A stretch of DNA of 64,000 nucleotides, from the NCBI RefSeq assembly GCF_018228765.1, contig NZ_CP073695.1, forward strand, positions 496,001-560,000, read 5' to 3'. This document shows, piece by piece, positions 1 to 64,000 of this stretch. A program made the position numbers and the translations under genes. Each line of letters begins with the position of its first letter. Positions within the stretch are counted from its first letter, which is position 1. A model generated the notes under the pieces. The model was given only the letters and a program-made list of their open reading frames with translations, ran no database searches and was not told where the DNA came from. The stretch comes from Halorubrum ruber. Its GTDB lineage: Archaea > Halobacteriota > Halobacteria > Halobacteriales > Haloferacaceae.

Positions 1-222
1 GACCGAGGGGTGTACGTGGCCGACGACGGACCGGGGCTTCCGGACGACGAGCAGGCGCGCGCGGAACTGACCGACTTCGGCGTCTCGCCGGAGGGGGGCA
101 CAGGCATCGGACTCGCCATCGTCGAGCGCGTCGCGGCCGCGCACGGCTGGACGCTCGAGATCGGCGAGTCGGCCGAGGGCGGGTTCCGCGCGACGCTGGC
201 CGGTGCGAAATCGACGAAATAA
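1..222 (+). CDS. Sensor histidine kinase, C-terminal end (partial)
   Basis: Only the last 73 codons are in the window; the reading frame is open from base 1. The residues form the end of a HATPase_c (GHKL) domain. VADDGPGLP is the N/G1-box region that holds ATP, GTGIGLAIVERVAAAHG is the G2 box and following helix, and the terminal strand GGFRATL closes the fold. Haloarchaeal kinases of this type are usually PAS- or GAF-containing soluble or membrane sensors, but the input domains lie upstream of the window, so the signal cannot be named. No receiver domain follows the ATPase, so the kinase ends here. The family call is secure; the specific role is unknown. Confidence 0.9.
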   Translation, partial: DRGVYVADDGPGLPDDEQARAELTDFGVSPEGGTGIGLAIVERVAAAHGWTLEIGESAEGGFRATLAGAKSTK

Positions 223-252
223 AGGGGGGGCCGAGCCAACGCCAGTCCGCGT

Positions 253-336
253 GCGAGGGTAGCCAAGCCCGGAAACGGCGGCGGATTCAAGCTCCGCTCC
301 TGTAGAGGTCCGTGGGTTCAAATCCCTCCCCTCGCA
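253..336 (+). tRNA. tRNA-Leu (anticodon CAA)
   Basis: An 84-nt class II tRNA. The acceptor strands GCGAGGG and CCCTCGC pair fully and are followed by discriminator A336. The anticodon stem GCGGA/TCCGC encloses loop TTCAAGC, so the anticodon is CAA, which reads UUG. The long variable arm TCCTGTAGAGGTCC identifies it as leucine, and the T arm is GTGGGTTCAAATCCC. CCA is not encoded. Its 3' end is repeated several times downstream (see 337-860), so it looks like a repeated integration target. Confidence 0.95.
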
Positions 337-860
337 TGAGCGCGTCCACAACGCGCGAATGCATCAGGGGAGAGGATTTGAATCAGGGAGCGCCTCTGGC
401 GCGACCGTGGTTCAAATCCCTCCCCTCGCATCGCCGGGGTCCACCCCCCGTGATGCGGAAGACGCTCTCGGAGCGCTCTTCCCTCGCAAAACTTCACTCG
501 ACTCACGCAGAGCCCCCGGTATCGCCAAGCCCGGAAACGGCGGCGGATTCAAGCTCCGCTCCTGTAGAGGTCTCGTGAGCGAGCGACGCGAGCGAACGAG
601 AGCACGCGAGTCGCAGCCGGCGAGCGAAGCGAGCCGGACCGTCTCGCGGTGGTCCGTGGGTTCAAATCCCTCTCCTCGCATGAACGCGCCCACAGCGCGC
701 GAATACATCAGGGGGGAGGATTTGAATCAGGGAGCGCCTCTGGCGCGACCGTGGTTCAAATCCCTCCCCTCGCATCGCCGGGGTCCACCCCCCGTGATGC
801 GGAAGACGCTCTCGGAGCGCTCTTCCCTCGCAAAAATTCCTCAGTCGACTCTCGTAGCCG
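337..860 (+). repeat. Tandem array of tRNA-Leu 3'-end remnants
   Basis: This stretch holds no gene. The 21-bp T-arm/acceptor end of tRNA-Leu (316-336) recurs at 410-430 and 754-774 exactly, and at 660-680 with one change. A flank of about 170 bp starting just after the tRNA (337-510) is repeated at 681-853 with few differences, so the region is an imperfect tandem duplication of tRNA plus flank, about 344 bp in period. Before each extra copy lies an inverted partial copy (GAGGATTTGAATC at about 373 and 717), giving a quasi-palindrome centred on GCGCCTCTGGCGC. tRNA 3' ends are the usual attB of archaeal tyrosine integrases, so these are best read as leftover att sites. No integrase gene is seen. 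Confidence 0.75.
524..680 (+). pseudogene. tRNA-Leu pseudogene split by an ~80-nt insert in the variable arm
   Basis: Positions 524-572 copy the D arm, anticodon arm (again with loop TTCAAGC) and the start of the variable arm of the intact tRNA-Leu. About 80 nt of unrelated hairpin-rich sequence follow, then 651-680 resumes with GGTCCGTGGGTTCAAATCC and an acceptor end that has one change (CTCTCCTCGC). GGTC is present at both edges of the insert, like a short target duplication. The 5' acceptor strand is missing: the bases before 524 are CCCGGTATC, not GCGAGGGTA. It cannot fold as a functional tRNA. Confidence 0.7.
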
Positions 861-1099
861 CGGCGCTCTCATCGAACCCCGTCGCCGCGGCGCTTCGACC
901 GGCTCCCGCGACCGGGGCAAGGCCCGGACGCGGAGCCCGCCACATCGAATCGGTGTCGGTCTCGTCGGCCGTTGCCCCGGCGGCAGGCGTTAGTAAGCAG
1001 TCCATTCCGGGGCGCTCCTCAGCTCTGAAACCGGGACATAAGCTCGCGACACCCGTAAGACGGTCCATAACCATGTACCGCTACCGTCATGATGCGACG

Positions 1100-1927
1100 A
1101 TGAGTCACAATCCCGGGCCGGAGACCGAACCGACGACGAAGCTCCGTGTTCAATCGTTCATCGAACGCGCCACGCGGCTGTGGGAGGACCTCAGGTACAA
1201 ACAGCACCGGCTCCGGAGCGACACCTACCGAGTGGCGGTCGGCGAGGCGGAGGCGGACCTCTACGCGCTGTCGAAAAGCGAATACCTCGACTTCGCGCGG
1301 CTCCCGGAGCGGGGCATCCTCGAAGAGCTGCTCTCGGATCTGCGGCCCGACGACATCTTCTACGACCTCGGTGCGAACCTCGGGCTGTACGCCTGTCTCG
1401 CCGCTGACGTCCTCGACACGACGATCGTGGCGTTCGAACCCCATCCGAAGAACGCCGACCGGCTCGCACGGAACGCCGAACTGAACGGGTCGAAGGTCGC
1501 CGTTCATCGCGTCGCCCTGGCCGCCTCGTCGGGAAGCGCACAGATGAAGCTCTCGCCCGGGTTCGGACCCGATAACCTCGGGTCCGCCGGGCACACGCTC
1601 CTCACGGAGTACTACGAGGAGGAGTCCGAATCGGTCCCGGTCACGAAGCTGCGAGGCGACGAGTTCGTCGCCGAGGAGCGCGCACCGCCGCCGACCGCGT
1701 TGAAGATAGACGTCGAAGGAACGGAGATGGACGTCCTACAGGGCCTCGACTCGACCCTGTCGCGCCCCGAGTGTCGGCTCGTCTACTGCGAGGTCCACGA
1801 GGACCGGCTCGACTCTCAGGGGTACTCCGTCTCCGACGTGTCAGACTTTCTCGCATCCCGCGGCTTCTCCGTCGAGAGGCGTTCGATCGACGGCTATCAG
1901 TCGTTCATCCGCGCGGAAAAGGTCTGA
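1100..1927 (+). CDS. FkbM family SAM-dependent methyltransferase
   Basis: A 275-residue class I methyltransferase. The SAM-binding motif I DLGANLGLY is at residues 89-97, the acidic ribose-binding FEPHP at 112-116, and the FkbM hallmark KIDVEGTEM at 202-210, followed by a family-typical C-terminus. FkbM enzymes O-methylate sugars or small molecules, so a role in surface glycan or lipid modification is plausible, but nothing nearby names the substrate. The frame is open far upstream through the tRNA remnants, which is an artefact of high G+C. I chose the ATG at 1100; another in-frame ATG lies at 1073. It sits directly downstream of the tRNA-Leu array, so it may be carried-in cargo. Confidence 0.85.
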   Translation: MSHNPGPETEPTTKLRVQSFIERATRLWEDLRYKQHRLRSDTYRVAVGEAEADLYALSKSEYLDFARLPERGILEELLSDLRPDDIFYDLGANLGLYACLAADVLDTTIVAFEPHPKNADRLARNAELNGSKVAVHRVALAASSGSAQMKLSPGFGPDNLGSAGHTLLTEYYEEESESVPVTKLRGDEFVAEERAPPPTALKIDVEGTEMDVLQGLDSTLSRPECRLVYCEVHEDRLDSQGYSVSDVSDFLASRGFSVERRSIDGYQSFIRAEKV

Positions 1928-2087
1928 GCGCGAGTCGTCGTTCCTCTGGGTACTGTTTCTCCCGGCCCAGACTCGAATCGGTGAGCGCCGTCGCTCCTAC
2001 GGACCGGCCGCTCGCCGCCGCGCCACCGCCCCGCCGCCGCGCAGCCGAGCGGTATGGCTTTTTATTCTCTCCCCCGAATCGGGCGTT

Positions 2088-3413
2088 ATGACCGAACGGA
2101 CGCGTCGCGACCTGCTCCGCGTCGCCGGCGGCGTCGGCGTCACGGGACTCGCTGGCTGTAGCTCGCTCGGCGGCGACTCGTCGGGCGACGGTGACTCGCC
2201 CGCCGCCACCGCCGGATCGGGGTTCGACGAGGTCGACCTGCCGCTGGACCTCGACGCCCGACCGCAGTCGTCGGACGGACTCGCGTCGCAGTTCCGGCAG
2301 GGGCTCCGGAACCACGGCCACATCGACGCGACGATACCCGAGACCGTCGAGGTGCGGTGGTCGGTGCCGGCGAACCGCGGCGAGCACTCCGCCTCGAAGG
2401 GCAGTCCGATGCCGACGCCGGCGGGCGACATGCTCGTCGCGGACGACACGGGCCGGATCCAGTCGATCGCGGTCGACGGGACGACGAACTGGGAGACGGA
2501 CCTCTCCGACGCCAAGTGGGGGAGCCACGGCACCCCCGCGATCGCCGACGGCTTGGCGTACGTCGGCACCTACGATGGCGTCGTCTCCGCGGTCTCGGTC
2601 GCGAGCGGCGAGATCGAGTGGCAGACCGATATCGGTGACGCGGCCGCCGCCAGCCCGACGTACCACGACGGAACGCTGTACGTCGCCGTCGAGTTCTCGC
2701 CGCCGAGCGGCGCCGTCGTCGCGCTGGACGCCGAGAGCGGCGACGAGGTGTGGCGCGACGGCCGGCCGACCGACCACCCGCACTCGACCGTCGCGGTCGA
2801 CCTCGACCGCGACCGCTTCCTGTTCGGCGCCAACGACGGCCGCGTCTACGCGTGGTCTTTCGTCGACCGCGAGCGCGCGTGGACGTTCGACACCGGCGGC
2901 GACGTCAAGGCGCCGATCGCGATCAGCCGCGGGATCGCGGTGGTCCCGTCGTGGGCCGGCACCGTCACCGCCGTCGACGTCACCGACGGCTCCGGGCTCT
3001 GGGAGTTCCAGACGGACGACTCCGTGTCGCCGTCGGACGAGCCCGACCCGATCCGCACGGGCGGCGTCATGTGCGCGCCGGCGGTCCACGACGGAACGGT
3101 GTACGTCGGGAGCCACGACACGAACGTCTACGCGATCGACTTGGCGACCGGCGAGGAGCTGTGGTCGACCCCGACCGACGGGTGGATCACGGGGAACGTG
3201 ACCGTGACGAACGGCCACGTCCTCGTCGGCTCGTACGACGAGCACCTCTACGCGCTCGATCGCGGTGACGGCTCGGTGACCTGGGCGGTCGAGGGCAACG
3301 GCGAGGTGACCAGCGCGCCGTTCGTCACCGACGACGGTGTCTACTACACCGAGCGCGCCCCGGAGAACACCGACGAACCCGGCATGTGCTACCGGCTCGC
3401 CGCGCCGGAGTGA
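2088..3413 (+). CDS. Secreted PQQ-like beta-propeller lipoprotein
   Basis: 441 residues. The N-terminus is a Tat lipoprotein signal: the twin arginine is at residues 6-7 in RTRRDLLRVAGG and the lipobox LAGC places the anchored cysteine at residue 24. A Ser/Gly/Asp linker follows, then repeated strands of the PQQ_2/BamB type (GTPAIADGLAYVGTYDG, VYVGSHDTNVYAIDLATG, HVLVGSYDEHLYALDRGDG), about one blade per 40-45 residues. These propellers act outside the membrane as scaffolds; in archaea most have no known partner and no PQQ-enzyme residues are evident. A T-rich TATA-like stretch TTTTTATT lies about 25 nt upstream, consistent with a leaderless transcript starting at this ATG. Confidence 0.85.
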   Translation: MTERTRRDLLRVAGGVGVTGLAGCSSLGGDSSGDGDSPAATAGSGFDEVDLPLDLDARPQSSDGLASQFRQGLRNHGHIDATIPETVEVRWSVPANRGEHSASKGSPMPTPAGDMLVADDTGRIQSIAVDGTTNWETDLSDAKWGSHGTPAIADGLAYVGTYDGVVSAVSVASGEIEWQTDIGDAAAASPTYHDGTLYVAVEFSPPSGAVVALDAESGDEVWRDGRPTDHPHSTVAVDLDRDRFLFGANDGRVYAWSFVDRERAWTFDTGGDVKAPIAISRGIAVVPSWAGTVTAVDVTDGSGLWEFQTDDSVSPSDEPDPIRTGGVMCAPAVHDGTVYVGSHDTNVYAIDLATGEELWSTPTDGWITGNVTVTNGHVLVGSYDEHLYALDRGDGSVTWAVEGNGEVTSAPFVTDDGVYYTERAPENTDEPGMCYRLAAPE

Positions 3414-3524
3414 GCCGGCCGCCCCGCTGTCGGGCGGTCGGGCGGTGCGTCGGCAAATAGTCACGAACGTCCAGCGAAACGCGGGGTCCGAAACGGTTTT
3501 GCCGGCCCCTGCCGGACGGTCGAT

Positions 3525-5180
3525 ATGCCAGCAGATCCCGACACGGGGTACGACCCCTCGCTGGGTCGGAAGTTCGTGTTCGTCACGGGCGGTGTGATGT
3601 CCGGGCTGGGCAAGGGCATCACGGCCGCCAGCACCGGGCGCCTCCTCGCCAACGCGGGCTTCGACGTCACCGCCGTCAAGGTGGACCCCTACCTCAACGT
3701 CGACGCCGGGACGATGAACCCGTACGAGCACGGCGAGGTGTACGTGTTAAAAGACGGCGGCGAGGTCGACCTCGACCTCGGCAACTACGAGCGCTTCCTC
3801 GGCACCGACATGACGTTCGACCACAACGTCACCACGGGGAAGACCTACCAGCACGTCATCGAGCGCGAGCGCGCCGGCGACTACCTCGGCAAGACTGTCC
3901 AGATCATCCCGCACGTCACCGACGACATCAAGCGGCGCATCCGCGAGGCCGCCGAGGGCTCCGACGTCTGCCTCGTCGAGATCGGCGGGACCGTGGGGGA
4001 CATCGAGTCGATGCCGTTCCTCGAAGCGCTCCGCCAGTTCGCCCACGAGGAGGACGACGAGGACATCCTCTTCACCCACGTCACGCTCGTACCCTACTCG
4101 AAGAACGGCGAGCAGAAGACGAAGCCGACCCAGCACTCCGTGAAGGAGCTGCGCTCGATCGGGCTCCAGCCGGACATCCTCGTCGGGCGCTCCGAGGACC
4201 GGCTCGACCCGGAGACGAAAGAAAAGATCGCCTTATTCTGCGACGTGCCCACGGACGCCGTCTTCTCGAACCCCGACGTCGAGGACATCTACCACGTCCC
4301 GCTGATGGTCGAAGACGAGGGGTTAGACGAGTACGTGATGGAGCGGCTCGGCCTCGTCGACGAGGCGCTCCCGAAGGAAGAGCGCTCGACGGAGTGGCGC
4401 GACCTCGTCACCCGTGACCGCGACGAGGAGATCGACGTGGCGCTCGTCGGCAAGTACGCGCTCGAAGACGCCTACATGTCGATCCACGAGGCGCTGAAAC
4501 ACGCCGGCATCCAGACCGGCACCGAGGTGAACGTGCTGTGGGTCGACGCCGACGAGACGCAGGAGGAGCACGAACAGCGGCTCGCCGAGGCGGACGCCGT
4601 CGTCGTTCCCGGCGGGTTCGGCTCCCGCGGCACGGACGGGAAGATCGAGGCGATCCGCTACGCCCGCGAGAACGACGTGCCGTTCCTCGGGCTCTGTTTA
4701 GGCTTCCAGATGGCGGTCGTCGAACACGCGCGCAACGTCCTCGGGCTCGACGGGGCCCACTCCGCGGAGATCGACCCCGACACGCCCCACCCCGTCATCG
4801 ACCTCCTCCCCGACCAGTACGAGACGGAGGACATGGGCGGGACGATGCGGCTCGGCGCCCACGAGACGGACATCGAGCCCGACACCCTCGCGGCCGCGGT
4901 GTACGACGCCGACTCCTGTACCGAGCGCCACCGCCACCGCTACGAGGTGAACCCCGAGTACATCGACGCCTTAGAGGCCGACGGGCTCGTCTTCTCCGGG
5001 CGCGCCGACAACCGGATGGAGATCCTCGAACGTCCAGACCACCCGTTCTTCTTCGGGACGCAGGCGCACCCCGAGTTCCGGTCGCGCCCGGACCGCGCGA
5101 GCCCCCCGTTCGTCTCGCTCGTCGAGGCGGCGCTGGGATCGACGGACACAACCGAGCGGAACGCGGACGTGAGGCTATAG
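3525..5180 (+). CDS. pyrG: CTP synthase
   Basis: 551 residues, full length. It makes CTP from UTP, ATP and glutamine. The N-terminal synthetase domain opens with the P-loop-like [10 protein letters not shown] at residues 22-31. The C-terminal class I glutaminase (from about residue 300) has the nucleophile elbow FLGLCLGFQ with Cys391 and the His/Glu pair in [10 protein letters not shown]. It is the first gene of a tight run: guaAb starts on the base after its stop, so CTP and GMP synthesis are co-expressed. Start chosen at ATG 3525, just before the conserved FVFVTGG strand. Confidence 0.98.
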
Positions 5181-6098
5181 ATGGTCGAGACGGAGGAATT
5201 CATCGCGGAGGCGAAAGCGGAGATCCGGGAGGCGATCGGCGACGCGAACGCCGTGATCGCCCTGTCGGGCGGGGTCGACTCCTCGGTCGCGGCGACGCTC
5301 GCGTACGAGGCGGTCGGCGACCAGCTCACCCCCGTCTACGTCGACACGGGGCTGATGCGGAAGGGGGAGACCGACGAGATTCGAGACACCTTCTCGTTCA
5401 TGGAGTCGCTGCGGGTGATCGAGGCGCAGGACCGATTCTTCGACCGGCTCGAAGGCGTCACCGACCCCGAGGAGAAGCGCCACGTCATCGGCGAGGGGTT
5501 CATCGACGAGTTCGAGACGGTCGCGCGCGACGTCGACGCCGACTTCCTCGTCCAGGGGACGATCTACCCCGACCGCATCGAGTCGGAGGGGAACATCAAG
5601 TCGCACCACAACGTCGGCGGCCTCCCCGAAGTCGTCGACTTCGAGGGGATCGTCGAGCCCGTGCGCGACCTCTACAAGGACGAGGTGCGCGAGGTCGCCC
5701 GAGCGCTCGGGCTCGAGGAGATCATCTCCGAGCGCATGCCGTTCCCCGGCCCCGGGCTCGCCGTCCGGATCGTCGGCGAGGTGACGCCGGAGAAGGCCGC
5801 GGTCGCCCGCGAGGCGACTCACGTCGTCGAGGAGGAACTGGAGGAGTACGACCCGTGGCAGGCGTTCGCCGCGGTCCTCGGCAAGGCGACGGGCGTCAAG
5901 GGCGACAACCGCGTCCACGGCTGGGTGGTCGCGGTGCGCTCCGTCGAGAGCCGCGACGGGATGACCGCCCGCGCGCAGGAGCTCGACTGGGGCACGCTCC
6001 AGCGGATCCAGAGCCGGATCACCGGCGAGAACGAGAACGTGGCGCGGGTCGTCTACGACGTGACCCACAAACCGCCCGCGACGATCGAGTACGAGTGA
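5181..6098 (+). CDS. guaAb: GMP synthase (glutamine-hydrolysing), ATP-pyrophosphatase subunit B
   Basis: 305 residues. This is the archaeal split form of GMP synthase: this subunit adenylates XMP and accepts ammonia from a separate glutaminase subunit, which is not in this window. The ATP-PPase P-loop SGGVDSS lies at residues 29-35. Other GuaA signatures follow: [25 protein letters not shown], and the dimerisation domain ending [12 protein letters not shown]. It begins on the base after pyrG stops, and its stop codon overlaps the ATG of the next gene, so it is translationally coupled. Confidence 0.97.
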
Positions 6099-6481
6099 TG
6101 GCGGGAGCTCCCGTCCGCCCCGACGGCGGTCGCGCCGAGGGGGAAATCGCGATCGTCGCCGGCCCCGACGAGCACGGCCTCGGCGAGGAGCTGGCCGCGC
6201 TCGGCGTCGAGATCCGCCGGATCGAGGGGCTCGTCACGGCGGCGAAGCTGGAGGACGCCGGCGTCGCCGACGCTGACCTGTTCGTCCTCACCGACGTCGA
6301 GGAGGCCACCGGCATCCCGGTCGCGAAGGAACTGAACCCCGACGTCCAGATCGTCACGTACGCGGGCCGGTCGCTGCCGGAGTTCGTCGCGACCGTCGCC
6401 GACCTCGCGGTCGACCCCGACCTGCTCGACGCAGCGACGGTCGCCGAGGAGCTGCTGTCCGACGACGACGGCGAGCCGTGA
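6098..6481 (+). CDS. DUF7126-type conserved protein of the pyrG-guaA operon
   Basis: 127 residues, starting at the ATG that overlaps the guaAb stop. The core looks like a small Rossmann-type domain: EIAIVAGPDEHGLGEELAALG resembles a nucleotide-binding strand-loop-helix, and DADLFVLTDVEEATGIPVAKE resembles TrkA/NAD-domain edges. In haloarchaea this small protein regularly follows pyrG-guaAb and is sometimes labelled CTP synthetase, which I regard as annotation drift because it has no synthetase motifs. A regulatory or nucleotide-sensing role is inference only. The family name is from memory. Confidence 0.75.
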   Translation: MAGAPVRPDGGRAEGEIAIVAGPDEHGLGEELAALGVEIRRIEGLVTAAKLEDAGVADADLFVLTDVEEATGIPVAKELNPDVQIVTYAGRSLPEFVATVADLAVDPDLLDAATVAEELLSDDDGEP

Positions 6482-6813
6482 GCGGGGAGGACGACTCGAC
6501 GGCGGCCGAGGAGGGCGACGGGGACGCGGCCCGAGACGACGCGTCCGACGACGCCCCCGCGACCGTCCCGGTCACCCTCTACACCCGCGATGACTGCTCG
6601 CTCTGTGTCGTCGCCCGCGAGACGATCGAGTCGGTCGCCGCCGACCTCGACGGCGTGCGGGTCGACCTCGACGTGATCGACGTCGACACCGACCCCGAAC
6701 TGGCCGAGGAGTACGGCGAGCGCGTCCCGTACGTGCTGGTCGACGGCCACCCGGCGTTCAAGTACGAGGTCGACGAGCGAGAGTTGCGTCTGAAGCTGTT
6801 GGCGGCGACCTGA
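6478..6813 (+). CDS. Glutaredoxin-like thiol protein
   Basis: 111 residues, with a GTG start overlapping the previous stop. After an acidic, low-complexity N-terminus of about 28 residues comes a thioredoxin-fold domain: VTLYTRDDCSLC with the redox pair Cys40-Cys43, a long helix, the strand VDLDVIDVDTDPEL, and the cis-proline region ERVPYVLVDG. The short domain and CSLC pair fit the DUF836 glutaredoxin-like family. It probably serves as a thiol-disulfide reductant in the cytoplasm. The tail of the operon could couple redox state with nucleotide synthesis, but that is speculative. Confidence 0.85.
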   Translation: MSGEDDSTAAEEGDGDAARDDASDDAPATVPVTLYTRDDCSLCVVARETIESVAADLDGVRVDLDVIDVDTDPELAEEYGERVPYVLVDGHPAFKYEVDERELRLKLLAAT

Positions 6814-6825
6814 CGCGGTCGCCGT

Positions 6826-6903
6826 CCCGCCCGCCCGCGATTCGCCCGCACCCCGCCCGCCCGCGATTCGCCCGCACCCCGCCCGCCCGCGATTCGCCCG
6901 CGC
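6826..6903. repeat. Three tandem copies of a 26-bp GC-rich repeat
   Basis: The unit begins CCCGCCCGCCCGCGATTCG and recurs with a 26-bp period at 6826, 6852 and 6878; the copies are identical apart from one base at the end. It lies between the glutaredoxin gene and the amidohydrolase promoter. The units abut with no spacers, so it is not a CRISPR. It looks like replication slippage; a protein-binding role is possible but unsupported. Confidence 0.85.
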
Positions 6904-6977
6904 CCCGCCCACTATCTCCCGCGATCTCTCCTACCGCGACCCGACCCTTTAGGTTCGTGTCCCTCCCTCTGATTAGC

Positions 6978-8177
6978 ATGGCAAAAGGAGGCACACACCT
7001 GTTCACCGGCGGTCGAGTCGCGGACGCGGAGGGAACACGGCGGGCGGACGTGGCGGTCGTCGACGGCGAGATCGCCGCGGTCGGCGATCCGGAGACGGTC
7101 GCGGACGCGGTCGCCGACGTCCCGGACGAGGACCTCGAACCCGTCGACGCGAGTGACCGCGTCGTCGCGCCCGGGCTGATCGACGCGCACGTCCACGTCA
7201 TGATGGACGGGCGCCCGGACGTCTCGACCGCGGTGTCCGACAGCGACTACACCGCGAGCTACCGCGCCGCGAGCAACCTCGAAGCCGCCGTCTCGAACGG
7301 CGTCACGACCGTCCGCGACCTCGGGAGCCGCGGGACGCTCGCGCTCGACGCGGGCGAGGCGGTCGCCGCCGGCGAGATCGACGGCCCCCGGGTCCTCGCG
7401 TGCGGCCGCAACGTGATCATGACCGGCGGCCACGGCAACTGGTTCGGCCGCGAGGCGGACGGCCCCGCGGAGGTGCGGAAGGCGGCCCGCGAGCAGCTGA
7501 AGGCCGGCGCGGACGTGCTCAAGTGCATGGCCACCGGCGGCGTCCTCACCGAGGGCGCGGTGACGGGCGCCCCCGAGCTCACGCCCGAGGAGCTGGCCGC
7601 GTTCACCGACGCGGCCGCGCCGACCGACACCCCCACGGCAGCCCACGCCCACGGCGAGGTGGGGATTAAGAATGCGGTCGAGGCCGGCATCTCCAGCGTC
7701 GAGCACGGGACGTTCATGGACCGCGAGGCCGCCGAGATGATGGCCGAGCGCGGCACCTACTGGGTGCCGACCGCGAGCGCGCTCCGCGGTATCGTCGACA
7801 ACGGCGTCGAGGCCGGCATCCCCGAGGACGCCGTCGCGAAGGCCGAGGACGCCGCGGACCGCTTCGACGACGCGTGGGACCACGCGCTGGACGCCGGGGT
7901 TTCGATCGCGATGGGCACCGACGCGGGCACCCCGTTCAACTTCTTCGCGGACATTCCCCAAGAGATGGCGTACATGGTCGACTACGGGCTCTCCCCCGAG
8001 CGGGCGCTGGAGGCCGCCACCGTCAACGCCGCCGACCTGCTCGGGCTCGACGACGTCGGGCGGGTCGCGGAAGGGTACGTGGCGGATCTGGTCCTCCTTG
8101 ACGCCGACCCGACCGAGGACGTCGCGGCGTGGCAGGACCCCGAGGCGGTGTTCGCGCGCGGCGAGCGCGTGAAATAG
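6978..8177 (+). CDS. Amidohydrolase, imidazolonepropionase-like
   Basis: 399 residues. A metal-dependent TIM-barrel hydrolase with the small N-terminal beta-sandwich (VADVAVVDGEIAAVG-like strands). The metal motif DAHVH has His71 and His73, later ligands are in HAHGEVG and SVEHGT, and the catalytic Asp is in GTDAGTPF. The family includes prolidase-like and organophosphorus or N-acyl amino-acid hydrolases, so the substrate cannot be fixed. Start chosen at ATG 6978 because the box CCTTTAGG sits about 28 bp upstream, the spacing expected for a leaderless gene. No linked pathway gene is present. Confidence 0.88.
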   Translation: MAKGGTHLFTGGRVADAEGTRRADVAVVDGEIAAVGDPETVADAVADVPDEDLEPVDASDRVVAPGLIDAHVHVMMDGRPDVSTAVSDSDYTASYRAASNLEAAVSNGVTTVRDLGSRGTLALDAGEAVAAGEIDGPRVLACGRNVIMTGGHGNWFGREADGPAEVRKAAREQLKAGADVLKCMATGGVLTEGAVTGAPELTPEELAAFTDAAAPTDTPTAAHAHGEVGIKNAVEAGISSVEHGTFMDREAAEMMAERGTYWVPTASALRGIVDNGVEAGIPEDAVAKAEDAADRFDDAWDHALDAGVSIAMGTDAGTPFNFFADIPQEMAYMVDYGLSPERALEAATVNAADLLGLDDVGRVAEGYVADLVLLDADPTEDVAAWQDPEAVFARGERVK

Positions 8178-8287
8178 GCGAATTCAGTCTGGTGCGGCTC
8201 TTATAAACGGCCGAGCCGAGTTGCGGTCGGGCGTTTATAAATAAAACTCGATTCTGCGGTGAGCGCGGCGAAAATCTTAGCTGCTCG

Positions 8288-8583
8288 TTTATAACTGGTC
8301 GCCGGCGCGGTGAACACCTCCAAAGCCCCAGCCGCGAGGCGGGCGTACACTCGTTGCGCTCCTCGGTCGCTCACTGCGTTCGCTCCCTGTGGTGCTTACG
8401 TCGTCTACGCCCGCCTCGCGGCTGCCCCTTTGAGTCCTACCCCACCCCGCACCGCACAGCACGGCACCTCACGCCTCCCCAGCCTCGCGGCTCCCTTCGG
8501 TCGCCGCGTCCCTCGCGCGTGCGGTTCGCGCCGCGTCGCGGCGCTCACCGGCACGCGCCACCGCACCGCGCGTTCGTTTATAA
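8288..8583 (+). repeat. Structured intergenic repeat, copy A (candidate ncRNA)
   Basis: One of four related elements in the window. It runs from a TTTATAA box (8288) to a second one (8577). Arms 8329-8347 and 8406-8424 pair perfectly over 19 bp, and the sequence differs from the other copies with every change compensated. The loop carries the conserved block GCTCCTCGGTCGCTCACT, and CCCCTTTGAGTCC with GCCTCCCCAGCCTCG follow the right arm. A second hairpin CGCGGC/GCCGCG and a third GCGCGTGC/GCACGCGC come next. The first TATA box is about 26 bp before the conserved CCAAAGCCCCAGCCG. Two further TATA-like boxes lie upstream at about 8201 and 8233. Translations of this region are spurious. Confidence 0.8.
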
Positions 8584-8675
8584 GTAATCGTCGCCGTCGC
8601 GCGGATGTTTAAATGCCGTCTCGCCGTCGTCGACTGCGGGCTCGACCGCGAGGCGATCCGAACGGTCGCTTTTAA

Positions 8676-10880
<2,205 letters not shown>

Positions 10881-10910
10881 CGGCGGCGCGGCCGCTAGCG
10901 GGTTGAGTCG

Positions 10911-10936
10911 CTGGAAAAACCGCTCGGAAAAACGGG
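10911..10936 (-). terminator. Oligo-U terminator of the GntP permease gene
   Basis: Read on the minus strand just past the permease stop there are two T5 tracts, at 10928-10932 and 10915-10919, in the context CCCGTTTTTCC and GCGGTTTTTCC. T-rich tracts are the usual archaeal intrinsic termination signal. They also sit in the 65-bp gap that separates it from the convergent ligA. Confidence 0.55.
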
Positions 10937-10945
10937 TCGCTCGCC

Positions 10946-12361
10946 TCAGGCGAGCGGCAGGACCGTCGACAAGATCAGCACGGTGATCAGCCCGGTCACC
11001 GAGATGATCGTCGTGAGGGCGGTCCACGTCTGGAGCGTCTCCCGCTTGGTGAGCCCGCCGATCTCGCTGACGAGCCAGAAGCCGGAGTCGTTGAACCACG
11101 AGAAGATGTTCCCGCCGGCGCCGATGACCATCACCAGGTACGCCGGGTGGACGGTCAGCTGGCCGGTGAGCGGCGCCATGATCCCCGCGGCGGTCAGCAT
11201 CGCGGCGGTGGCCGACCCCTGGGCGATGCGGACGATCGCGGCGATGAGCCAGGCCGTGACGAGCAGGCCGATCCCCACTTCCTGGAGCGCGCCGGCCAGG
11301 TAGTCACCGATGCCGGAGGCGGCGAGCAGCGCGCCGAACGCCCCGCCGGCCGCCGTGATAGCGGCGATGTTCCCGCCGCTCCTCAGCGCCTCGGTGAGCT
11401 CGTCGCTCCACTCGCTCTGCGTCATCGCCTCGTAGCGGTAGAACGTGTACGCGGCCGCGAGCGCCGCGATCGTCAGCGCGACGTTCTTGTTCCCGAGGAA
11501 GTCGGTGACCGGCTGGAGCGAGGCGAGCGCGGGAACGACTTCTTGGAACGTGTTAACGGCCGTCGACGACGCGATCAGCACGACGGCCAGCAGGATCGGC
11601 GCCAGCGACTCGAGGACGCCCGGGAGCTCGCTGGTCGACCGGTCCGCGACCTCTTGGAGCTCCTCCGTCGAGGTCGCCATCGTGTCGCGCAGCGGGATGT
11701 CCAGCCGGCTGTTGATCCAGCGCCCGTAGACGATTCCGGAGACGATCGCGGCCGGGATGGCGACCGCCAGTCCGACGAGGATCGTCGTCCCCAGGTTGCT
11801 GCCGACCTGGTCGGCGACCGCGAGCGGGCCGGGCGTGGGCGGGACGAACACGTGCGTCGTCGCGGCACCCGCGCCGACGACGACGATGAATAGCGTGTAG
11901 TCACGGCCGACGCGCGCCCGCATGGAGCGCGCGAGCGGCGCCATCAGGTAGAACACGCTGTCGAAGAACACCGGAATCGCCAGCACCGAACTGCTCCCCA
12001 GAAGCGCCACGTCGGAGTTGCCCTCGCCGAGGACGTTCTGGAACCCGCGGACGATCCGCTGGGCCGCGCCGCTCTCTAACATCCCCTTGCCGATGACCGC
12101 GGCCATGAGGATCGGGATGCCGATCCCCGCCATTCCGTTCCCGAACGCCGTCGCGACTTGACTGCCGGCGTCAGCCGCGGTGAAGTCGGCGACGAAGATC
12201 GTGTTCACGACGCCGACCAGGAACGCCGAGATGATCAGCCCGATGAACGCCGGGAGGTCCAGCCACACCAGCAGGGCCACTACGATTATCAGCCCAATTA
12301 TGAAAGTTAGTAGTGGACTGTGCGCGAACTCGACAGCTGCCTGAAGTGGTATCGGAACCAT
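10946..12361 (-). CDS. GntP family gluconate/organic acid permease
   Basis: 471 residues, a polytopic membrane transporter with about 12 hydrophobic segments. Family-typical features are GMAGIGIPILMAAVIGKGML, the loop ALLGSSSVLAIPVFFDSVFY, and FVPPTPGPLAVADQVG. GntP members are proton or sodium symporters for gluconate, glycerate or related sugar acids; the exact substrate is not readable. I place the start at the ATG at 12361 (MVPIPLQ), not the ATG nine codons upstream, because the palindromic TATA box ATTTAAAT lies 26 bp before it. The upstream ATG would fall inside that box. A perfect 16-bp palindrome overlaps the chosen start, so repression by a dedicated regulator is likely. Confidence 0.88.
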   Translation of the reverse strand: MVPIPLQAAVEFAHSPLLTFIIGLIIVVALLVWLDLPAFIGLIISAFLVGVVNTIFVADFTAADAGSQVATAFGNGMAGIGIPILMAAVIGKGMLESGAAQRIVRGFQNVLGEGNSDVALLGSSSVLAIPVFFDSVFYLMAPLARSMRARVGRDYTLFIVVVGAGAATTHVFVPPTPGPLAVADQVGSNLGTTILVGLAVAIPAAIVSGIVYGRWINSRLDIPLRDTMATSTEELQEVADRSTSELPGVLESLAPILLAVVLIASSTAVNTFQEVVPALASLQPVTDFLGNKNVALTIAALAAAYTFYRYEAMTQSEWSDELTEALRSGGNIAAITAAGGAFGALLAASGIGDYLAGALQEVGIGLLVTAWLIAAIVRIAQGSATAAMLTAAGIMAPLTGQLTVHPAYLVMVIGAGGNIFSWFNDSGFWLVSEIGGLTKRETLQTWTALTTIISVTGLITVLILSTVLPLA

Positions 12362-12394
12362 ACCGATCGGTATGTTCGGTATTATCATTTAAAT
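12359..12394 (-). promoter_or_regulatory. GntP promoter with 16-bp palindromic operator
   Basis: On the minus strand the TATA box ATTTAAAT (12387-12394) is followed 26 bp later by the ATG at 12361. The perfect palindrome CATACCGATCGGTATG (12359-12374) covers the predicted transcription start and start codon, and a further half-site, GTTCGGTAT, abuts it at 12374-12382. A repressor bound here would block initiation. No regulator gene is adjacent. Confidence 0.65.
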
Positions 12395-12642
12395 CTTTTT
12401 GCGAGGGCAGATCTGTAGGTGTAAGCGCCAAAACGCCAAAAAACAGTTTCTTTCTCGCTGTGTATCGGCTCGTTTTGACCGGCAAAAAGCAGTCAGAGAA
12501 CTGGGTGATATTCTTTATTACTTTTAACAGAACACTTCTGGTGGCGGAAAACAAGTTTGTTTACCGACATACTCGTCGAGCGGGCGGGCGGCCCGCGCCT
12601 CGACCCGCAACCCTTTATGAACTCACGCCGGAACCGGAAGCC

Positions 12643-13623
12643 ATGACCGCCATCGAGCTGCGGGGCGTGACCAAGGAGTTTGCCGAGGTCACGGCCGTTC
12701 GCGACCTCGATCTCACCGTCGAAGACGGCGAGGTGTACGGGTTCCTCGGGCCGAACGGCGCGGGTAAGTCCACGACGATCGACATGCTCTTAGACCTCGT
12801 CCGCCCGACCGCGGGGACGGTCCGCGTGCTCGGCGCCGACGTCGCGACTGAGGGGGTCGAGATTCGCCGCCGAACGGGCGTACTCCCCGACGGCTTCTCG
12901 GTGTACGACCGGCTCTCCGGTCGGAACCACGTCGAGTTCGCAGTCGAGTCGAAGGAGGCCGACGACGACCCGGACGCGCTCCTCGACCGCGTCGGCCTCG
13001 CCGACGCGGCCGACCGCTCCGCCGGCGAGTATTCGAAGGGGATGCGCCAGCGGCTCGCCCTCGCGATGGCGCTCGTCGGTGACCCCGACCTGCTGATCCT
13101 CGACGAGCCGTCGTCCGGCCTCGACCCGGCCGGCGCCAAGGAGATGCGCGAGATCGTCCGGACAGAGGCCGAGCGCGGCGCCACCGTCTTCTTCTCGTCG
13201 CACATCCTCGAACAGGTCGACGCCGTCTGCGACCGCGTCGGCATCCTCCGCGACGGCGAACTGGTCGCCGAGGACTCCGTCGAGGGGCTCCGCGAGGCCG
13301 TCGGCGGCGAGGAGACCCTGGAGGTCGCGGCCGCGGGCGCCGACGACGACGCGGTCGCGGCGGTCCGCGCGCTCGACGGCGTCTCCGGCGTCACCCGCGA
13401 CGGCGACGAACTGGTGGTGGACTGCGCCAGCGACGCGAAGACGGACGTGATCGCCACCTTGGAGGACGCCGGCGTCGCGGTCGCCGACTTCCACACCCGC
13501 GAGGCCTCGCTGGAGGACCTCTTCTTGGCGTACACGGAGGCCGACGCGGCTGAGGGTGACGCCGATGCGGTCGCGTCCACGTCGAGCGAGGACGAACCGG
13601 CGGAAGGGGAGGTGGACCGATGA
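12643..13623 (+). CDS. ABC transporter ATP-binding protein (exporter type)
   Basis: 326 residues. Walker A GPNGAGKST is near residue 39, the Q-loop region GVLPDGFSVYDRLSG near 80, the signature YSKGMRQRLALAMAL near 130, and Walker B LLILDEPSSGLDP near 150, with the H-loop SSHIL. The C-terminal region after about residue 210 is the extra domain seen in CcmA/NosF/DRA-type exporters, and the tail is acidic. Its last codons overlap the permease ATG, so the two form a transporter. Start ATG 12643 has the box CCTTTATGA about 28 bp upstream. The 280 bp before it are AT-rich and show no gene. Confidence 0.92.
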   Translation: MTAIELRGVTKEFAEVTAVRDLDLTVEDGEVYGFLGPNGAGKSTTIDMLLDLVRPTAGTVRVLGADVATEGVEIRRRTGVLPDGFSVYDRLSGRNHVEFAVESKEADDDPDALLDRVGLADAADRSAGEYSKGMRQRLALAMALVGDPDLLILDEPSSGLDPAGAKEMREIVRTEAERGATVFFSSHILEQVDAVCDRVGILRDGELVAEDSVEGLREAVGGEETLEVAAAGADDDAVAAVRALDGVSGVTRDGDELVVDCASDAKTDVIATLEDAGVAVADFHTREASLEDLFLAYTEADAAEGDADAVASTSSEDEPAEGEVDR

Positions 13624-14434
13624 GCCTCGCCGCCATCGCCCGGAAGGACTTCCGGGAGACGGTTCAGTCGCGCGGCATGATCGCCCTCGTGGTGCTGTTC
13701 TCGCTGCTCGTCTCGGCGTTCGCGTACGCCGTGCGCCCGACCGGCGAGAGCGAGCAGTTCGCCACTGAACTCCTCCTGAGCGCCTTCGTCGGCCGCTTCC
13801 TCGTCACGACGCTCGTCCCGCTCGTCGGCGTCGTCGTCGGCTACAACGCGGTGAGCGGCGAGCGCGAGTCCGGCTCGCTGAAGCTGCTCCTGTCGCTGCC
13901 GCACTCGCGGGCCGACGTGGTCTTGGGGAAGGTCGCCGGTCGCGGCGCGGCGCTCTCGCTCGCGGTGTTCGCCGGGTTCCTGCTGCCCGCGCTGGTGTTG
14001 ATCGCTGCGCCGGTCGTGTTCAACGCCGGCGCGTTCCTCGGGTACACCGTGTTCGCGGCCGCGCTCGGCGTCGTGTTCGTCGCCGTCTCCGTGGGCTGCT
14101 CGGCCGCGTCCTCCACTCAGCGCCGGGCGCTCATCGGGGGCGTCGCGATATACGTCCTCTTCGTCCTGCTGTGGGGCCCCTCACCGGCCAGCTGGTGGGC
14201 GCCGTCGGGCCGGTCGTCGACGCGCTGCCCGTGTCCGCGGCTCAGGTCGACGTGTTCCTCCGGGTCTCGAACCCAACGACCGCCGTGGAGGCGCTGTCGA
14301 ACGCCTTCCTCGCGGAGCAGCTGTTCACCGGCGACACCGTGAACCAGCAGCTGTCGGCGGCCGCGATGCTCGTGTTCTGGACGCTCGCGCCGCCGCTCGC
14401 CGGACTGCTGAAGTTCGACGCGGACGACCTGTAG
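13620..14434 (+). CDS. ABC-2 type permease (NosY-like), with an apparent 1-nt frameshift
   Basis: About 271 residues if repaired. It starts on the ATG overlapping the ATPase stop. The N-terminal part MSLAAIARKDFRETVQSRGM and SGERESGSLKLLLSLPHSR are typical of ABC-2/NosY permeases. After IYVLFVLLW near 14172 the frame breaks; the next frame continues GPLTGQLVGAVGPVVDALP and carries the last transmembrane segments to AGLLKFDADDL. Restoring one G in the G4 run at 14173-14176 joins the two. It would export with the upstream ATPase; the substrate is unknown. A homopolymer error is more likely than a true pseudogene, because both halves remain fully coding. Confidence 0.85.
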
Positions 14435-14524
14435 GCGCCCCCGTCGTAGAGCTTTTCGGGCCGATGCGCGCGGGTCGACGGGCGCAACAATAGCTACAAA
14501 CGCTCGCACGAATAGCCTGTGCGT

Positions 14525-15637
14525 ATGGAGACTGCCCACGACGTTTTCGTCGGGAACTCGACCTCGCTCTCGGAGTTAGACGACAACGAGGTCGAACTCG
14601 TCGTAACCTCCCCGCCGTATCCGATGATCGAGATGTGGGACGACCTCTTCTTCTCGCTGAACGCAGACATCGAAACGTCTCTCGACGAAGGCGACGGTCG
14701 GCGGGCCTTCGACCTGATGCACGAGGAGCTCGCCGAGACGTGGGACGAAGTCGAACGGGTCCTCGTTGACGGCGGGATCGCGTGTATCAACGTCGGCGAC
14801 GCGACTCGGAAGGTGGACGACAGTTTCAGAGTCTACCAGAACCACGCGCGTATCACCGAGCGCTTCGACGAGATGGGGTTTGAACCCCTCCCGGACATCC
14901 TCTGGCGGAAACCCGCCAACTCGGCGGCGAAGTTCATGGGGTCGGGGATGATGCCACCGAACGCGTACGCGACCCTCGAACACGAGTACCTGCTCGTCTT
15001 CCGTAACGGGAAACAGAGCCGGGAGTTCCCGTCCGGGACCGACGTCCGATACGAGTCGGCGTACTTCTGGGAGGAGCGCAACGAGTGGTTCTCCGACGTC
15101 TGGGAAGACGTTCGGGGAACGTCACAGGAGCTAACGGACGCCGACACCGAGCTCAGGGACCGTTCGGCCGCGTACCCGCTGGAAGTCCCGTACAGGCTCA
15201 TCAACATGTACAGCGTCTACGGAGACACAGTGCTCGACCCGTTCTGGGGGACCGGGACGACCTCGCTGGCGGCGATGATCGCCGCTCGGAACTCCGTCGG
15301 GTACGAGCTCCAAGAGAAGTTCACGGAGGTGTTCGACGCGGAGGTCGCCGACGTCGCGGAGCTCGCTCACGCCACGGTGTCGAAACGGGTTCGAGACCAC
15401 GAGGAGTTCGTCGAGCAGCGCTTGGAAGACGGCAAGGAGTTCAAATACGACGCCGAAAACTACGACTTCCCGGTCACGACGAAACAGGAGAAACCCCTCC
15501 AACTCTATACGATCGACGGCGTCGAGCAGACGGAGAGCGGATACGCCGTGACGCACTCCCCGTACAACGAGTCCGAGTCGATCGACGGGGACGCAGACGG
15601 TCACGGACAGGCAACCCTTGGGAGTCAGTTCCGGTAA
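14525..15637 (+). CDS. Beta-class DNA methyltransferase, probably orphan CTAG N4-cytosine methylase
   Basis: 370 residues. Catalytic motif IV TSPPYP is at residues 28-33 and the SAM-binding motif I DPFWGTGTTS near 237-246; motif IV before motif I makes it beta class. TSPPY is typical of N4-cytosine enzymes and DPPY of adenine enzymes. No restriction endonuclease is adjacent, so it is an orphan. Haloarchaea commonly carry an orphan CTAG m4C methylase (zim), and the size and N-terminus fit my memory of that group; the assignment is tentative. Start at ATG 14525 (a GTG lies two codons upstream). It sits next to tRNA-Val att-like remnants. Confidence 0.85.
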   Translation: METAHDVFVGNSTSLSELDDNEVELVVTSPPYPMIEMWDDLFFSLNADIETSLDEGDGRRAFDLMHEELAETWDEVERVLVDGGIACINVGDATRKVDDSFRVYQNHARITERFDEMGFEPLPDILWRKPANSAAKFMGSGMMPPNAYATLEHEYLLVFRNGKQSREFPSGTDVRYESAYFWEERNEWFSDVWEDVRGTSQELTDADTELRDRSAAYPLEVPYRLINMYSVYGDTVLDPFWGTGTTSLAAMIAARNSVGYELQEKFTEVFDAEVADVAELAHATVSKRVRDHEEFVEQRLEDGKEFKYDAENYDFPVTTKQEKPLQLYTIDGVEQTESGYAVTHSPYNESESIDGDADGHGQATLGSQFR

Positions 15638-15980
15638 CTTCTCCAGGCGTTCCAACCGGCCTCTCCGTACCTGTAGCTCGCGGAATTGCTCGCCCAGGAG
15701 ATGGGCTCGGGCGGGTTCAAACCTCACTCACTCCGCTCGCCGCCGAGGTGCTCGCGTTGCTCGCACCTCGCACCGCTCGCTCCGTTCCCTGCTTCGAACC
15801 CGCCCTCAAACACGCACGTTGCTGTCGCTCGCGAAATTGCTCGCGACAGCAACAGTGGGCTCGGGCGGGTTCGAACCGAAATCGGACGTGCTCGCTCGCT
15901 TCGCTCGCTGCGCGCGACCGATAGGGTTCGAACCGCGCCCTCGCAGACATTTCTGTGACTCACTTCGTTCGTCCCAGAAA
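15638..15980 (-). repeat. Remnant tRNA-Val 3' ends between the methylase and tRNA-Val
   Basis: No gene is visible here. The discriminator/acceptor/T-arm end of tRNA-Val, 22 bp beginning TGGGCTCGGGCGGGTT, occurs at 15702-15723 (one change in the T loop) and 15856-15877, in the same orientation as the intact gene whose end is at 15981-16002. Each is preceded by a short sequence that pairs with the bases across it (for example GAAATTGCTCGCGACAGCAA). A separate T-arm-like palindrome GGTTCGAACC lies near 15926. These look like successive att scars. Confidence 0.65.
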
Positions 15981-16054
15981 TGGGCTCGGGCGGGTTCGAA
16001 CCGCCGATCTCAGCCTTGTAAAGGCCGCGTCATAACCAGCTAGACCACGAGCCC
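15981..16054 (-). tRNA. tRNA-Val (anticodon UAC)
   Basis: 74 nt on the minus strand. Acceptor strands GGGCTCG and CGAGCCC pair completely, with discriminator A at 15981. The D arm contains AGCTGGTTATG. The anticodon stem CGGCC/GGCTG encloses loop TTTACAA, so the anticodon is UAC (valine). The T arm is GGCGGTTCGAACCCGCC. CCA is not encoded and no intron is present. Its 3' end is duplicated twice downstream (15638-15980). Confidence 0.95.
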
Positions 16055-16115
16055 TCACCCGTTTGAACCCGCCGAGAGCGGAAAACGATTTCCTTCCGCG
16101 ACGCGAACCCCGACC

Positions 16116-16604
16116 GTGAACCGCCGCCTCGTCGGGGTCGCGGCCGCGCTCGCGCTCGTCGGCCTCCTCGGAGCCGCCGTCGCCGCGACGAACCCGGCCC
16201 TCCTCATCACCGGCTACGACACGACCACGGTCGAGGCCGTCGACGGCGAGACGGGCGAGACGCTCGCGACCGTCGAAGCACGGGTCGCCGACGGGTTCGT
16301 GAAGCAGTACGTCGGCCTCTCCGCGACCGAAGCGCTCGACGACGGGGAGGGGATGCTGTTCGTCCACGGCGAGAGCGCCGAGCGCGCCTACGTGATGCGC
16401 GACATGGCGTTCCCCATCGACATCGTCTTCGCGGACGCGAACGGGACGGTCACCCGGATCCACGAGGCGGAACCGGAGTCGCGACCGTTCACGCGCTACG
16501 AGGGAACCGGGCGGTACGTCCTCGAAGCCCCGCGAGGGTGGAGCGAGCGCCACGGCGTCGAGCCGGGCGACCGGCTGGTGATCGAGGGCCTCGACGAGGA
16601 GTGA
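16116..16604 (+). CDS. DUF192 family secreted protein
   Basis: 162 residues with a GTG start. Residues 1-23 form a signal peptide or membrane anchor (RRLVGVAAALALVGLLGAAV). The remainder is the DUF192 beta-fold: VARV...GFVKQYVGLS, the signature GEGMLFVHGES, AYVMRDMAFPIDIVF and the terminal GDRLVIEGLDEE. The DUF192 fold is small, all-beta and of unknown biochemical function, usually extracytoplasmic. It begins just after the divergent tRNA-Val. Family call solid, role unknown. Confidence 0.88.
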   Translation: MNRRLVGVAAALALVGLLGAAVAATNPALLITGYDTTTVEAVDGETGETLATVEARVADGFVKQYVGLSATEALDDGEGMLFVHGESAERAYVMRDMAFPIDIVFADANGTVTRIHEAEPESRPFTRYEGTGRYVLEAPRGWSERHGVEPGDRLVIEGLDEE

Positions 16605-16649
16605 CCCGCCGACGAAACCGCTTTGGGCCTCGCAGGCGTCGGCCCGACC

Positions 16650-17066
16650 ATGACCGGACTCCCCGGCCGGGTCGCGTGGAACCTCCGCCACCGCTGGCGG
16701 CGGGTGTTCGCGCTCTGCGTCGTCGGCGCCGGCGTCGCCGCCCCGCTCCTCACCGGCCTCTGGTGGACCCTCCCGCTCGCGTGGTTCTTCGGCCTCGGCA
16801 TCCTCCTCCCCGTCCTCCACACCCTGACGAAGCCCGTCCCGGACGACGACCCCGACGAGCGCGAGGACGCGACCGGCGACCCCGCGCTCGACGCCCTCCG
16901 CGAGCGGTACGCGCGCGGCGAGATCGACGAGACGGAGTTCGAGCGCAGGCTCGACCGCCTGCTGGAGACCGAAGACGCCGAGACGGTCGCCGACTCGGCC
17001 GACGGCGACGTCGCCGACCGCGTCCGCGCGGGGGTCCGACGCGAGATGGAGCGGCTCCGAGAGTGA
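16650..17066 (+). CDS. SHOCT-domain membrane protein
   Basis: 138 residues. Two hydrophobic segments (about residues 19-36 and 40-57, around WWTLPLAWFFGLGILLP) are followed by an acidic linker and a SHOCT motif, ALDALRERYARGEIDETEFERRLDRLLE-like, at about residues 75-103. SHOCT helical hairpins end many haloarchaeal membrane proteins and probably mediate oligomerisation. Start ATG 16650 lies about 45 bp after the DUF192 stop, so the two may be co-transcribed. No specific role can be assigned. Confidence 0.85.
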   Translation: MTGLPGRVAWNLRHRWRRVFALCVVGAGVAAPLLTGLWWTLPLAWFFGLGILLPVLHTLTKPVPDDDPDEREDATGDPALDALRERYARGEIDETEFERRLDRLLETEDAETVADSADGDVADRVRAGVRREMERLRE

Positions 17067-17198
17067 CCGACCCGCGCCTCGCGCCGCGGGCGCGACCGAC
17101 ACCGTTTTGCGGGCCGGCGGCGACGCGGTCGAACGTGTTCGAACCGACCGACAGCCGGCGGACGCGCGGGACCGCCGGGCCGCCGCGGGGCGCGTGAG

Positions 17199-17879
17199 AT
17201 GTTCCTCGAGGCGCTCCGCTACCCGTTCGCCGACCGGACGCGGCTGGACGGCACCGCGACGTGTCTCGCGGCGCTGTTGCTCGCCGGCGCGCTGCTCCGG
17301 ATCGCGGCCGGCCTCTGGCCCGACTGGGCGCTCGTGGCGCCGCTCCTGCTCGCCGTCGGCCCGCTCGCCGCGTTCCTCGGCCTCGTTGGCGGCGTGCTCG
17401 CGGGCGAGGGGTTCCCGGCCGTCGCGACGCGCGCGACGGCGCGGCTCGCCGGGCGGCTCTCCGGCGCCGCCGCCGTCTACCTCTCCCCGGCGGTCGTCAC
17501 CGTCGCCGGCGTCGGCTACGTCGTCGCGGCCGGGCGGGTCCCGAGCGCGCTGAGCGGCGTGGGGCTCGCGACGCTCTCGACCGTCGCGCTGCTCGTCACG
17601 GTCGTCTGCGCGTACCTCTTCCCGTCGGCCGCCGCCGTGAGCGTCCGCGAGGGGCTCCGCGCCGGCCTCCGGCGGGAGGCGCTCGCCGGGACCGCCTCCA
17701 GCTCGTACTTCCTCGCGTGGGTCGGCGCGACGGTCCTCGTCGTCGTCGCGTGGACCGCGCTCGCGGCGACGGCCACGCGGAGCGTCGCGGCGCTGCTCGC
17801 GCTCGCGTGGGGCGCGTACGCGCACGTCGCCGCCGCGGCGCTGCTCGCCGACGGCGTCGACCGGACCAAGTACTGGTGA
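17199..17879 (+). CDS. Polytopic membrane protein (DUF4013-like)
   Basis: 226 residues, strongly hydrophobic with about six membrane spans. The start MFLEALRYPF resembles the N-terminus of DUF4013 proteins (a short amphipathic helix, then two paired spans). The protein ends in a hydrophilic ADGVDRTKYW. No enzyme or transporter motif is visible. The 132 bp before it are GC-rich and appear empty. It converges on the sugar ABC operon. Membrane nature is certain; the family label is tentative. Confidence 0.75.
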   Translation: MFLEALRYPFADRTRLDGTATCLAALLLAGALLRIAAGLWPDWALVAPLLLAVGPLAAFLGLVGGVLAGEGFPAVATRATARLAGRLSGAAAVYLSPAVVTVAGVGYVVAAGRVPSALSGVGLATLSTVALLVTVVCAYLFPSAAAVSVREGLRAGLRREALAGTASSSYFLAWVGATVLVVVAWTALAATATRSVAALLALAWGAYAHVAAAALLADGVDRTKYW

Positions 17880-17900
17880 GTCGGTCCGGGCGAGACGCTT

Positions 17901-17910
17901 CGAAAAAACC
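17901..17910 (-). terminator. Oligo-U terminator of the sugar ABC operon
   Basis: On the minus strand, 23 nt past the ABC ATPase stop, the context GGTTTTTTCG gives a T6 tract (17903-17908). It lies in the 51-bp gap between convergent genes, where a terminator is expected. Confidence 0.5.
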
Positions 17911-17930
17911 GCGACGACGCGCGGCGCCGG

Positions 17931-19076
17931 TCAGAGGTCGACCTGGTCCGCCGCGTCCTCCATCGACCGGTTGTGGAGCGCCTCGCCCGTGCTCCGGTCG
18001 AAGAGGTGGATCGCGTCCTCCGGGATCCGCGCGGTCACCGTGTCGCCCTCGCTAACCCGGTTGAACCCGTCGATCGTCGCGACGAGCGCCGACGCGGTCT
18101 CGGGGTCGGCGTCCGGGTCGAAGTGGAGGTACACCGTGTTCTCGTCGCCCATCGGCTCGACGACGTCGACGGTGGTCTCGAACTCGTGGTCGCCGGCCTC
18201 GTCGACGAGCTCGACGGCCTCGGGGCGGATCCCGAGGACGAGGTCGGTCGCGTCGCCGAGGTCCGCCCGGACGTCCTCGCGGATCGGGTAGTCGAAGGCG
18301 TCGCCGACGAGGCGGTCGCCCTCCAGCGTCACGTCGAAGAAGTTCATCGACGGCTCGCCGAGGAAGCTCGCGACGAACTGGTTCGACGGCTCGTGGTAAC
18401 ACTCCAGCGGCGTCGCGACCTGCTGGAGCTCGCCGCCGTCGAGGATGGCGATCCGGTCGCCCATCGTCATCGCCTCCGTCTGGTCGTGGGTGACGTACAC
18501 CGTCGTCACGCCGAGGTCGTTCTGGAGCCGCTGGAGCTCGGTGCGCATCTCCGCGCGGAGCTTCGCGTCGAGGTTCGAGAGCGGCTCGTCCATCAGGAAC
18601 ACCTCGGGGTCGCGCACGATGGCGCGGCCGAGGGCGACGCGCTGCTGTTGGCCGCCGGAGAGGTCGCTCGGCTTCCGGTCGAGCAGGTCCGAGATGCCGA
18701 GCATCTCGCCCGTCTCCGAGACCATCCGGTTGATCTCGTCGTCCGGGAGGTCCGTCGACTCCTCGAGCCCGAACGACATGTTCTGTCGGACGCTCATGTG
18801 CGGGTAGAGCGCGTACGACTGGAACACCATCGCGATGTCTCGGTCCTGCGATTTCACGTCGTTGACGACGCGGTCGTCGATGCTGAGCGTGCCGGCGGTG
18901 ATCGTCTCCAAGCCCGCGACCATCCGGAGCGTCGTGGACTTCCCGCAGCCGGACGGACCGACGACGACGAGGAACTCGCCGTCGTCGATCGACATCGAGA
19001 CGTCGTCGACCGCGACGATCTCCTCGTCTCCGTCCTGGAACGTCTTCGTTATCGAGTCGAGTTCAAGCGTTGCCAT
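17931..19076 (-). CDS. Sugar ABC importer ATP-binding protein (MalK/UgpC type)
   Basis: 381 residues. Walker A GPSGCGKST is near residue 39, the Q-loop near 84 (VFQSYALYPHMSV), signature LSGGQQQRVALGRAI, Walker B VFLMDEPLSNLD and the H-loop VTHDQTEAM. The C-terminal TOBE/MalK regulatory domain starts near residue 240 and contains LVLGIRPEAVEL. It energises the two permeases and binding protein encoded just upstream on the same strand. The long regulatory domain fits carbohydrate importers rather than iron or spermidine ones, but the sugar is not known. Confidence 0.93.
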   Translation of the reverse strand: MATLELDSITKTFQDGDEEIVAVDDVSMSIDDGEFLVVVGPSGCGKSTTLRMVAGLETITAGTLSIDDRVVNDVKSQDRDIAMVFQSYALYPHMSVRQNMSFGLEESTDLPDDEINRMVSETGEMLGISDLLDRKPSDLSGGQQQRVALGRAIVRDPEVFLMDEPLSNLDAKLRAEMRTELQRLQNDLGVTTVYVTHDQTEAMTMGDRIAILDGGELQQVATPLECYHEPSNQFVASFLGEPSMNFFDVTLEGDRLVGDAFDYPIREDVRADLGDATDLVLGIRPEAVELVDEAGDHEFETTVDVVEPMGDENTVYLHFDPDADPETASALVATIDGFNRVSEGDTVTARIPEDAIHLFDRSTGEALHNRSMEDAADQVDL

Positions 19077-19187
19077 GTCTTTGTGTTGTGGTCGGTGTCG
19101 TGTGGTCGTTCGCGCGCCGCGCCGTCTCGCAGTCCGGCCGCCGCCGTCCCGGGCGACGGCCGCCGCCGGCCGATGTCGGCGTCCGGG

Positions 19188-20129
19188 TCACGCCGCCACC
19201 CCCTCGGCGAACTCCTCGCCGAAGAAGATGTACACCGCCAGCGTCGGCAGCGCCGCGAAGAACGCCCCGGCCATCCGGAGCGCGAAGTCCTGCCCCTCCA
19301 GCGAGGTCCCGAGGCCCGCGAGGATCAACACGACGGGCGCCGCGGGGCTCGACTCCGTCGAGACGAGCACCAGCGTGAACAGGAGGTCGTTCCAGATCTG
19401 GGTGAACTGATAGATGAGGACGACCGCGAACATCGGTCCCGACAGCGGGAGGACGATCCGGCGGTACACCCGGCGGAGCGTCGCCCCGTCGAGGCGGGCC
19501 GACTCGATCATCTCGTCGCTCATCGTCTTGTAGTACGTCCGGAACAGGAGCGTACAGATCGGGATCCCGTAGGCGACGTGGGTGATCACCAGCTCGACGA
19601 TGCCGGCGTAGTCGTTCGAGACGCCGAGCGCCCAGACGAACGACAACACCTGATCGAGCTGGGCCCACTGCGACCAGAACTGGGTCAGCGGCACCAGCAC
19701 GGCCTGATACGGGATGAAGATCCCGGCGATGATCAACATTAGCACCACCGCCTTGTACGACTTCTTCCAGGTCGGGATCGTCAGCCCGTACGCCGTGACG
19801 CTCCCGACGACCGCCGAGATGACCGTCGCGGGCACGGCGTACAGCAGGCTGTTCCCCATCCCGCGAAGCAGCGCGTCGATCGCCGTCTGCCACTTCTCGA
19901 AGGTGAATCCGGACGGTCCCGGCGGGGCGAACGGCGCCGTCTCGATGATCGCGGTTCCGGTCTTGAACGACGTCACCAGCCCGGACTCGATCGGAACGAG
20001 GTAGAACACCGCCGCGAAGATCAGGACGACGTACAGGCCGGCGTCCTCGGCCGTCATCCGGTCGAGGTTTCGGCGCATCCGGGCTATCGTCGTCGCGCCG
20101 CCGTCGGTTCGAGGTTCTGTGTCGCTCAT
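19188..20129 (-). CDS. Carbohydrate ABC importer permease (MalG/UgpE type)
   Basis: 313 residues with six membrane spans after a cytoplasmic N-terminus of about 30 residues. The EAA loop contacting the ATPase reads SARLDGATLRRVYRRIVLPL. The start ATG overlaps the stop of the partner permease by four bases, so the pair is translationally coupled. A gap of 111 bp separates it from the ATPase gene downstream. Confidence 0.92.
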   Translation of the reverse strand: MSDTEPRTDGGATTIARMRRNLDRMTAEDAGLYVVLIFAAVFYLVPIESGLVTSFKTGTAIIETAPFAPPGPSGFTFEKWQTAIDALLRGMGNSLLYAVPATVISAVVGSVTAYGLTIPTWKKSYKAVVLMLIIAGIFIPYQAVLVPLTQFWSQWAQLDQVLSFVWALGVSNDYAGIVELVITHVAYGIPICTLLFRTYYKTMSDEMIESARLDGATLRRVYRRIVLPLSGPMFAVVLIYQFTQIWNDLLFTLVLVSTESSPAAPVVLILAGLGTSLEGQDFALRMAGAFFAALPTLAVYIFFGEEFAEGVAA

Positions 20130-21172
20130 AGGTTATCCCTCCGGTACTCGTAGACGAGGTACGGGCCGATGACGCCGAGCGCCATCGCGAACAGGACGAT
20201 CGCGATCGCCGACCCGTACGCCCAGTTGAGGTTCGCGTACGCCTCGCGCACCATCTTCGTCGCGAGGATGTCGGCGCCGTTCGGCGGTCGGTACCCCCCC
20301 ACGAGCGAGTAGAGGAAGTCGAACGCCTTCATGCCGAACACCATCAGCACGACGGCCGCGCTGATGGTCGCGCCCTTCAGCTGGGGAATGATCACGCGCC
20401 AGTACATCTTCAGTGTCGACGCGCCGTCGACCTTGGCGGCCTCGTAGTGCTCCCGCGGAATCGCGCGCAGGCCGGCGAGGTACACGACCATCGCGTACCC
20501 CGAGAACTGCCACATCAACGCGAAGATGATCGCGTAGAGGACGATGTCCTGATTGCCGAGCCAGCTCACCGGCCCGAGGCCGAACGTCCCGATGACGCTG
20601 TTGGCGATCCCGTTGTTGTAGTTGTATATCCACAGCCAGAACTGGGCGGTGACCACGAACGAGAGGCTCATCGGCAGGAGGTAGATCGTCCGGAACGAGT
20701 TCTCGAACCGGATCCCCCTGTCGATCAGGATCGCCAAGAGGAGGCCCACGACGAGCGTTCCCGCCGTGAACAGGACCAGAAGGATGAGCGTGTTGACCGC
20801 GGCGTCGATGAACCCGGAGTCCGCGAGCGCCCGGGTGTACATCTCGAAGTCGAGGTCCGAGTAGTCCGGGGCGTTCTCGAAGCGCTCGTAGTCGGTCAGC
20901 GAGATGAGGAGGTTCCAGATGACCGCACCGTAGACGAACAGGCCCATCAGCAGGAACGGCGGGAGCCAGAACACCGACGACTCCATGAAGTCGCTCCCGA
21001 ACCGCCGGTCCAGGGCCGCCTTGAGGCGCGTCGTCGCGTCCCGGTCCGGCTCCGTCGGCTGGTCGGCGGCGGGGCCGTCGCTCACGACGCCCCCGTCGGC
21101 GCGGACCTCGTCCGCGTCGTCCCCCGAGGAGGGCCTGATCGTTCGGTGCAATCGACGATAAAAATCGAGCAT
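20126..21172 (-). CDS. Carbohydrate ABC importer permease (MalF/UgpA type)
   Basis: 348 residues. A long acidic cytoplasmic N-terminus (about 70 residues) precedes six membrane spans. The EAA loop is EAAKVDGASTLKMYWRVIIP. It follows the binding-protein gene by 10 bp and overlaps the second permease gene by 4 bp. Together with both neighbours and the ATPase it makes a complete CUT1-type importer. Confidence 0.92.
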   Translation of the reverse strand: MLDFYRRLHRTIRPSSGDDADEVRADGGVVSDGPAADQPTEPDRDATTRLKAALDRRFGSDFMESSVFWLPPFLLMGLFVYGAVIWNLLISLTDYERFENAPDYSDLDFEMYTRALADSGFIDAAVNTLILLVLFTAGTLVVGLLLAILIDRGIRFENSFRTIYLLPMSLSFVVTAQFWLWIYNYNNGIANSVIGTFGLGPVSWLGNQDIVLYAIIFALMWQFSGYAMVVYLAGLRAIPREHYEAAKVDGASTLKMYWRVIIPQLKGATISAAVVLMVFGMKAFDFLYSLVGGYRPPNGADILATKMVREAYANLNWAYGSAIAIVLFAMALGVIGPYLVYEYRRDNL

Positions 21173-21182
21173 CTGATCGTGC

Positions 21183-22523
21183 TCAGTTCGACACCGCGTC
21201 CAGGAAGCCCGTCGTCGCCGCGTCGACGTTGTACGGGCCGGTGAACTCCGAGGAGATGACCTCGTTGAGCGCCGTCATCGTCTCGGAGGGGACGCCGAGC
21301 CCGTGCTGGAGGTTCGGCGGCCGGTACTCCGCGTTGGCGAAGTCCTCGGCCGTCTCCTGGAGGTACGGACCGAACTCCTCCATGCTCACGTCGGTGCGGG
21401 TCGGGATCGAGCCCTTGTACTGGTTGAAGGCGATCTGCGCTTCGGGGCTGCCGACGAACGCCTCCCAGGTCTTCGAGGCCTCGGGCGTCGGGTTGTTCGC
21501 CGGGTAGATGAACGAGTCGAAGTGGAGCGTGTACATCCCCTCCGTGCCGGGGAACGTCTTGAAGCCCCAGTCGTCCTCGTACTCGAAGTCCTCGGCGTTC
21601 CGGAAGGCGCCCGCCGCCCAGTTACCCTGGTGGATGAAGGCGGCGTCGCCGTTGATGATGTTCGTGTTCGACGAGGTCAGGTTGAGCGAGGCCGCGTCGT
21701 CGCTGATGTAGTTCTCCAGCATCTCCGCGGTCGTCTCGAACGCGGTGCGAACGGCCTCCTCGTCGCCGTCGCCGGCGAGGAAGTCCATGTACGGCTGGTA
21801 GCCGTTCTCGCCGAGCATCACGGCGCCCCACAGCTGGGTCGTGGTCCAGGTGCCGGACATCGCGTGGGTCATCGGAACCGCGTCCGTCTCGCTGGCGACC
21901 GTGTCGAAGGCGTCGATGAGCGCCGAGGGACTGTTCAGCGAGTCGACGTCGATCCCGGCGTCCTCGACGACGGAGACGTTGTAGAACAGGCAGTTCAGTC
22001 GGTGAGAGCCGAGCGGGACGGCGCGGTAGCTACCGCCCTGCTGGTGGAGTTCGACGGCCTCGTCGACCATCGCGTCCTCGAAGCCGTTCTCCTCCCAGAC
22101 GTCGTCGACGCTGCCGAGGACGCCCTCGTAGCGCTGGAGGTTCGGACCGGGCCACCCGGCGAACGACCCCGGCGGGTCGTCGCTCTGGAGGCGGTTCGCG
22201 ACCACGGCGTCGAGGTTCTGGTTGCCGCCGCCGCCGATGGCGTTCATGTTGAGGCCGGTGTCGGGATGCGCCTCGTTGAACGCCTCCTCTAACGCTTCGG
22301 CCGCCGCGGCGCCGTCGCCGCCGGTCCAGCCGTGTAGCGCTTCGACCGGATCTCCGCTGCCGCCGTCGCCGCCGTCGCCGCCGTCGCTGCCGTCTCCGCC
22401 GTCGCCACCGTCGCCACCGCCGGAACAGCCGGCGATCCCCACGGTTGCGAGGCTCCCGGCGCCGGCCACGTAGTGGCGACGGGTGAGTCCGCTCTCCGAA
22501 TCGGCACTGTTGTCACGTGACAT
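21183..22523 (-). CDS. Extracellular sugar-binding lipoprotein of the ABC importer
   Basis: 446 residues. The twin arginine is in LTRRHYVAGAG and the lipobox IAGC places the anchored cysteine near residue 33, so it is exported by Tat and lipid-linked. A Gly/Asp linker made from a GGD-type microsatellite follows. The remainder is a solute-binding protein family 1 fold (LHGWTGGDGAAAAEALEEAF near the start, QGNWAAGAF in the middle). First gene of the importer operon. On the minus strand TTAAGTAT lies about 28 bp before the ATG, consistent with leaderless transcription. Confidence 0.92.
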   Translation of the reverse strand: MSRDNSADSESGLTRRHYVAGAGSLATVGIAGCSGGGDGGDGGDGSDGGDGGDGGSGDPVEALHGWTGGDGAAAAEALEEAFNEAHPDTGLNMNAIGGGGNQNLDAVVANRLQSDDPPGSFAGWPGPNLQRYEGVLGSVDDVWEENGFEDAMVDEAVELHQQGGSYRAVPLGSHRLNCLFYNVSVVEDAGIDVDSLNSPSALIDAFDTVASETDAVPMTHAMSGTWTTTQLWGAVMLGENGYQPYMDFLAGDGDEEAVRTAFETTAEMLENYISDDAASLNLTSSNTNIINGDAAFIHQGNWAAGAFRNAEDFEYEDDWGFKTFPGTEGMYTLHFDSFIYPANNPTPEASKTWEAFVGSPEAQIAFNQYKGSIPTRTDVSMEEFGPYLQETAEDFANAEYRPPNLQHGLGVPSETMTALNEVISSEFTGPYNVDAATTGFLDAVSN

Positions 22524-22828
22524 GTGTCCACAGCTTTGACTGGCCCATACTTAACGATTGATGTTCATTTACTCAAAATACTATTAAAAACTCACGGCGG
22601 AGGAACGAGTCGAAAAACGTCTCTAACCTATTTTGCGGAAGTAATCCCGGGTATCGGACTGTCGTCGACGCACCACTTCTGAACGACTCGAAGGGGGGCG
22701 ATCGTAACGAAATCACCCGTCGACGGAGCCGGTTCGAGACGTGCGTTTCCCTCCGGTACCGAGGCGGGCTCGCCGTCTCGGCGCGCCGACCGACCGATTC
22801 TTGAGCGCCCGGACCGGACCCACACGGC
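22524..22828. promoter_or_regulatory. Divergent promoter region: sugar importer (-) and RFC-like gene (+)
   Basis: A 305-bp gap with no convincing gene. The left half is AT-rich and carries the importer promoter on the minus strand (TTAAGTAT at about 22546-22553, with a further AT-rich block TATTAAAAACTC near 22580). The right half returns to high G+C and carries a weak box (ATTCTTGAG at about 22797) about 28 bp before the plus-strand ATG. No inverted repeat that would mark an operator stands out. Confidence 0.5.
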
Positions 22829-23878
22829 ATGGACGGACCGCTGTGGATAGACACGCACGCGCCCGACCTCGACGAGATCCGGCAGGACGAGGCCCGCGAC
22901 CGGCTGCGCCGGGCCGTCGACGAGCCGATGAACCTCGTCGTCCAGGGGCCGCCGGGCGTCGGAAAGACCGCGGCGGCGCGGGCGCTCGCCGACGCGTCGC
23001 ACGCCGACCCGGACGCCGACCTGATCGAGATCAACGTCGCCGACTTCTTCGGCCGGACGAAAAAGGATATCCGGACCGACCCGCGGTTCGAGGGGTTCCT
23101 CGCCGGCCGGAGTTCGATGGCGAAACGCGACATGATCAACCGCGTGTTGAAGGAGTCCGCGTCGTACGCGCCGATGTCCGGCGAGTACAAGACGATCCTC
23201 TTGGACAACGCGGAGGCGATCCGCGAGGACTTCCAGCAGGCGCTGCGCCGCGTGATGGAGAAGCACCACCGGACCACCCAGTTCGTGATCGCGACCCGCC
23301 AGCCCTCGAAGCTCATCGCGCCGATCCGGTCGCGCTGCTTCCCGGTCCGCGTGCGCTCCCCGACCACCGACGAGACGATCGACGTCCTCGAAACGATCTG
23401 CGACCGCGAGGGCGTCGACTACGACGGCGACGGGCTGGAGTTCGTCGCCAGCGCGGCCGGCGGCGACCTCCGCGAGGCGATCCTCTCGGCGCAGGCGACC
23501 GCGGTCGAGGGCGGCGAGGTCACCATGTCGACCGCCTACGAGACGCTGGGCGAGGTGGGCGACGACGACGCGCTCCGCGAGGCGCTCGCCGACGCCCGGA
23601 GCGGCGACCTGAAGGACGCCCGCTCGACGCTCGACGACCTCCTCGACGAGGGGTACGACGGGGGGGAGCTGCTCCGCGAGACGCTCCGGGTCGCCCGCGC
23701 CGGCTCCGAGTACGGCGGCGACGACCTCGCGCGGCTCCACGCGCTCGCGGGCGAGGCCGACCTCGACATGTCCGACGGGCTCGACGACACGACCCACCTC
23801 GTCCACCTGCTCGCGGCGTGGGCGGCGGGCCGAACCGAGCTCTCGCCCGAGCTGCGGGACGCGGAGGTGGCGCCGTGA
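22829..23878 (+). CDS. rfcC: Replication factor C small subunit 2-like AAA protein
   Basis: 349 residues, an AAA+ clamp-loader subunit. Walker A GPPGVGKT is at residues 40-47, the RFC box VI-VII region RDMINRVLKE near 100-109, and the trans-acting SRC motif at 168-170 (RSRCF). The Walker B region reads ILLDNAE (123-129) instead of the canonical LLDEAD, so ATP hydrolysis in its own site may be altered. Haloarchaea encode two small RFC subunits and one large; the divergent B motif suggests this is the second small one, loading PCNA with the others. Its stop overlaps the next gene's GTG. Confidence 0.85.
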   Translation: MDGPLWIDTHAPDLDEIRQDEARDRLRRAVDEPMNLVVQGPPGVGKTAAARALADASHADPDADLIEINVADFFGRTKKDIRTDPRFEGFLAGRSSMAKRDMINRVLKESASYAPMSGEYKTILLDNAEAIREDFQQALRRVMEKHHRTTQFVIATRQPSKLIAPIRSRCFPVRVRSPTTDETIDVLETICDREGVDYDGDGLEFVASAAGGDLREAILSAQATAVEGGEVTMSTAYETLGEVGDDDALREALADARSGDLKDARSTLDDLLDEGYDGGELLRETLRVARAGSEYGGDDLARLHALAGEADLDMSDGLDDTTHLVHLLAAWAAGRTELSPELRDAEVAP

Positions 23879-24528
23879 GCCGCGCGCCGCCGCTCTCGCG
23901 GCTCCTCCCGTTCCCGGTGGTCGACGCCGCGTGGGACCTCGCGCTCGTCCCGGCGCTCGCGGGCGCCGTCGCGCTGCCGTTCGTCCCGCCGGTCGGCGCC
24001 GCGCTCGTCGCGCTCGCGGTCGGGGTCCTCTGGTTCCACCGCGACCCCGAGCGCGACCCGCCGACGGGCGAGGAGGCGGTCGTCTCTCCGGCCGACGGCA
24101 CCGTCTCCGTGGTCCGCGAGGAGGGCTCGCGGCTCCGCGTGGGGGTGTTCATGAACGTCACCGACGTCCACGTCAACCGCGCGCCGCTCGCGGGCGAGGT
24201 CCGCGAGGTCCGCCACCGCCCCGGCGCGAACCGCCCGGCGTTCGACAAGGAGTCGGACCGCAACGAGCAGGTGGCGATCGACTGCGGCGAGTACGAGCTG
24301 CTCGTCATCGCGGGCTGGTTCGCCCGGCGGATCCACCCGTCGGTCGAGGCCGGCGACCGCGTCGAGCGCGGCGACCGCGTCGGCCACGTCTCGTTCGGCT
24401 CCCGCGCCGACGTGGTGTTGCCCGCGGCCGTGAGCCGCGAGGACCTGCTGGTCGCCGAGGGGGACAGCGTGCGCGCGGGCGAGACGATCATCGCGGAGCG
24501 GCCGGACGCGGCCGACCCCGCGGCGTGA
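23875..24528 (+). CDS. Archaetidylserine decarboxylase (PSD family)
   Basis: 217 residues, GTG start overlapping the RFC-like stop by four bases. Two N-terminal hydrophobic segments are followed by the phosphatidylserine decarboxylase fold: VSPADGTV near 70-77, MNVTDVHVNRAPLAG near 93-107, and the autocleavage site VSFGS, with Ser176 as the expected pyruvoyl precursor. It converts archaetidylserine to archaetidylethanolamine in the membrane. In Haloferax the PssA/PssD pair is needed for archaeosortase-dependent lipid anchoring of surface proteins, so this enzyme may bear on S-layer-type proteins; pssA is not in the window. Confidence 0.87.
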   Translation: MSRAPPLSRLLPFPVVDAAWDLALVPALAGAVALPFVPPVGAALVALAVGVLWFHRDPERDPPTGEEAVVSPADGTVSVVREEGSRLRVGVFMNVTDVHVNRAPLAGEVREVRHRPGANRPAFDKESDRNEQVAIDCGEYELLVIAGWFARRIHPSVEAGDRVERGDRVGHVSFGSRADVVLPAAVSREDLLVAEGDSVRAGETIIAERPDAADPAA

Positions 24529-24616
24529 CCGTCGGACGCCGAACAACCGGGCTGGCACGCGAGACGCCCGTGTTCGGGCGTACACTTTTGTTTCGCGGCG
24601 GTGACGCTTCTCGCGC

Positions 24617-25267
24617 ATGTCCGACGACACCATCCACGAGTCGAGGCGGTCGCGGAGCCGACAGGGGTTAGCCACGTACCTTCGGCGGATCGCCCGAGCG
24701 CTCGGACGGGGGGAGCCGGTGCCGGTCGACGAGGGGGGAACGGTGACGGTAGAGCCCGCCGCGACCGGCGACGTCGAGGTCGAGCTGGAGCGCGCGGACG
24801 GGACCGTCCACTTCGAGGTCGAGATGGAGTGGCCCGACGAGGCGGCCGCGGTCGACGAGGACGCGAGCGCGAGCAAGGCGACGTTCGAGCTGTACGCCGA
24901 CAGCGCGGACGAGTACCGCTGGCGGCTCCGCCACGACAACGGCAACATCGTCGCCGACGGCGGCGAGGGGTACGCCGACAAGCGCGACGCCCGCTCGGGG
25001 ATCGAGAGCGTCCAGCGGAACGCGCCGGGCGCGCACGTCGTCGACGTCTCGCGCGACGAGGAGCCGCCCGAGGAGGGAGGCAGCGACGCGACCTTCGAGC
25101 TGTTCCGCGACAACGCGGACGAGTACCGCTGGCGGCTCCGCCACGAGAACGGGAACATCATCTCCGACAGCGGGCAGGGGTACGCCTCCAAGCAGAAGGC
25201 GAAACAGGGGCTCGAGAGCGTCAAGTCGAACGCGCCGGGCGCGGCCGTCGAGGAGCCCGAGGAGTAG
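24617..25267 (+). CDS. Amphi-Trp domain plus two HVO_2922/DUF1508-type domains
   Basis: 216 residues. The N-terminal part (residues about 5-80) matches the amphi-Trp pattern: ESRRSRSRQGLATYLRRIARAL, then VEVELERADGTVHFEVEMEW. Two near-duplicate domains follow, FELYADSADEYRWRLRHDNG and FELFRDNADEYRWRLRHENG, each ending in a helix before NAPGA. DUF1508 (YegP-type) domains are small homodimeric folds linked in bacteria to stress; the archaeal role is unknown. The tandem copies could form an internal dimer. TATA-like ACACTTTTGTTTC lies about 28 bp upstream. Confidence 0.85.
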   Translation: MSDDTIHESRRSRSRQGLATYLRRIARALGRGEPVPVDEGGTVTVEPAATGDVEVELERADGTVHFEVEMEWPDEAAAVDEDASASKATFELYADSADEYRWRLRHDNGNIVADGGEGYADKRDARSGIESVQRNAPGAHVVDVSRDEEPPEEGGSDATFELFRDNADEYRWRLRHENGNIISDSGQGYASKQKAKQGLESVKSNAPGAAVEEPEE

Positions 25268-25409
25268 TCCTCGGTCCTGTCGCGGGCCGACGGCGGTCCG
25301 CCCGTCCGCGGCCTCCGCCCCCGCGACCCGACCGCGTCCCCCGCCACCGCGACGCGACCGCCCGCGGACCGCACCGCTTATTCGCCGGCCCTCACTACCT
25401 CGGGCCGAC

Positions 25410-26618
25410 ATGGACGCGCTCGACGCCAAGTACCCGTTCTTCGCGAGCGCCCGCGAGGCGGTCGCCGAGGCCGCGGTGTCGCTGCCGGAGCTCGTCGCGG
25501 CCGACGCGCCGGCCGTCGAGCGCGCCCGCGAGCGCGTCGAACGCGCCCTCCTTGAGGGGACCGTCGCCGCCGAGAGCGGCGATTTCCCCGGCGAGTCGGC
25601 GTCCGACACGCAGGCGGAGCTGCTCTCGTACCCCATCGCGCGGATCCTCGTCTCCCTGCTCGACTCCCAGCCCGCCATCGAGAAGTACGCGGCCGCGGAG
25701 GCGGCGACCGCCATGGAGCGGGTCCGCCGCGACTTGGAGACCGACGACGAGCTGCGGTCGGTGTCGTCCGCGACGGTCGGGCTCGACGATCTGCTCGCGG
25801 AGTTCGACCTCGCAGACGCCGTGCGCCCGGACGCGACCGCGCCGGCCGGCGTCCGCGGCGGCACGGGAGGCGGGACGACGAGCGGCGGAGCCGGGGGCGG
25901 CGCGACCGGAGGAGGTCCGACCGGGAGCGGCGCCGGCCGGGACCCCGACGGCTACCGGATCGACGTCGGCCCGTACCTCCGGCTCACCTCCCCCGAGTGG
26001 GGCGACTCGTGGCGGCTCGTCAACCGCGCGCTCGCCGACGGCGCGGTGCGGGTCTCCCGCGAGGAGCTGCTCGCGGCGCTGGAGGCCGCCGTCGAGGCCC
26101 GGGTCGCCGAGGGGCTCCCCTTCGAACTAGGCGCCGACGAGGAGATCGCCGCGGCGCTGGAGTCCCGGGTCGCCGACCTCCGGCGGCTGCTCTCCGAGCG
26201 GACGTACGCCGAGCCGCCGGACGTCGTCGCTCCCGCGCTGTTCCCGCCGTGTATGACGAACCTGATCGAGAAGGCGGAGCGCGACGCCGCCCTCTCCGCG
26301 GCCGAGTCGTTCGCGCTGATGGCGTTCCTCGTCGGCATCGGCATGACGCCCGACGAGGTCGTCGCGTTCTGCGCGGACACGAGCCTCGACGCCGAGGGGA
26401 TCCGCTACCAGACCGAGTACCTGACCGACGACCGGGGTACCCAGTACCCGCCGCCGACCTGCGAGACGCTCGCGAACTACGGGATCTGCCACAACGAGGA
26501 CGACCACATGCAGGTGGCGGCCGACCCCCTCTCGTACTACGAGAAGCAGGTGGCCGCCGCCGACGACGTGACCGACTGGCGGGACGGACGCGAGGCTGAC
26601 GGGTCGGAGGAGGACTGA
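25410..26618 (+). CDS. priL: DNA primase large subunit PriL
   Basis: 402 residues. The N-terminal helical domain begins MDALDAKYPFFASAREAV. A Gly/Thr/Ser-rich low-complexity linker follows (about residues 145-180), then the C-terminal iron-sulphur domain. Conserved cysteines sit in FPPCMTNL, VAFCADTS, PPTCETL and GICHNEDD, as expected for the 4Fe-4S cluster of archaeal/eukaryal primases. It works with the catalytic PriS subunit, which is not in the window, to make primers. Neighbouring rfcC suggests a replication neighbourhood, though the genes are not in one operon. Confidence 0.95.
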   Translation: MDALDAKYPFFASAREAVAEAAVSLPELVAADAPAVERARERVERALLEGTVAAESGDFPGESASDTQAELLSYPIARILVSLLDSQPAIEKYAAAEAATAMERVRRDLETDDELRSVSSATVGLDDLLAEFDLADAVRPDATAPAGVRGGTGGGTTSGGAGGGATGGGPTGSGAGRDPDGYRIDVGPYLRLTSPEWGDSWRLVNRALADGAVRVSREELLAALEAAVEARVAEGLPFELGADEEIAAALESRVADLRRLLSERTYAEPPDVVAPALFPPCMTNLIEKAERDAALSAAESFALMAFLVGIGMTPDEVVAFCADTSLDAEGIRYQTEYLTDDRGTQYPPPTCETLANYGICHNEDDHMQVAADPLSYYEKQVAAADDVTDWRDGREADGSEED

Positions 26619-26731
26619 GGGAACGGAGGAGGACTGAGAAGGCGGAGGAAGACTGACAGAGCAGACGAAGCGTGAACGCCGCGCGCCGAACGCGGAAGAC
26701 AATTTAAGAGAGCGGCGACGGCCCGGGCGGA

Positions 26732-26947
26732 CTACGACTCGTCTTTCGCGCGCATCAGGTACGTCCCGACCCCGGCCATCAGCAGGACGAATCCGGCCAA
26801 CAGCGCGATGAGCGCGATCGCTCCCGCCTCCGGAAGGACCGTCGACCCGCCGAAGGTGACCCCGATGGCGATCAGCCCGACGATGAACACCGCGGCCGCC
26901 GCCAGCGAGACCGCGATCTGCCGACGGAGCTCCGCGTCGATTTCCAT
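26732..26947 (-). CDS. Small two-span membrane protein
   Basis: 71 residues. Two membrane helices (about residues 10-30 and 41-63) are joined by a short Gly-rich loop, with short charged ends EIDAELRRQ and RAKDES. No known motif is seen; small conserved haloarchaeal membrane proteins of this design are common. The start ATG is followed by a plausible soluble helix. Transcribed in the same direction as the zinc-finger gene upstream of it. Confidence 0.7.
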   Translation of the reverse strand: MEIDAELRRQIAVSLAAAAVFIVGLIAIGVTFGGSTVLPEAGAIALIALLAGFVLLMAGVGTYLMRAKDES

Positions 26948-27008
26948 GAGTGCGGCTTCCCGTCGCCGCTAAAAAAGGACTTCGATGGGCGTCCCGCCCG
27001 CGGGGCGC

Positions 27009-27200
27009 TCACGTCGCGAGGTGCGTGATGTCCCGCCGCAGGGTGTACCCTCGCGGCACGCCGACGATCTTCAGACACTCCTCGCACAGCACCCGCTCGT
27101 AGTCGCGGTTGGTCTCCTTCTCCAACAGGGAGACGTCCGCGAGCGGGAACACGGACCCGCACCGGTCGCACTCCGCCTTGTCGCCGTCGACGATCTTCAT
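27009..27200 (-). CDS. Small zinc-finger protein (two CxxC knuckles)
   Basis: 63 residues. Cys11/Cys14 (CDRCGSVF) and Cys39/Cys42 (CEEC) form a zinc ribbon. Between them is DVSLLEKETNRDYERVL. The frame is open further upstream, but I chose ATG 27200 because the minus-strand TATA box TTTATATA ends about 23 bp before it, the leaderless spacing. Haloarchaea have many such micro-zinc-finger proteins; at least one (HVO_2753 in Haloferax) affects swarming and biofilm, but homology to that one is not established here. It lies downstream of the L12 gene. Confidence 0.82.
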   Translation of the reverse strand: MKIVDGDKAECDRCGSVFPLADVSLLEKETNRDYERVLCEECLKIVGVPRGYTLRRDITHLAT

Positions 27201-27269
27201 CGACTCTCCGTTCCCGAGATCGGTATATAAAATCGCGGACGACGTTATCACTCCGGATACTGGCGCGTC

Positions 27270-27280
27270 GCGAAAAATCG
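27270..27280 (-). terminator. Oligo-U tract after rpl12
   Basis: A T5 tract on the minus strand (27273-27277, context CGATTTTTCG) follows the L12 stop by about 45 nt and precedes the zinc-finger gene promoter. This suits termination of the L1-L10-L12 transcript. Confidence 0.4.
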
Positions 27281-27323
27281 GTGATCGGTCGACGCGGTCG
27301 GCGTCGGGGAGTCGCGCGCCGGC

Positions 27324-27671
27324 TCAGCCGAAGAGCTCGCCGAGCCCTTCGCCGCCGTCGCCCTCTTCCTCGTCGTCGTCGGCCGCCTCGTCGGCGGCCT
27401 CGGCCTCGTCGTCGTCATCGTCGTCGTCGTCCGCCTCGTCGGCGGACGCGTCGGCGTCCGCAGAGCCACCGGTGGACGCGCCGGCGGCCGGGGCCGCGGC
27501 GGCCGTCTCGATGGCCTCCTCGATGTCGACGTCCTCCAGCGCGGCGACGAGCGCCTTGACGCGGGACTCCTCGACGTCGACGCCGGCGGCTTCGAGCACG
27601 CCGGTGACGTTGTCTTCGTTGATCTCTTCGCCAGTCTCGTTCAGGATGAGCGCAGCGTAAACGTATTCCAT
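27324..27671 (-). CDS. rpl12: Ribosomal protein L12 (archaeal P1 type)
   Basis: 115 residues. N-terminal dimerisation helices start [20 protein letters not shown]; then an Ala-rich hinge (about residues 58-70), a long Asp/Glu stretch, and the conserved end [10 protein letters not shown] that recruits translation factors. It forms the acidic stalk with L10. Last gene of the rpl1-rpl10-rpl12 operon, 16 bp after rpl10. Confidence 0.97.
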
Positions 27672-27687
27672 TGGTGTGTACCTCGTG

Positions 27688-28734
27688 TTATCCGAACATC
27701 GCGCCGAGTCCCTCGCCGCCGTCGTCGCCGTCGTCGTCGGCGTCGTCGTCGGTGTCGGTCTCCTCGGCGTCTTCCGTGTTGTCGTCCGCCTGTTCCTCCT
27801 CCTCGTCGGCGTCGTCGGCCGCCGGCTCCGGTGCCGGCGCGGCCTCGACGCCCTGGAGCTCCTCGGGGAGCGCCTCCTCGTCGTCGATCTGGGCTGCGAG
27901 CGCGCGCAGCTGGGCGTCGGCCTTCCCGATCAGGTCGGGCACGACGTCCGGGCTCTCGATCTCCGCGAACAGGCCGACGGACTTCGCCTCGCCGGACGCC
28001 TTCGCGAGAAGGGTGCCGGCGGTGGCGGCCGTCGGGTACGCGGCGTTGACAGAGAGGTTACGCGCGGCGGCCGCGGCGGACCGAATGTCCGCCTCGTACT
28101 CGTCGACGTCGAGTTCGAGCTCGTCGGGCTCGAAGAGGACGCCCTCGGAGTAGACGGCGCGCAGGTCGAGGCCGACCTCCTTGGGCTCGATACCGAGCTC
28201 GACGAGGACGTTCGCGAGGTCGTCGTCGACGACCTCGCCCTCCGTCAGCACGGTCGAGTCCTCGGTCACCTTGATCGAGCCGTCCATGATGCGGGCGGAC
28301 GCGCCCACGGTCTGGAGCTCGCCGACGAACGGCCCCGGGTCGACGCCGGTGTCGCCCTCGGGGATCACGATGTCGTTGGGGGCCACCTCGCCCGCGTTGA
28401 TCGGGGCGGGGGTCTTCGAGGCTTCGAGTTGCTTGAAGAGGCCGAACGGGTTGTCGTTGGTGCCGACGAGCGCCACTTGGCCGCTGACGTACTCCGTCAG
28501 CTGCTCGACGCCGTCGTCGACCTCCTCGAGCGCCCGGTTCGTGAGCGTGTTGCGGCTCATGCGGACGGCCGCCGAGCCGTGGAGCTCCCGGCGCATGGCC
28601 TGGAGCTGCCGGCTCGGGATGCCGGCCACGCCGACGATCCCGACGGACTGGTAGGAGTCGATGAAGTCGACGAGCTCGTCGACCTCCTCCCGTTTCCACT
28701 CCGGGATCGTCTCGGTCTTGCGGGCCGAGCTCAT
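27688..28734 (-). CDS. rpl10: Ribosomal protein L10 (P0, stalk base)
   Basis: 348 residues, the long archaeal form. The N-terminal rRNA-binding domain contains [19 protein letters not shown] and [17 protein letters not shown]; the middle insertion includes GAVAPND-like [19 protein letters not shown]. Helices that bind L12 dimers are in the last third, followed by an acidic tail ending [10 protein letters not shown], the same ending as L12. Its ATG overlaps the rpl1 stop by four bases. Confidence 0.97.
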
Positions 28735-29369
28735 ACGGGCACCTCCTTCGCGGGACCCATCGTGGTCTTCACGTAGATCCCGTCGATGTTGAGCGGGCCC
28801 TTCTCGAGGTCTGCTTCGAGTCGCCGGATGATGACGTCGATGTTGTCCGAGATCGCGTCGGCGCCCATGTCCTCGGCGCCGACGCGGGTGTGGAACGTGC
28901 GCCGGTCGCGCGACCGGAGCTGCACCGTGTTCTTCATCCGGTTGACGGTCTCGACGATGTCGTCGTCCGGCTGTAGTGGGGTAGGCATCTTCCCGCGCGG
29001 ACCGAGGACGGTACCGAGGTACCGACCGATGTCCTGCATCAGGTTGGCCTCGGCGACGAAGAAGTCGGTGTCGTCGGCGAGGTCCTTAGCGCGGTCGTCG
29101 TCGTCTCCGAGGTCTTCGAGGTCGTCGCTGTCGAGCACTTCGTCAGCGACCTCCTCTGCGCGGACGGCGGTTTCGCCCTCCGCGAAGACGACGATCTGTG
29201 TCTCCTGCCCCGTTCCAGCCGGCAGCACGACGGACTCGTCGATACGGTTCGACGGATCGTTGAGGTCGAGGTCTCGCAGGTTGATCGCGATGTCCACGGT
29301 CTCGCGGAAGTTCCGCTCGGGCGCATCGTCGAGTGCGAGGGTTACGGCCTCTTGTATTGTGTCTGCCAT
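28731..29369 (-). CDS. rpl1: Ribosomal protein L1
   Basis: 212 residues from the start [20 protein letters not shown]. The conserved signature GLPRGK-like [12 protein letters not shown] lies near residue 125, and the C-terminal VYVKTTMGP-like [16 protein letters not shown] ends the protein. L1 builds the mobile stalk near the E site and, in archaea, represses its own operon. The ATG at 29369 is preceded by a strong ribosome binding site GGAGGTG 4 nt upstream, which decides the start over an in-frame ATG further out. First gene of the operon; rpl11 is not next to it. Confidence 0.97.
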
Positions 29370-29459
29370 TTTCACCTCCGTAGTACGCAGGTCGCTCCTA
29401 CGGGTCAGTGAAACAGGCGAAGCCTGTCTCATCGGAGAGAGGTCCATCGGAGGTTTAAA
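29370..29459 (-). promoter_or_regulatory. rpl1 promoter and L1-binding leader structure
   Basis: On the minus strand a TTTAAA box (29454-29459) predicts a start near 29430. The resulting leader of about 60 nt begins with hairpin ACAGGC-TTC-GCCTGT. It then forms a longer stem: TTTCAC/GTGAAA as the outer helix, an asymmetric loop TGAC opposite AG, and CCGTAG/CTACGG as the inner helix. The GTGAAA strand ends at the start codon and overlaps GGAGGTG, so the closed form hides the ribosome binding site. Archaeal L1 is known to bind such an rRNA mimic in its own mRNA. Confidence 0.7.
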
Positions 29460-29663
29460 AGCGTCGAACCGACCCTCACCGTGTGAACCGGCGACAGGGC
29501 CGCTCCGCGGCGGTCGCGCCGTCGAGCGCGGTTCCGTCTGTTCGCCGTCGGATCCGCGGTTCGGCTTCGACGCGCGTCGAACGCCAAAACGTCGGATAGG
29601 GGAACCCTTTTGACGCCGCTGTCCGACCGACGAGGTAATGACTCAGGGTGGTCCGCCGTGACG

Positions 29664-31208
29664 ATGGACGACCGTATCGAGGACCTTCGGGAGCGCCGCG
29701 AGCGGGCGGCCAAGGGCGGAGGCGAAGACCGGATCCAGTCGCAACACGACAAGGGGAAGATGACCGCCCGCGAGCGGATCGACTACTTCCTCGACGACGG
29801 GACCTTCCACGAGTTCGACCGGTTCCGCACCCACCGCAACCACACGTTCGGGATGGAGGAACAGCAGATCCCGGGCGACGGCGTGGTGACCGGCTACGGT
29901 GAGGTGAACGGCCGGAAGACGTTCGTGTTCGCGCACGACTTCACCGTCTTCGGCGGGTCGCTCGGCGAGGTGTTCGCCGAGAAGGTGTGCAAGGTGATGG
30001 ACAAGGCGATGGACGTGGGCGCGCCCGTCGTCGGCCTCAACGACTCCGCCGGCGCCCGGATTCAGGAAGGGGTCGCCTCGCTCGGCGGCTTCGCGGAGAT
30101 ATTCCGGCGCAACACGGAAGCGTCGGGCGTGATCCCCCAGATCTCGGCGATCATGGGGCCGTGCGCGGGCGGCGCGGTGTACTCGCCCGCCATCACGGAC
30201 TTCACGTTCATGGTGAAAGACACCTCCCACATGTTCATCACCGGGCCGGACGTCATCGAGACGGTCACCGGCGAGGAGGTGAGCTTCGAGGAGCTGGGCG
30301 GCGCGGTCACCCACTCGTCGACCTCCGGCGTCGCGCACTTCGCCGAGGAGAGCGAGGAGGAGGCGCTCGACAACATCGCGCGGCTGCTCTCGTACCTCCC
30401 CGCGAACAACGTGGAGGACCCGCCGCGCGTCGAGCCGTGGGACGACCCGGAGCGCGCCGACGACGAGCTCGCGGAGATCGTCCCGGACGCCCCCCGGAAG
30501 CCGTACGACATGAAGGACGTGATCGGCAGCGTGGCCGACGAGGGCTCCTTCTTCGAGGTGCACGAGAACTTCGCGAAGAACATCGTCGTCGGCTTCGCCC
30601 GCCTCGACGGCCACTCGATCGGCGTCGTCGCCAACAACCCCCGGGTGAACGCCGGCACGCTCGACATCGAGGCGAGCCAGAAGGGGGCGCGGTTCGTCCG
30701 CTTCTGTGACGCGTTCAACATCCCGATCCTCACCTTCGAGGACGTGCCCGGCTTCATGCCCGGCACGGATCAGGAACACAATGGGATCATCCGCCACGGC
30801 GCGAAGCTGCTGTACGCCTTCTCGGAGGCGACCGTTCCCCTCCTGACCGTCATCACCCGGAAGGCGTACGGCGGGGCCTACTGCGTGATGTCCTCGAAAC
30901 ACATCGGCGGCGACGTCAACTACGCGTGGCCCACCTCGGAGATCGCGGTGATGGGGCCGAAGGGCGCGGTCAACGTCCTCTACCGCGAGGAGCTGGCCGA
31001 GGCCGACGACCCCGACGCGCGCAGACAGGAGCTCATCGACGAGTACCGCGAGGAGTTCGCGAACCCCTACACCGCCGCCGACCGCGGCTTCGTTGACGAC
31101 GTCATCGAGCCGACCGAGACCCGCGCCCGCCTGATCGAGGACCTGAAGATGCTGAAGGGGAAGAGCTCGGACCAGCCCGCCAAGAAGCACGGCAACATCC
31201 CGATCTGA
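29664..31208 (+). CDS. pccB: Acyl-CoA (propionyl/acetyl) carboxylase carboxyltransferase subunit
   Basis: 514 residues, full-length carboxyltransferase with two crotonase-like halves. Conserved stretches are [34 protein letters not shown], the oxyanion glycines in [12 protein letters not shown], the second-half DVPGFMPGT, and the terminal AKKHGNIPI. It moves CO2 from biotin to propionyl- or acetyl-CoA to give (methyl)malonyl-CoA. The small pccX follows immediately and pccA lies 0.9 kb downstream. ATG 29664 was chosen from several in-frame starts because the conserved [13 protein letters not shown] begins there. Confidence 0.95.
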
Positions 31209-31513
31209 TGGCGGCCGACGACGAAGCGGTCGACGGGGAGAGCGCCGACGGCGATCTCCCGGTTGCCGGCCTCTCGATCCCGGACGACGCCGGCGATGAC
31301 GAGGCGGCCGCCATCGCCGCCGCGGTCGCCGCGCACCTCCGAGACGGCGAACTCGCCGCCGCGGCCGCCGCGAGCGACGGGGAGGAGGGGCGCGAGGAGG
31401 ACCGCTGGGGGCTCGCCGACCGGATCGACCGGCTCCACCGCCGACGGGTGCGCGTCCCTGCCGACGCGCCGACGGACCCGTGGGCCGCGGCCGGTCGCAG
31501 CGACCGATTCTGA
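31208..31513 (+). CDS. pccX: Acyl-CoA carboxylase small (epsilon-like) subunit PccX
   Basis: 101 residues, its ATG overlapping the last base of pccB. It is acidic and Ala-rich, with a predicted helix [20 protein letters not shown] and a basic C-terminal stretch [21 protein letters not shown]. The start of that helix ([10 protein letters not shown]) matches the pattern of acyl-CoA carboxylase epsilon subunits, which often end near a Trp. In Haloferax mediterranei a small third subunit, PccX, encoded beside pccB is required for propionyl-CoA carboxylase activity. Position and size make this its counterpart. Confidence 0.82.
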
Positions 31514-31746
31514 GTCGCGGTCGCGTCGCTCCCGTCTTTCGTTCGAACGCTCTCCGTGTCGACCAGTCGCTGGTCGGGCACTCGACACGTCGAACAGAGC
31601 TGCCGGACGCGAGGGCGTCCGGCCGCGTACATTCCCCCGACAGCGCGGCGTCGAACCGCTGCGCCGTCGACCCGGCCCTGCCTCAGGGCGCGTTCGGAGA
31701 TACGTCCGCTGACATATATACCTGTGGTAACGTCTCTCTTGGTCGC

Positions 31747-31998
31747 TCAGCGCGGCCCGTCGTCGCCGGCGTCCTCCCTCGCAGTCGCGGCGGCTGACTC
31801 GTCACCGTCGCCGGGGTCACTCGGTTCGCCTCGGTCGCCGAGCAGTCGGTTGAGGACCACCGGGACGACAGCCACGAAGACAAGGAGCGCACCGACCCGG
31901 ATCGGCAGCGACGCGTCGGTGGCGACCGTGAGGCCGAGGTAGACGGCGGCGCCGACCAGCACCGACGGCAGCACGTAGGGGTTTCCCGCGTCGAGCAT
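31747..31998 (-). CDS. Small membrane protein between pccX and pccA
   Basis: 83 residues. Two membrane helices (about residues 9-27 and 33-52) and an acidic Asp/Ala-rich tail. No recognised family. It is on the opposite strand and diverges from pccA; the 132 bp between them carry three copies of a 17-bp repeat (32030-32092), so the promoter region is shared. The 233 bp between pccX and this gene hold no gene that I can support. Confidence 0.65.
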   Translation of the reverse strand: MLDAGNPYVLPSVLVGAAVYLGLTVATDASLPIRVGALLVFVAVVPVVLNRLLGDRGEPSDPGDGDESAAATAREDAGDDGPR

Positions 31999-32029
31999 AC
32001 CTCATCGTGGCGCCCGCGGTCCCCTTAAT

Positions 32030-32092
32030 CGTCTCGGCATAGGCCGGTTATCCGTCTCGGCACGGACCGATCGCTCGTCTCGGCACGGACCG
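32030..32092. promoter_or_regulatory. Three 17-bp iterons upstream of pccA
   Basis: The sequence CGTCTCGGCACGGACCG occurs at 32053-32069 and 32076-32092 exactly, and at 32030-32046 with two changes (CGTCTCGGCATAGGCCG). The spacing is 23 bp each time, about two helical turns. They lie in the divergent gap between a small membrane-protein gene and pccA, ending 38 bp before the pccA ATG. This arrangement suggests cooperative binding of a regulator, but it could be simple local duplication. Confidence 0.6.
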
Positions 32093-32130
32093 ACAGAGTT
32101 TGGTAGCAGTTCGTGGAAGAACCGACAGGA

Positions 32131-34038
32131 ATGTTCGATAAGGTTCTCGTGGCGAACCGCGGCGAGATCGCGGTCCGGGTGATGCGCGCCTGTGAGGAGC
32201 TCGGCGTCGACACCGTCGCCGTCTACAGCGACGCCGACAAGCACGGCGGCCACGTCCGGTATGCGGACGAGGCGTACAACGTCGGGCCCGCACGCGCGGC
32301 CGACTCCTATCTCGACGGCGAGGCGGTCGTCGAGGCGGCGCACTCGGCCGGCGCCGACGCGATCCACCCCGGGTACGGGTTCCTCGCGGAGAACGCCGAC
32401 TTCGCGGCCCGCGTCGAGGCCGCAGAGGGGATCACGTGGATCGGCCCAGCCAGCGACGCGATGGAGCGGCTCGGCGAGAAGACCCACGCGCGCCGCGTGA
32501 TGGACGACGCCGACGTGCCGATCGTCCCCGGGACGACGGAGCCGGTCACCGACGTCGAGGCGGTGACCGACTTCGGCGACGAGCACGGCTACCCGGTCGC
32601 GATCAAGGCCGAGGGCGGCGGCGGCGGCCGCGGGATGAAGGTCGTCGAGAGCGCCGACGAGGCTGAGGAGGCGCTCGAGTCTGCCAAGCGCGAGGGGGAG
32701 GCGTACTTCTCGAACGACTCGGTGTACCTCGAACGGTACCTCCAGACCCCCCGCCACGTCGAGGTCCAGATCGTCGCCGACGACCCGGTTGCCGCGGGGT
32801 CCGACGGCGGAAGCGGCGACGTCGACGCCGCGGTGACCGAGAGCGACGTGGTCCACCTCGGCGAGCGCGACTGCTCGCTCCAGCGCCGCCACCAGAAGGT
32901 GATCGAGGAGGGGCCCTCCCCCGCGCTCTCCGACGAGCTGCGCGAGAAGATCGGCGAGGCGGCCCGCCGGGGCGTCGCCGCTGCGGACTACACCAACGCC
33001 GGGACGGTCGAGTTCCTCGTTGAGGAGGACCCCGACCGCGACCCGTCCGAGCCGCTCGGCCCGGACACGCCGTTCTACTTCCTCGAAGTGAACACGCGGA
33101 TCCAGGTCGAACACACCGTCACGGAGGCGCTGACGGGGATCGACATCGTGAAGGAACAGCTGCGGGTCGCGAGCGGCGAGGGGCTCTCCGTCTCGCAGGA
33201 CGACGTGGAGCTTGAGGGTCATGCGATCGAGTTCCGAATCAACGCCGAGGACGCCGCGAACGAGTTCCAGCCCGCCAACGAGGGGGCACTGGAGACGTAC
33301 GACCCGCCGGGCGGGATCGGCGTCCGCGTCGACGACGCGCTCCGGCAGGGCGACGAGCTCGTCACCGACTACGACTCGATGATCGCGAAGCTGATCGTCT
33401 GGGCCCCGGACCGCGAGGAGTGTCTCGCGCGCTCGAAGCGCGCGCTCGCGGAGTACGACGTCGACGGCGTCGTCACCATCGTCCCCTTCCACCGGCTCAT
33501 GCTCGACGACGAGCGCTTCGTCGACGGGACGCACACGACGAAGTACCTCGACGAGGATCTCGACCGCGAGTTAGTCGCCGAGGCGCAGGAGAAGTGGGGG
33601 ACCGAGTCGTCCGCCGCGGGCGACGGCGACGACGAGGAGGTCACCGAGCGCGAGTTCACCGTCGAGGTGAACGGCAAGCGCTTCGACGTGGAGTTAGAGG
33701 AGCGCGGCGCGCCCGCGATTCCGGTGCCGGAGGGCGGCGGTGGCGGCGGGAGCGGCGGCCAGCAGCGTCCGCCGCAGGCGAAGTCCGACGACGGCGGCGA
33801 CGACGGAGTCGATGTCGCGGAGGGCGGCGAGGCCATCGACGCGGAGATGCAGGGGACGATCCTCTCGGTCGACGTCGACGAGGGCGACGAGGTCGCCGCC
33901 GGCGACGTGGTCTGCGTCCTCGAGGCGATGAAGATGGAGAACGACGTGGTCGCCGAGCGCGGCGGCACCGTCGCGAGCGTCCACGTCGGCGAGGGCGACA
34001 GCGTCGACATGGGCGACGTGCTGATCGTGCTGGAGTGA
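32131..34038 (+). CDS. pccA: Acyl-CoA (propionyl/acetyl) carboxylase biotin carboxylase/carrier subunit
   Basis: 635 residues. The N-terminal biotin carboxylase (residues 1 to about 460) begins [20 protein letters not shown] and holds the ATP-grasp loop [12 protein letters not shown], the catalytic [15 protein letters not shown] and [17 protein letters not shown] Ser/Gly/Asp insert within the ATP-grasp domain ([15 protein letters not shown]) is a low-complexity addition. After an acidic linker comes the biotinyl domain, with the target lysine in LEAMKMEND (about residue 601). It carboxylates its own biotin for PccB. It has its own promoter region with iterons, separate from pccBX. No biotin ligase gene is nearby. 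Confidence 0.95.
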
Positions 34039-34263
34039 GGTCGGGCGTTCCCTGGACGCTGTCGTTTATAAATAATCGACGGTGCTGCGGTGAGAGGTTC
34101 TGAGGCCTACCTGCTCACTTGGATCCGTTGAAATCTCCAGTGAGTGGTATACGTCCCCCCCGCCGGTCGTACAGACGTAGCGACGAGCGATTTCGGGAGT
34201 AGGTATCGCAGATCTGCGGCCGCGATGTCGTATCTAACTAACCACGAACGACGGCGACGAGCG

Positions 34264-34660
34264 CTTATAAATGGGGTGCGGTGGCGCGCCTGCGAGCGGC
34301 CGGAGCGAAGCGGAGGCCGCGAGCCAGCCCGCGAGGGAGTCAGTCGCCGGAGCGAAGCGATGGCGACTGACGAGGCTGGGGAGGCGTGAGGCTGTGCGGT
34401 GCTGTGCGGGGCGGGACTCAAAGGGGCAGCCGTGAGGGCGTCGTAGGCGACGAAAGCACCGCAGGGAGCGAACGGAGTGAGCGACCGAGGAGCGTGGTTC
34501 GAGACGCCTTCGGCGTCTCGTCATCACGAAAGGCGCGAAGCGCCTTTCGAACGACAGCGAGCGTACGACGCCCTCACGGCTGGGGCTTTGGAGGCACTCG
34601 CCGCGGTAGCGTCAGTAACTAACAAACAGCTGACAGAAGCGCCCCAATTCTCTTTATAAA
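34264..34660 (-). repeat. Structured intergenic repeat, copy B (candidate ncRNA)
   Basis: Minus-strand copy of the same element, about 397 bp, between TATA-like boxes at 34653-34660 and 34265-34271. Arms 34564-34582 and 34427-34445 pair over 19 bp with a sequence unlike the other copies. The loop is enlarged by two hairpins, CGAAAGGCGC-TTC-GCGCCTTTCG and CGAGACGCC-GAA-GGCGTCTCG. The second stem is GTCAGTCGCC/GGCGACTGAC. The distance from TATA box to conserved core is about 62 bp, longer than in other copies. The sequence at 34039-34263, before it, holds no gene, only another TTTATAAATAATCGAC box at 34064. Confidence 0.8.
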
Positions 34661-34783
34661 CGGCCTCTCTCTCGACGTACTACACGTACTCCCGCTACCG
34701 ATCAGGAAGCGAGCGCGGTCTTGCGGTCGATTCAGTCGCGCAACCCTGAAAGTATCAAACGTAGAGTATTCTGTACAGAGAGC

Positions 34784-35200
34784 CTATCCAGCAATTCGTC
34801 GGACCGCGGTTCCGATGGTAAAGCCGAGCGTCCCCACGATCGCCGCGGCAACTGCGCTTCCGACGACGGCGTATCTGACGAGCCACAGCAGTCCAGGTTT
34901 GGCTCCGCTCAGTCCGATACCACCGTAGTTCAGGATGACTCCGGCGACCGCAGCGAACACGAGCAACCAACTCACTCCGATCCCCCCGTTAGAGTACGCT
35001 TGGACCGCAACGAAGATCGTGAGCAGCACGGCGTACCCCTGCCACCATAGCAGCAAATGGATCTGAGGAAAGCCTACTGTCCTCACCACCGCGAAGTAGG
35101 AGATCGACGCGAGGAAGAGTATTCCGGCACCGATACTCCACCGTCTCGTTCGCTTTCGATCCTCACCCAGTAGGAGGGTTCGAGTGTCGACGGGGACCAT
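34784..35200 (-). CDS. Four-span membrane protein framed by two structured repeats
   Basis: 138 residues. Four membrane helices (around GILFLASISYF, LLWWQGYAVLLTIFVA, VSWLLVFAAVAGVILNYGG and VGSAVAAAIVGTLGFTIG) follow a basic, Arg-rich cytoplasmic start. I do not recognise the family. The gene and its flanks are more AT-rich than their surroundings. It sits alone between repeat copy B (downstream) and copy C (upstream), which point away from each other. That position and the base composition suggest acquired cargo. Confidence 0.75.
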   Translation of the reverse strand: MVPVDTRTLLLGEDRKRTRRWSIGAGILFLASISYFAVVRTVGFPQIHLLLWWQGYAVLLTIFVAVQAYSNGGIGVSWLLVFAAVAGVILNYGGIGLSGAKPGLLWLVRYAVVGSAVAAAIVGTLGFTIGTAVRRIAG

Positions 35201-35311
35201 TCATAATCCGCCTTTCTAGGTGTAAAAAGTAAGAAATTACGACGTGACTGATTCGTACTCCTCATCGTCCGGCCGTTTCAGTCGAAAATAGGATCTCAGC
35301 GGAAGCAATTG

Positions 35312-35673
35312 TTTATAAATAGCCGTTGGCGGATCGACGGCGAGGACCGCCGAAGCCCCAGCCGGGAGGACCGCGCACGCTCGTTGTCGCCCGAAAATCT
35401 CCGATTTTCGGGATGACGAGACGCCTCCGGCGTCTCGAACCACGCGCTTCAGTCGCTCGCGATCCTCGCTCCTTCCAGTGCTTACGTCGCCTGCGCGGTC
35501 CTCCCGGCTGCCCCTTCGAGTCCCACCCGACCGCGACCGCACAGCACCTCACACCTCCCCAGCCTCGCGGTTCGCGCTCTCCGAGCGCTCACCGCGTCCC
35601 TCGCGCGTGCTGTCTCGCGGCCGCCGGTGGCGGCCGCTCGCAGGCACGCGCCGACCGCATCGTTTGTTTATAA
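35312..35673 (+). repeat. Structured intergenic repeat, copy C (candidate ncRNA)
   Basis: Plus-strand copy, 362 bp between TTTATAA boxes at 35312 and 35667. Arms 35359-35377 and 35492-35510 form the same 19-bp stem with a third sequence. Its loop has two inserted hairpins, CCCGAAAATC-TCC-GATTTTCGGG and CGAGACGCC-TCC-GGCGTCTCG. The conserved right-hand block CGGCTGCCCCTTCGAGTCCC and the GCGCGTGC/GCACGCGC stem follow. The end TTTATAAGCAATCGTCGCCGTCGC matches copy A except for one base. The TATA box is about 33 bp before the conserved core. Confidence 0.8.
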
Positions 35674-35742
35674 GCAATCGTCGCCGTCGCTTGCGTCTTT
35701 TAAATATCGTATCGCTGTCGAGGCTCGCGTCGCGAACTCCCG

Positions 35743-36585
35743 TTACCGACCCCGCAATCCCAGCAGCTCCCGCGTCTGCTCGGGCGTCGCCACGGGCCGC
35801 CCCAGCTCCTCGGCGATCCGCGCCGCGCGCGCCACGAGCTCCTCGTTCGTCGCCAGCTCGCCCTTCTCGTAGTACCGGTTGTCCTCTAAGCCGACCCGGA
35901 CGTGCCCGCCGAGCAGCAGCGACTGGGTCGTCAGCGGGAGCTGGTGCGGGCCGAACCCGATCACGTTGAACTCGACGCCCTCGGGGAGCGCCTCGACCCG
36001 ATTCATCAGATTCCGCGGGTGCGGCGGCGACGTGGTCCCGCCGCCGAACAGGAAGTTGAGGTAGGGGGGATCCTCTAAGTCGTCCAGAACCTCCAACGAC
36101 TCGTTGAGATGACCGTCGTTGAACACCTCCAGTTCGGGTTTGATCTCCCGCTCCTTCATCTCCGCGTGGAGCGACGACACCAGCTCCCGGGTGTTCTCCG
36201 ACGTGAGCCGGTCGTAGCGGTTGAGCGGCCCCATGTCGAGCGACGCCATCTCGGGGGCGGGGTCGGTCCGGAGCGGCTCGTGCCGGAGTGCGTCCGGCGC
36301 CGCCGTCCCGCCCGTCGAGTGCTGGAGGACCGCCTCGTCGGTCGCCTCCCGGACCGCGTCGGCGACCTCCTGAAACCGCTCCGCCGAGAAGGCGCGCTCC
36401 CCGTCGTCGCGGCGGGCGTGGAGGTGGAGCACGCTGGCGCCCGCCTCCTCGCAGGCGGCCGCGGCCGCCGCGATCTCTTCGGGCGTCTCCGGGAGGTCCG
36501 GGTGCGCCTCCTTCCCGTGGACGCCGCCCGTGAGCGCCGCAGTGATGATCGCCGGCTTCCCGTCGAGGTAGTCGTCGTACGTCAT
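35743..36585 (-). CDS. BKACE (DUF849) 3-keto-acid cleavage enzyme
   Basis: 280 residues. A TIM-barrel enzyme of the beta-keto acid cleavage family, which splits a 3-keto acid with acetyl-CoA to acetoacetate and an acyl-CoA. Signature parts are AIITAALTGG at the start, SVLHLHARRD (metal-binding HxH), VLQHSTGG, and the later NFLFGGG and GGHVRVGLEDN. The reference reaction is 3-keto-5-aminohexanoate cleavage in lysine fermentation, but the family is broad and the substrate here is unknown. Its ATG overlaps the stop of the upstream small gene. Confidence 0.9.
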   Translation of the reverse strand: MTYDDYLDGKPAIITAALTGGVHGKEAHPDLPETPEEIAAAAAACEEAGASVLHLHARRDDGERAFSAERFQEVADAVREATDEAVLQHSTGGTAAPDALRHEPLRTDPAPEMASLDMGPLNRYDRLTSENTRELVSSLHAEMKEREIKPELEVFNDGHLNESLEVLDDLEDPPYLNFLFGGGTTSPPHPRNLMNRVEALPEGVEFNVIGFGPHQLPLTTQSLLLGGHVRVGLEDNRYYEKGELATNEELVARAARIAEELGRPVATPEQTRELLGLRGR

Positions 36586-36812
36586 TCCGCCCCGCCGTCC
36601 CCGCGGTCGGCGTCGTCGCTCGTTGTCTCCGCCTCCGAACCGACGTAGAACTCGCAGTCCGCCGCCGGGTCCAACTCGTACCGGGCGTTACAGATATCAG
36701 CGCGCATCGGCTGGACGAACGATTCCGTCACGGTGCAGAACGCGCGGGCCGTGTCGAACGACTTCCCCTCACCCTCCTCGCGGTACGCCAAGTGCTGGCA
36801 CGTCTCGTCCAT
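36582..36812 (-). CDS. Small cysteine-containing protein co-transcribed with BKACE
   Basis: 76 residues with four cysteines (in ETCQHL, RAFCTV, ADICNA and ADCEFY), spaced in a way that could bind a metal or cluster. The C-terminus is acidic and disordered. Its last four bases overlap the BKACE start, so the two are translationally coupled. I do not recognise a named family. Confidence 0.75.
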   Translation of the reverse strand: MDETCQHLAYREEGEGKSFDTARAFCTVTESFVQPMRADICNARYELDPAADCEFYVGSEAETTSDDADRGDGGAE

Positions 36813-36940
36813 AGCGGACGGAGGCGGGGGAACGGCTTGAAACCACGCGTCGCGCGTTCCGATTCCATCGGACGCGGCCCGCGCCGGCCCACCCCGATCC
36901 GACCGACGCTGTTTAACCGAACGCCCGAGAACGGGTGGCC

Positions 36941-37288
36941 ATGGAGCCGGTCGACGACTGGCGGTCGGCGATCGACGAGGCCGGGGAGCTGACCGGCCCG
37001 ATCGCGGCGGCCATCGTCGAGGCCCACGGCGACCGCGGGCAGCGCGCCATCGAGGCGGTCGGCGAGGGCCGCGTGAAGCGCTACCGAGATTTCACCGTCG
37101 TCGTCGGCCACGAGGACGAGTACGTCGTCGAGGACGGGGAGTGCAACTGCGCGGACGCGACGTACAACCTCGACGCCGACGACCCCGACCAGCGCTGCTG
37201 GCACGCCATCGCGGTCGACGTCGCGGACGCGCTCGACGCCGTCGACCACCACGACATGTGGTACTCCGAGGTCAGAGAGTTCCTTTGA
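36941..37288 (+). CDS. SWIM zinc-finger protein
   Basis: 115 residues. The motif CNCADATYNLDADDPDQRCWH (Cys-x-Cys then Cys-x-His, about residues 67-87) is a SWIM-type zinc finger, preceded by two strands VVVGHEDEYVVEDG that complete the fold. SWIM domains bind DNA or proteins and occur with RecA-like helpers, RNA polymerase or transposase. The stand-alone form is common in haloarchaea without known role. ATG 36941 follows TTTAACCG by about 27 bp. Confidence 0.82.
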   Translation: MEPVDDWRSAIDEAGELTGPIAAAIVEAHGDRGQRAIEAVGEGRVKRYRDFTVVVGHEDEYVVEDGECNCADATYNLDADDPDQRCWHAIAVDVADALDAVDHHDMWYSEVREFL

Positions 37289-37433
37289 GGGCGCCTCGGT
37301 CCGCCCCCCGCGGTCCTCGCGCTCGCTGACCGTATCGAATCAGCCGCCGCTGAGCCGCGTGAACCGGTCGTTTTCACGAATTTCGGCCTGAGAGTCGAAA
37401 ACGTTTACAACGGCGGCCGGTCTCCCCTACGGT

Positions 37434-37913
37434 ATGGCGGACTGTCCACTCGCCGACGACTGCCCCAGCTTCGACGAACGGATTCAGGGGATGGGGTGTC
37501 AACACTACGGCAACAAGGGCGGCGCGGAGTGGTGTAACCACTACGACATGCCGATCTACGAGCTGAAACAGCAGCCGGTCCAGCCCGGCGAGGCGGTCGT
37601 CGTCGAGGTCGACGACATCCACGAGAGCGGTGCCGGCGTCGGCCGCACCGACGACGGGTTCATCGTCCTCGTCGACGGGCTGCTCCCGCCGGCGCGCGCC
37701 GAGGTCAAGATCCACCGCGTGAAGTCCAGTCACGCGACGGCGGAGGAAGTGATCGAGCGCCTCCCCGACGACCCGGAAGCGGAGGAGGGAGACGACGCCG
37801 AGGCCGCGGACGGCGACGAGCGGGACGACGAGGACGCGGACGACGAGCGCACTCGCCGCGACCGCACGGACCGCGAACGGCTCGGCAGCCGCGAGAACTT
37901 CTGGGGCAAGTGA
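37434..37913 (+). CDS. TRAM-domain protein with N-terminal cysteine cluster
   Basis: 159 residues. The N-terminus carries four cysteines (4, 10, 22, 34; CPLADDCPSF, MGCQHYG, EWCNHYD), a probable zinc or cluster knuckle. A TRAM domain follows at about residues 50-105, with VEVDDIHESGAGVGRTDDGFIV and LVDGLLPP. An acidic-then-basic disordered tail ends GSRENFWGK. TRAM proteins in archaea act as cold-shock-like RNA chaperones or tRNA-modification modules. The additional Cys knuckle is not part of a minimal TRAM protein. Confidence 0.85.
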   Translation: MADCPLADDCPSFDERIQGMGCQHYGNKGGAEWCNHYDMPIYELKQQPVQPGEAVVVEVDDIHESGAGVGRTDDGFIVLVDGLLPPARAEVKIHRVKSSHATAEEVIERLPDDPEAEEGDDAEAADGDERDDEDADDERTRRDRTDRERLGSRENFWGK

Positions 37914-38049
37914 CGGCGTCCCGGGGGAGCCCCGCCCCACGGACAGTCCGGACGCCGTCGATTTCTCGGGCGGCCCGCGCCCGATATTTTCACTCGCGCC
38001 CGCCGCGCGAAACCGCCGTTTTTTGAGCGACCGGCCCGTCGGTGACCAC

Positions 38050-38535
38050 ATGGCCGCAGACGACGGGCGACCCGACCCCGCCGACGTCGACGCCGACTCG
38101 ATTCTGGAACGGGCCGGCTTCGACGCCGACGAGAGCGTGCTCACCCGCCGGCAGGCGGAGGTGCTGGCGCTCCGCGAGCGCGGGCTCCGGCAGTCGGACA
38201 TTGCCGACCGGCTCGGCACCTCGCGCGCGAACGTCTCCAGCGTGGAGTCGAGCGCCCGCGACAACGTTGAGCGCGCCCGCGAGACGGTCGCGTTCTCCGA
38301 GGCGCTGTCGGCGCCGGTCCGCGTGGAGATCGAGGCGGGCACCGATCTCTACGACGCGCCGAAGCGCGTGTACGACGCCTGCGACGAGGCGGGCGTGAAG
38401 GTGAACCAGACCGCGCCCGAGCTGATGAAAACGATCGGCGACCGCGCGGGCGACGCGGTCCGCGGCCGCGAGGTCCGCAGCCGACTCTTCGTCACGGTCG
38501 CCGCCGACGGACAGATCCGCGTTCGACATCCGTAA
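38050..38535 (+). CDS. Tfx family DNA-binding regulator
   Basis: 161 residues. The N-terminal helix-turn-helix reads LTRRQAEVLALRERGLRQSDIADRLG followed by TSRANVSSVESSARDNVERA (residues about 36-75), the Tfx arrangement first described for the fmdECB regulator of Methanothermobacter. The C-terminal half VRVEIEAGTDLYDAPKRVYD is the conserved second domain. Targets are unknown, and no molybdenum-enzyme operon lies directly beside it, although a molybdopterin protein is 2.6 kb away. Start at ATG 38050; a TTG nine codons upstream is less likely. Confidence 0.87.
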   Translation: MAADDGRPDPADVDADSILERAGFDADESVLTRRQAEVLALRERGLRQSDIADRLGTSRANVSSVESSARDNVERARETVAFSEALSAPVRVEIEAGTDLYDAPKRVYDACDEAGVKVNQTAPELMKTIGDRAGDAVRGREVRSRLFVTVAADGQIRVRHP

Positions 38536-38560
38536 CCTCGGTTTCTCGGCCGTTCTCCCG

Positions 38561-39598
38561 TCACTCGCCGTCGATCCGCTCCGCGACGCCGACCAGCGTC
38601 GCGCCCGCGGTGACGGTCGCCTCTCGCGCGACCGAGTAGGCGATCCCGTCGCGGTCGGCGCGCGCGACCTGGAGCGTCTCGAACGTCGTCGGGTCGAACA
38701 CCTCACCGACCCGTTCGCCCTCCGCGACTCGGTCGCCGACAGCGAGGTCGGACTCCGGGACGAACAGCCCGGAGTCGTCGGCGATCACGCGCCCGAGGTG
38801 GTTGCGCGCGACGACCCCGTCCCACGCGTCGGGCTCCCCGTCGAGCAGCCCCTCGTGCCGCAGCGCGCCGACCATCCCGGATACGCCGGCCTCGACCGCG
38901 GCCGGAACGATCTCCTTGCTGTGGGCGAGTTCGGGCGTGATCGTCGGGATCCCCTCGCGCGTGGCGGCGACCCGGAGCTTCCCGGCGAAGCCGCGCTCGT
39001 TCCACTCCGTGTCCGCGTCGTCGCCCGCGGCCTCCGCGAGTAGGAGGTCCGTGCCGAACGCCTCCGCGAGCCCCCGACAGGCGTCGTCGCCGCGCATGTA
39101 CACCGTATGCGTCGCCATCGACGGCGACCCGGTGTGGAGGTCGACGATCGCGTCCGCCGCGCCCGCGAACGCCCAGAGGCGGGCCGCCATCCGCTCGTGG
39201 AGCGAGCCCTCCCGATCGCCGGGCCAGCAGCGGTTCATGTTCGGCTGCCGCGAGTCGAGCGACTCCGGCGTCGTGTACGAGACGTGATCGAAGGTGAGCG
39301 GGTCGGCGACCGGGACCGTCACGAGCGTCCCGTCGAGGTCGGCCGCCGTCGGTTCGCTCTCTCCTCCGGCTGTTTCACCGACGAGTCGCTCGTGGAGCCG
39401 CCTGAGAACCGCGGTTCCGTTCACCTCCCGCCCGTGCTGGGCGGCCTGCGCGTACACGACGGGCCCCTCTTCGGGGGCGTCGAGTTCGGGGCCGTCGTCG
39501 CCGTCGACGAGTTCGCCCTCGCCGTACGCGTGGACGGTCGTCCGGATCGGCACGCCCGAGGGGAGCCGCGCGAGGGTGAGGGTCCGACTGGTGTGCAT
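38561..39598 (-). CDS. Succinylglutamate desuccinylase/aspartoacylase family protein
   Basis: 345 residues, a zinc carboxypeptidase-like fold. Metal ligands are in AQHGREVNG (His and Glu three apart) and IVDLHTGS, and the catalytic region is TPELAHSKEIVP. The C-terminal half is the beta-barrel domain with repeated strands (GRVIADDSGLFVPES, GDRVAEGERVGEV). These enzymes deacylate N-acyl amino acids or related compounds, and haloarchaea have several; the substrate here is not indicated by neighbours. It converges on the tfx-like gene. Confidence 0.87.
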   Translation of the reverse strand: MHTSRTLTLARLPSGVPIRTTVHAYGEGELVDGDDGPELDAPEEGPVVYAQAAQHGREVNGTAVLRRLHERLVGETAGGESEPTAADLDGTLVTVPVADPLTFDHVSYTTPESLDSRQPNMNRCWPGDREGSLHERMAARLWAFAGAADAIVDLHTGSPSMATHTVYMRGDDACRGLAEAFGTDLLLAEAAGDDADTEWNERGFAGKLRVAATREGIPTITPELAHSKEIVPAAVEAGVSGMVGALRHEGLLDGEPDAWDGVVARNHLGRVIADDSGLFVPESDLAVGDRVAEGERVGEVFDPTTFETLQVARADRDGIAYSVAREATVTAGATLVGVAERIDGE

Positions 39599-39748
39599 GG
39601 TTCGGATCCGGGCGGCTCGGAGTTATACGTCGGGGGTCGGTCGCGACGCGGCCGGCGCGGTCGCGGCGCTCCCCGGAGTCCGCCGCTCCCCCGGACGCGG
39701 CCGCTCCCGACCGCGGACGCTAAGGCCGTGGCCCGCGCACCGCGATCC

Positions 39749-40576
39749 ATGCGGGTCACCCTCCTCGGGACGGGCGACACGACGGGGACGCCGACGGTCG
39801 GCTGCGACTGCGACACCTGCGAGGCGGCCCGCGAGCGCGGGGTGTCGCGGTCGCGCTTCTCCGTCCACGTCGCCAACGAGCGCACCGGCGAGTCGCTGCT
39901 CGTCGACTTCAGTCCCGACTTCAGACAGCAGTTCCTCGCCGCCGACGTTCCTCTCCCGGACGCCGGGCTCGTGACGCACATCCACTTCGACCACCTCGAC
40001 GGGCTCGGCAACGTCTACCGGCTCGTCGACGGGCTCCCGGTTCACGCGCCGAACGAAACCGATCCCGCGACCGACGAGAGCGTCGCCGAGACGATCCGCG
40101 ACAAGTACGACTACCTCGAAGACCGGATCGGCGTCCACGCCCGCGACCCCTTCGAGCCGTTCGAGACCTGCGGGTTCGATGTGCGGTTCGTCCCGGTCGA
40201 CCACCCGCCGCTCCTCTGTTACGGCGTCGTGATCGAGGACCCGGAGACGGGCGCGAAGCTCTCGCTCACCGGCGACACGAGCTACGACGTCCCCGAGGAC
40301 TCGCGCGAGGCACTCGCCGATCCGGACCTGCTGCTCGCCGATGCCATCGTCCCCGCGTCGCTGTGCGAGCACCACCCGATCGGCGGGCGCCACGAGGGGC
40401 CGGACGGCGTCCCGCGCACCTTCGGCACGAAGCATATGACGCGGGAGGGCGCGCTCGCGCTCGCCGACGACCTCGACGCCGACCGGACACGGCTCGTCCA
40501 CCTCGCGCACTTCTACCCCGCCGACGAGGCGTTCGAGGAGCCGCTCGCGGTCGACGGTGAAGTGTACGAGCTGTAG
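39749..40576 (+). CDS. MBL-fold metallohydrolase (PhnP/RNase Z-like)
   Basis: 275 residues. The start MRVTLLGTGDTTGTPTVGCDCDTC has the PhnP-type Cys-x-Cys-x2-Cys zinc site at about residues 19-24. The metallo-beta-lactamase motif HIHFDHLDG is near 77-85, later ligands lie in VPVDHPP and LSLTGDTSYD, and a conserved LVHLAHFYP is near the end. PhnP-type members are cyclic phosphodiesterases; no phosphonate genes are here, so a general phosphodiesterase is the safe call. Start ATG 39749 sits before the conserved first strand. Confidence 0.87.
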   Translation: MRVTLLGTGDTTGTPTVGCDCDTCEAARERGVSRSRFSVHVANERTGESLLVDFSPDFRQQFLAADVPLPDAGLVTHIHFDHLDGLGNVYRLVDGLPVHAPNETDPATDESVAETIRDKYDYLEDRIGVHARDPFEPFETCGFDVRFVPVDHPPLLCYGVVIEDPETGAKLSLTGDTSYDVPEDSREALADPDLLLADAIVPASLCEHHPIGGRHEGPDGVPRTFGTKHMTREGALALADDLDADRTRLVHLAHFYPADEAFEEPLAVDGEVYEL

Positions 40577-40636
40577 CGAGCGCGATGCCCCCCGCGGACT
40601 GTATCCTTTTGTCTCGGTAGCACGTAGCACGCGTAG

Positions 40637-41740
40637 ATGGCCGCGACGAACCGCCTCCGGACCGCGCTCGACTGCCTGGAGCCGCCGCCGCGCGCGGTCG
40701 ACTGGTCGCTGTTCGCGTTCGTCGTCGCCGAGGCGGGTACGGGACTGGTCTCCTTTACCGTCGGCGTCCCCGAGGGGTGGCCCCTCTTCTGGCTCCACCG
40801 CGCGCTCGGGCTCGGAATCATCGCGCTGCTCGCGTGGAAGCTCGCGCGGGTCCGTCGCCGGCTCACCGACCCCGGCCTCTGGCAGCGGTCGACCGCGCTC
40901 TCCGTCCTGACGCTCGTCGCCGCGGTCGGCGCGCTCGCGACCGGGATCGCGTGGGTGTTCGGCCTCGACGTGCGGATCTCCTACTGGACGCTGCTGTCCG
41001 TCCACGTCGGGTTCGGGCTCGCGCTCGTCCCGCTCGTGGCCGCGCACGCCTCCACGCGGTTCCGGCTTCCCCGCCGCGTCGACTTCGAGCGCCGGCGGAC
41101 CGCGGTCCGCTACTTCGCGCTGCTCGCGGCCGGCGGCGCGACCTACCGGCTCCAGCAGGGGGTCAACGACGCGCTCGACACCGCCGGCGCCGACCGGCGG
41201 TTCACCGGGTCGCAGCCCCGCACGGGGGCGGGAAACGCCGCCTTCCCGATCACGTCGTGGGTCGCCGACGACCCCGACCTGATCGACCGCGACGACTACC
41301 GGCTGACCGTCGACGGCCTCGTGAGCGACCCCGTCAAACTGGCGGCCGACGAGCTGGCCGCGGGTCACGAGACGGAGGCGCTGCTCGACTGTACCAGCGG
41401 CTGGTACACGGTCCAGGAGTGGGGCGGGATCCGGGTCGGCGACCTGCTCGACGCGGCCGGCGGGGTCGACTCCGACAACTCGGACCGCGAGCCGGCCTAC
41501 GTCCGGTTCACCTCCGTGACGGGCTACCGCTGGAGCCTCCCGATCGACGAGGCTGAGGACGCCCTGCTCGCGACGCACGTCGGCGGCGAGCGCCTCTCGC
41601 ACGGCCACGGCGCGCCCGCGCGGTTGGTCGCGCCCGACCGGCGGGGGTTCCAGTGGGTGAAGTGGGTGACGCGCGTGGAGGTGCGGTCGGAGTACGACCT
41701 CGGCCAGTGGGTGGTGACGCTCGTGAGCGGGTTCGACTGA
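40637..41740 (+). CDS. Membrane-anchored molybdopterin oxidoreductase (SUOX/MsrP-like)
   Basis: 367 residues. The N-terminal third has about four membrane spans resembling cytochrome b561/MsrQ-type helices (LFWLHRALGLGIIALLAW; ISYWTLLSVHVGFGLALVPL). The C-terminal part is a sulphite-oxidase-type Moco domain with the ligating cysteine in LDCTSGWYT (Cys252) and GYRWSLPIDEA, ending in RRGFQWVKWVTRVEV. It lacks the C-terminal dimerisation domain seen in the other SUOX protein at 51.6 kb. Probable periplasm-facing reductase or oxidase of sulphur or methionine-sulphoxide compounds; the substrate is unproven. Confidence 0.87.
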   Translation: MAATNRLRTALDCLEPPPRAVDWSLFAFVVAEAGTGLVSFTVGVPEGWPLFWLHRALGLGIIALLAWKLARVRRRLTDPGLWQRSTALSVLTLVAAVGALATGIAWVFGLDVRISYWTLLSVHVGFGLALVPLVAAHASTRFRLPRRVDFERRRTAVRYFALLAAGGATYRLQQGVNDALDTAGADRRFTGSQPRTGAGNAAFPITSWVADDPDLIDRDDYRLTVDGLVSDPVKLAADELAAGHETEALLDCTSGWYTVQEWGGIRVGDLLDAAGGVDSDNSDREPAYVRFTSVTGYRWSLPIDEAEDALLATHVGGERLSHGHGAPARLVAPDRRGFQWVKWVTRVEVRSEYDLGQWVVTLVSGFD

Positions 41741-41774
41741 CCGGCGATCGCGTTCACGACCCCGGTGCGGCCAG

Positions 41775-44258
41775 CTATTCGTACTCGCTCCCGACGACCT
41801 CGCGGATGCGCTCGGCGGTCACCTGCCCGACGCCGTCGACCTCCAAGAGGTCCTCCTCGTGCGCGGTCATCACGGCCTCGACGGTGCCGAAGTGTTCCAG
41901 CAGCGACCGGGAAGTGACCGGGCCGATGTCGGCGATGGAGGAGACGACGTACTCCTGCTGTTCCGCGCGGGTCTTCGTCGTCTTCTCGCCGTGGACGCTC
42001 ACCTCGCGGTCGCGCGTCTCCTGCTCGCGCTTGGCGATCGTGGCGAGCAGCTCGGTGGTGTCCTCCTCGCCCTCGGTGCGGAGGACGCTCACGTCGAAGT
42101 CGACCGCCAGCGACGCGAGCGCGCCGCGGATCGCGTTCGGGTCGATGTCGCGCTGGCCGTAGAGGTTCGTCCCCTCGACCACCATCACCGGGCGGGCGTA
42201 CGCCCGCGAGAGCTCGCCGACCTGCTCGAACATCGAGCGGTCGGAATCGAGCATCGAGTCGACGAAGTCGGCCGCCGACTTGCGCTCGACGGCGACGCGG
42301 TCGGAGAGCACGTAGTCGCCGACCGCGAGCGTCTCCAGCCGGGTGACGAGCCCGTCGCGCGTCGAGAGGTCCTTCGCGATCGAGGAGTCGAGCTCGCGCT
42401 GGTCGACGACGACCTCGACGCCCTCCTCAACGCCCGCGGTCGCGACGACGCCGTCGTCGTCGTCGGCCGCCGCGTCTTCATCGGTGTCGCTCGCCTGCGC
42501 GTCGGCCTCGTCGCTCTCCCCGCTCTCCTCCTCTTCGCTCTCGCGCACTTCCTCGGCGAAGTCGGTGAGGCCGGCGTCGTCGTCCCCGCTGTCGTCGCTG
42601 TCCCCGTCGATCGTCTCTGCGCCGTCGCCGACTTCGACGTCCGGGTTGTCGCTCTCACCCTCGGACCCCCCGCCGAACGCGTCGAGGCCGGCCTGCCCGT
42701 CGTCGCCGACGGACTCCTCGATGTCGTCGGTGGCCTCCTTTAGCTCGGCGAGCTGGCTCGCCATCTTCTTCTCGCGACGCCGGGAGATCCAGAAGAACGC
42801 CTCGTCGCGGGTGTCCTCGGCCATCAGGACGACGACCTTCCCCTCGGCCTGCCGGCCGGTCCGCCCCTTGCGCTGGATCGAGCGGATCGCGGTCGGGACC
42901 GGCTCGTAGAAGCAGACGAGGTCGACCTCGGGGACGTCGAGCCCCTCCTCCGCGACGCTCGTGGAGACGAGCACCTCGAACTCGCCGTTCTTGAACTCGT
43001 CGAGCGTCTCTTGCTGCTGTTTCTGGCTCATCCCGTCCGAGCCCTCCTTGTCGCCCTGCCCGACGAACTTCCGCACGTCGAAGCTGGCGGAGAGGAACTC
43101 CACGAGCGCCTCGGCGGTGTCGCGCGACTCGGTGAAGAGGATGGCGCGCTCGCCGCCGTCGATGCCGAGGGTTTCGGCCAAGAGGATCCGGGCCTTCGAG
43201 AACTTCGGGTGGAGCCCGTCGAACGACTCCGCCTTCCGCATCGCTTCTCTCACTTTGGGGTCCGCGACCATGCGCTGGCTCGCCTTCGACGCGCCCGACG
43301 AGCGGGCGGCCTCGCGCTGGCGCTCGAAGTAGCGCCGGACGGACTCGACCGACTGGGTCTCGACCAGCTCCGTCGCGCGCCGGAGCTTCATCACCTCGGC
43401 GTGGGTGGACATCCCCTTGTACCCGTCCGACTGGTCGTTGTCCATCATCTGTTTCAGCTTCCCCCGCATCTTGTTGAGGTCCTTCTGCGAGAGGTCGGGG
43501 TTCGTCGTGTTCGTCACGCCGAGCTGTTTCAGCTTCTCCAGCCGGTCGGTGATCACCTCGTTGAGCGCGTCGCGGATGTCGAGGACCTCGTCCGGGAGGG
43601 TGACCTGCTCCCACTGGACGTCGGTGTCGTGGGTGTACTCGCCGACGTCGGCGTCCTCCTCGGTCATCACCTCGACGTTGACGAGGCCGAGGTTCTCACA
43701 GACCGTCTCGATCTCCTCGGTGTCGCCGCCGGGCGAGGCGGACATCCCGGTGACGAGCGGGTCGGCCGCGTCGGCGTGGTAGCGCTCCGCGATGTAGACG
43801 TACGCGTAGTCGCCGGTCGCGCGGTGGCACTCGTCGAAGGTGAGGTGGGTCACGTCCCGCAGCGAGATCCGGTTGCCGACCAGGTCGTTCTCGACGACCT
43901 GCGGGGTCGCGATCACGATCCGGGCGTCGTCCCAGAGCGCGGCGCGGTCGTCCGGCTTCACGTCGCCCGTGAACACGACGATCTCGTCGTCCGGAATCGA
44001 GAGCGCCTCGCGGTAGAAGTCCGCGTGCTGCTGGACGAGGGGTTTGGTGGGGGCCAAAAAGAGCGCCTTCCCGCCCGCCTCGTGGAGGCGCTCTGCGGTG
44101 ACGAGCAGGCTGACCGTGGTCTTGCCGAGGCCGGTCGGGAGACAGACGAGGGTGTGTTCGTCGGCGGCGGCGTCCGCCAACTGGAGCTGGTAGCGGCGTC
44201 GCTGGAGGAAGTCGTCGACGAGCAGGGGTCTGTCGATCCCGGCGGCCTCGGTCGCCAT
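41775..44258 (-). CDS. hef: Hef helicase-nuclease (FANCM/XPF homologue)
   Basis: 827 residues, full length. Superfamily 2 helicase: Walker A LPTGLGKTT (residues 40-48), DECH box (142-145), motif VI region SIQRKGRTGRQ. An acidic Glu/Asp/Ser linker (about 510-600) separates it from the XPF/ERCC4 nuclease, with VVDQRELDSS near 617 and the catalytic ERKSAADF near 661. Tandem helix-hairpin-helix motifs close the protein (DIGPVTSRSLLEHFGT; VDGVGQVTAERIREVV). Hef processes stalled forks. The linker length and charge are typical of halophiles. Confidence 0.95.
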   Translation of the reverse strand: MATEAAGIDRPLLVDDFLQRRRYQLQLADAAADEHTLVCLPTGLGKTTVSLLVTAERLHEAGGKALFLAPTKPLVQQHADFYREALSIPDDEIVVFTGDVKPDDRAALWDDARIVIATPQVVENDLVGNRISLRDVTHLTFDECHRATGDYAYVYIAERYHADAADPLVTGMSASPGGDTEEIETVCENLGLVNVEVMTEEDADVGEYTHDTDVQWEQVTLPDEVLDIRDALNEVITDRLEKLKQLGVTNTTNPDLSQKDLNKMRGKLKQMMDNDQSDGYKGMSTHAEVMKLRRATELVETQSVESVRRYFERQREAARSSGASKASQRMVADPKVREAMRKAESFDGLHPKFSKARILLAETLGIDGGERAILFTESRDTAEALVEFLSASFDVRKFVGQGDKEGSDGMSQKQQQETLDEFKNGEFEVLVSTSVAEEGLDVPEVDLVCFYEPVPTAIRSIQRKGRTGRQAEGKVVVLMAEDTRDEAFFWISRRREKKMASQLAELKEATDDIEESVGDDGQAGLDAFGGGSEGESDNPDVEVGDGAETIDGDSDDSGDDDAGLTDFAEEVRESEEEESGESDEADAQASDTDEDAAADDDDGVVATAGVEEGVEVVVDQRELDSSIAKDLSTRDGLVTRLETLAVGDYVLSDRVAVERKSAADFVDSMLDSDRSMFEQVGELSRAYARPVMVVEGTNLYGQRDIDPNAIRGALASLAVDFDVSVLRTEGEEDTTELLATIAKREQETRDREVSVHGEKTTKTRAEQQEYVVSSIADIGPVTSRSLLEHFGTVEAVMTAHEEDLLEVDGVGQVTAERIREVVGSEYE

Positions 44259-44310
44259 CGGCGGCTCTTGGCCGGCACCGGCCTAAAGCCTTCGCGAAGC
44301 GCGGTGAAAG

Positions 44311-44415
44311 TTATCCGTCGCCGGAACGCTCCTCTCGGAGCTCCTCCGGCACGTCCTCGTCGACCAGCTGTGCCCACTCCGCGAGCCGGTCGCCGGATCT
44401 GGTCTGCGTACTCAT
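44311..44415 (-). CDS. 34-residue small protein upstream of hef
   Basis: Open frame MSTQTRSGDRLAEWAQLVDE...RSGDG, a charged amphipathic helix DRLAEWAQLVDEDVPEEL with flexible ends. A TTAAGA box lies about 27 bp before the ATG, right for leaderless expression, and the gene ends 52 bp before the hef start on the same strand. No family known to me. The codon pattern (G/C third positions, acidic composition) fits a real gene, but its small size keeps confidence moderate. Confidence 0.5.
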   Translation of the reverse strand: MSTQTRSGDRLAEWAQLVDEDVPEELREERSGDG

Positions 44416-44623
44416 CACGCGACGGATCTCCGTGGTACGTCTTAACAGTTACCCCGATTCTGCATGATTTAGCACGGGTCCGGGCAGCTCTGCCTCTCCC
44501 GACCGACCGTGACGCGCGTCGTTTCCGCTCGGCCGGGACGCGCCGTCCCCGCTCGGCCGGGACGCGCCGTCTCCGCTCGGGCCGACTCGCACGCCTTTTA
44601 CCGCTCACGCGCCTCCGGCCGGC

Positions 44624-45064
44624 ATGAGCAACCTCGACGAGTTCCTCGCGGGCGAGCGGCTCGACGACGTGGTCTTCTACCTGAGCGACGCGTACCTCGA
44701 CGACGACTCCCGGCTGCGCGAGGTCGGAGAGGAGACGGATGGCGGCGTGCGCCTGATCCTCGACGGCGAGACCGGGCGCTCAGCGTTCCAGGCCGGCACG
44801 GGGATGGGCGCGATGGAGTTCGCGAAGACGGCGATGGACGCCGAGGGCGAGGTCGCGCGCTCGCTCGACGGCGGGGCGTGTCCGTTCGCCGAGGAGGAGC
44901 CCGACGACCACGAAGTCCAGTTCGTCTTCGCGTTCGCGGAGGCGCAAAACGAGGAGGTCGGCGGCCTCTACGCCGAGGGCGACGTGGTCCACGCGTACGC
45001 CCACTGCACCTGCGGCGAGAGCTACTCGCACAAGTGGGTGATCGGCGACCGCGACGGCGAGTAG
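44624..45064 (+). CDS. DUF5807 family haloarchaeal protein
   Basis: 146 residues, soluble and acidic. It begins MSNLDEFLAGERLDDVVFYL and ends with a Cys/His-containing segment HAYAHCTCGESYSHKWVIGD that may bind metal; a further Cys is in GGACPFAEEE. The family is confined to haloarchaea as far as I know and has no assigned function. A TTTTACCG-like box is about 28 bp upstream. It converges on the acyl-CoA ligase. Confidence 0.78.
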   Translation: MSNLDEFLAGERLDDVVFYLSDAYLDDDSRLREVGEETDGGVRLILDGETGRSAFQAGTGMGAMEFAKTAMDAEGEVARSLDGGACPFAEEEPDDHEVQFVFAFAEAQNEEVGGLYAEGDVVHAYAHCTCGESYSHKWVIGDRDGE

Positions 45065-45069
45065 ATCGC

Positions 45070-45115
45070 GGCCGCGGGCGACCTTACTCCTCGGCCGCGG
45101 GCGACCTTACTCCTC
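45070..45115. repeat. 23-bp tandem duplication at the end of the acyl-CoA ligase gene
   Basis: GGCCGCGGGCGACCTTACTCCTC occurs twice without a gap, at 45070-45092 and 45093-45115. The second unit contains the ligase stop codon (minus strand TAA at 45107-45109), so the first unit is an extra stop-codon copy just past the gene. A recent slippage duplication. Confidence 0.85.
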
Positions 45116-46756
45116 AGGAGCGTCGTCTTCCGGCACGGCGCCGTCGACGAGCGACTGGTCGCCGTACTGCTCGCGGAGGTCCTTCTTCGAGAACTTCCCG
45201 GTGGCGGTCTTCGGTACCTCGTCGATGAACTCCACCGCGTCCGGCACCCACCACTTGGGGTACTCCTCGCGGAGGCCGGTCTCGATCCGCTCGACGATCT
45301 CCTCGCGGTCGACGCCGTCGGCCACGACGACGAACGCCACGGGGCGCTCCTGCCAGCGCTCGTGGGGCACGCCGACGACGGCCGCCTCGCTGACGCCGTC
45401 GTAGGCCATGATCGCGTTCTCCAACTCGACGCTGGAGATCCACTCGCCGCCCGACTTGATCACGTCCTTCGTGCGGTCGACGAGCTGCATGTAGCCGTCC
45501 TCGTCGACGGTGACCACGTCGCCGGTCTTCAGCCAGCCGTCGACGAACTCCTCCTCGCTCGCCTCCGGGCGGGCGAAGTACTCCTTCGTCACCCACGGGC
45601 CGCGGATCCGGAGCTCGCCGAAGTCCTCGCCGTTCCACGGCACCTCCTCGCCGTCCTCGTCGATGACCTCGAACTCGAGGCCGGGGACGACGAGCCCCTG
45701 CTTCGAGCGCTTGTTCACCTGCGTGTCGTAGTCGGCGTCGCGCAGGTCGCTCTTGAGGTGCGAGACGGTGCCGATCGGCGACAGCTCCGTCATCCCCCAC
45801 GCGTGGAGCACCTCGACGTCGCGCTCGTCGTACCACTCGATCAGCGCCTTCGGCGCGGCCGCGCCGCCGATGATCACGGTGTCGAGCGTCGAGAGGTCGA
45901 CGTCGTTCCCCTCCTCGACGTACTCGCGCAGGCCGAGCCACACCGTCGGCACGCCCGCGGAGATCGTGACGCCCTCCTCCTCGATCAGCGCCGCGAGGTC
46001 CGCGGGGTCCGGCGAGGGGCCGGGGTAGACGTGCTTCGCGCCCGCGGCCGCCGCGGTGAACGGCATCCCCCACGCGTTGACGTGGAACATGGGGACGACG
46101 GGCATGACGACGTCCGAGTCCTCCATCGGGATCCCCTGCGGCGTCTGGGAGGCCATCGTGTGGCTCCACAGCATCGACTGGGTGTACTCGACGCCCTTCG
46201 GCTTCCCCGTGGTGCCGGAGGTGTAACAGAGGCCGGCGGGCTGGTCGCCGTCGAGATCCGGCCAGTCGTACTCGGTCGAGTGGTCCGCGATGAACTCCTC
46301 GTAGGCCGGCGCGTCGAGCGCGTCGATCCCCTCGGAGCCCATCGCGACGAAGTCGACGTCGTCGAACTCCTCGGCGCCCTCCGCCGCGCCCGCGATCTTC
46401 TCGGCCAGCGACGGGTCGACGAAGATGATCTCGTCGTCGGCGTCGTCGACGATGTACTGGATGTGTTCGTCGGGCAGCAGCGGATTGATCGTGTGGAGCT
46501 GCGCGCCCGTGTTCGGGACGCCGAAGTACGTCTCGAAGTGCCGCGTGTGGTTCCAGCAGAAGGTCGCGACGCGGTCGCCGCGCTCGATCCCGTAGTCGTC
46601 TAAGGCGTTCGCGAGCTGTGCGGTCCGGTCGGCGTACTCGCTGTAGGTGTGCCGGGTGCGCCCCTCGTGGGTGCGCGAGACGATCTCGGTGTCCGGGTAT
46701 AGTCGTTCGGCGCGCCACATGAACGGTCGCAGGGTCTGCGCGTGTCCGCCTGGCAT
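45107..46756 (-). CDS. Acyl-CoA synthetase (AMP-forming), fatty-acid type
   Basis: 549 residues, ANL superfamily. The phosphate-binding loop YTSGTTGKPKGVEYT is near residue 180, the AMP motif HAWGMTELSP near 318, the hinge LKTGDVVTVDEDGYMQLVDR near 420, and the catalytic Lys region KTATGKFSKKDLR near the C-terminus. It activates a carboxylic acid, probably a medium or long chain, to its CoA thioester. No beta-oxidation genes are adjacent. The start MPGGHAQTLRPFMWRAERLYP is well conserved in this group. Confidence 0.93.
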   Translation of the reverse strand: MPGGHAQTLRPFMWRAERLYPDTEIVSRTHEGRTRHTYSEYADRTAQLANALDDYGIERGDRVATFCWNHTRHFETYFGVPNTGAQLHTINPLLPDEHIQYIVDDADDEIIFVDPSLAEKIAGAAEGAEEFDDVDFVAMGSEGIDALDAPAYEEFIADHSTEYDWPDLDGDQPAGLCYTSGTTGKPKGVEYTQSMLWSHTMASQTPQGIPMEDSDVVMPVVPMFHVNAWGMPFTAAAAGAKHVYPGPSPDPADLAALIEEEGVTISAGVPTVWLGLREYVEEGNDVDLSTLDTVIIGGAAAPKALIEWYDERDVEVLHAWGMTELSPIGTVSHLKSDLRDADYDTQVNKRSKQGLVVPGLEFEVIDEDGEEVPWNGEDFGELRIRGPWVTKEYFARPEASEEEFVDGWLKTGDVVTVDEDGYMQLVDRTKDVIKSGGEWISSVELENAIMAYDGVSEAAVVGVPHERWQERPVAFVVVADGVDREEIVERIETGLREEYPKWWVPDAVEFIDEVPKTATGKFSKKDLREQYGDQSLVDGAVPEDDAPEE

Positions 46757-46913
46757 ACCTTAGACTCCACGTGGTCGGGAACTATGAACGTTATCATGAT
46801 TGATCGTGAATCTTCGTGGATACTCGGAGAGCGCCCGTCTCGCCTCGACAGGTTATTTAAAAACGGTCAGCGGTCGGTCGTCGGTGAGAGTCGCCCGCAC
46901 CTTAGCCGTTTGC

Positions 46914-47052
46914 TTATAAACAGCTCCTGGGAGGTCGATATCGAGCACCGCCGAAGTCTCAGTCGTTCGGCCGTACGACGGTAGATCTTATAAATAACCG
47001 ATCGACACGCACACCGCCGAAGCCCCAGCCGCTCGGCCGCACAATTGTGGGA
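46914..47052 (+). repeat. Two truncated 5' modules of the structured repeat
   Basis: Directly before copy D lie two short partial copies, each a TTATAAA box (46914 and 46988), a spacer of about 25 bp, and the conserved leader ACCGCCGAAGYCYCAGYCG. They then stop with a mini-hairpin-like end (TCGGCCGYAC). With copy D this makes three consecutive 5' modules about 70 bp apart. The 157 bp from 46757 to 46913 hold only the acyl-CoA ligase promoter and AT-rich sequence; I see no gene. Confidence 0.65.
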
Positions 47053-47343
47053 TTTATAAACCGGCGACCGACACGAACGCCACCGAAGCCCCAGCCGGGA
47101 GGCGGGCGCACGCTCGCCGCGCTCCTCGGTCGCTCACTCCGTTCGCTCCCTGCGGTGCTCGCGTCGCCTGCGCCCGCCTCCCGGCTGCCCCTTCGAGTCC
47201 CGCCCCGCACCGCTCCGCACAACTCCTCACGCCTCCCCAGCCTCGTCGCTCGCGCTTAAAAGCGCTCGCGACTCCCTCGCGCGTGCGACTCGCGCCCTCC
47301 GGGCGCTCGTCGGCACGCGCCACCGCACATATTCTATTTAAAA
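47053..47343 (+). repeat. Structured intergenic repeat, copy D (candidate ncRNA)
   Basis: 291 bp from TTTATAAA (47053) to a degenerate box TATTTAAAA (47336). Arms 47092-47110 and 47169-47187 are perfectly complementary over 19 bp. The loop holds GCTCCTCGGTCGCTCACT without the inserted hairpins of copies B and C. The second stem GTCGC/GCGAC and the third GCGCGTGC/GCACGCGC are present. The box is about 25 bp before the conserved CACCGAAGCCCCAGCCG. It abuts the 3' end of metX on the opposite strand. Confidence 0.8.
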
Positions 47344-47349
47344 GGGTGA

Positions 47350-48648
47350 TTACCCCCGAAACAGGCTCGCGTGGACGGGCGCGTGGTCGGAACTCGGGCG
47401 CGGGTCGTCGCCGTCGTCGCCGCCCTCGTCGGAGACCGCGCGGCCGTCGACGCCGTCGGCGAGGAAGTCGCGGACCGGCGGCCCGACGTGCTCCGGTTCG
47501 ACGAGGAACGCGTCGTGGCCGTGGTCGGAGTCGATTACGTGGTGCGCGACCGGGACCCCGGACTCGCGGAAGGCGTCGGCGAGCGAGGCCGACTGCTCGA
47601 CGGTGAAGTGCCAGTCGGCGGTGAAGCTCATCAGGAGGGTCTCGCCCTCGAAGGCGGCGAGCGCGTCGGCGTCCGTCCCGTGGCCCGCGGCGAGGTCGTA
47701 CTCGTCCATGGCGCGCGTCAGGTAGAGGTAGCTGTTCGCGTCGAAGCGGTCGCCGAACCCCTCCGCCTGATAGTCGAGGTACGACTCCACCTCGCGGTAC
47801 GGGAAGAATCCGGCCGTCGGTTCCGGCGGCAGCCCGAGGTCACCGTCCTCTCGCGTGAGCGAGTCGCGGCCGGCCGACCGGCGCCCGAACTTCCGCTCCA
47901 TCGACGCCTTCGAGAGGTACATGATGTGGCCGATCTGGCGGGCGATGGCGAGCCCCTCGGTCGGGTCCGGGCGGTCGTCGCCGTAGTAGTTCCCCCTGTT
48001 CCAATTTTCGTCCGCGCGAATCGCCCGGCGCGCGACCGCGTCAAGCGCGAGACACTGCGCGTCGAGCCGCCCCGCGGTCGCGATGGCGACCACGCGGTCG
48101 ACGTCGTCCGGGTACCGCTTCGCCCACTCCAAGGCGTTCATCCCGCCGACGCTCCCGCCGACGACCGCCCGCAGCCGCCCCACGCCGAGGTGGTCGAGGA
48201 GGCGGCGCTGCGCCCGCGCCCAGTCCTCGACTTGGACCGGCGGGAACGCGGTCCCCCAGCGGTCGTGGTCGGGCTCCTCGCGCAGGTCGAGGTCAGCTGG
48301 CCGCTCGCTGGCCGGGCCCGTCGTCCCGTAACAGGAGCCGGGGACGTTCGCGCAGACGACGTAGTACTCGGTCGTGTCTATCGCTTTCCCCGGACCGACG
48401 ACGTCGTCCCACCACGCGCGGGCCTGCCCGGCCTGTCCGGCCCCGGTCGTCTCGGCGTCGCGCTCCGGTTCGGGCGAGCGCGCGACGTTCTGGCTCCCGG
48501 TGAGCGCGTGGCAGACCAACACGACGTTGTCGCCGTCGAACTCGCCGTGGGTCTCGTAGGCGACCTCGAAGTCGGGGACCGACTGCCCGCACTCGAAGGT
48601 GAACTCGCCGAGCTCGGCGACCCCGTGGTCGGTCGGGACGGCGCTCAT
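47350..48648 (-). CDS. metX: Homoserine O-acetyltransferase
   Basis: 432 residues, alpha/beta-hydrolase fold. The nucleophile elbow [12 protein letters not shown] holds the catalytic Ser; the acid and base lie in [11 protein letters not shown] and [12 protein letters not shown]. Early motif CHALTGSQN forms the oxyanion region. It acetylates homoserine with acetyl-CoA for methionine synthesis. Specificity against succinyl-CoA cannot be read here. It begins 4 bp after metY stops and is co-transcribed with it. Confidence 0.93.
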
Positions 48649-48652
48649 CGGG

Positions 48653-49984
48653 TCACTCCCCCTCCTCGCCGGCCGCGGCTCCGTCGTCTCCGGTTCGCCC
48701 CGCCGCGGCGCGCTCGCCCGCGGCCAGCCCCGCGTCGAGGTCGGCGATCACGTCGTCGACGTCCTCGATGCCCACCGAGAGCCGGAGCATCTCCGGGTAG
48801 ACGCCCGCCAGGCGCTGCTGGGTCTCGTCCATCTGCGCGTGCGTCGTGGAGGCCGGGTGGATGACGAGCGTCTTCGCGTCGCCGATGTTCGCGAGGAAGC
48901 TCGTCAGGTCGACCGACTCGCAGAAGCCCTTCGCGGCCTCGTACCCGCCGTCGACGCCGAAGGTGACCATCCCGCCGAAGCCGTCGAGGTACTCGGCGGC
49001 GTTGTCGTGGCTCCGGTGGTCCTCGAAGCCGGGGTAGCTCACCCAGTCGACGCGGTCGTCACCGCGGAGGAACTCGGCGACCTCCCGCGCGTTCTCGCAG
49101 TGGCGCTCCATCCGCAGCGGGAGCGTGTTGAGCCCCTGGATCGTCTGCCACGCGTCGAAGGGGGACTGCTGGCCGCCGGTCGGCCGCACGCCGCGCTGGC
49201 GGACGACGTTGGCGAAGGCGGCGTCGCCGAACTGCTCGACGAAGTCGATCGGATAGGCGGGCGACTCGCCGTCGAGCTCGTCGTAGTCGGCGTCGGGGTG
49301 ATCCCACGGGAACTGCCCGCCGTCGACGACGACCCCGCCGACGGTGGTGCCGTTGCCCGTGATCCACTTCGTCGTCGACTCCCAGACGATGTCGGCGCCG
49401 TGTTCGAACGGGCGACAGCAGTACGGCGTCGCGAAGGTGTTGTCGACGACGAGGGGGACCGCGTGTTCGTGGGCGATCTCGGCCAGCCGCTCGAAGTCGG
49501 GCGTGACGAGCGAGGGGTTCGCGATCGTCTCGACGTGGACGAACGCGGTGTCGTCGTCGATCGCGTCTGCGTACGCCTCGTAGTCGAGCGTGTCGACGAG
49601 CCGCGACTCGATCCCGCGCCGGTTCGCGATGCTCGTGAGGTACGCGGCGGTCCCGCCGTACATCTCGGAGCTGGCGACGACGTTGTCGCCCGCGCTCGCG
49701 AGAACGGTCGTGATCGCGTCGAACGCGGCCATCCCCGAGCCGGTCGCGACCGCGTCCGACCCGCCGGCCAGATCCGCGATCCGGTCTTCCAAGACGCTCA
49801 CCGTCGGGTTCGACAGCCGAGAGTAGACGTGGCCCTCCGCCCGGAGCGCGTACAGCTCCGCCGCCGTGTCCGCGTCGTCGAAGACGTACGACGTGGTCTG
49901 GTGGATCGGCGTGGCGCGGGCGCCGGTGGCCGAGTCGGGCTCGGCGCCGGCGTGGAGACTCCGGGTGTTGAACCCACGTGTCAT
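48653..49984 (-). CDS. metY: O-acetylhomoserine aminocarboxypropyltransferase (sulfhydrylase)
   Basis: 443 residues, a Cys/Met-metabolism PLP enzyme. The start [20 protein letters not shown] is typical, the PLP-binding lysine is in [10 protein letters not shown], and the substrate-phosphate loop is in SGMAAFDAI. It uses the acetylhomoserine made by MetX with sulphide or methanethiol to give homocysteine or methionine. First gene of the metY-metX pair. A minus-strand TATA-like GGTTATAGAAG lies about 30 bp upstream of the ATG. The C-terminus is a disordered Ala/Gly/Glu tail. Confidence 0.94.
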
Positions 49985-50182
49985 GTTTGTTGCTCATACG
50001 GCTACGTACTTCTATAACCGTCAGTTACGGCAATTGATGCCCCTTCGGCGGAGCGACGCGACCAAACCGGAGCCGACGGCGTCGCGGCGTCGACACCGTC
50101 GCGGCGTTGACGGTGCCACGCCGGTTCACGTCCGCCGCTCCGAAGCGTGCGTTTATGCCCGATCGGGCGCCAACCGGTGGTA

Positions 50183-51601
50183 ATGGCAGTCGCCGCCCCA
50201 GTTCCCGACCTCGACGACCGCGCGACCGACTGCGCCGACCGGCTGCGCGAGGCCGGCCGGGTGCTGCTCGCGTCGCACATCGACGCCGACGGGATCACGA
50301 GCGCCGCGATCGCGTCCACCGCGCTCGCGCGGGCCGGGATCGACCACGAGGTCGTCTTCGAGAAGCAGCTGGACGCCGACTCGATCGCCGGGATCGCGGC
50401 CCGCGAGTTCGACGTCGTCCTCTTCACCGACTTCGGCTCCGGCCAGCTCGACGTCATCGCCGACCACGAGGAGCGCGGCGACTTCGTCCCCGTCATTGCC
50501 GACCACCACCAGCCCGCCGACCGCGACACACGGTACCACCTCAACCCCCTGCTGGAGGGGATCGACGGGGCGAGCGAGCTCTCCGGCGCCGGCGCAAGCT
50601 ACCTCCTCGCCCGCGCCTTAGAGGGGCCCGACGGCGACAACCGCGACCTCGCCGGGCTCGCGGTCGTCGGCGCGGTCGGCGACATGCAGAACTCCGACGG
50701 CGGGCTCGTCGGCGCCAACGAGTCGATCGTCGCCGACGGCGTCGACGCGGGCGTCCTCGAGGCCCGGACCGATCTCGACCTGTACGGCAGACAGACCCGC
50801 CCGCTCCCGAAGCTGTTGGAGTACGCCTCCGACGTGAAGATCCCGGGGATATCGAACGACGAGGCGGGGGCGATCTCCTTCCTCACCGACCTCGACGTCG
50901 ACGTGAAACGCGACGGAGAGTGGCGGCGCTGGGTCGACCTCGACGGCGACGAGCGGCGGACCCTCGCGTCGGCGCTGATGCGCCGCGCGGTCGCCTCCGG
51001 GGTCCCGTCCGAGCGGATCGAGGCGCTCGTCGGCACCTCCTACACGCTGGTCGATGAGGAGCCCGGCACCGAGCTGCGCGACGTCAGCGAGTTCTCCACG
51101 CTGCTCAACGCGACCGCCCGCTACGAGCGCGGCGACGTCGGCCTCGCGGTGTGTCTCGGCGACCGCGGCGACGCGCTCGCGGAGGCCCGCCGGCTGCTCC
51201 GCACCCACCGGCGGAACCTCTCCGAGGGGCTCCAGTGGGTCAAAAACGAGGGCGTCACCCACGAGGACAACCTCCAGTGGTTCGACGCCGGCTCCCGCAT
51301 CCGCGAGACGATCGTCGGCATCGTCGCCGGGATGGCGGTCGGCTCCCCGGCAGTCGACCGATCGAAGCCGGTGATCGCCTTCGCCGAGGAGAGCGCCGAG
51401 GAGCTGAAGGTGTCCTCGCGCGGGTCGCACGCGCTCGTCCGGCGGGGGCTCGACCTCTCCGCGGTGATGCGCGAGGCGAGCCAGGCGGTCGGCGGCGACG
51501 GCGGCGGCCACGACGTGGCCGCGGGCGCGACCATTCCTATCGACGAGCGCGACGCGTTCCTCGCCGAGGCCGACCGGATCGTCGGCGAGCAGCTCTCTTG
51601 A
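50183..51601 (+). CDS. DHH/DHHA1 phosphoesterase, RecJ-like nuclease
   Basis: 472 residues. DHH-family motifs in order: SHIDADGITSAA (motif I, near residue 30), LFTDFGSGQLD (motif II), and IADHHQP (motif III, the DHH). The DHHA1 domain ends with VGGDGGGHDVAAGATIP near 440. It is a RecJ/Cdc45-like (GAN-type) single-strand nuclease or replisome accessory; archaeal genomes carry several, so the exact paralogue is uncertain. ATG 50183 has GCGTTTATG about 30 bp upstream. Confidence 0.88.
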   Translation: MAVAAPVPDLDDRATDCADRLREAGRVLLASHIDADGITSAAIASTALARAGIDHEVVFEKQLDADSIAGIAAREFDVVLFTDFGSGQLDVIADHEERGDFVPVIADHHQPADRDTRYHLNPLLEGIDGASELSGAGASYLLARALEGPDGDNRDLAGLAVVGAVGDMQNSDGGLVGANESIVADGVDAGVLEARTDLDLYGRQTRPLPKLLEYASDVKIPGISNDEAGAISFLTDLDVDVKRDGEWRRWVDLDGDERRTLASALMRRAVASGVPSERIEALVGTSYTLVDEEPGTELRDVSEFSTLLNATARYERGDVGLAVCLGDRGDALAEARRLLRTHRRNLSEGLQWVKNEGVTHEDNLQWFDAGSRIRETIVGIVAGMAVGSPAVDRSKPVIAFAEESAEELKVSSRGSHALVRRGLDLSAVMREASQAVGGDGGGHDVAAGATIPIDERDAFLAEADRIVGEQLS

Positions 51602-51626
51602 CGGGGAGGCCGACGCCGCGCGGTCG

Positions 51627-53168
51627 TCACCCGACCGTCCGGCGGACCCAGCCCGACGCGCCGCTCGGAACCGGGCCGGACGCCTCGCTGGTCTGGCGCG
51701 TCCCCTCGCCGTCGACCGCGCGGACGACGACCTCGTGTTGGCCGTCGGGCTCGAAGACGTGGCGCCACTGTCGCCAGACGTCCGCGTCCGGGAGCGCCTC
51801 GGAGAGCTCGGCGTCGGTCCACGTGTCGCCGCCGTCGGTCGACACCTCGACGCGCTCGATGCCGGGCGTCCCGGCGTAGGCGTGGCCGGCGAGCTCGATC
51901 CGGCCGTCGCCGAGCTCCGTGACACCCTCGTCCCAGAGCTTGGCCACGGTGGTCACCTCGCCGGTCCCCTCCCAGCCGCGCTCCTCCCAGTAGCCGTCGT
52001 CTTCGACGTTCAGCAGTTCGATTTCCGAGAGCCACTTCACGTTCGTCTCGCCCCAGTGGCCCGGGATCAACACCCGGACCGGATGGCCGTGGCTCGTCGG
52101 GAGCTCCTTCCCGTTCATCCCCCACACGAGGAACCCCTCGGCGAGCACGTCGACCGGGAACTGAACGTAGTAGCCGTCCTCGCCGCGCAGCATGGCGCAG
52201 TTACAGTCGCCCTGCGGGTCCACGGATTCGAGCAGCGGCCGGATCGGCGTCCCCGTCCAGACGGCGTTGCCGATTCGGCGGCCGTTCTGGTCCTCACCGA
52301 CGCACCGCAGCGTTACCGCGCGGTTCTCGACAGGCCGGTCGATCAGCTCGTCGAACTCGATCGTCCGCTCGGAGCCGGTCTCGCCGGTGAACGTCAGCGA
52401 CCACTCGTCGGCGGTGACCTCCGGGTCGAACTCCGCGATGTCGACGTTGTAGAACTCGCCGATCGGCGTCACCATCCCCTGGAGGCCGTCGCTTTCGACC
52501 GCCAGCGACGCCGAGTCGAGTTCCCGGAGCCGCGCGGCCGCGCCCTCCGACCGCGGGGCGTCGGGAAGGGGCTCGTCCTCCGACGCGAGCGCCCGCCGGC
52601 CCACCGCGGTCGCGGCGACGAACCCGAGCGCCCCCGCGACGACCCCGAGGGTCCGGCGGCGTACCGCGTTGACGACGGCCGGTGCGTCCCTCACTGCGTC
52701 GGTGTCGCCTCCGGACGGGGTCGCGGACGACGGTAGCCACCCGATCCCGACGACGGCCGCCGCGGGGAGCGCCGCGCCCAGCGCACCCGTCGAGACGCCC
52801 GTTAGGCCGGCGGCGAGCAGCCAGGATCCCCCTCCCGCGACCGCGGCGCCGACTGCTCGCCGGTCCGTGTGCGCGGCGAGCCGAAGGCCCGCGAACGCGA
52901 CCGCCCCGAACAGCCCGACGGCGACCGCGAGCGCCAGCGCGATGTGGAGCAGGTGGCCCGCCTCGCCGAGCGTTTCGATCGTCGCCGTCACGATCGGTCC
53001 GGGAGTCAGGTTGACGACGGTCTGGTCGACCGGCCTGACGACGAACGACGGCGTCCACCCCGCGACGAGGTACGACCCGGCGATCGCGGCCGCGCCGGCA
53101 GCCGCGGCGAGGAGCGTTTCCCGGCGCTCGGTAACGTTGATCACGATTAGCGTTAGGGCCACAGTCAC
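51627..53168 (-). CDS. SUOX-type molybdopterin oxidoreductase with N-terminal membrane domain
   Basis: 513 residues. Four to five membrane spans occupy residues about 15-190, with Ala-rich helices. The Moco domain follows, with the ligating Cys in LRCVGED (about residue 288), DCNCAMLRG, and SHGHPVRVLIPGHWG. A Mo-co dimerisation (Ig-like) domain lies at the C-terminus with RVEVSTDGGDTW. Probably oxidises sulphite or a similar substrate outside the membrane. Only 24 bp separate its GTG start from the tnpB stop of an IS; the native promoter and perhaps the first codons may have been replaced. A GTG at 53144 is an alternative start. Confidence 0.88.
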   Translation of the reverse strand: MTVALTLIVINVTERRETLLAAAAGAAAIAGSYLVAGWTPSFVVRPVDQTVVNLTPGPIVTATIETLGEAGHLLHIALALAVAVGLFGAVAFAGLRLAAHTDRRAVGAAVAGGGSWLLAAGLTGVSTGALGAALPAAAVVGIGWLPSSATPSGGDTDAVRDAPAVVNAVRRRTLGVVAGALGFVAATAVGRRALASEDEPLPDAPRSEGAAARLRELDSASLAVESDGLQGMVTPIGEFYNVDIAEFDPEVTADEWSLTFTGETGSERTIEFDELIDRPVENRAVTLRCVGEDQNGRRIGNAVWTGTPIRPLLESVDPQGDCNCAMLRGEDGYYVQFPVDVLAEGFLVWGMNGKELPTSHGHPVRVLIPGHWGETNVKWLSEIELLNVEDDGYWEERGWEGTGEVTTVAKLWDEGVTELGDGRIELAGHAYAGTPGIERVEVSTDGGDTWTDAELSEALPDADVWRQWRHVFEPDGQHEVVVRAVDGEGTRQTSEASGPVPSGASGWVRRTVG

Positions 53169-53176
53169 GTCAACAA

Positions 53177-54557
53177 CCCCACCCTACTTCGCTCACCCTG
53201 ATGGGTTCGCTCGTTGAGGGAGGGGCTTGTCCGTGAGCTCAGCCTCGAACCCGTCCGGGTGGGCGGTGAATCCGCCACTTGGCGTCACTGTTCCAGACTT
53301 GAGGGCGAGTTGACTGTCGCCCGTCCGCCGAGACGACTGTTGGCCTCGACGGACATACCGCATCCCGATGTTCTTCGCCGCGTTGTAATCCGCGTTCGCT
53401 CCCGACTCACACTTCACGCACCGGAACTCCGTGCGAGTCGCGCGATTCTCGTCTGCCGTGAATCCACACTCGGCGCACCGTTGCGATGTGTATGCCGACC
53501 CCACTTGCTTCACAGAGATGCCGACTGCTTCGGCTTTGTACCCCACTTGCTCGTACAGCGTTCGGAACGCCCACTTGTGCCCCCACGACGCACCCGTTCG
53601 GTCGCGGATGTCAGTCAAGTCCTCGAACGCGATCACGTCGCACTCGTATCGAAGTGCCTCATCCACAATCGCGTTCGACGCTTGGTGAACCACGTCACGA
53701 ACGTATCGTCGTTCGCGTCCACTTGATTGTTCGAGCGTTCTGTGGGCGCTTCGCGTGCCTGTCTGTTGGAGTCCCGCACGGACTTTCTCGAACTCGCGGA
53801 GGTTGTGTGAGAGTTCTCGCCCGTTGATGAATCGTGCTGTGCTGGTGACGGCGAGGTTTTCAATACCGAGATCGACCCCGAGAACCGTTCCGTCCTCGGC
53901 GGTGTCTCGCTCGGTGTCGGTCTTGGGTCGGCGGAAGCCGATGTGTAGAAAGTAGTCGCCATCACGAGCGGTGAGTGTGCTTTCTGTGACGCTCCACTCA
54001 TCGGCGTCGAGGTACTGCCGTTGGTAGCCATCCTCGGCTTCAGGGAGCGCAAGTTCACATCGGACGCGACTGTCCGTCGTGGAGAGCGACACTGTATCGT
54101 CATCGAACAGCGTCATCGTTCGAGTGTCGTACGTTATCGTGGGTGCGGTGAACGTGGGCTTGCTGACCTGTTTACCGTTCGAGCGGCGTTCGAGACAGCC
54201 GGTGATGGCTTGGGCGGCTTGGTGGGTGGCGAGAATCGCGTGCTGACTCCCGAGGTCGGTTTCCTCGCGCACGTCGTCGTAAGCGAGGGGTTGTACGTCG
54301 CTCTTGGCGTTACACTTTCCCCACGCCATGTCCGTGGCGAGTTGGCACCCACGCTTCCACTCGGAGATGGTTTCCTCAAGCAACTCGCGTTGCTCATCGT
54401 CTACCGAGAGACGAGTGATTGCCGTCCGACGCACGTAGTCGTCTGCCACAGTTTCAATGTGTGTGAGCGGCTATTTATAATCTGGTGTTTATTACAGAAA
54501 CGAACGCGCTCCTGCCCTCCCTACTCGCTCCCTCCGGTCGCTCCTTGAGGAAGGGGA
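53177..54557 (-). mobile_element. TnpB-only IS of the IS200/IS605 (IS1341) group
   Basis: The tnpB gene is flanked by similar blocks: 53177-53227 at its 3' side and 54514-54557 at its 5' side, sharing the pattern CCTACT..GCTC..CC..GG..TCGCTC.TTGAGG.AGGGG. Both can form small hairpins, as IS605 ends do. No tnpA (Y1 transposase) is present, so it depends on one in trans. No target duplication is expected for this family and none is obvious. Exact ends are estimated. The stretch 54558-54721 holds no recognisable gene. Confidence 0.65.
53193..54449 (-). CDS. tnpB: TnpB, RNA-guided nuclease of an IS200/IS605 element
   Basis: 418 residues, intact, GTG start. The RuvC residues are Asp in LGVDLGIENLAV, Glu in VIAFEDLTD, and Asp in ANADYNAAKNIG. 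The zinc ribbon is CAECGF...CVKCES. An N-terminal helical domain (MADDYVRRTAITRLSVDDEQ) leads the protein. TnpB cuts DNA next to a TAM with an omega-RNA made from the element's 3' end; that RNA would overlap the last part of this gene, and its guide would be the flank just before the SUOX gene. Codon use matches the host, so it is long resident or from a close relative. Confidence 0.93.
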   Translation of the reverse strand: MADDYVRRTAITRLSVDDEQRELLEETISEWKRGCQLATDMAWGKCNAKSDVQPLAYDDVREETDLGSQHAILATHQAAQAITGCLERRSNGKQVSKPTFTAPTITYDTRTMTLFDDDTVSLSTTDSRVRCELALPEAEDGYQRQYLDADEWSVTESTLTARDGDYFLHIGFRRPKTDTERDTAEDGTVLGVDLGIENLAVTSTARFINGRELSHNLREFEKVRAGLQQTGTRSAHRTLEQSSGRERRYVRDVVHQASNAIVDEALRYECDVIAFEDLTDIRDRTGASWGHKWAFRTLYEQVGYKAEAVGISVKQVGSAYTSQRCAECGFTADENRATRTEFRCVKCESGANADYNAAKNIGMRYVRRGQQSSRRTGDSQLALKSGTVTPSGGFTAHPDGFEAELTDKPLPQRANPSG

Positions 54558-54721
54558 CTCCGCGCTACCGCTTCAGTTGAACTGCGGCCTCGGCCGAAAC
54601 CCGTTACAGTACCGTCGGCGTCGCCGGAGTACGCACAGCCGCGACGGCGAGAAAAGCGATCGGAACGAGCGCCGCGAGAAACCGCGTTGAGGCGAGCGAC
54701 GTCGAGACGGACGGCGTCGCG

Positions 54722-55285
54722 TCAGGCCTCGCCGAGGTCGCGGAACATCGCGCGGTAGTCGTCGGTCGACAGCGACTCACCGAGGTCGTCGATGTCGGCG
54801 TCGAGCTCCTCTAACCGGTCGACGAGGTCGGCGTACGCGTCGTTACCCTCGCGCTGTGCGGCCGGCTTCTGCGAGCTCAACACGGCGCGCTTGCTGGCGA
54901 GCGCGGCGGCCTCTTGGACGAGGTCGTCGTACTCGCTGCGGGTCAGGAGGGTGTCGATGGCCGCGAGCAGCTTCGTGCGGCTCACCGGCTTAGTGAGGTA
55001 GAGGTCGAACCCCATGTCGATGATGTCGAAGTCGGGCTCGACCGCGGTGACCATCGCCACGCGGCAGTCGTACCCCTCCCCGCGGATGTGGTCTAAGACG
55101 TCGTCACCGCTCCCGTCGGGGAGTCGGCGGTCGAGGAGCACCACGTCGACGGCGGCGTCGACCCGGTCGATCGCGTCGGCCGCGGTCTCGGCGACGTCGA
55201 CGTCGTACCGCTCCTCTAAGAAGCCGGCGTACAGCGCCGCGATGTCTGGCTCGTCCTCCACGACGAGTATCGACGGGTCGCTCAC
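54722..55285 (-). CDS. HalX-type response regulator
   Basis: 187 residues. The receiver domain has acidic residues in VVEDEPD (10-12), phospho-acceptor Asp52 in LLDRRLPDG, Thr80 and Lys99 in LTKPVS. The C-terminal HalX domain (about residues 105-187) includes SEYDDLVQEAAALASKRAVL and LSTDDYRAMF. HalX is an archaeal output module of helical type without a known DNA-binding fold. It diverges from the KaiC-like gene. Its kinase is not here. Confidence 0.92.
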   Translation of the reverse strand: MSDPSILVVEDEPDIAALYAGFLEERYDVDVAETAADAIDRVDAAVDVVLLDRRLPDGSGDDVLDHIRGEGYDCRVAMVTAVEPDFDIIDMGFDLYLTKPVSRTKLLAAIDTLLTRSEYDDLVQEAAALASKRAVLSSQKPAAQREGNDAYADLVDRLEELDADIDDLGESLSTDDYRAMFRDLGEA

Positions 55286-55473
55286 CGCCGATCACCGCCG
55301 GGAGCGACCGGACACGCTTCACCGGGCATACACGAACGGGCGGCGTGTCGAGAGATAAAACTGTCGCCGTCCGTTCGCCCGATGTCACCGAGCGTTGCTT
55401 CTTCCGGGCCGGGGCGTCACTCCCGGCGCACTGAACCGTCTTTTATATACTCCGGCCGCCAAAGGGGAGACGA

Positions 55474-56205
55474 ATGTCAGAACTCGTCTCCACCGGGGTC
55501 GAGGGGCTCGACTCCATTCTCACCGGCGGCATCACCGAGCGGTCGACGGTCCTCGTCTCGGGGAACCCGGGCACCGGCAAGAGCATCTTCGGCATCCAGT
55601 ACCTCCATCACGGCGTCTCCGAACACGACGAGCGCGGCGTCTACGTCTCCTTCGAGGAGGACGAGGCCGACATCCGCGGCGCGGCCGAGTCCGTCGGCTT
55701 CGAGGGGTTCGACGAGATGGTCGACGACGGCGACATCGTCATCCTCGACAAACGCGAGATGCTGCGTGAGACCGACTTCTCCACCGCGGTCGACCGCCTG
55801 CTCGACACGGTCGAGGACGGCGAATTCGACCGGCTCGTCCTCGACTCGCTGTCGATGTTCCAGCTCTTCTTCGACGCCGAACAGGAGAAGCGCACGTACC
55901 TGCTGAAGTTCTCGGACATCCTCAAGGCGAACGGGCTCACCTCGCTGCTCATCAACGAGCAGGGCGCCGTCTTCCCCGACACGGAGGTCGGCTTAGAGAA
56001 CTTCCTCACGGACGGGAACATCTACTTCATCCAGACGCCGACCGACTCCGGCGTCAACCGCTACGTCTGGGTGGCGAAGATGCGGAAACAGGACATCGAC
56101 ACCGACATCTTCCCGATGGAGATCGGGCAGGGCGGGATCACCGTCCACGAGCGCGCGGGCGGCTTCTCGATGATGGGCGGCTCGGACGACCAGCCGTCCT
56201 TCTGA
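55474..56205 (+). CDS. KaiC/RAD55-family ATPase
   Basis: 243 residues, one RecA-like domain. Start STGVEGLDSILTGGITERS is the KaiC pattern, Walker A GNPGTGKS is at residues 30-37, and Walker B is in RLVLDSLSMF near 128. The C-terminus GFSMMGGSDDQPSF is short. Single-domain KaiC-like proteins in haloarchaea sit beside signalling genes, and the related FlaH/ArlH regulates the archaellum motor; this one lacks the ArlH context but lies 1.3 kb from archaellins. TATA TTTTATATAC ends about 24 bp before the ATG. Confidence 0.9.
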   Translation: MSELVSTGVEGLDSILTGGITERSTVLVSGNPGTGKSIFGIQYLHHGVSEHDERGVYVSFEEDEADIRGAAESVGFEGFDEMVDDGDIVILDKREMLRETDFSTAVDRLLDTVEDGEFDRLVLDSLSMFQLFFDAEQEKRTYLLKFSDILKANGLTSLLINEQGAVFPDTEVGLENFLTDGNIYFIQTPTDSGVNRYVWVAKMRKQDIDTDIFPMEIGQGGITVHERAGGFSMMGGSDDQPSF

Positions 56206-56232
56206 CGGGTCGGGTGCCGCCGGAAATCCCTG

Positions 56233-56571
56233 CTACTCCCGAGAGGAGAGGTCGCGCCAGACGTCGTCGAGGCGGTTCTTCACCGCGGACCGCTCCTCCA
56301 CCTCGACGGTGAGCCCGTCGCGGAAGTCGACCTCGACCCCGTCGACCTTCCGGCGGTACACCTTCACGCGTCGGTGTTCGTCCGAGAGCGGCCGGTCGTG
56401 TAGCTCGAGGAGGTCCGCCTCCTCCAACTCGTTGATCCGTCGGTAACACGTCGCGATCGGGACGTCCAACTGGTCGCTGAGGTCCTGCGCCGACTTCGCC
56501 TCGCCCGTCGCCGTCAGGATGTCCGTGTTGTATTTGTTACCGAGTACGGTGATCAGATCGTCCCCCACCAT
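56233..56571 (-). CDS. Winged-helix transcriptional regulator
   Basis: 112 residues. A winged helix-turn-helix covers residues about 3-75: DLITVLGNKYNTDILTAT, SAQDLSDQLDVPIATCYRRINEL, then wing strands RRVKVYRRKV. The C-terminal part GLTVEVEERSAVKNRLDDVW is a dimerising tail. It diverges from a small membrane protein (56756), a pairing common in haloarchaea. A minus-strand TATA box ATTATAAAC is about 30 bp before the ATG. Its location between KaiC-like and archaellin genes suggests motility or signalling control, but this is inference. Confidence 0.88.
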   Translation of the reverse strand: MVGDDLITVLGNKYNTDILTATGEAKSAQDLSDQLDVPIATCYRRINELEEADLLELHDRPLSDEHRRVKVYRRKVDGVEVDFRDGLTVEVEERSAVKNRLDDVWRDLSSRE

Positions 56572-56755
56572 TCACGTTATCGAGATTGATTTTCGGGTTT
56601 ATAATGGTACCGGTGATTGTTCCGTTCGACGAACGTCCCGATTCGGCGTGCGGGACGGGACCGCGACCGCTTCGCCGGTCTGAACCTCCAAACCGTGTTA
56701 TCGCCGCTGATACCCGCCACCGTGGGTTTATTATCCGCGTTCGAGCAGGACGGGT

Positions 56756-57094
56756 ATGGAGCTTATCGAGGGGTTGTACCTGATGACGACCACCGTGTTG
56801 GCCGGCGCGAGCGCGACGCTCGTCGCGTTCGCCGTCGCCGCGTATCGGTCGTCCGGTCGCACGGCGATGGCGTACCTCGCGGTCGGCTTCGGCCTCGTCG
56901 TTGTCGCGGCCGTCGGAACGCCCGCGGCCGCCTTCCGAACCGGATTCGGCAACGCGGAGGCGCTGCTCTTGGTCAACACCGGGCTGCTGGCGGCCTCGAT
57001 GGCGCTCGTCGCCGGGAGCCTCGCCGTCTACGAGCCGGGAACCCAGGAGTTCGTCATCCCCGAATCGGAGCTGTCGCGCCTGCGCGATCGGTAG
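56756..57094 (+). CDS. Three-span membrane protein (DUF7521-like)
   Basis: 112 residues with three membrane helices (around TTVLAGASATLVAFAVAAY, MAYLAVGFGLVVVAAVGTPA and ALLLVNTGLLAASMALVAGS) and a charged C-terminal tail. Proteins of this shape stand next to winged-helix regulators in haloarchaea, which fits its divergent neighbour. The TATA box TTTATTA lies about 28 bp upstream of the ATG. No function known. Confidence 0.72.
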   Translation: MELIEGLYLMTTTVLAGASATLVAFAVAAYRSSGRTAMAYLAVGFGLVVVAAVGTPAAAFRTGFGNAEALLLVNTGLLAASMALVAGSLAVYEPGTQEFVIPESELSRLRDR

Positions 57095-57301
57095 AAGAAG
57101 AAGCTGGGAAGAGCCGACTACGCGCGCTTTCACTCCACGGCCGCGGGTGGCGATTGCGTTCGAGCCGTCTCGTCGATCTCGATCGTCGGTTCGAATTCGT
57201 CGTATCGACGCCGGTCGATCTGTTTCGTTTCCGTCCGTCGTTCCGCCGATGAGCGTCGGCGACGCACGCGGATCCCCCAGATCCAACGCTGAGAACACTC
57301 C

Positions 57302-57357
57302 GCGGTTTTCGTTAATTAGTTCTGTAATTATCCACCCAAAACAAATACGAAAACCGC
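57302..57357. promoter_or_regulatory. Inverted repeat in the archaellin upstream region
   Basis: GCGGTTTTCGT (57302-57312) is matched by ACGAAAACCGC (57347-57357), a perfect 11-bp inverted repeat. Inside lies a second dyad, TAATTA...TAATTA (57313-57318 and 57325-57330). It stands in the AT-rich 377-bp gap before the archaellins, about 45 bp upstream of the probable TATA box CTTAAGTA (57401-57408). It could be an operator for archaellin control, or a terminator-like relic. The remaining gap shows no gene. Confidence 0.5.
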
Positions 57358-57471
57358 ACGACGTGAGTCGTTTATCAACTCGGATAACCGGGAACGTGAT
57401 CTTAAGTAGGAATTCCCCATCGTCATCGATAACGCCCGCCGGGCAGGCCGGGGGCCGACGCAACACAACCA

Positions 57472-58065
57472 ATGTTCGAAGCAATCACGGACGAGGAACA
57501 ACGCGGTCAAGTGGGGATCGGGACCCTCATCGTGTTCATCGCGATGGTGCTGGTGGCGGCGATCGCCGCCGGCGTCCTGATCAACACGGCCGGATTCCTC
57601 CAGACGCAGGCGGAAGCAACGGGTCAAGAGAGTACGAGCCAGGTCGCGGACCGGCTCCAAGTCGTGAGTCAGTCAGGGACGTTCAACCAGAGTAATGAAT
57701 ACATTACTCAGTTGGACTTTGTTGTCGCTCAATCACCGGGTTCCGAGAATATTGACCTTAATCAAACGTCAATGGAACTAATCGGTGCTGATGGACAAGA
57801 ATCGTTCAAGATCGAAGATGAGAGTAACGCAACAATTGACATCTTCACCAACGACGACCTGGACAACGTACTCACGGATAACAGCGAACGTGCTGAGATC
57901 AACGTCCAGCTTCAAAATCCCAACTCGAGCGGAGACAGTTGGCTTGGATACAATCTGGAAGAGGGTGATACGCTGACTGTTACGTTCACTACTGCAAGCG
58001 GTGCGTCGACCACCGCAGAGATTCGTGTTCCGAGTACTGTCGTCGAAGACTCTGTGAGGCTGTAA
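57472..58065 (+). CDS. arlA1: Archaellin (major archaellum filament protein), first copy
   Basis: 197 residues. The N-terminus is a class III signal peptide: [12 protein letters not shown], cut by the prepilin peptidase before [18 protein letters not shown], which becomes the filament core helix. The variable outer domain has four N-glycosylation sequons (NQS, NQT, NAT, NSS) and ends DSVRL. The first part is almost identical at DNA level to the next gene, while the outer part is different and more AT-rich. Transcription probably starts near 57430, giving a leader of about 40 nt without a clear ribosome binding site. Confidence 0.96.
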
Positions 58066-58067
58066 CT

Positions 58068-58709
58068 ATGTTCGAGTTCATCAACAATAGTGAGGAACGC
58101 GGCCAAGTAGGGATCGGGACCCTCATCGTGTTCATCGCGATGGTGCTGGTGGCGGCGATCGCTGCTGGCGTCCTTATCAACACGGCCGGCTTCCTACAAT
58201 CACAGGCGGAAGCAACGGGACAGGAAAGTACTGACCTTGTCTCGGAACGTATCGATGTGACCAGTTCTGTGGGTATCGTCACAGATAACGCAGATAATGG
58301 TAGTCTAGCAGAGATCCGGATCGGTGTCGCAGGATCGCCTGGAGCCGACGAAATCGATCTGAGTGAAACGACAATTCAGGCTGTCGGTCCAGACGGACAA
58401 GCCAATCTGGTATTTGCCAACGCTAGTACTATTGGTACAGTGGATTCCAGCGCCACAGAAATTAGCGCCGGAGAGTTCGGTGTTCGTAACAGTTCCGGAG
58501 TGTTCGTCGATGATCCAGTGATCAGCGATGACGATAAATTCACTATCGTGCTCAATCCGGAGATTGAACCATTCGGCACTACTGAAGACCCATTCGGCGA
58601 AAGCGAGCAGTCGTCGATCGATATCGTGTCGCCCTCGTCTGCGACGACATCGGTCGAGCTCCGCGCCCCGGACCTCTTCAGCAATGACAACGAAGCGGTC
58701 CGGCTCTAG
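58068..58709 (+). CDS. arlA2: Archaellin, second copy
   Basis: 213 residues, starting 2 bp after the first archaellin stops. The signal peptide [12 protein letters not shown] precedes [18 protein letters not shown]. Three sequons (NGS, NAS, NSS) are in the outer domain, which ends [12 protein letters not shown]. Paired archaellins build composite filaments in several haloarchaea. The rest of the archaellum machinery is not in the window. The gene ends are AT-richer than the neighbours, like the first copy. Confidence 0.96.
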
Positions 58710-58793
58710 CGAGCCTCGAACAGCGCGGTAACCACAACGTCGGCGGCTCGGCCGCCCGCAACACCTATTTTTCGGCGTGCGCTACCACGACCC

Positions 58794-59537
58794 ATGAGTG
58801 ACGACGACGCCGTCCCGGCCGACCCAGAGGAGCTCGACTTCACCGACGACGAGAACGTCGTCGAGATCGGGGAGGGCCGCTACGTCGTCGGGACCAACGG
58901 CCGCCCCAACGTCGGTCGCTCGCGGGGACAGCGCCGCGCGCCGCCTGACGACGACTCCGGCTTTACCGCCGCGGACCCGGCGAGTCCCGACGAGCGGCGG
59001 CCCGCCGGCGACGACCCCCGCTCGAGCGCGTCCGGGCCCGGCGTCGGCGAGCGCGGGCAGCAAGGTGGCGGGCGGGCCGGCGGCGGCCAGCAGGCCGGGG
59101 GCCAACCGGCCGGCGGCGGCCAACCGCCGCCGAACGCGCAGGGACAGCGCCAGAATCGGTCCGCAGCGGCGGGCGGCAACGCGGTCGACCGCCAGTCGGT
59201 GAGTCGGTGGCTGGCGAACTCCTTCGACGGCGACGGGTTCGATTACGGGATCGACGCGACGCTCCACGCCAACGGCGACACCACCCGCCAGCGGATGGTG
59301 TCGAACGACGTGACGGCGACGTTCGATACGCTGATCTCGTGGTTCGCGTCGAACGCCGGCCCGAGCTCGCCGACGCCGGAGGCGATCGGGCTGCTGCTCG
59401 CGGCCTCCGAGACGACCGTCGACCTGCCGCCGGTGATGATAAAGCGCTTCGCGGCAAGTCAGGGGCTCTCCGCGAGCGACAGCATCGGCGACCTAGTTCG
59501 GGCGGCCGAGGAAGAGGGCGGGTTCAGGATCGAGTGA
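58794..59537 (+). CDS. Conserved haloarchaeal protein of the archaellum/chemotaxis locus
   Basis: 247 residues. An N-terminal segment FTDDENVVEIGEGRYVVGTNG (residues 15-36) may be a short binding motif. A long disordered Gly/Gln/Pro-rich linker (about 40-125) follows, then a helical C-terminal domain SVSRWLANSFDGDGFDYGID to GDLVRAAEEEGGFRIE. I do not recognise a named family with certainty; proteins with this layout occur in haloarchaeal che/arl clusters (DUF7500 from memory). An adaptor role is speculation. Confidence 0.7.
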   Translation: MSDDDAVPADPEELDFTDDENVVEIGEGRYVVGTNGRPNVGRSRGQRRAPPDDDSGFTAADPASPDERRPAGDDPRSSASGPGVGERGQQGGGRAGGGQQAGGQPAGGGQPPPNAQGQRQNRSAAAGGNAVDRQSVSRWLANSFDGDGFDYGIDATLHANGDTTRQRMVSNDVTATFDTLISWFASNAGPSSPTPEAIGLLLAASETTVDLPPVMIKRFAASQGLSASDSIGDLVRAAEEEGGFRIE

Positions 59538-59562
59538 TACGGGGGAGAGAGCGACGTGCCCG

Positions 59563-60018
59563 CTACCCCAACAGCACGAACAGCGCGATTCCGATCAGCG
59601 CGAACACCGCGTAGATCCCCGCCATCACCTCGCGCTTGAGCGGGCTGCCGAGCGGCTCGGCGGTAAGCCGGCGGATCGGCGGCAGGATCGCGATCCCGGC
59701 GAGAATGAGCGGCCACGACTCGGCCGCCGGAACGCGGGTCAAGGCGATCACGACCGTCCCGTAGCCGAGGACGTACGACCCCCGTCGCCACAACTGCTCC
59801 CGGTCGGAGAGCTCCTCCATGGACGGGAACACGTCATTCCCGCCCGAGCCGCTGTCGTCGGATCCGCCTCCGCCGCCACTCCCCGCGACCTGCTCCGCCT
59901 GCCGCTGGACGTACTCGTCCAACTCCTCGGCCGCGTCCTCCGTCTGCGGGGCGCCGCACTGCGCGCAGTACCGCGCGTCGTCGTCGACCGGAGCGTCACA
60001 GCGGGGACACGATGGCAT
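59563..60018 (-). CDS. Zinc-ribbon membrane protein
   Basis: 151 residues. An N-terminal zinc ribbon CPRCDAPVDD...YCAQCG (residues 4-22) is followed by a disordered Gly/Ser/Asp linker, then two or three membrane helices (around YVLGYGTVVIALT, WPLILAGIAILPPI and AGIYAVFALIGIALFVLLG). Such double zinc-ribbon/membrane proteins are frequent in haloarchaea. It converges on the DUF-type gene before it. Confidence 0.82.
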   Translation of the reverse strand: MPSCPRCDAPVDDDARYCAQCGAPQTEDAAEELDEYVQRQAEQVAGSGGGGGSDDSGSGGNDVFPSMEELSDREQLWRRGSYVLGYGTVVIALTRVPAAESWPLILAGIAILPPIRRLTAEPLGSPLKREVMAGIYAVFALIGIALFVLLG

Positions 60019-60226
60019 CTTGGCGTGGATCGGGCGCCGACCGGGCTTAATTCTTCGGACCGAGGACTCCGCTCACGTCTTGCGATTCCCGCGTTTTCTT
60101 CCCTCTCTTCCTGCTCTCGTTACACGCCCTGATAATCGGGTGGGTACGCTTTAGTCGGTGACCCGCCGAGTCGTCGCCAACCAAGCGCGGGCCGTCGTTC
60201 GGCCCGCACTCGTTGACCACGCCCTC

Positions 60227-62587
60227 ATGACGATGGACCACGACGACGCGACCGAGACGCGCCCGACGGACTCGCCGGCGACCGACAGCGACGGAGCGGT
60301 CGACTCCGAATCTGACAGGCGGGTCCGACCCGAGGAGATCGGTCCGTCGGTGTTTCAGGCGAGCGTGATCGCCCTCGTCGTCCTCGTCGCGCTCGCTGGC
60401 GTCGCCGCGACCGCTCCGGCCGCGGCGGGCCTCTCGTCCGGCCCGTCCGCGCCGTCCGCTGACGCGGGAGCGACGGCGCCGGCCGCGATCGAGACCGCCG
60501 GGCCGACCCGTCCGGCGGACCGCCCGGAGATCGAGGGTGGATTCTCGCGCTCGACGTACACCGGCGTCGCGGGGGATCCGGTCAGGATCAGATACACCGC
60601 CGACAACCCGGACGGAGAAGCGTACCTGCTGATCGGCGGGAACCGGCTCAGCGACACGGGACAGACGGTCGGCTTCGTCGACGTCGTCAAAATCACTGAC
60701 ACGAGTGAAACCACGATCAACACGCGGACGCTCGGCACCGACGCGAGCAACGTCAAGAGCTGCGGTCTCGAAGACACGACGTGTGACCTAGAGTTCGTCG
60801 ACGAGAGCGGCGACACGGTCGCCGAGAACCTCAGCGCGCTTTCGAGCGCGACCGGCGCAGGGGGGCTCGCCCGGCCCCTGGTCCCGCAGCGGTACCGGCT
60901 CGCGATCACCAACGGGACGTTCGTCGTGGACGACTCGGGCGTGGTAACGCCGACCGAGAGCGCGGACCAAGCGGACCTCGTGTTGGAGAAGCCGGAGTTC
61001 CGCCACGACGTCGAGGTGTTCACCAGCATCGATCCGGACTACCTCGACGAGGACGCGGAGACCGAGTCGCTCAACGCGCTCCGAGACAACGGGCTCGAAC
61101 GGACCGAGGTGACGAAGGGCAACCGGGTCGTCCTCGGGTTCGAGGCGACGGGCATCTGGGGGGCGCTGTCGCACTTCGCGGCGGAACGCGACGCGGGTCC
61201 AATCGAGGCGGGCGAACCGATCGACCACCGGGTGCTAGTCGACCTCTTGGAGGCCAATGAGGGTGTTTCGCTCCGGGTCAGAGAGACGAACCCGGACATG
61301 AATGAACCACCGGCAAAGCTCGACCTGTCGCGGGCTGACTCGGACGATGTCTCACTCATCGTGGCGGACGCGACGGAACTAGAGACTCCCGATGCTCCCG
61401 GCCGATTCTATCTCGTATTAGACACGGGCGAGGCGGCAGGCGCCGAGCCGGGCGACGAGTTCGCTGTCGAGTTCGCGCTGGAGGGGACCGAAGGGGAGCG
61501 GTACGCGTTCGCGGACGGTGCGGAGCCGCCGGCGGCGTTCAACGCCACTTCGGCGACCGACGACGACGTCTCCCAGCAGTTCCCGTACTGGGAGGCGGCG
61601 GACGGCACGGTTCGCGCCGAGGCGACGTTCAGCGTACGGGAGCGGTTCCTCGGGTACGACCACGTCACCGAGGACGGCGAGCTCCTCGTCGAGGCCGACG
61701 AGGGTCGGGTCACGGGAACGACCTCGCTGCTCCCGGTGCGCGAGATGTCCGCGACGTTCGTCAACGACGCTGGCGACGCCCCGTTCCGCACGGAGTCGCC
61801 GCTCGAGATCTCTGACGGGAACTTCACGGTCGACGTCGACCTCGACGAGATCGATCCCGGGACGCGGCTGAACTACGAGCTGTACGAGGGGTCGACCCTC
61901 CGCGACAGCCGGACGGTCGTCGTCGTCAGCGACGCCGACAACCCCGACGAGCTGGTGATCGACGACGCCCCCGACAACGTCACCGTCCGCGAGGGCGGGA
62001 ACCTCTCCGCGCTCCGGGCCACCGCGCGCAACGCGGGCGGCCTCACGGGCGAGGGAGAGCTCACACTCACCGTCGACAACGGCAGCGAGACGGGGTCGTG
62101 GGGCGTTCGGCTCGCCCCTGACGAGTCCCGAACGTACGGGTTTGGCTCGGTGACCCCCGACCTCGACCCGGGGACCTACCCGTTCACCCTCCGGCTCGAC
62201 GGCGACACTCACGGCGGGACGCTGATCGTCGAGAAGGACCCGGCGACGACGACGATCGAAGACGACGGGAACGGTTCCGACGCGAGCGCCCGGAACGGGA
62301 CTGACGCGAGCGCCCGGAACGGGACCGATACCGGCGACGGCGACCCGACCGACACCAACGAGTCGGCCGACGGCAACGAGACCGACGGCAACGAGACGGA
62401 CGGTTCGGCCGACAACGAGACCGACAGCACCGATAACGGAACCGACGCCGACGGACCGACGAACGACGCGCCTTCGGACGAACAGACCGGGGGTCCCGGC
62501 CTGCTTCCGCTCCCGTTCGGGACCCGCGAGGCGCTCGGCGGCACGGTCCTCGTCGGCGCGGTCCACCTCCTCGGTCACTGGGTGTAG
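60227..62587 (+). CDS. Large secreted surface protein, S-layer glycoprotein-like
   Basis: 786 residues. A hydrophobic segment at about 43-63 (VFQASVIALVVLVALAGVAA) is the signal. The ectodomain has immunoglobulin-like strands GDPVRIRYTADNPDGEAYLLIGG and YDHVTEDGELLVEADEGRVTG, a pattern I associate with BGTF/DUF7827 domains of haloarchaeal surface proteins. Near the C-terminus is a Thr/Asp/Asn-rich region with repeated NGT/NET sequons (about 680-750), probably glycosylated, then a hydrophobic end LGGTVLVGAVHLLGHWV. No PGF-CTERM is seen. Start uncertain: ATG 60227, ATG 60233 or GTG 60158. Its site between archaellin and chemotaxis genes is unusual. Confidence 0.75.
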   Translation: MTMDHDDATETRPTDSPATDSDGAVDSESDRRVRPEEIGPSVFQASVIALVVLVALAGVAATAPAAAGLSSGPSAPSADAGATAPAAIETAGPTRPADRPEIEGGFSRSTYTGVAGDPVRIRYTADNPDGEAYLLIGGNRLSDTGQTVGFVDVVKITDTSETTINTRTLGTDASNVKSCGLEDTTCDLEFVDESGDTVAENLSALSSATGAGGLARPLVPQRYRLAITNGTFVVDDSGVVTPTESADQADLVLEKPEFRHDVEVFTSIDPDYLDEDAETESLNALRDNGLERTEVTKGNRVVLGFEATGIWGALSHFAAERDAGPIEAGEPIDHRVLVDLLEANEGVSLRVRETNPDMNEPPAKLDLSRADSDDVSLIVADATELETPDAPGRFYLVLDTGEAAGAEPGDEFAVEFALEGTEGERYAFADGAEPPAAFNATSATDDDVSQQFPYWEAADGTVRAEATFSVRERFLGYDHVTEDGELLVEADEGRVTGTTSLLPVREMSATFVNDAGDAPFRTESPLEISDGNFTVDVDLDEIDPGTRLNYELYEGSTLRDSRTVVVVSDADNPDELVIDDAPDNVTVREGGNLSALRATARNAGGLTGEGELTLTVDNGSETGSWGVRLAPDESRTYGFGSVTPDLDPGTYPFTLRLDGDTHGGTLIVEKDPATTTIEDDGNGSDASARNGTDASARNGTDTGDGDPTDTNESADGNETDGNETDGSADNETDSTDNGTDADGPTNDAPSDEQTGGPGLLPLPFGTREALGGTVLVGAVHLLGHWV

Positions 62588-62696
62588 CGGCCGTTCGCTC
62601 AGGCATCGACTGCGGCCGCGCCGCTCTGGTCCGTTCTCATCGCTGAGAACCGCGGGGGAGCGATTAAGTGATCGCTGCGCCCGGTTTCAGACAACA

Positions 62697-63053
62697 ATGG
62701 CTACGCGGGTACTCATCGCCGACGACTCGGAGTTCATGCGGAACCTCCTCCGGGAGATCCTCGAAGGCGAGTTCGAGATCGTCGGGGAGGCGGAGAACGG
62801 CGTGGAGGCGGTGAACATGTACGAGGAACACGGCCCGGACCTCGTGATGATGGACATCGTGATGCCGATCCGCGACGGGATCGAGGCGACCACGGAGATC
62901 TTAGAAGAGAACCCGGACGCGACGGTGATCATGTGTACCAGCGTCGGGCAGGAGGAGAAGATGAAGGCGGCGATCAAGGCCGGCGCGGAGGGGTACATCA
63001 CGAAGCCGTTCCAGAAGCCGAACGTGCTCGACGCCATCGGCTCGGCGGTATAA
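62697..63053 (+). CDS. cheY: Chemotaxis response regulator CheY
   Basis: 118 residues, a lone receiver domain. Acidic pocket Asp9/Asp10 (IADDSEFMR), phospho-acceptor Asp53 (VMMDIVMP), Thr81 (MCTSVGQ) and Lys103 (ITKPFQKP). The start MATRVLIADDSEFMRNLLRE is typical of haloarchaeal CheY. It couples CheA to the archaellum motor through CheF-type adaptors. cheC begins at its stop codon, so they are co-transcribed. Confidence 0.97.
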   Translation: MATRVLIADDSEFMRNLLREILEGEFEIVGEAENGVEAVNMYEEHGPDLVMMDIVMPIRDGIEATTEILEENPDATVIMCTSVGQEEKMKAAIKAGAEGYITKPFQKPNVLDAIGSAV

Positions 63054-64000
63054 TGCGCGTCGACGTCCGCGCGCTCGGCGCCTGTAACCGCCTCGCGGAG
63101 CAGGGGGCGAAACAGGCCGCCGGCGCGCTCTCGGACCTCACCGGGACCGACCTCGCGGTGGAGGTGACGGGCGCGAGCGTCGCGAGCGGCGAGGACCTCG
63201 CGGAGTCGTTCGCCGGCCGGGAGTCGATCGGCGTGAGCGTCGGCCTTCGCGGCGGGTTAGACGGCGAGGCGGTCCTCGCGTTCGACGCCGCCAACGTCGA
63301 CGCCCTGCTCTCGCTGCTCCCCGGGGGCAGTCGATGGAGCGGAGCGCGGTGACGGAGGTCGGCAACATCGCGCTCGGCGGGTTCCTCGACGGGTGGGCGA
63401 ACTACCTCGGCAAGGCGATCGACATGTCGCCGCCGCGCTACTTCGAGGCGGACGGCGCGGCGGTGCTGCCCGACGGCGCGCTCGCCGGCGACGGCGTGTT
63501 CCTCTTCGAGAGCCGTCTGGACGCGACGACGACGGACCTCGACTTCTCGATCTACATGCTGCCCGACTCGGGGCCGTTCCGCGACCTCATCGTCGGGAAG
63601 ACGGCGCCCGCGGCGACGGCCGGCGGCGAGGCGGACGGCGGCACTTCGAGCACGGCGGTGCCGTACGAGTCGCTGTCGACGTTCTCGTCGCTGGCGAAGA
63701 AGGGGTCGGCGAACGCCGCCGACAACATCGCGATGATGACCGGGTTAGAGACCAGCGTCGACGTGAGCCGGCTCCGGTTCGTCCCGCTCGCCGACGTGCC
63801 CGCGGAGGTCGGCACCGAGCCGCACGCGGGCACGGTGTTCGAGCTACAGGGCGAGCCGAGCGGTTACCTCGCCATCCTCTTCGAGGAGTCCTCGGCGGCG
63901 GCGGTCGCGGACGCAATGTTACCGATGGAGTCTGACGAACCCCTCGGCGACATGGCACAGAACGCGCTCTGCGAGCTCGGCAACGTGATGACGAGCGGGT
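63053..64000 (+). CDS. cheC: CheC-type chemotaxis phosphatase, with an apparent 1-nt frameshift; 3' end beyond the window
   Basis: The ATG overlaps the cheY stop. The first frame gives RVDVRALGACNRLAEQGAKQ to LLSLLPGG; it then runs off at 63320-63335. The frame one base back continues MERSAVTEVGNIALGGFLDG, the CheC/FliN-family catalytic helix (E..N) and reaches the end of the window with a second copy, LGDMAQNALCELGNVMTSG. Two such helices are expected of CheC. Adding one G to the G5 run at 63323-63327 restores a continuous protein (LLPGGQSMERSAV). CheC removes phosphate from CheY. Confidence 0.85.

Follow-up and report, generated by a model that had tools for sequence, protein, structure and literature searches.

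Hairpin units ending in copies of the local tRNA 3' end stand in arrays behind tRNA genes of Halorubrum ruber and other haloarchaea

Why should a tRNA gene be followed by serial copies of its own 3' end? The question is raised by tRNA-Val(UAC) of Halorubrum ruber, which lies in the 64,000-nucleotide stretch of DNA that we analysed (hereafter the window), in a genome of one contig and 3,021,820 bases. The original prediction had placed two additional copies of the tRNA-Val end behind this gene, each preceded by a sequence able to pair with it, with an orphan DNA methylase immediately beyond, and had proposed either one family of integrating elements or a shared repair outcome.

The tRNA-Val(UAC) array and its neighbourhood

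All the described features are present (Table 1). The tRNA gene is flanked by a DUF192 gene on one side and, on the other, by the array and then the N6/N4 DNA methylase. Read in the tRNA sense, unit 1 (15980-15856) consists of hairpin A1, an inverted T-arm, hairpin B1 and the exact copy, and unit 2 (15855-15702) of A4, an inverted T-arm, B3 and the copy with one mismatch. The inverted arms precede the copies and can pair with them, and the two stretches running from arm through hairpin B to copy fold as single strands with z-scores of -4.05 and -3.53 against shuffles. What follows unit 2 is probably the remnant of an older unit. Throughout the 3.02-Mb genome, a 20-mer of the tRNA-Val 3' end (up to 3 mismatches) matched the gene, the two copies, tRNA-Val(CAC) and one other place; the reversed pattern gave no match in the same whole-genome search. 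The copies start at G53 (at this locus one base earlier) and stop at the discriminator base. They lack a CCA end, and we therefore rejected an origin from mature tRNA.

Table 1. Features of the tRNA-Val(UAC) and tRNA-Leu(CAA) loci (window coordinates)
Feature	Position	Strand	Evidence
tRNA-Val(UAC) gene, array anchor	15981-16054	-	ARAGORN; Rfam RF00005, 64.5 bits
Unit 1, trailer hairpin A (A1), abuts tRNA discriminator base	15950-15980	-	weak fold alone, z -1.52
Unit 1, inverted local T-arm copy	15925-15938	-	pairs with copy 1 in fold
Unit 1, hairpin B, family B1	15878-15924	-	7 strong genome places; B1-like at 19 tRNA species
Unit 1, copy of tRNA-Val 3' end, 22 nt, exact	15856-15877	-	sequence match
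Unit 2, trailer hairpin A (A4)	15819-15852	-	fold z -3.89
Unit 2, inverted local T-arm copy	15791-15804	-	pairs with copy 2 in fold
Unit 2, hairpin B (B3 + extra nested hairpin)	15724-15790	-	sequence comparison
Unit 2, copy of tRNA-Val 3' end, 22 nt, 1 mismatch	15702-15723	-	sequence match
Trailing hairpin (A2, 15670-15698) and decayed inverted arm (15649-15661), probable older remnant	15649-15698	-	inference
Orphan N6/N4 DNA methylase, accessory neighbour	14519-15637	+	PF01555, 6.8e-37
tRNA-Leu(CAA), second anchor in window	252-337	+	ARAGORN
tRNA-Leu(CAA) array, copies 410-431, 660-681 (1 mismatch), 754-775	410-775	+	sequence match

On the other hand, the idea that methylase and remnants might form one island in some strains was not borne out. 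Several congeners have no methylase at the orthologous place, and in them the array adjoins a permease gene; moreover, the whole-genome 20-mer search (up to 3 mismatches) found no tRNA-Val 3'-end copy on the far side of the methylase. We therefore rejected the idea of an island with the tRNA and the methylase as its borders; the latter is an accessory gene next to the array and not the bounded cargo of an element.

The second tRNA to which the original prediction alluded is presumably Leu(CAA), at the other array of the window. There, the copy at 660-681 closes a near-complete copy of tRNA-Leu whose variable arm is interrupted by a hairpin. The trailer is repeated, and the array looks as if tRNA and unit had been duplicated together.

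A recurrent unit behind many tRNA genes

We searched about 1.5 kb on both sides of 45 tRNA genes of this genome (47 ARAGORN calls minus two with implausibly long introns) for each gene's own 22-nt 3' end, allowing up to 4 mismatches within 600 nt downstream. Such a copy was found behind 18 of the 45 genes, compared with 23 of 1722 cases when flanks of other tRNAs served as control, and upstream of a single gene, which belongs to a tandem Asp pair; the remaining 27 tRNAs have no such downstream copy. Similar counts were obtained in a congener, G100 (20 of 46 tRNAs; control 26/1810), and copies also occur in a different genus, in Halosimplex pelagicum (8 of 48 tRNAs, this count using 48 of 59 Rfam tRNA matches; control 25/1968). 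Incomplete units are present as well, for example at Arg(CCG) and Gly(GCC). Just past the arrays lie two further repeat families, one with gaacaccgccaaagccccagccg and one with ggtggcgcgtgcctccgag, e.g. after Ser(GGA), Leu(GAG), Gly(GCC), Arg(GCG), Leu(UAA) and Pro(UGG).

From all fetched loci we segmented 194 distinct units, a number that takes in the second tRNA-Asp gene of tandem pairs. Their median length is 125 nt (quartiles 114 and 142), and they share one order: first hairpin A, next the inverted local T-arm, then hairpin B, and last the 3' end of the local tRNA, which begins at G53 and closes with the discriminator base. Every counted unit carries the 21-22-nt duplication, perfect in 119 of the 194, and the tRNA itself stays intact beside the units. 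The inverted arm is local in origin: its fit to the core of its own unit adds up to 1958, whereas 200 permutations gave a mean of 1738 (sd 13.7) and no value above 1777. Units that are this compact and alike at so many tRNAs led us to reject, as a general case, the view that they are what large islands left behind on decaying. A genuine displacement by a larger element was found once, at locus L152. Here and at L093, it looks as if a large element had broken tRNA-Gly(UCC) in its anticodon loop, displacing the 3' half together with a hairpin unit.

Some arrays depart from the common architecture. At tRNA-Phe, arrays of several genomes (L065 and L217; L288 and L312) include a unit that retains the tRNA starting with the anticodon arm and has its hairpin exactly at the start of the T-loop, i.e. 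a split pseudo-tRNA-Phe. In the tRNA-Val array of L125, an AT-rich insert of about 0.25 kb interrupts hairpin A1. At L132, an AT-rich stretch of about 0.8 kb comes after the first Val unit and contains an ORF of membrane type (182 aa). This possible cargo lies between two tRNA-Val 3'-end copies, without a hairpin B.

The B1 family allowed us to follow one hairpin across loci. An 80-nt B1 query returned seven strong places in this genome, all just 3' of tRNA genes, namely Val, Asp, Gly(CCC), Gly(UCC), Pro, Ala(CGC) and Ala(GGC), and none away from them; the next match reached only 50 bits over 32 nt. B1 was found in at least 93 of the 148 genomes and at least 21 of the 28 genera of the family. 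Across the phylum it occurred in 33 of 294 genomes, every one of them in the order to which the window belongs. An exact-pattern scan of 84,980 species genomes yielded 45 stretches, all haloarchaeal by title, and one viral contig. The titles name Halorubrum, Halobellus, Halosimplex, Halorubellus, Halovenus, Salinigranum, Halopenitus, Halorarius and archaeal metagenome-assembled genomes, one of which is titled only 'uncultured archaeon A07HN63'. Of the 47 matches in these 46 stretches, 40 have a same-strand tRNA ending at most 700 nt upstream, always in the same orientation (40/40), and in the other seven the tRNA is cut by the slice, was missed by ARAGORN or has a displaced 3' end. Plasmid and phage collections contained no B1 match. 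The viral contig (L190, from IMG/VR) carries at 230-520, on the minus strand, a tRNA-like gene at the contig end, apparently with an intron, and then a B1 unit.

The five-base-pair stem of B1 covaries (ATCAG/CTGAT, ACCAG/CTGGT, ATCGG/CCGAT, ACCGG/CCGGT and rarer variants) around an inner sequence that is nearly constant, an invariance partly fixed by the selection pattern that defined B1. In total, 337 of 345 stem cells are paired, where 2000 shuffles gave a mean of 307.9 and a maximum of 317. Stem variants are held in common by 86 of 164 comparisons of the same tRNA in different genomes (0.52, against 0.32 expected; reached by 0 of 1000 permutations) and by 17 of 42 comparisons between different tRNAs of one genome (0.40). 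B1 lineages are thus bound to a tRNA for the most part, but not entirely.

The position directly after tRNAs, the T-rich starts and this covariation are what one might expect if the arrays were tRNA trailers that are transcribed and retained for use as terminators, processing signals or small RNAs, like the tyrT repeats of E. coli. We nevertheless think this very unlikely. Mismatches between arm and copy are about as often A.C (63) as G.T (68), so that there is no trace of RNA pairing being kept; an Rfam search of the array found the tRNA itself as its only family, the next match scoring 19.3 bits where 84 are needed; and the many tRNAs that do without units, together with the free variation in units among orthologues, argue against a retained function.

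Variation between relatives and the order of the arrays

The same remnants at this tRNA in all genera would have pointed to ancient relics, and this is not what we found. Even within the genus, the tRNA-Val loci of 30 genomes (those returned from 39 searched, our own included; L116, L141 and L143 contain N or adaptor-like sequence) hold 0 to 3 units of differing types, with at least four A types and at least five B types freely combined.

Comparisons between relatives are informative about where units differ. At tRNA-Ala(GGC), our genome has the tRNA, a 132-nt unit and then a sequence that in G100 follows the tRNA directly, beginning at the same base. The two genomes also differ at Ser(UGA) and Lys(UUU), where the additional units lie on the tRNA side. 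Likewise, the flank found right after tRNA-Val in L117 is the flank after the last copy in L119-L123. In seven Val arrays of mixed type, B2 or B5 comes first, B1 or B4 second and B3 last, and none of 11 ordered pairs is discordant; the untypable L134, L135 and L143 were left out of this test and the hybrid unit of L123 was entered as B4. We had also expected distal copies to be older and worse. This expectation failed, as the copies show no outward decay (mean mismatches of 0.79, 0.86 and 0.64 at order 1, 2 and 3). Considering these aligned loci together, the array comparisons fit stacking at the tRNA side, in arrays that share common descent, while the filled and empty pairs could be exact losses between repeats.

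Growth next to the tRNA would be reminiscent of casposons and CRISPR, whose repeat units likewise form arrays and are added on a leader side. Transposition by a Cas1 or casposase-like enzyme with a 21-nt target duplication would account for local copies at any tRNA and for insertion on the leader side, and the accessible text of PMC6614799 describes a casposase of A. boonei that targets the 3' end of tRNA-Pro. However, Cas1 (PF01867) is absent from this genome and from G100, and it was found in 46 of the 148 family genomes, fewer than carry B1; besides, the inserts of the units are palindromic and recurrent, not unique spacers. We consider a casposon-like origin at tRNA 3' ends very improbable.

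Integrase elements at the same site and the possible origin of the units

In the same genome, tRNA-Lys(CUU) is followed by a 5.2-kb integrase element, an exact 21-nt copy, a 105-nt hairpin unit, a diverged copy and then a sequence that comes directly after the tRNA in G100. The integrase (P0001; 340 aa) combines PF00589, which has six matches in this genome, with an N-terminal SAM-like domain. Among named viruses, its closest relatives are SNJ2 (42%), Halfgib1, HHPV4 and HRPV9; plasmid relatives comprise 25 records, and homologues occur in at least 128 of the 148 family genomes. According to the accessible parts of PMC8371274 and PMC5867852, SNJ2-type integrases form a family restricted to Halobacteria, and SNJ2 integrates in tRNA-Met with an att site of 13-14 nt. 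We apply the label SNJ2-type on the strength of sequence matches and of these published descriptions.

We fetched 30 integrase loci. In 21 of them the 3' end of a tRNA recurs as a 21-nt copy, 63-214 nt upstream from where the integrase begins; the tRNAs concerned are of eight kinds (Lys, Tyr, Phe, Ile, Pro and three Arg). Seven others have no copy, one is doubtful and one has the tRNA itself alone. Identity ends at G53 or some bases before it, some cores reaching further into the T-stem. A further copy lies nearby in 9 of the 21, and in L300 and L316 the integrase lies between tRNA-Ile and copy, which are separated by less than 2 kb. Junction and core are therefore common to integrase elements and units. 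When the integrase elements' own ends were inspected by eye for hairpins B of known types, none was seen, and the 21-nt core is absent from the stretches of SNJ2 and HRPV9 that were read. Among the matches listed, B1 and an SNJ2-type integrase lie about 1.5 kb apart or less in three places (G126:C66, G137:C47 and G076:C1).

Since the copies equal the integrase core and are mostly intact, selection might keep the arrays as decoys, spare 3' ends that divert integrating viruses from the functional tRNA. At Lys(CUU), however, the integrase element lies between tRNA and unit, which means that the tRNA continues to be used, and we consider a decoy role highly improbable.

Repair deserves more weight, although we regard it as unlikely on balance. 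Homologous recombination, unequal crossing-over and template switching at palindromes may multiply or exchange units through the short homologies of tRNA 3' ends, with no dedicated integrase. This would agree with the identical or near-identical tandem units (four at Lys(UUU) and two at Glu(CUC) in G100; Val in L143), with the free mixing of A and B modules and the existence of hybrid or nested hairpins, and with the local inverted arm, which quasi-palindrome correction could explain. Repair would not readily place the left junction precisely where the tRNA gene ends, a point at which donor and recipient have no evident homology, nor make it coincide with the junction of the integrase elements. 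The fixed orientation of B1 and the lack of B1 places away from tRNAs in this genome speak against it too.

We rather favour the possibility, which we hold to be probable though far from certain, that the units are miniature integrative elements without an integrase, stacked at the tRNA side and sharing the landing site of SNJ2-type elements. They would be non-autonomous relatives of these elements, as MITEs are of transposons. Resident SNJ2-type integrases may insert them in trans by recombining at the T-loop and 3' end; each insertion would restore the tRNA from the core of the element and shift the old 3' end outwards, and through this outward displacement the stacks would gain new units next to the tRNA. 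The recombination site would probably include the inverted arm and hairpin B. The original proposal of a single family of integrating elements holds in kind, given the 18 tRNAs concerned, the common mobile-looking core and the SNJ2-type integrase site; its members are not scars of methylase-bounded islands, being complete at about 125 nt.

Several observations count against miniature elements. The units hold hairpins and copy alone and encode no recombinase, and no excised form was seen. In a plain att exchange, moreover, the new tRNA 3' end comes from the element, so that the presence of B1-like hairpins at 19 kinds of tRNA among the fetched loci needs core switching between tRNAs, of which no case was observed. 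Also on this side weigh the tie of B1 variants to a tRNA, which is clear but partial, the lack of outward decay in the copies, the possible reading of filled and empty pairs as exact losses, the integrase loci and the SNJ2 and HRPV9 stretches in which no core was found, and the integrase cores that reach further into the T-stem.

Integron arrays are built by a tyrosine recombinase, with units added at one anchored end, and every unit has at its 3' end a hairpin whose tip varies. In general layout, the haloarchaeal arrays would resemble them in tyrosine-recombinase logic and in anchored stacking, and they do so in the variable-tip hairpin that closes each unit; they differ in that the units have no genes, the anchor is a functional tRNA gene and the hairpin stem is the tRNA T-arm, and in this comparison of layout no IntI or attC boxes came to light. 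On ordered addition at the anchored end bear the Val order without discordant pairs, the tRNA-side position of the additional units (Ala, Ser, Lys) and the missing mismatch gradient. One may ask whether tRNA genes of haloarchaea anchor integron-like arrays, in which each hairpin unit carries a folded recombination site whose stem rebuilds the T-arm as double-stranded DNA, and a T-loop-specific tyrosine integrase captures single strands and stacks them, newest first, behind any tRNA with a matching T-arm. We find this doubtful and give it a small chance. If true, the longer inserts that keep a 3'-end copy, such as the one of about 0.8 kb in L132, would be gene cassettes.

The units bear the closest comparison with SNJ2-type elements, i.e. 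the betapleolipoviruses SNJ2, HHPV4 and HRPV9 and related integrated elements. Both are found in haloarchaea only and are stacked at the same tRNAs, and in both a tRNA 3'-end duplication flanks the insert and the tRNA is restored. The units are distinguished by their size, their local inverted T-arm and their hairpins, and they encode no SNJ2-type integrase, unlike the 5.2-kb element at Lys(CUU); we therefore class them as working like, or depending on, SNJ2-type elements and not as members. If they are integrative elements themselves, they would be smaller than any other known to us. Tandem units closing in a tRNA 3' fragment are also a feature of the E. coli tyrT repeats, which likewise lie downstream of the tRNA gene. 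Those repeats are longer and belong to one locus of one lineage, and we know of no inverted T-arm in them.

In its accessible part, PMC3119063 covers MITEs and PATEs of haloarchaea and mentions a provirus with a 22-nt tRNA-Ala duplication at its end. Like MITEs and PATEs, the units are short, non-coding, palindromic and presumably mobilised in trans. The MITEs described there relate to transposons, whereas the units sit at tRNA 3' ends, and PATEs (IS605-type) are described there as lacking a target duplication, whereas the units carry one of 21-22 nt derived from the tRNA. PMC9897764 deals, in the portion available, with tRNA fragments left by integrative elements. Within the open-licence literature, as far as its texts were accessible, we found no description of hairpin units stacked at tRNAs.

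If our preferred reading is right, some haloarchaea bear, at about two fifths of their tRNA genes, a class of mobile DNA for which that literature yielded no description, and which would be tied to a virus-type integrase family found in most genomes of the family. This would explain partial tRNA ends that occur without islands and would offer natural att sites for haloarchaeal genetics, and the switching of integrases between tRNAs would become testable. Furthermore, the local inverted T-arm raises the question of whether folded single-strand sites for tyrosine recombinases may exist beyond integrons.

Follow-up and report, generated by a model that had tools for sequence, protein, structure and literature searches.

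A membrane-protein gene between two inverted repeat copies in Halorubrum ruber, probably a passenger of a decayed transposase-less unit

In the archaeon Halorubrum ruber, a lone gene for a small membrane protein is framed by two inverted copies, B and C, of an abundant repeat, which raises the question of how this arrangement arose. Comparing the 64,000-nucleotide stretch that contains it (the window) with related genomes, we put at about 0.7 the probability that the gene and copy B make up a decayed, transposase-less transposon passenger unit that entered the tail of copy C, an older member of the repeat family.

Layout of the gap and kinship of the repeat copies

The convergent genes pccA (plus strand) and BKACE (minus strand) enclose a gap that holds copy B, the membrane-protein gene and copy C (Table 1). 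Inverted arms I1-I3 (34286-34603 and 35338-35651), 71-80% complementary, were found on either side of ORF 34784-35200, bearing out the original prediction of two inverted repeat copies around this gene. The gene and its margins are indeed AT-richer than their surroundings, with a GC fraction of about 0.51-0.60 compared to 0.67-0.75 outside (60% for the gene and 69% for the window). No match for the window gene was obtained with PADLOC and a defence role is not supported; the gene is taken here as a passenger, its biochemical role unassigned.

Table 1. Features of the pccA–BKACE gap and its borders (window positions)
Feature	Position	Strand	Basis and remarks
pccA-like biotin-dependent carboxylase gene	32113..34038	+	ORF; name from the original prediction; left neighbour, outside the unit
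Left remnant of the TTTATAAA tail of the C-site copy	34062..34120		Continuous with the C-site copy in G027 and G005
Decayed left end of the putative transposase-less unit (arm 1)	34121..34180	+	Read by eye against G004, G013, G007 and G017
Repeat copy B, putative cargo of the unit	34264..34661	+ (inferred RNA strand; minus in the original prediction)	Fold z -6.4; wobble asymmetry
Two-hairpin module of copy B	34495..34554 (about)		Sequence; missing from the G017 orthologue
Passenger gene, 138-aa membrane protein	34784..35200	-	About four hydrophobic segments; no family
Decayed right end of the putative unit (arm 2)	35257..35306	-	HMM, 17.6 bits, E 5e-4
Repeat copy C, putatively the older host copy, outside the unit	35311..35673	- (inferred RNA strand; plus in the original prediction)	Fold z -7.8
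Two-hairpin module of copy C	35387..35442 (about)		Sequence; missing from the G017 orthologue
BKACE gene	35743..36585	-	ORF, tblastn in relatives; name from the original prediction; right neighbour, outside the unit

Copies B and C had been thought to share a recent origin, since both carry a two-hairpin module that the other two copies of the window, A (at 8.3 kb) and D (at 47.1 kb), are without. This distribution was confirmed, and the module was found in 10 of 70 copies extracted from the same genome, a sample biased to C-like copies. Yet the orthologues of B and C in the relative G017 both lack it, and it occurs as a stand-alone intergenic palindrome in a wide range of haloarchaeal genera, at 64 places in 32 plasmid records. 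Because it is missing from both orthologues and is found alone in other haloarchaea, the module is uninformative on how B and C are related and, as far as sequence comparison goes, its presence in both is no evidence of common origin. The stand-alone palindromes (loci L287-L289 and L303-L308) are bordered by GCCTCGGGGTC/GACCCCGAGGC and may have arisen from IS605-type ends.

B and C are 75% identical to each other and rank only 35th and 33rd in each other's BLAST matches; B is closer to locus L025 (89% identical) and C to L002 (84%). That the two copies bound a single mobile cassette and share a recent origin, as the inverted copies, the lone AT-richer gene between them and the hairpin module in both would suggest, is in our view highly improbable given these rankings and the behaviour of the module; in addition, neither copy encodes a transposase, and C-site copies exist without the gene and B (see below). 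A composite transposon bounded by B and C was rejected on their 75% identity and on the occurrence of C by itself.

Ends of the unit and its transposon family

Orthologues of pccA served as anchors for comparing the site in 27 relatives of the same genus. On the pccA side, the sequence of G027 and G005 continues unbroken through TTTATAAA tail units into the C-site copy, with neither the gene nor B, and C-site copies without gene and B are also present in G015 and G002. In the window, an interruption of this C-tail sequence begins at 34121 (GGATCCGTTGAAATCTCC) and ends at 35306 (GGATCTCAGCGGAAGC), so that the left remnant of the tail at 34062..34120 is now cut off from copy C by the inserted unit. 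Between these ends lie only ORF 34784-35200 and repeat B, a transposase being absent. In G004, G013 and G007, ends of this type are clearly recognisable and enclose other small ORFs (160, 104 and 69 aa, respectively), and in G017 a unit at the same site holds copy B together with the membrane-protein gene, in an arrangement that spans two contigs. In G018 and G023, pccA directly adjoins BKACE. The core of the C-site copy is lost in G004 and G005, as it is in copy D of G016 and G004.

A mobile-type unit therefore does exist at this locus, as originally proposed, but its ends would be 34121 and 35306 rather than B and C, with C outside. Most relatives have the repeat but not the gene, and the gene and C differ in age; these two points largely contradict B, gene and C as a single unit.

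The preservation of the ends varies among species. Arm 1 and arm 2 scored 28.8 and 42.1 bits with the end HMMs in G004, 24.5 and 32.9 in G013, 23.6 and 37.2 in G007, and 20.9 and 34.9 in G017 (across its two contigs). In the window, arm 1 fell below the reporting limit of the HMM search, arm 2 scored only 17.6 bits, and no 8-bp target duplication is readable at the decayed ends; these points count against the insertion model, as does the splitting of the G017 arrangement between two contigs.

A search of the H. ruber genome with the end motif GGCTCTGTTGAAATCCT gave 29 matches and the controls 0; the transposon family that this motif marks has two distinct arms. The 1370-bp element at locus L204 of G017 encodes a transposase of the DDE_Tnp_1 type (E 2.8e-18), bears the duplication ACTGTTCC and has terminal ends in common with the gene-bearing units. 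This transposase passes Pfam DDE_Tnp_1 only, and the related transposase fragment at L208 is closest to the NF033579 IS5 family (131.9 bits, below the cut-off of 140). Among 17 end pairs checked, 8-bp duplications are perfect in 8 and match at 7 of 8 positions in 2. Transposase-less units of the family carry small genes (L196, L200, L201, L207 and most of L203) or a B-type repeat (L197, L198, L199 and L202). The membrane-protein gene occupies a 599-bp unit of G038 by itself, and in G003 it adjoins a lipoprotein of the L200 type. It is thus the comparison between genomes that shows the proposed unit ends, the uninterrupted sites, the gene in units elsewhere, a matching transposase and the 8-bp duplications of the family.

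Locus L203 (G004:C1:997500-1009500) is an island of adjoining transposon units, each with a small gene for a membrane protein or lipoprotein, and includes a distant relative of the window gene. Beside other units lie a 554-aa protein with weak nuclease-type matches (L200:1086-2750) and a 160-aa HNH endonuclease (L201:513-995), both possibly defence cargo.

Two histories of the C site were weighed: one unit may have stayed there and exchanged its cargo, or each species may have received its own unit in a hot spot formed by C's AT-rich tail. Right arms at the site are mostly mutual nearest relatives and carry diagnostic changes common to five species. Left arms there are not mutual nearest relatives, so repeated insertion at one site is possible. 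Moreover, in four further pairs of the H. ruber genome (L202, L209, L239 and L240), one copy is carried by a unit that lies to the tail side of the other, in L202 with a perfect duplication, AAATCGGT, within a tail motif of that other copy. Such loci and the differing left arms fit separate hot-spot insertions, but the diagnostic changes common to the right arms of five species speak against them, and we consider this explanation unlikely.

Our preferred reading remains one unit with changing cargo. Copy C would be an old resident of the convergent gap, present first. A non-autonomous transposon of the IS5-type family with GGCTCTGTTGAAATCCT ends would then have entered and split C's AT-rich TTTATAAA tail, presumably mobilised in trans by an L204-like transposase, and copy B would have joined the unit as cargo. 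Since the same site and right arm hold other small genes in other species, the cargo may have been swapped without the unit leaving the site, probably through homologous recombination of the common arms. The window unit is probably no longer mobile, as its ends are decayed.

The repeat family and the orientation of its copies

With up to 2 mismatches allowed, the core motif CTGCCCCTTYGARTCCC has 194 matches (102 and 92 by strand) in the 3.02-Mb genome compared to 1 for the reversed control, and the four copies in the 64-kb window correspond to the average density of the genome. All 19 sampled genomes of the genus, this one included, have 10-192 matches, compared to 0-2 in the remaining 274 genomes of the order. 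Some of the low-copy matches in other genera are real relatives, carrying CTTTCAGTCCC, and a related element is present on a Halobaculum plasmid; judged from these sequences, the family is therefore wider than the genus and has expanded within it. Among the CTTTCAGTCCC relatives L292-L300, four (L292, L294, L295 and L296) have two stem domains that are inverted to each other and a few dozen bases apart.

No Rfam family matched the repeat above its gathering threshold, the best weak matches reaching 13.6 and 10.6 bits. The repeat is thus a covarying family absent from Rfam with about 190 copies, making up roughly 2% of the genome if copies average 330 bp. Retroposon (SINE-like) spread was rejected, as the genome has no RVT_1 reverse transcriptase and sites A and E show no clean target duplication; so was an origin from phages, which gave no match, or plasmids, which gave six partial matches.

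Copy D (window 47086-47326) is kept at the same place in G027, G022, G023, G016 and G004, its core being lost between GCCCC direct repeats in G016 and G004. Tandem tail units of 57-66 bp (TTTATAAA...AAAGCCCCAGCCGC), which repeat one strand of the long stem, number from one to about seven per copy (for example, at window 46942-47097). Considered as an RNA promoter, TTTATAAA keeps a nearly constant spacing to the outer stem in about 60% of copies, but one too short for a standard archaeal start site.

In an alignment of 54 cores, 23 of 38 predicted pairs have changes on both sides with pairing kept. Within the 18 covarying pairs, which were selected by Watson-Crick rules only, we counted 4 G-U cells and 30 A-C cells, the cells not being independent; by pair, any G-U occurs in 4 and any A-C in 9. 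Since A-C becomes G-U when the complementary strand is read, this wobble asymmetry predicts that a structured RNA is more likely encoded on the strand opposite to that originally proposed, a strand that is purine-rich. Putative transcription of B would then run rightwards and that of C leftwards, so that 3' ends face the gene; the 5' ends that were thought to face it are probably the reverse. The folding-energy difference between strands (lower on the reverse strand in 112 of 112) was discarded as strand evidence, being mostly compositional (mean z -4.1 versus -4.9).

Neighbouring copies within 1.6 kb are arranged tail-to-tail in 13 cases, directly in 2 and head-to-head in 0 (13 of 15, binomial 9e-7). 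Among the 190 of 194 copies listed, tail-to-tail, direct and head-to-head pairs number 20, 4 and 1 within 4 kb, and 3, 17 and 12 at 4-9 kb. When copies were placed uniformly in simulation, 3.1 close opposed pairs within 1.1 kb were obtained, with at least 1 in 96% of trials. One close opposed pair is thus expected by chance at this repeat density, but the orientation skew is not, and chance was rejected as a full explanation. The direction of neighbouring genes was rejected as the cause as well, the outer genes being mixed.

Such a skew is what would be expected if the structured RNAs, with their 3' ends to the gene, regulated or insulated the gene that they frame and the layout were selected. 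The covarying stems are consistent with this, as is G027, in which pairs within 2.5 kb number 8, 1 and 1 in the same order (135 of 145 copies listed). Several framed genes are common to different species: five G027 pairs frame orthologues of genes framed in H. ruber, including hisA-, msrA- and phosphoribosyltransferase-like genes, and the two skews are therefore not independent. On the other side, the arrangement at the pccA–BKACE locus came by insertion, no function is common to the framed genes, and four of the H. ruber pairs are explained by transposon-borne copies. We thus regard a selected functional frame at this locus as quite unlikely. Similarly little weight is given to a broader form, in which the abundant repeat would encode structured RNAs whose genes multiplied within Halorubrum, having been few in a haloarchaeal ancestor. 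Its tail-to-tail copies would then form a functional two-sided frame, regulatory or insulating, around single genes, and the window gene would have been captured into one such frame. Transposon-borne copies explain only four or five of the H. ruber pairs.

Comparison with known systems

Like a composite transposon, the locus has a gene between two inverted repeated sequences; unlike one, B and C encode no transposase, are not sisters, and C lies outside the unit. In bacterial mobile insertion cassettes, passenger genes are carried between IS ends. The passenger gene of the present unit likewise sits between IS ends with the transposase absent, but the ends are probably IS5-type, the host is an archaeon and the unit is nested in the tail of another repeat. 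The term mobile insertion cassette occurs in PMC3129680.

The repeat family itself resembles the PATEs, palindrome-associated transposable elements of Haloquadratum present in 177-194 copies (PMC3119063), in being non-coding, in its many copies per genome, and in its palindromes, core deletions and insertions of small elements. It differs in its large covarying multi-stem core and tandem tail units of 57 bp, and any link to IS605 ends is putative, the optional hairpin module alone having been traced to stand-alone palindromes of other genera.

The unit also compares with a passenger MITE of IS5 type. Ends shared with an IS are found in the family and at the site in G004, G007, G013 and G017, the passenger unit has no transposase, and its cargo occurs elsewhere (G038 and G003); in the window itself these ends are degenerate, arm 2 scoring 17.6 bits and arm 1 being read by eye only. 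A transposase-less haloarchaeal MITE with a passenger ORF is represented by the ISH2-type HqIRS32 of Haloquadratum (PMC3119063). As in HqIRS32, the unit combines ends of a known transposon family with a short non-transposase ORF and no transposase, and its mobilisation in trans is putative. Unlike HqIRS32, its cargo varies between units and at one fixed site, and in some units a structured repeat accompanies the gene or takes its place. Transposase-less ends with exchangeable cargo at a fixed site would thus offer a route for small orphan genes between archaeal genomes.
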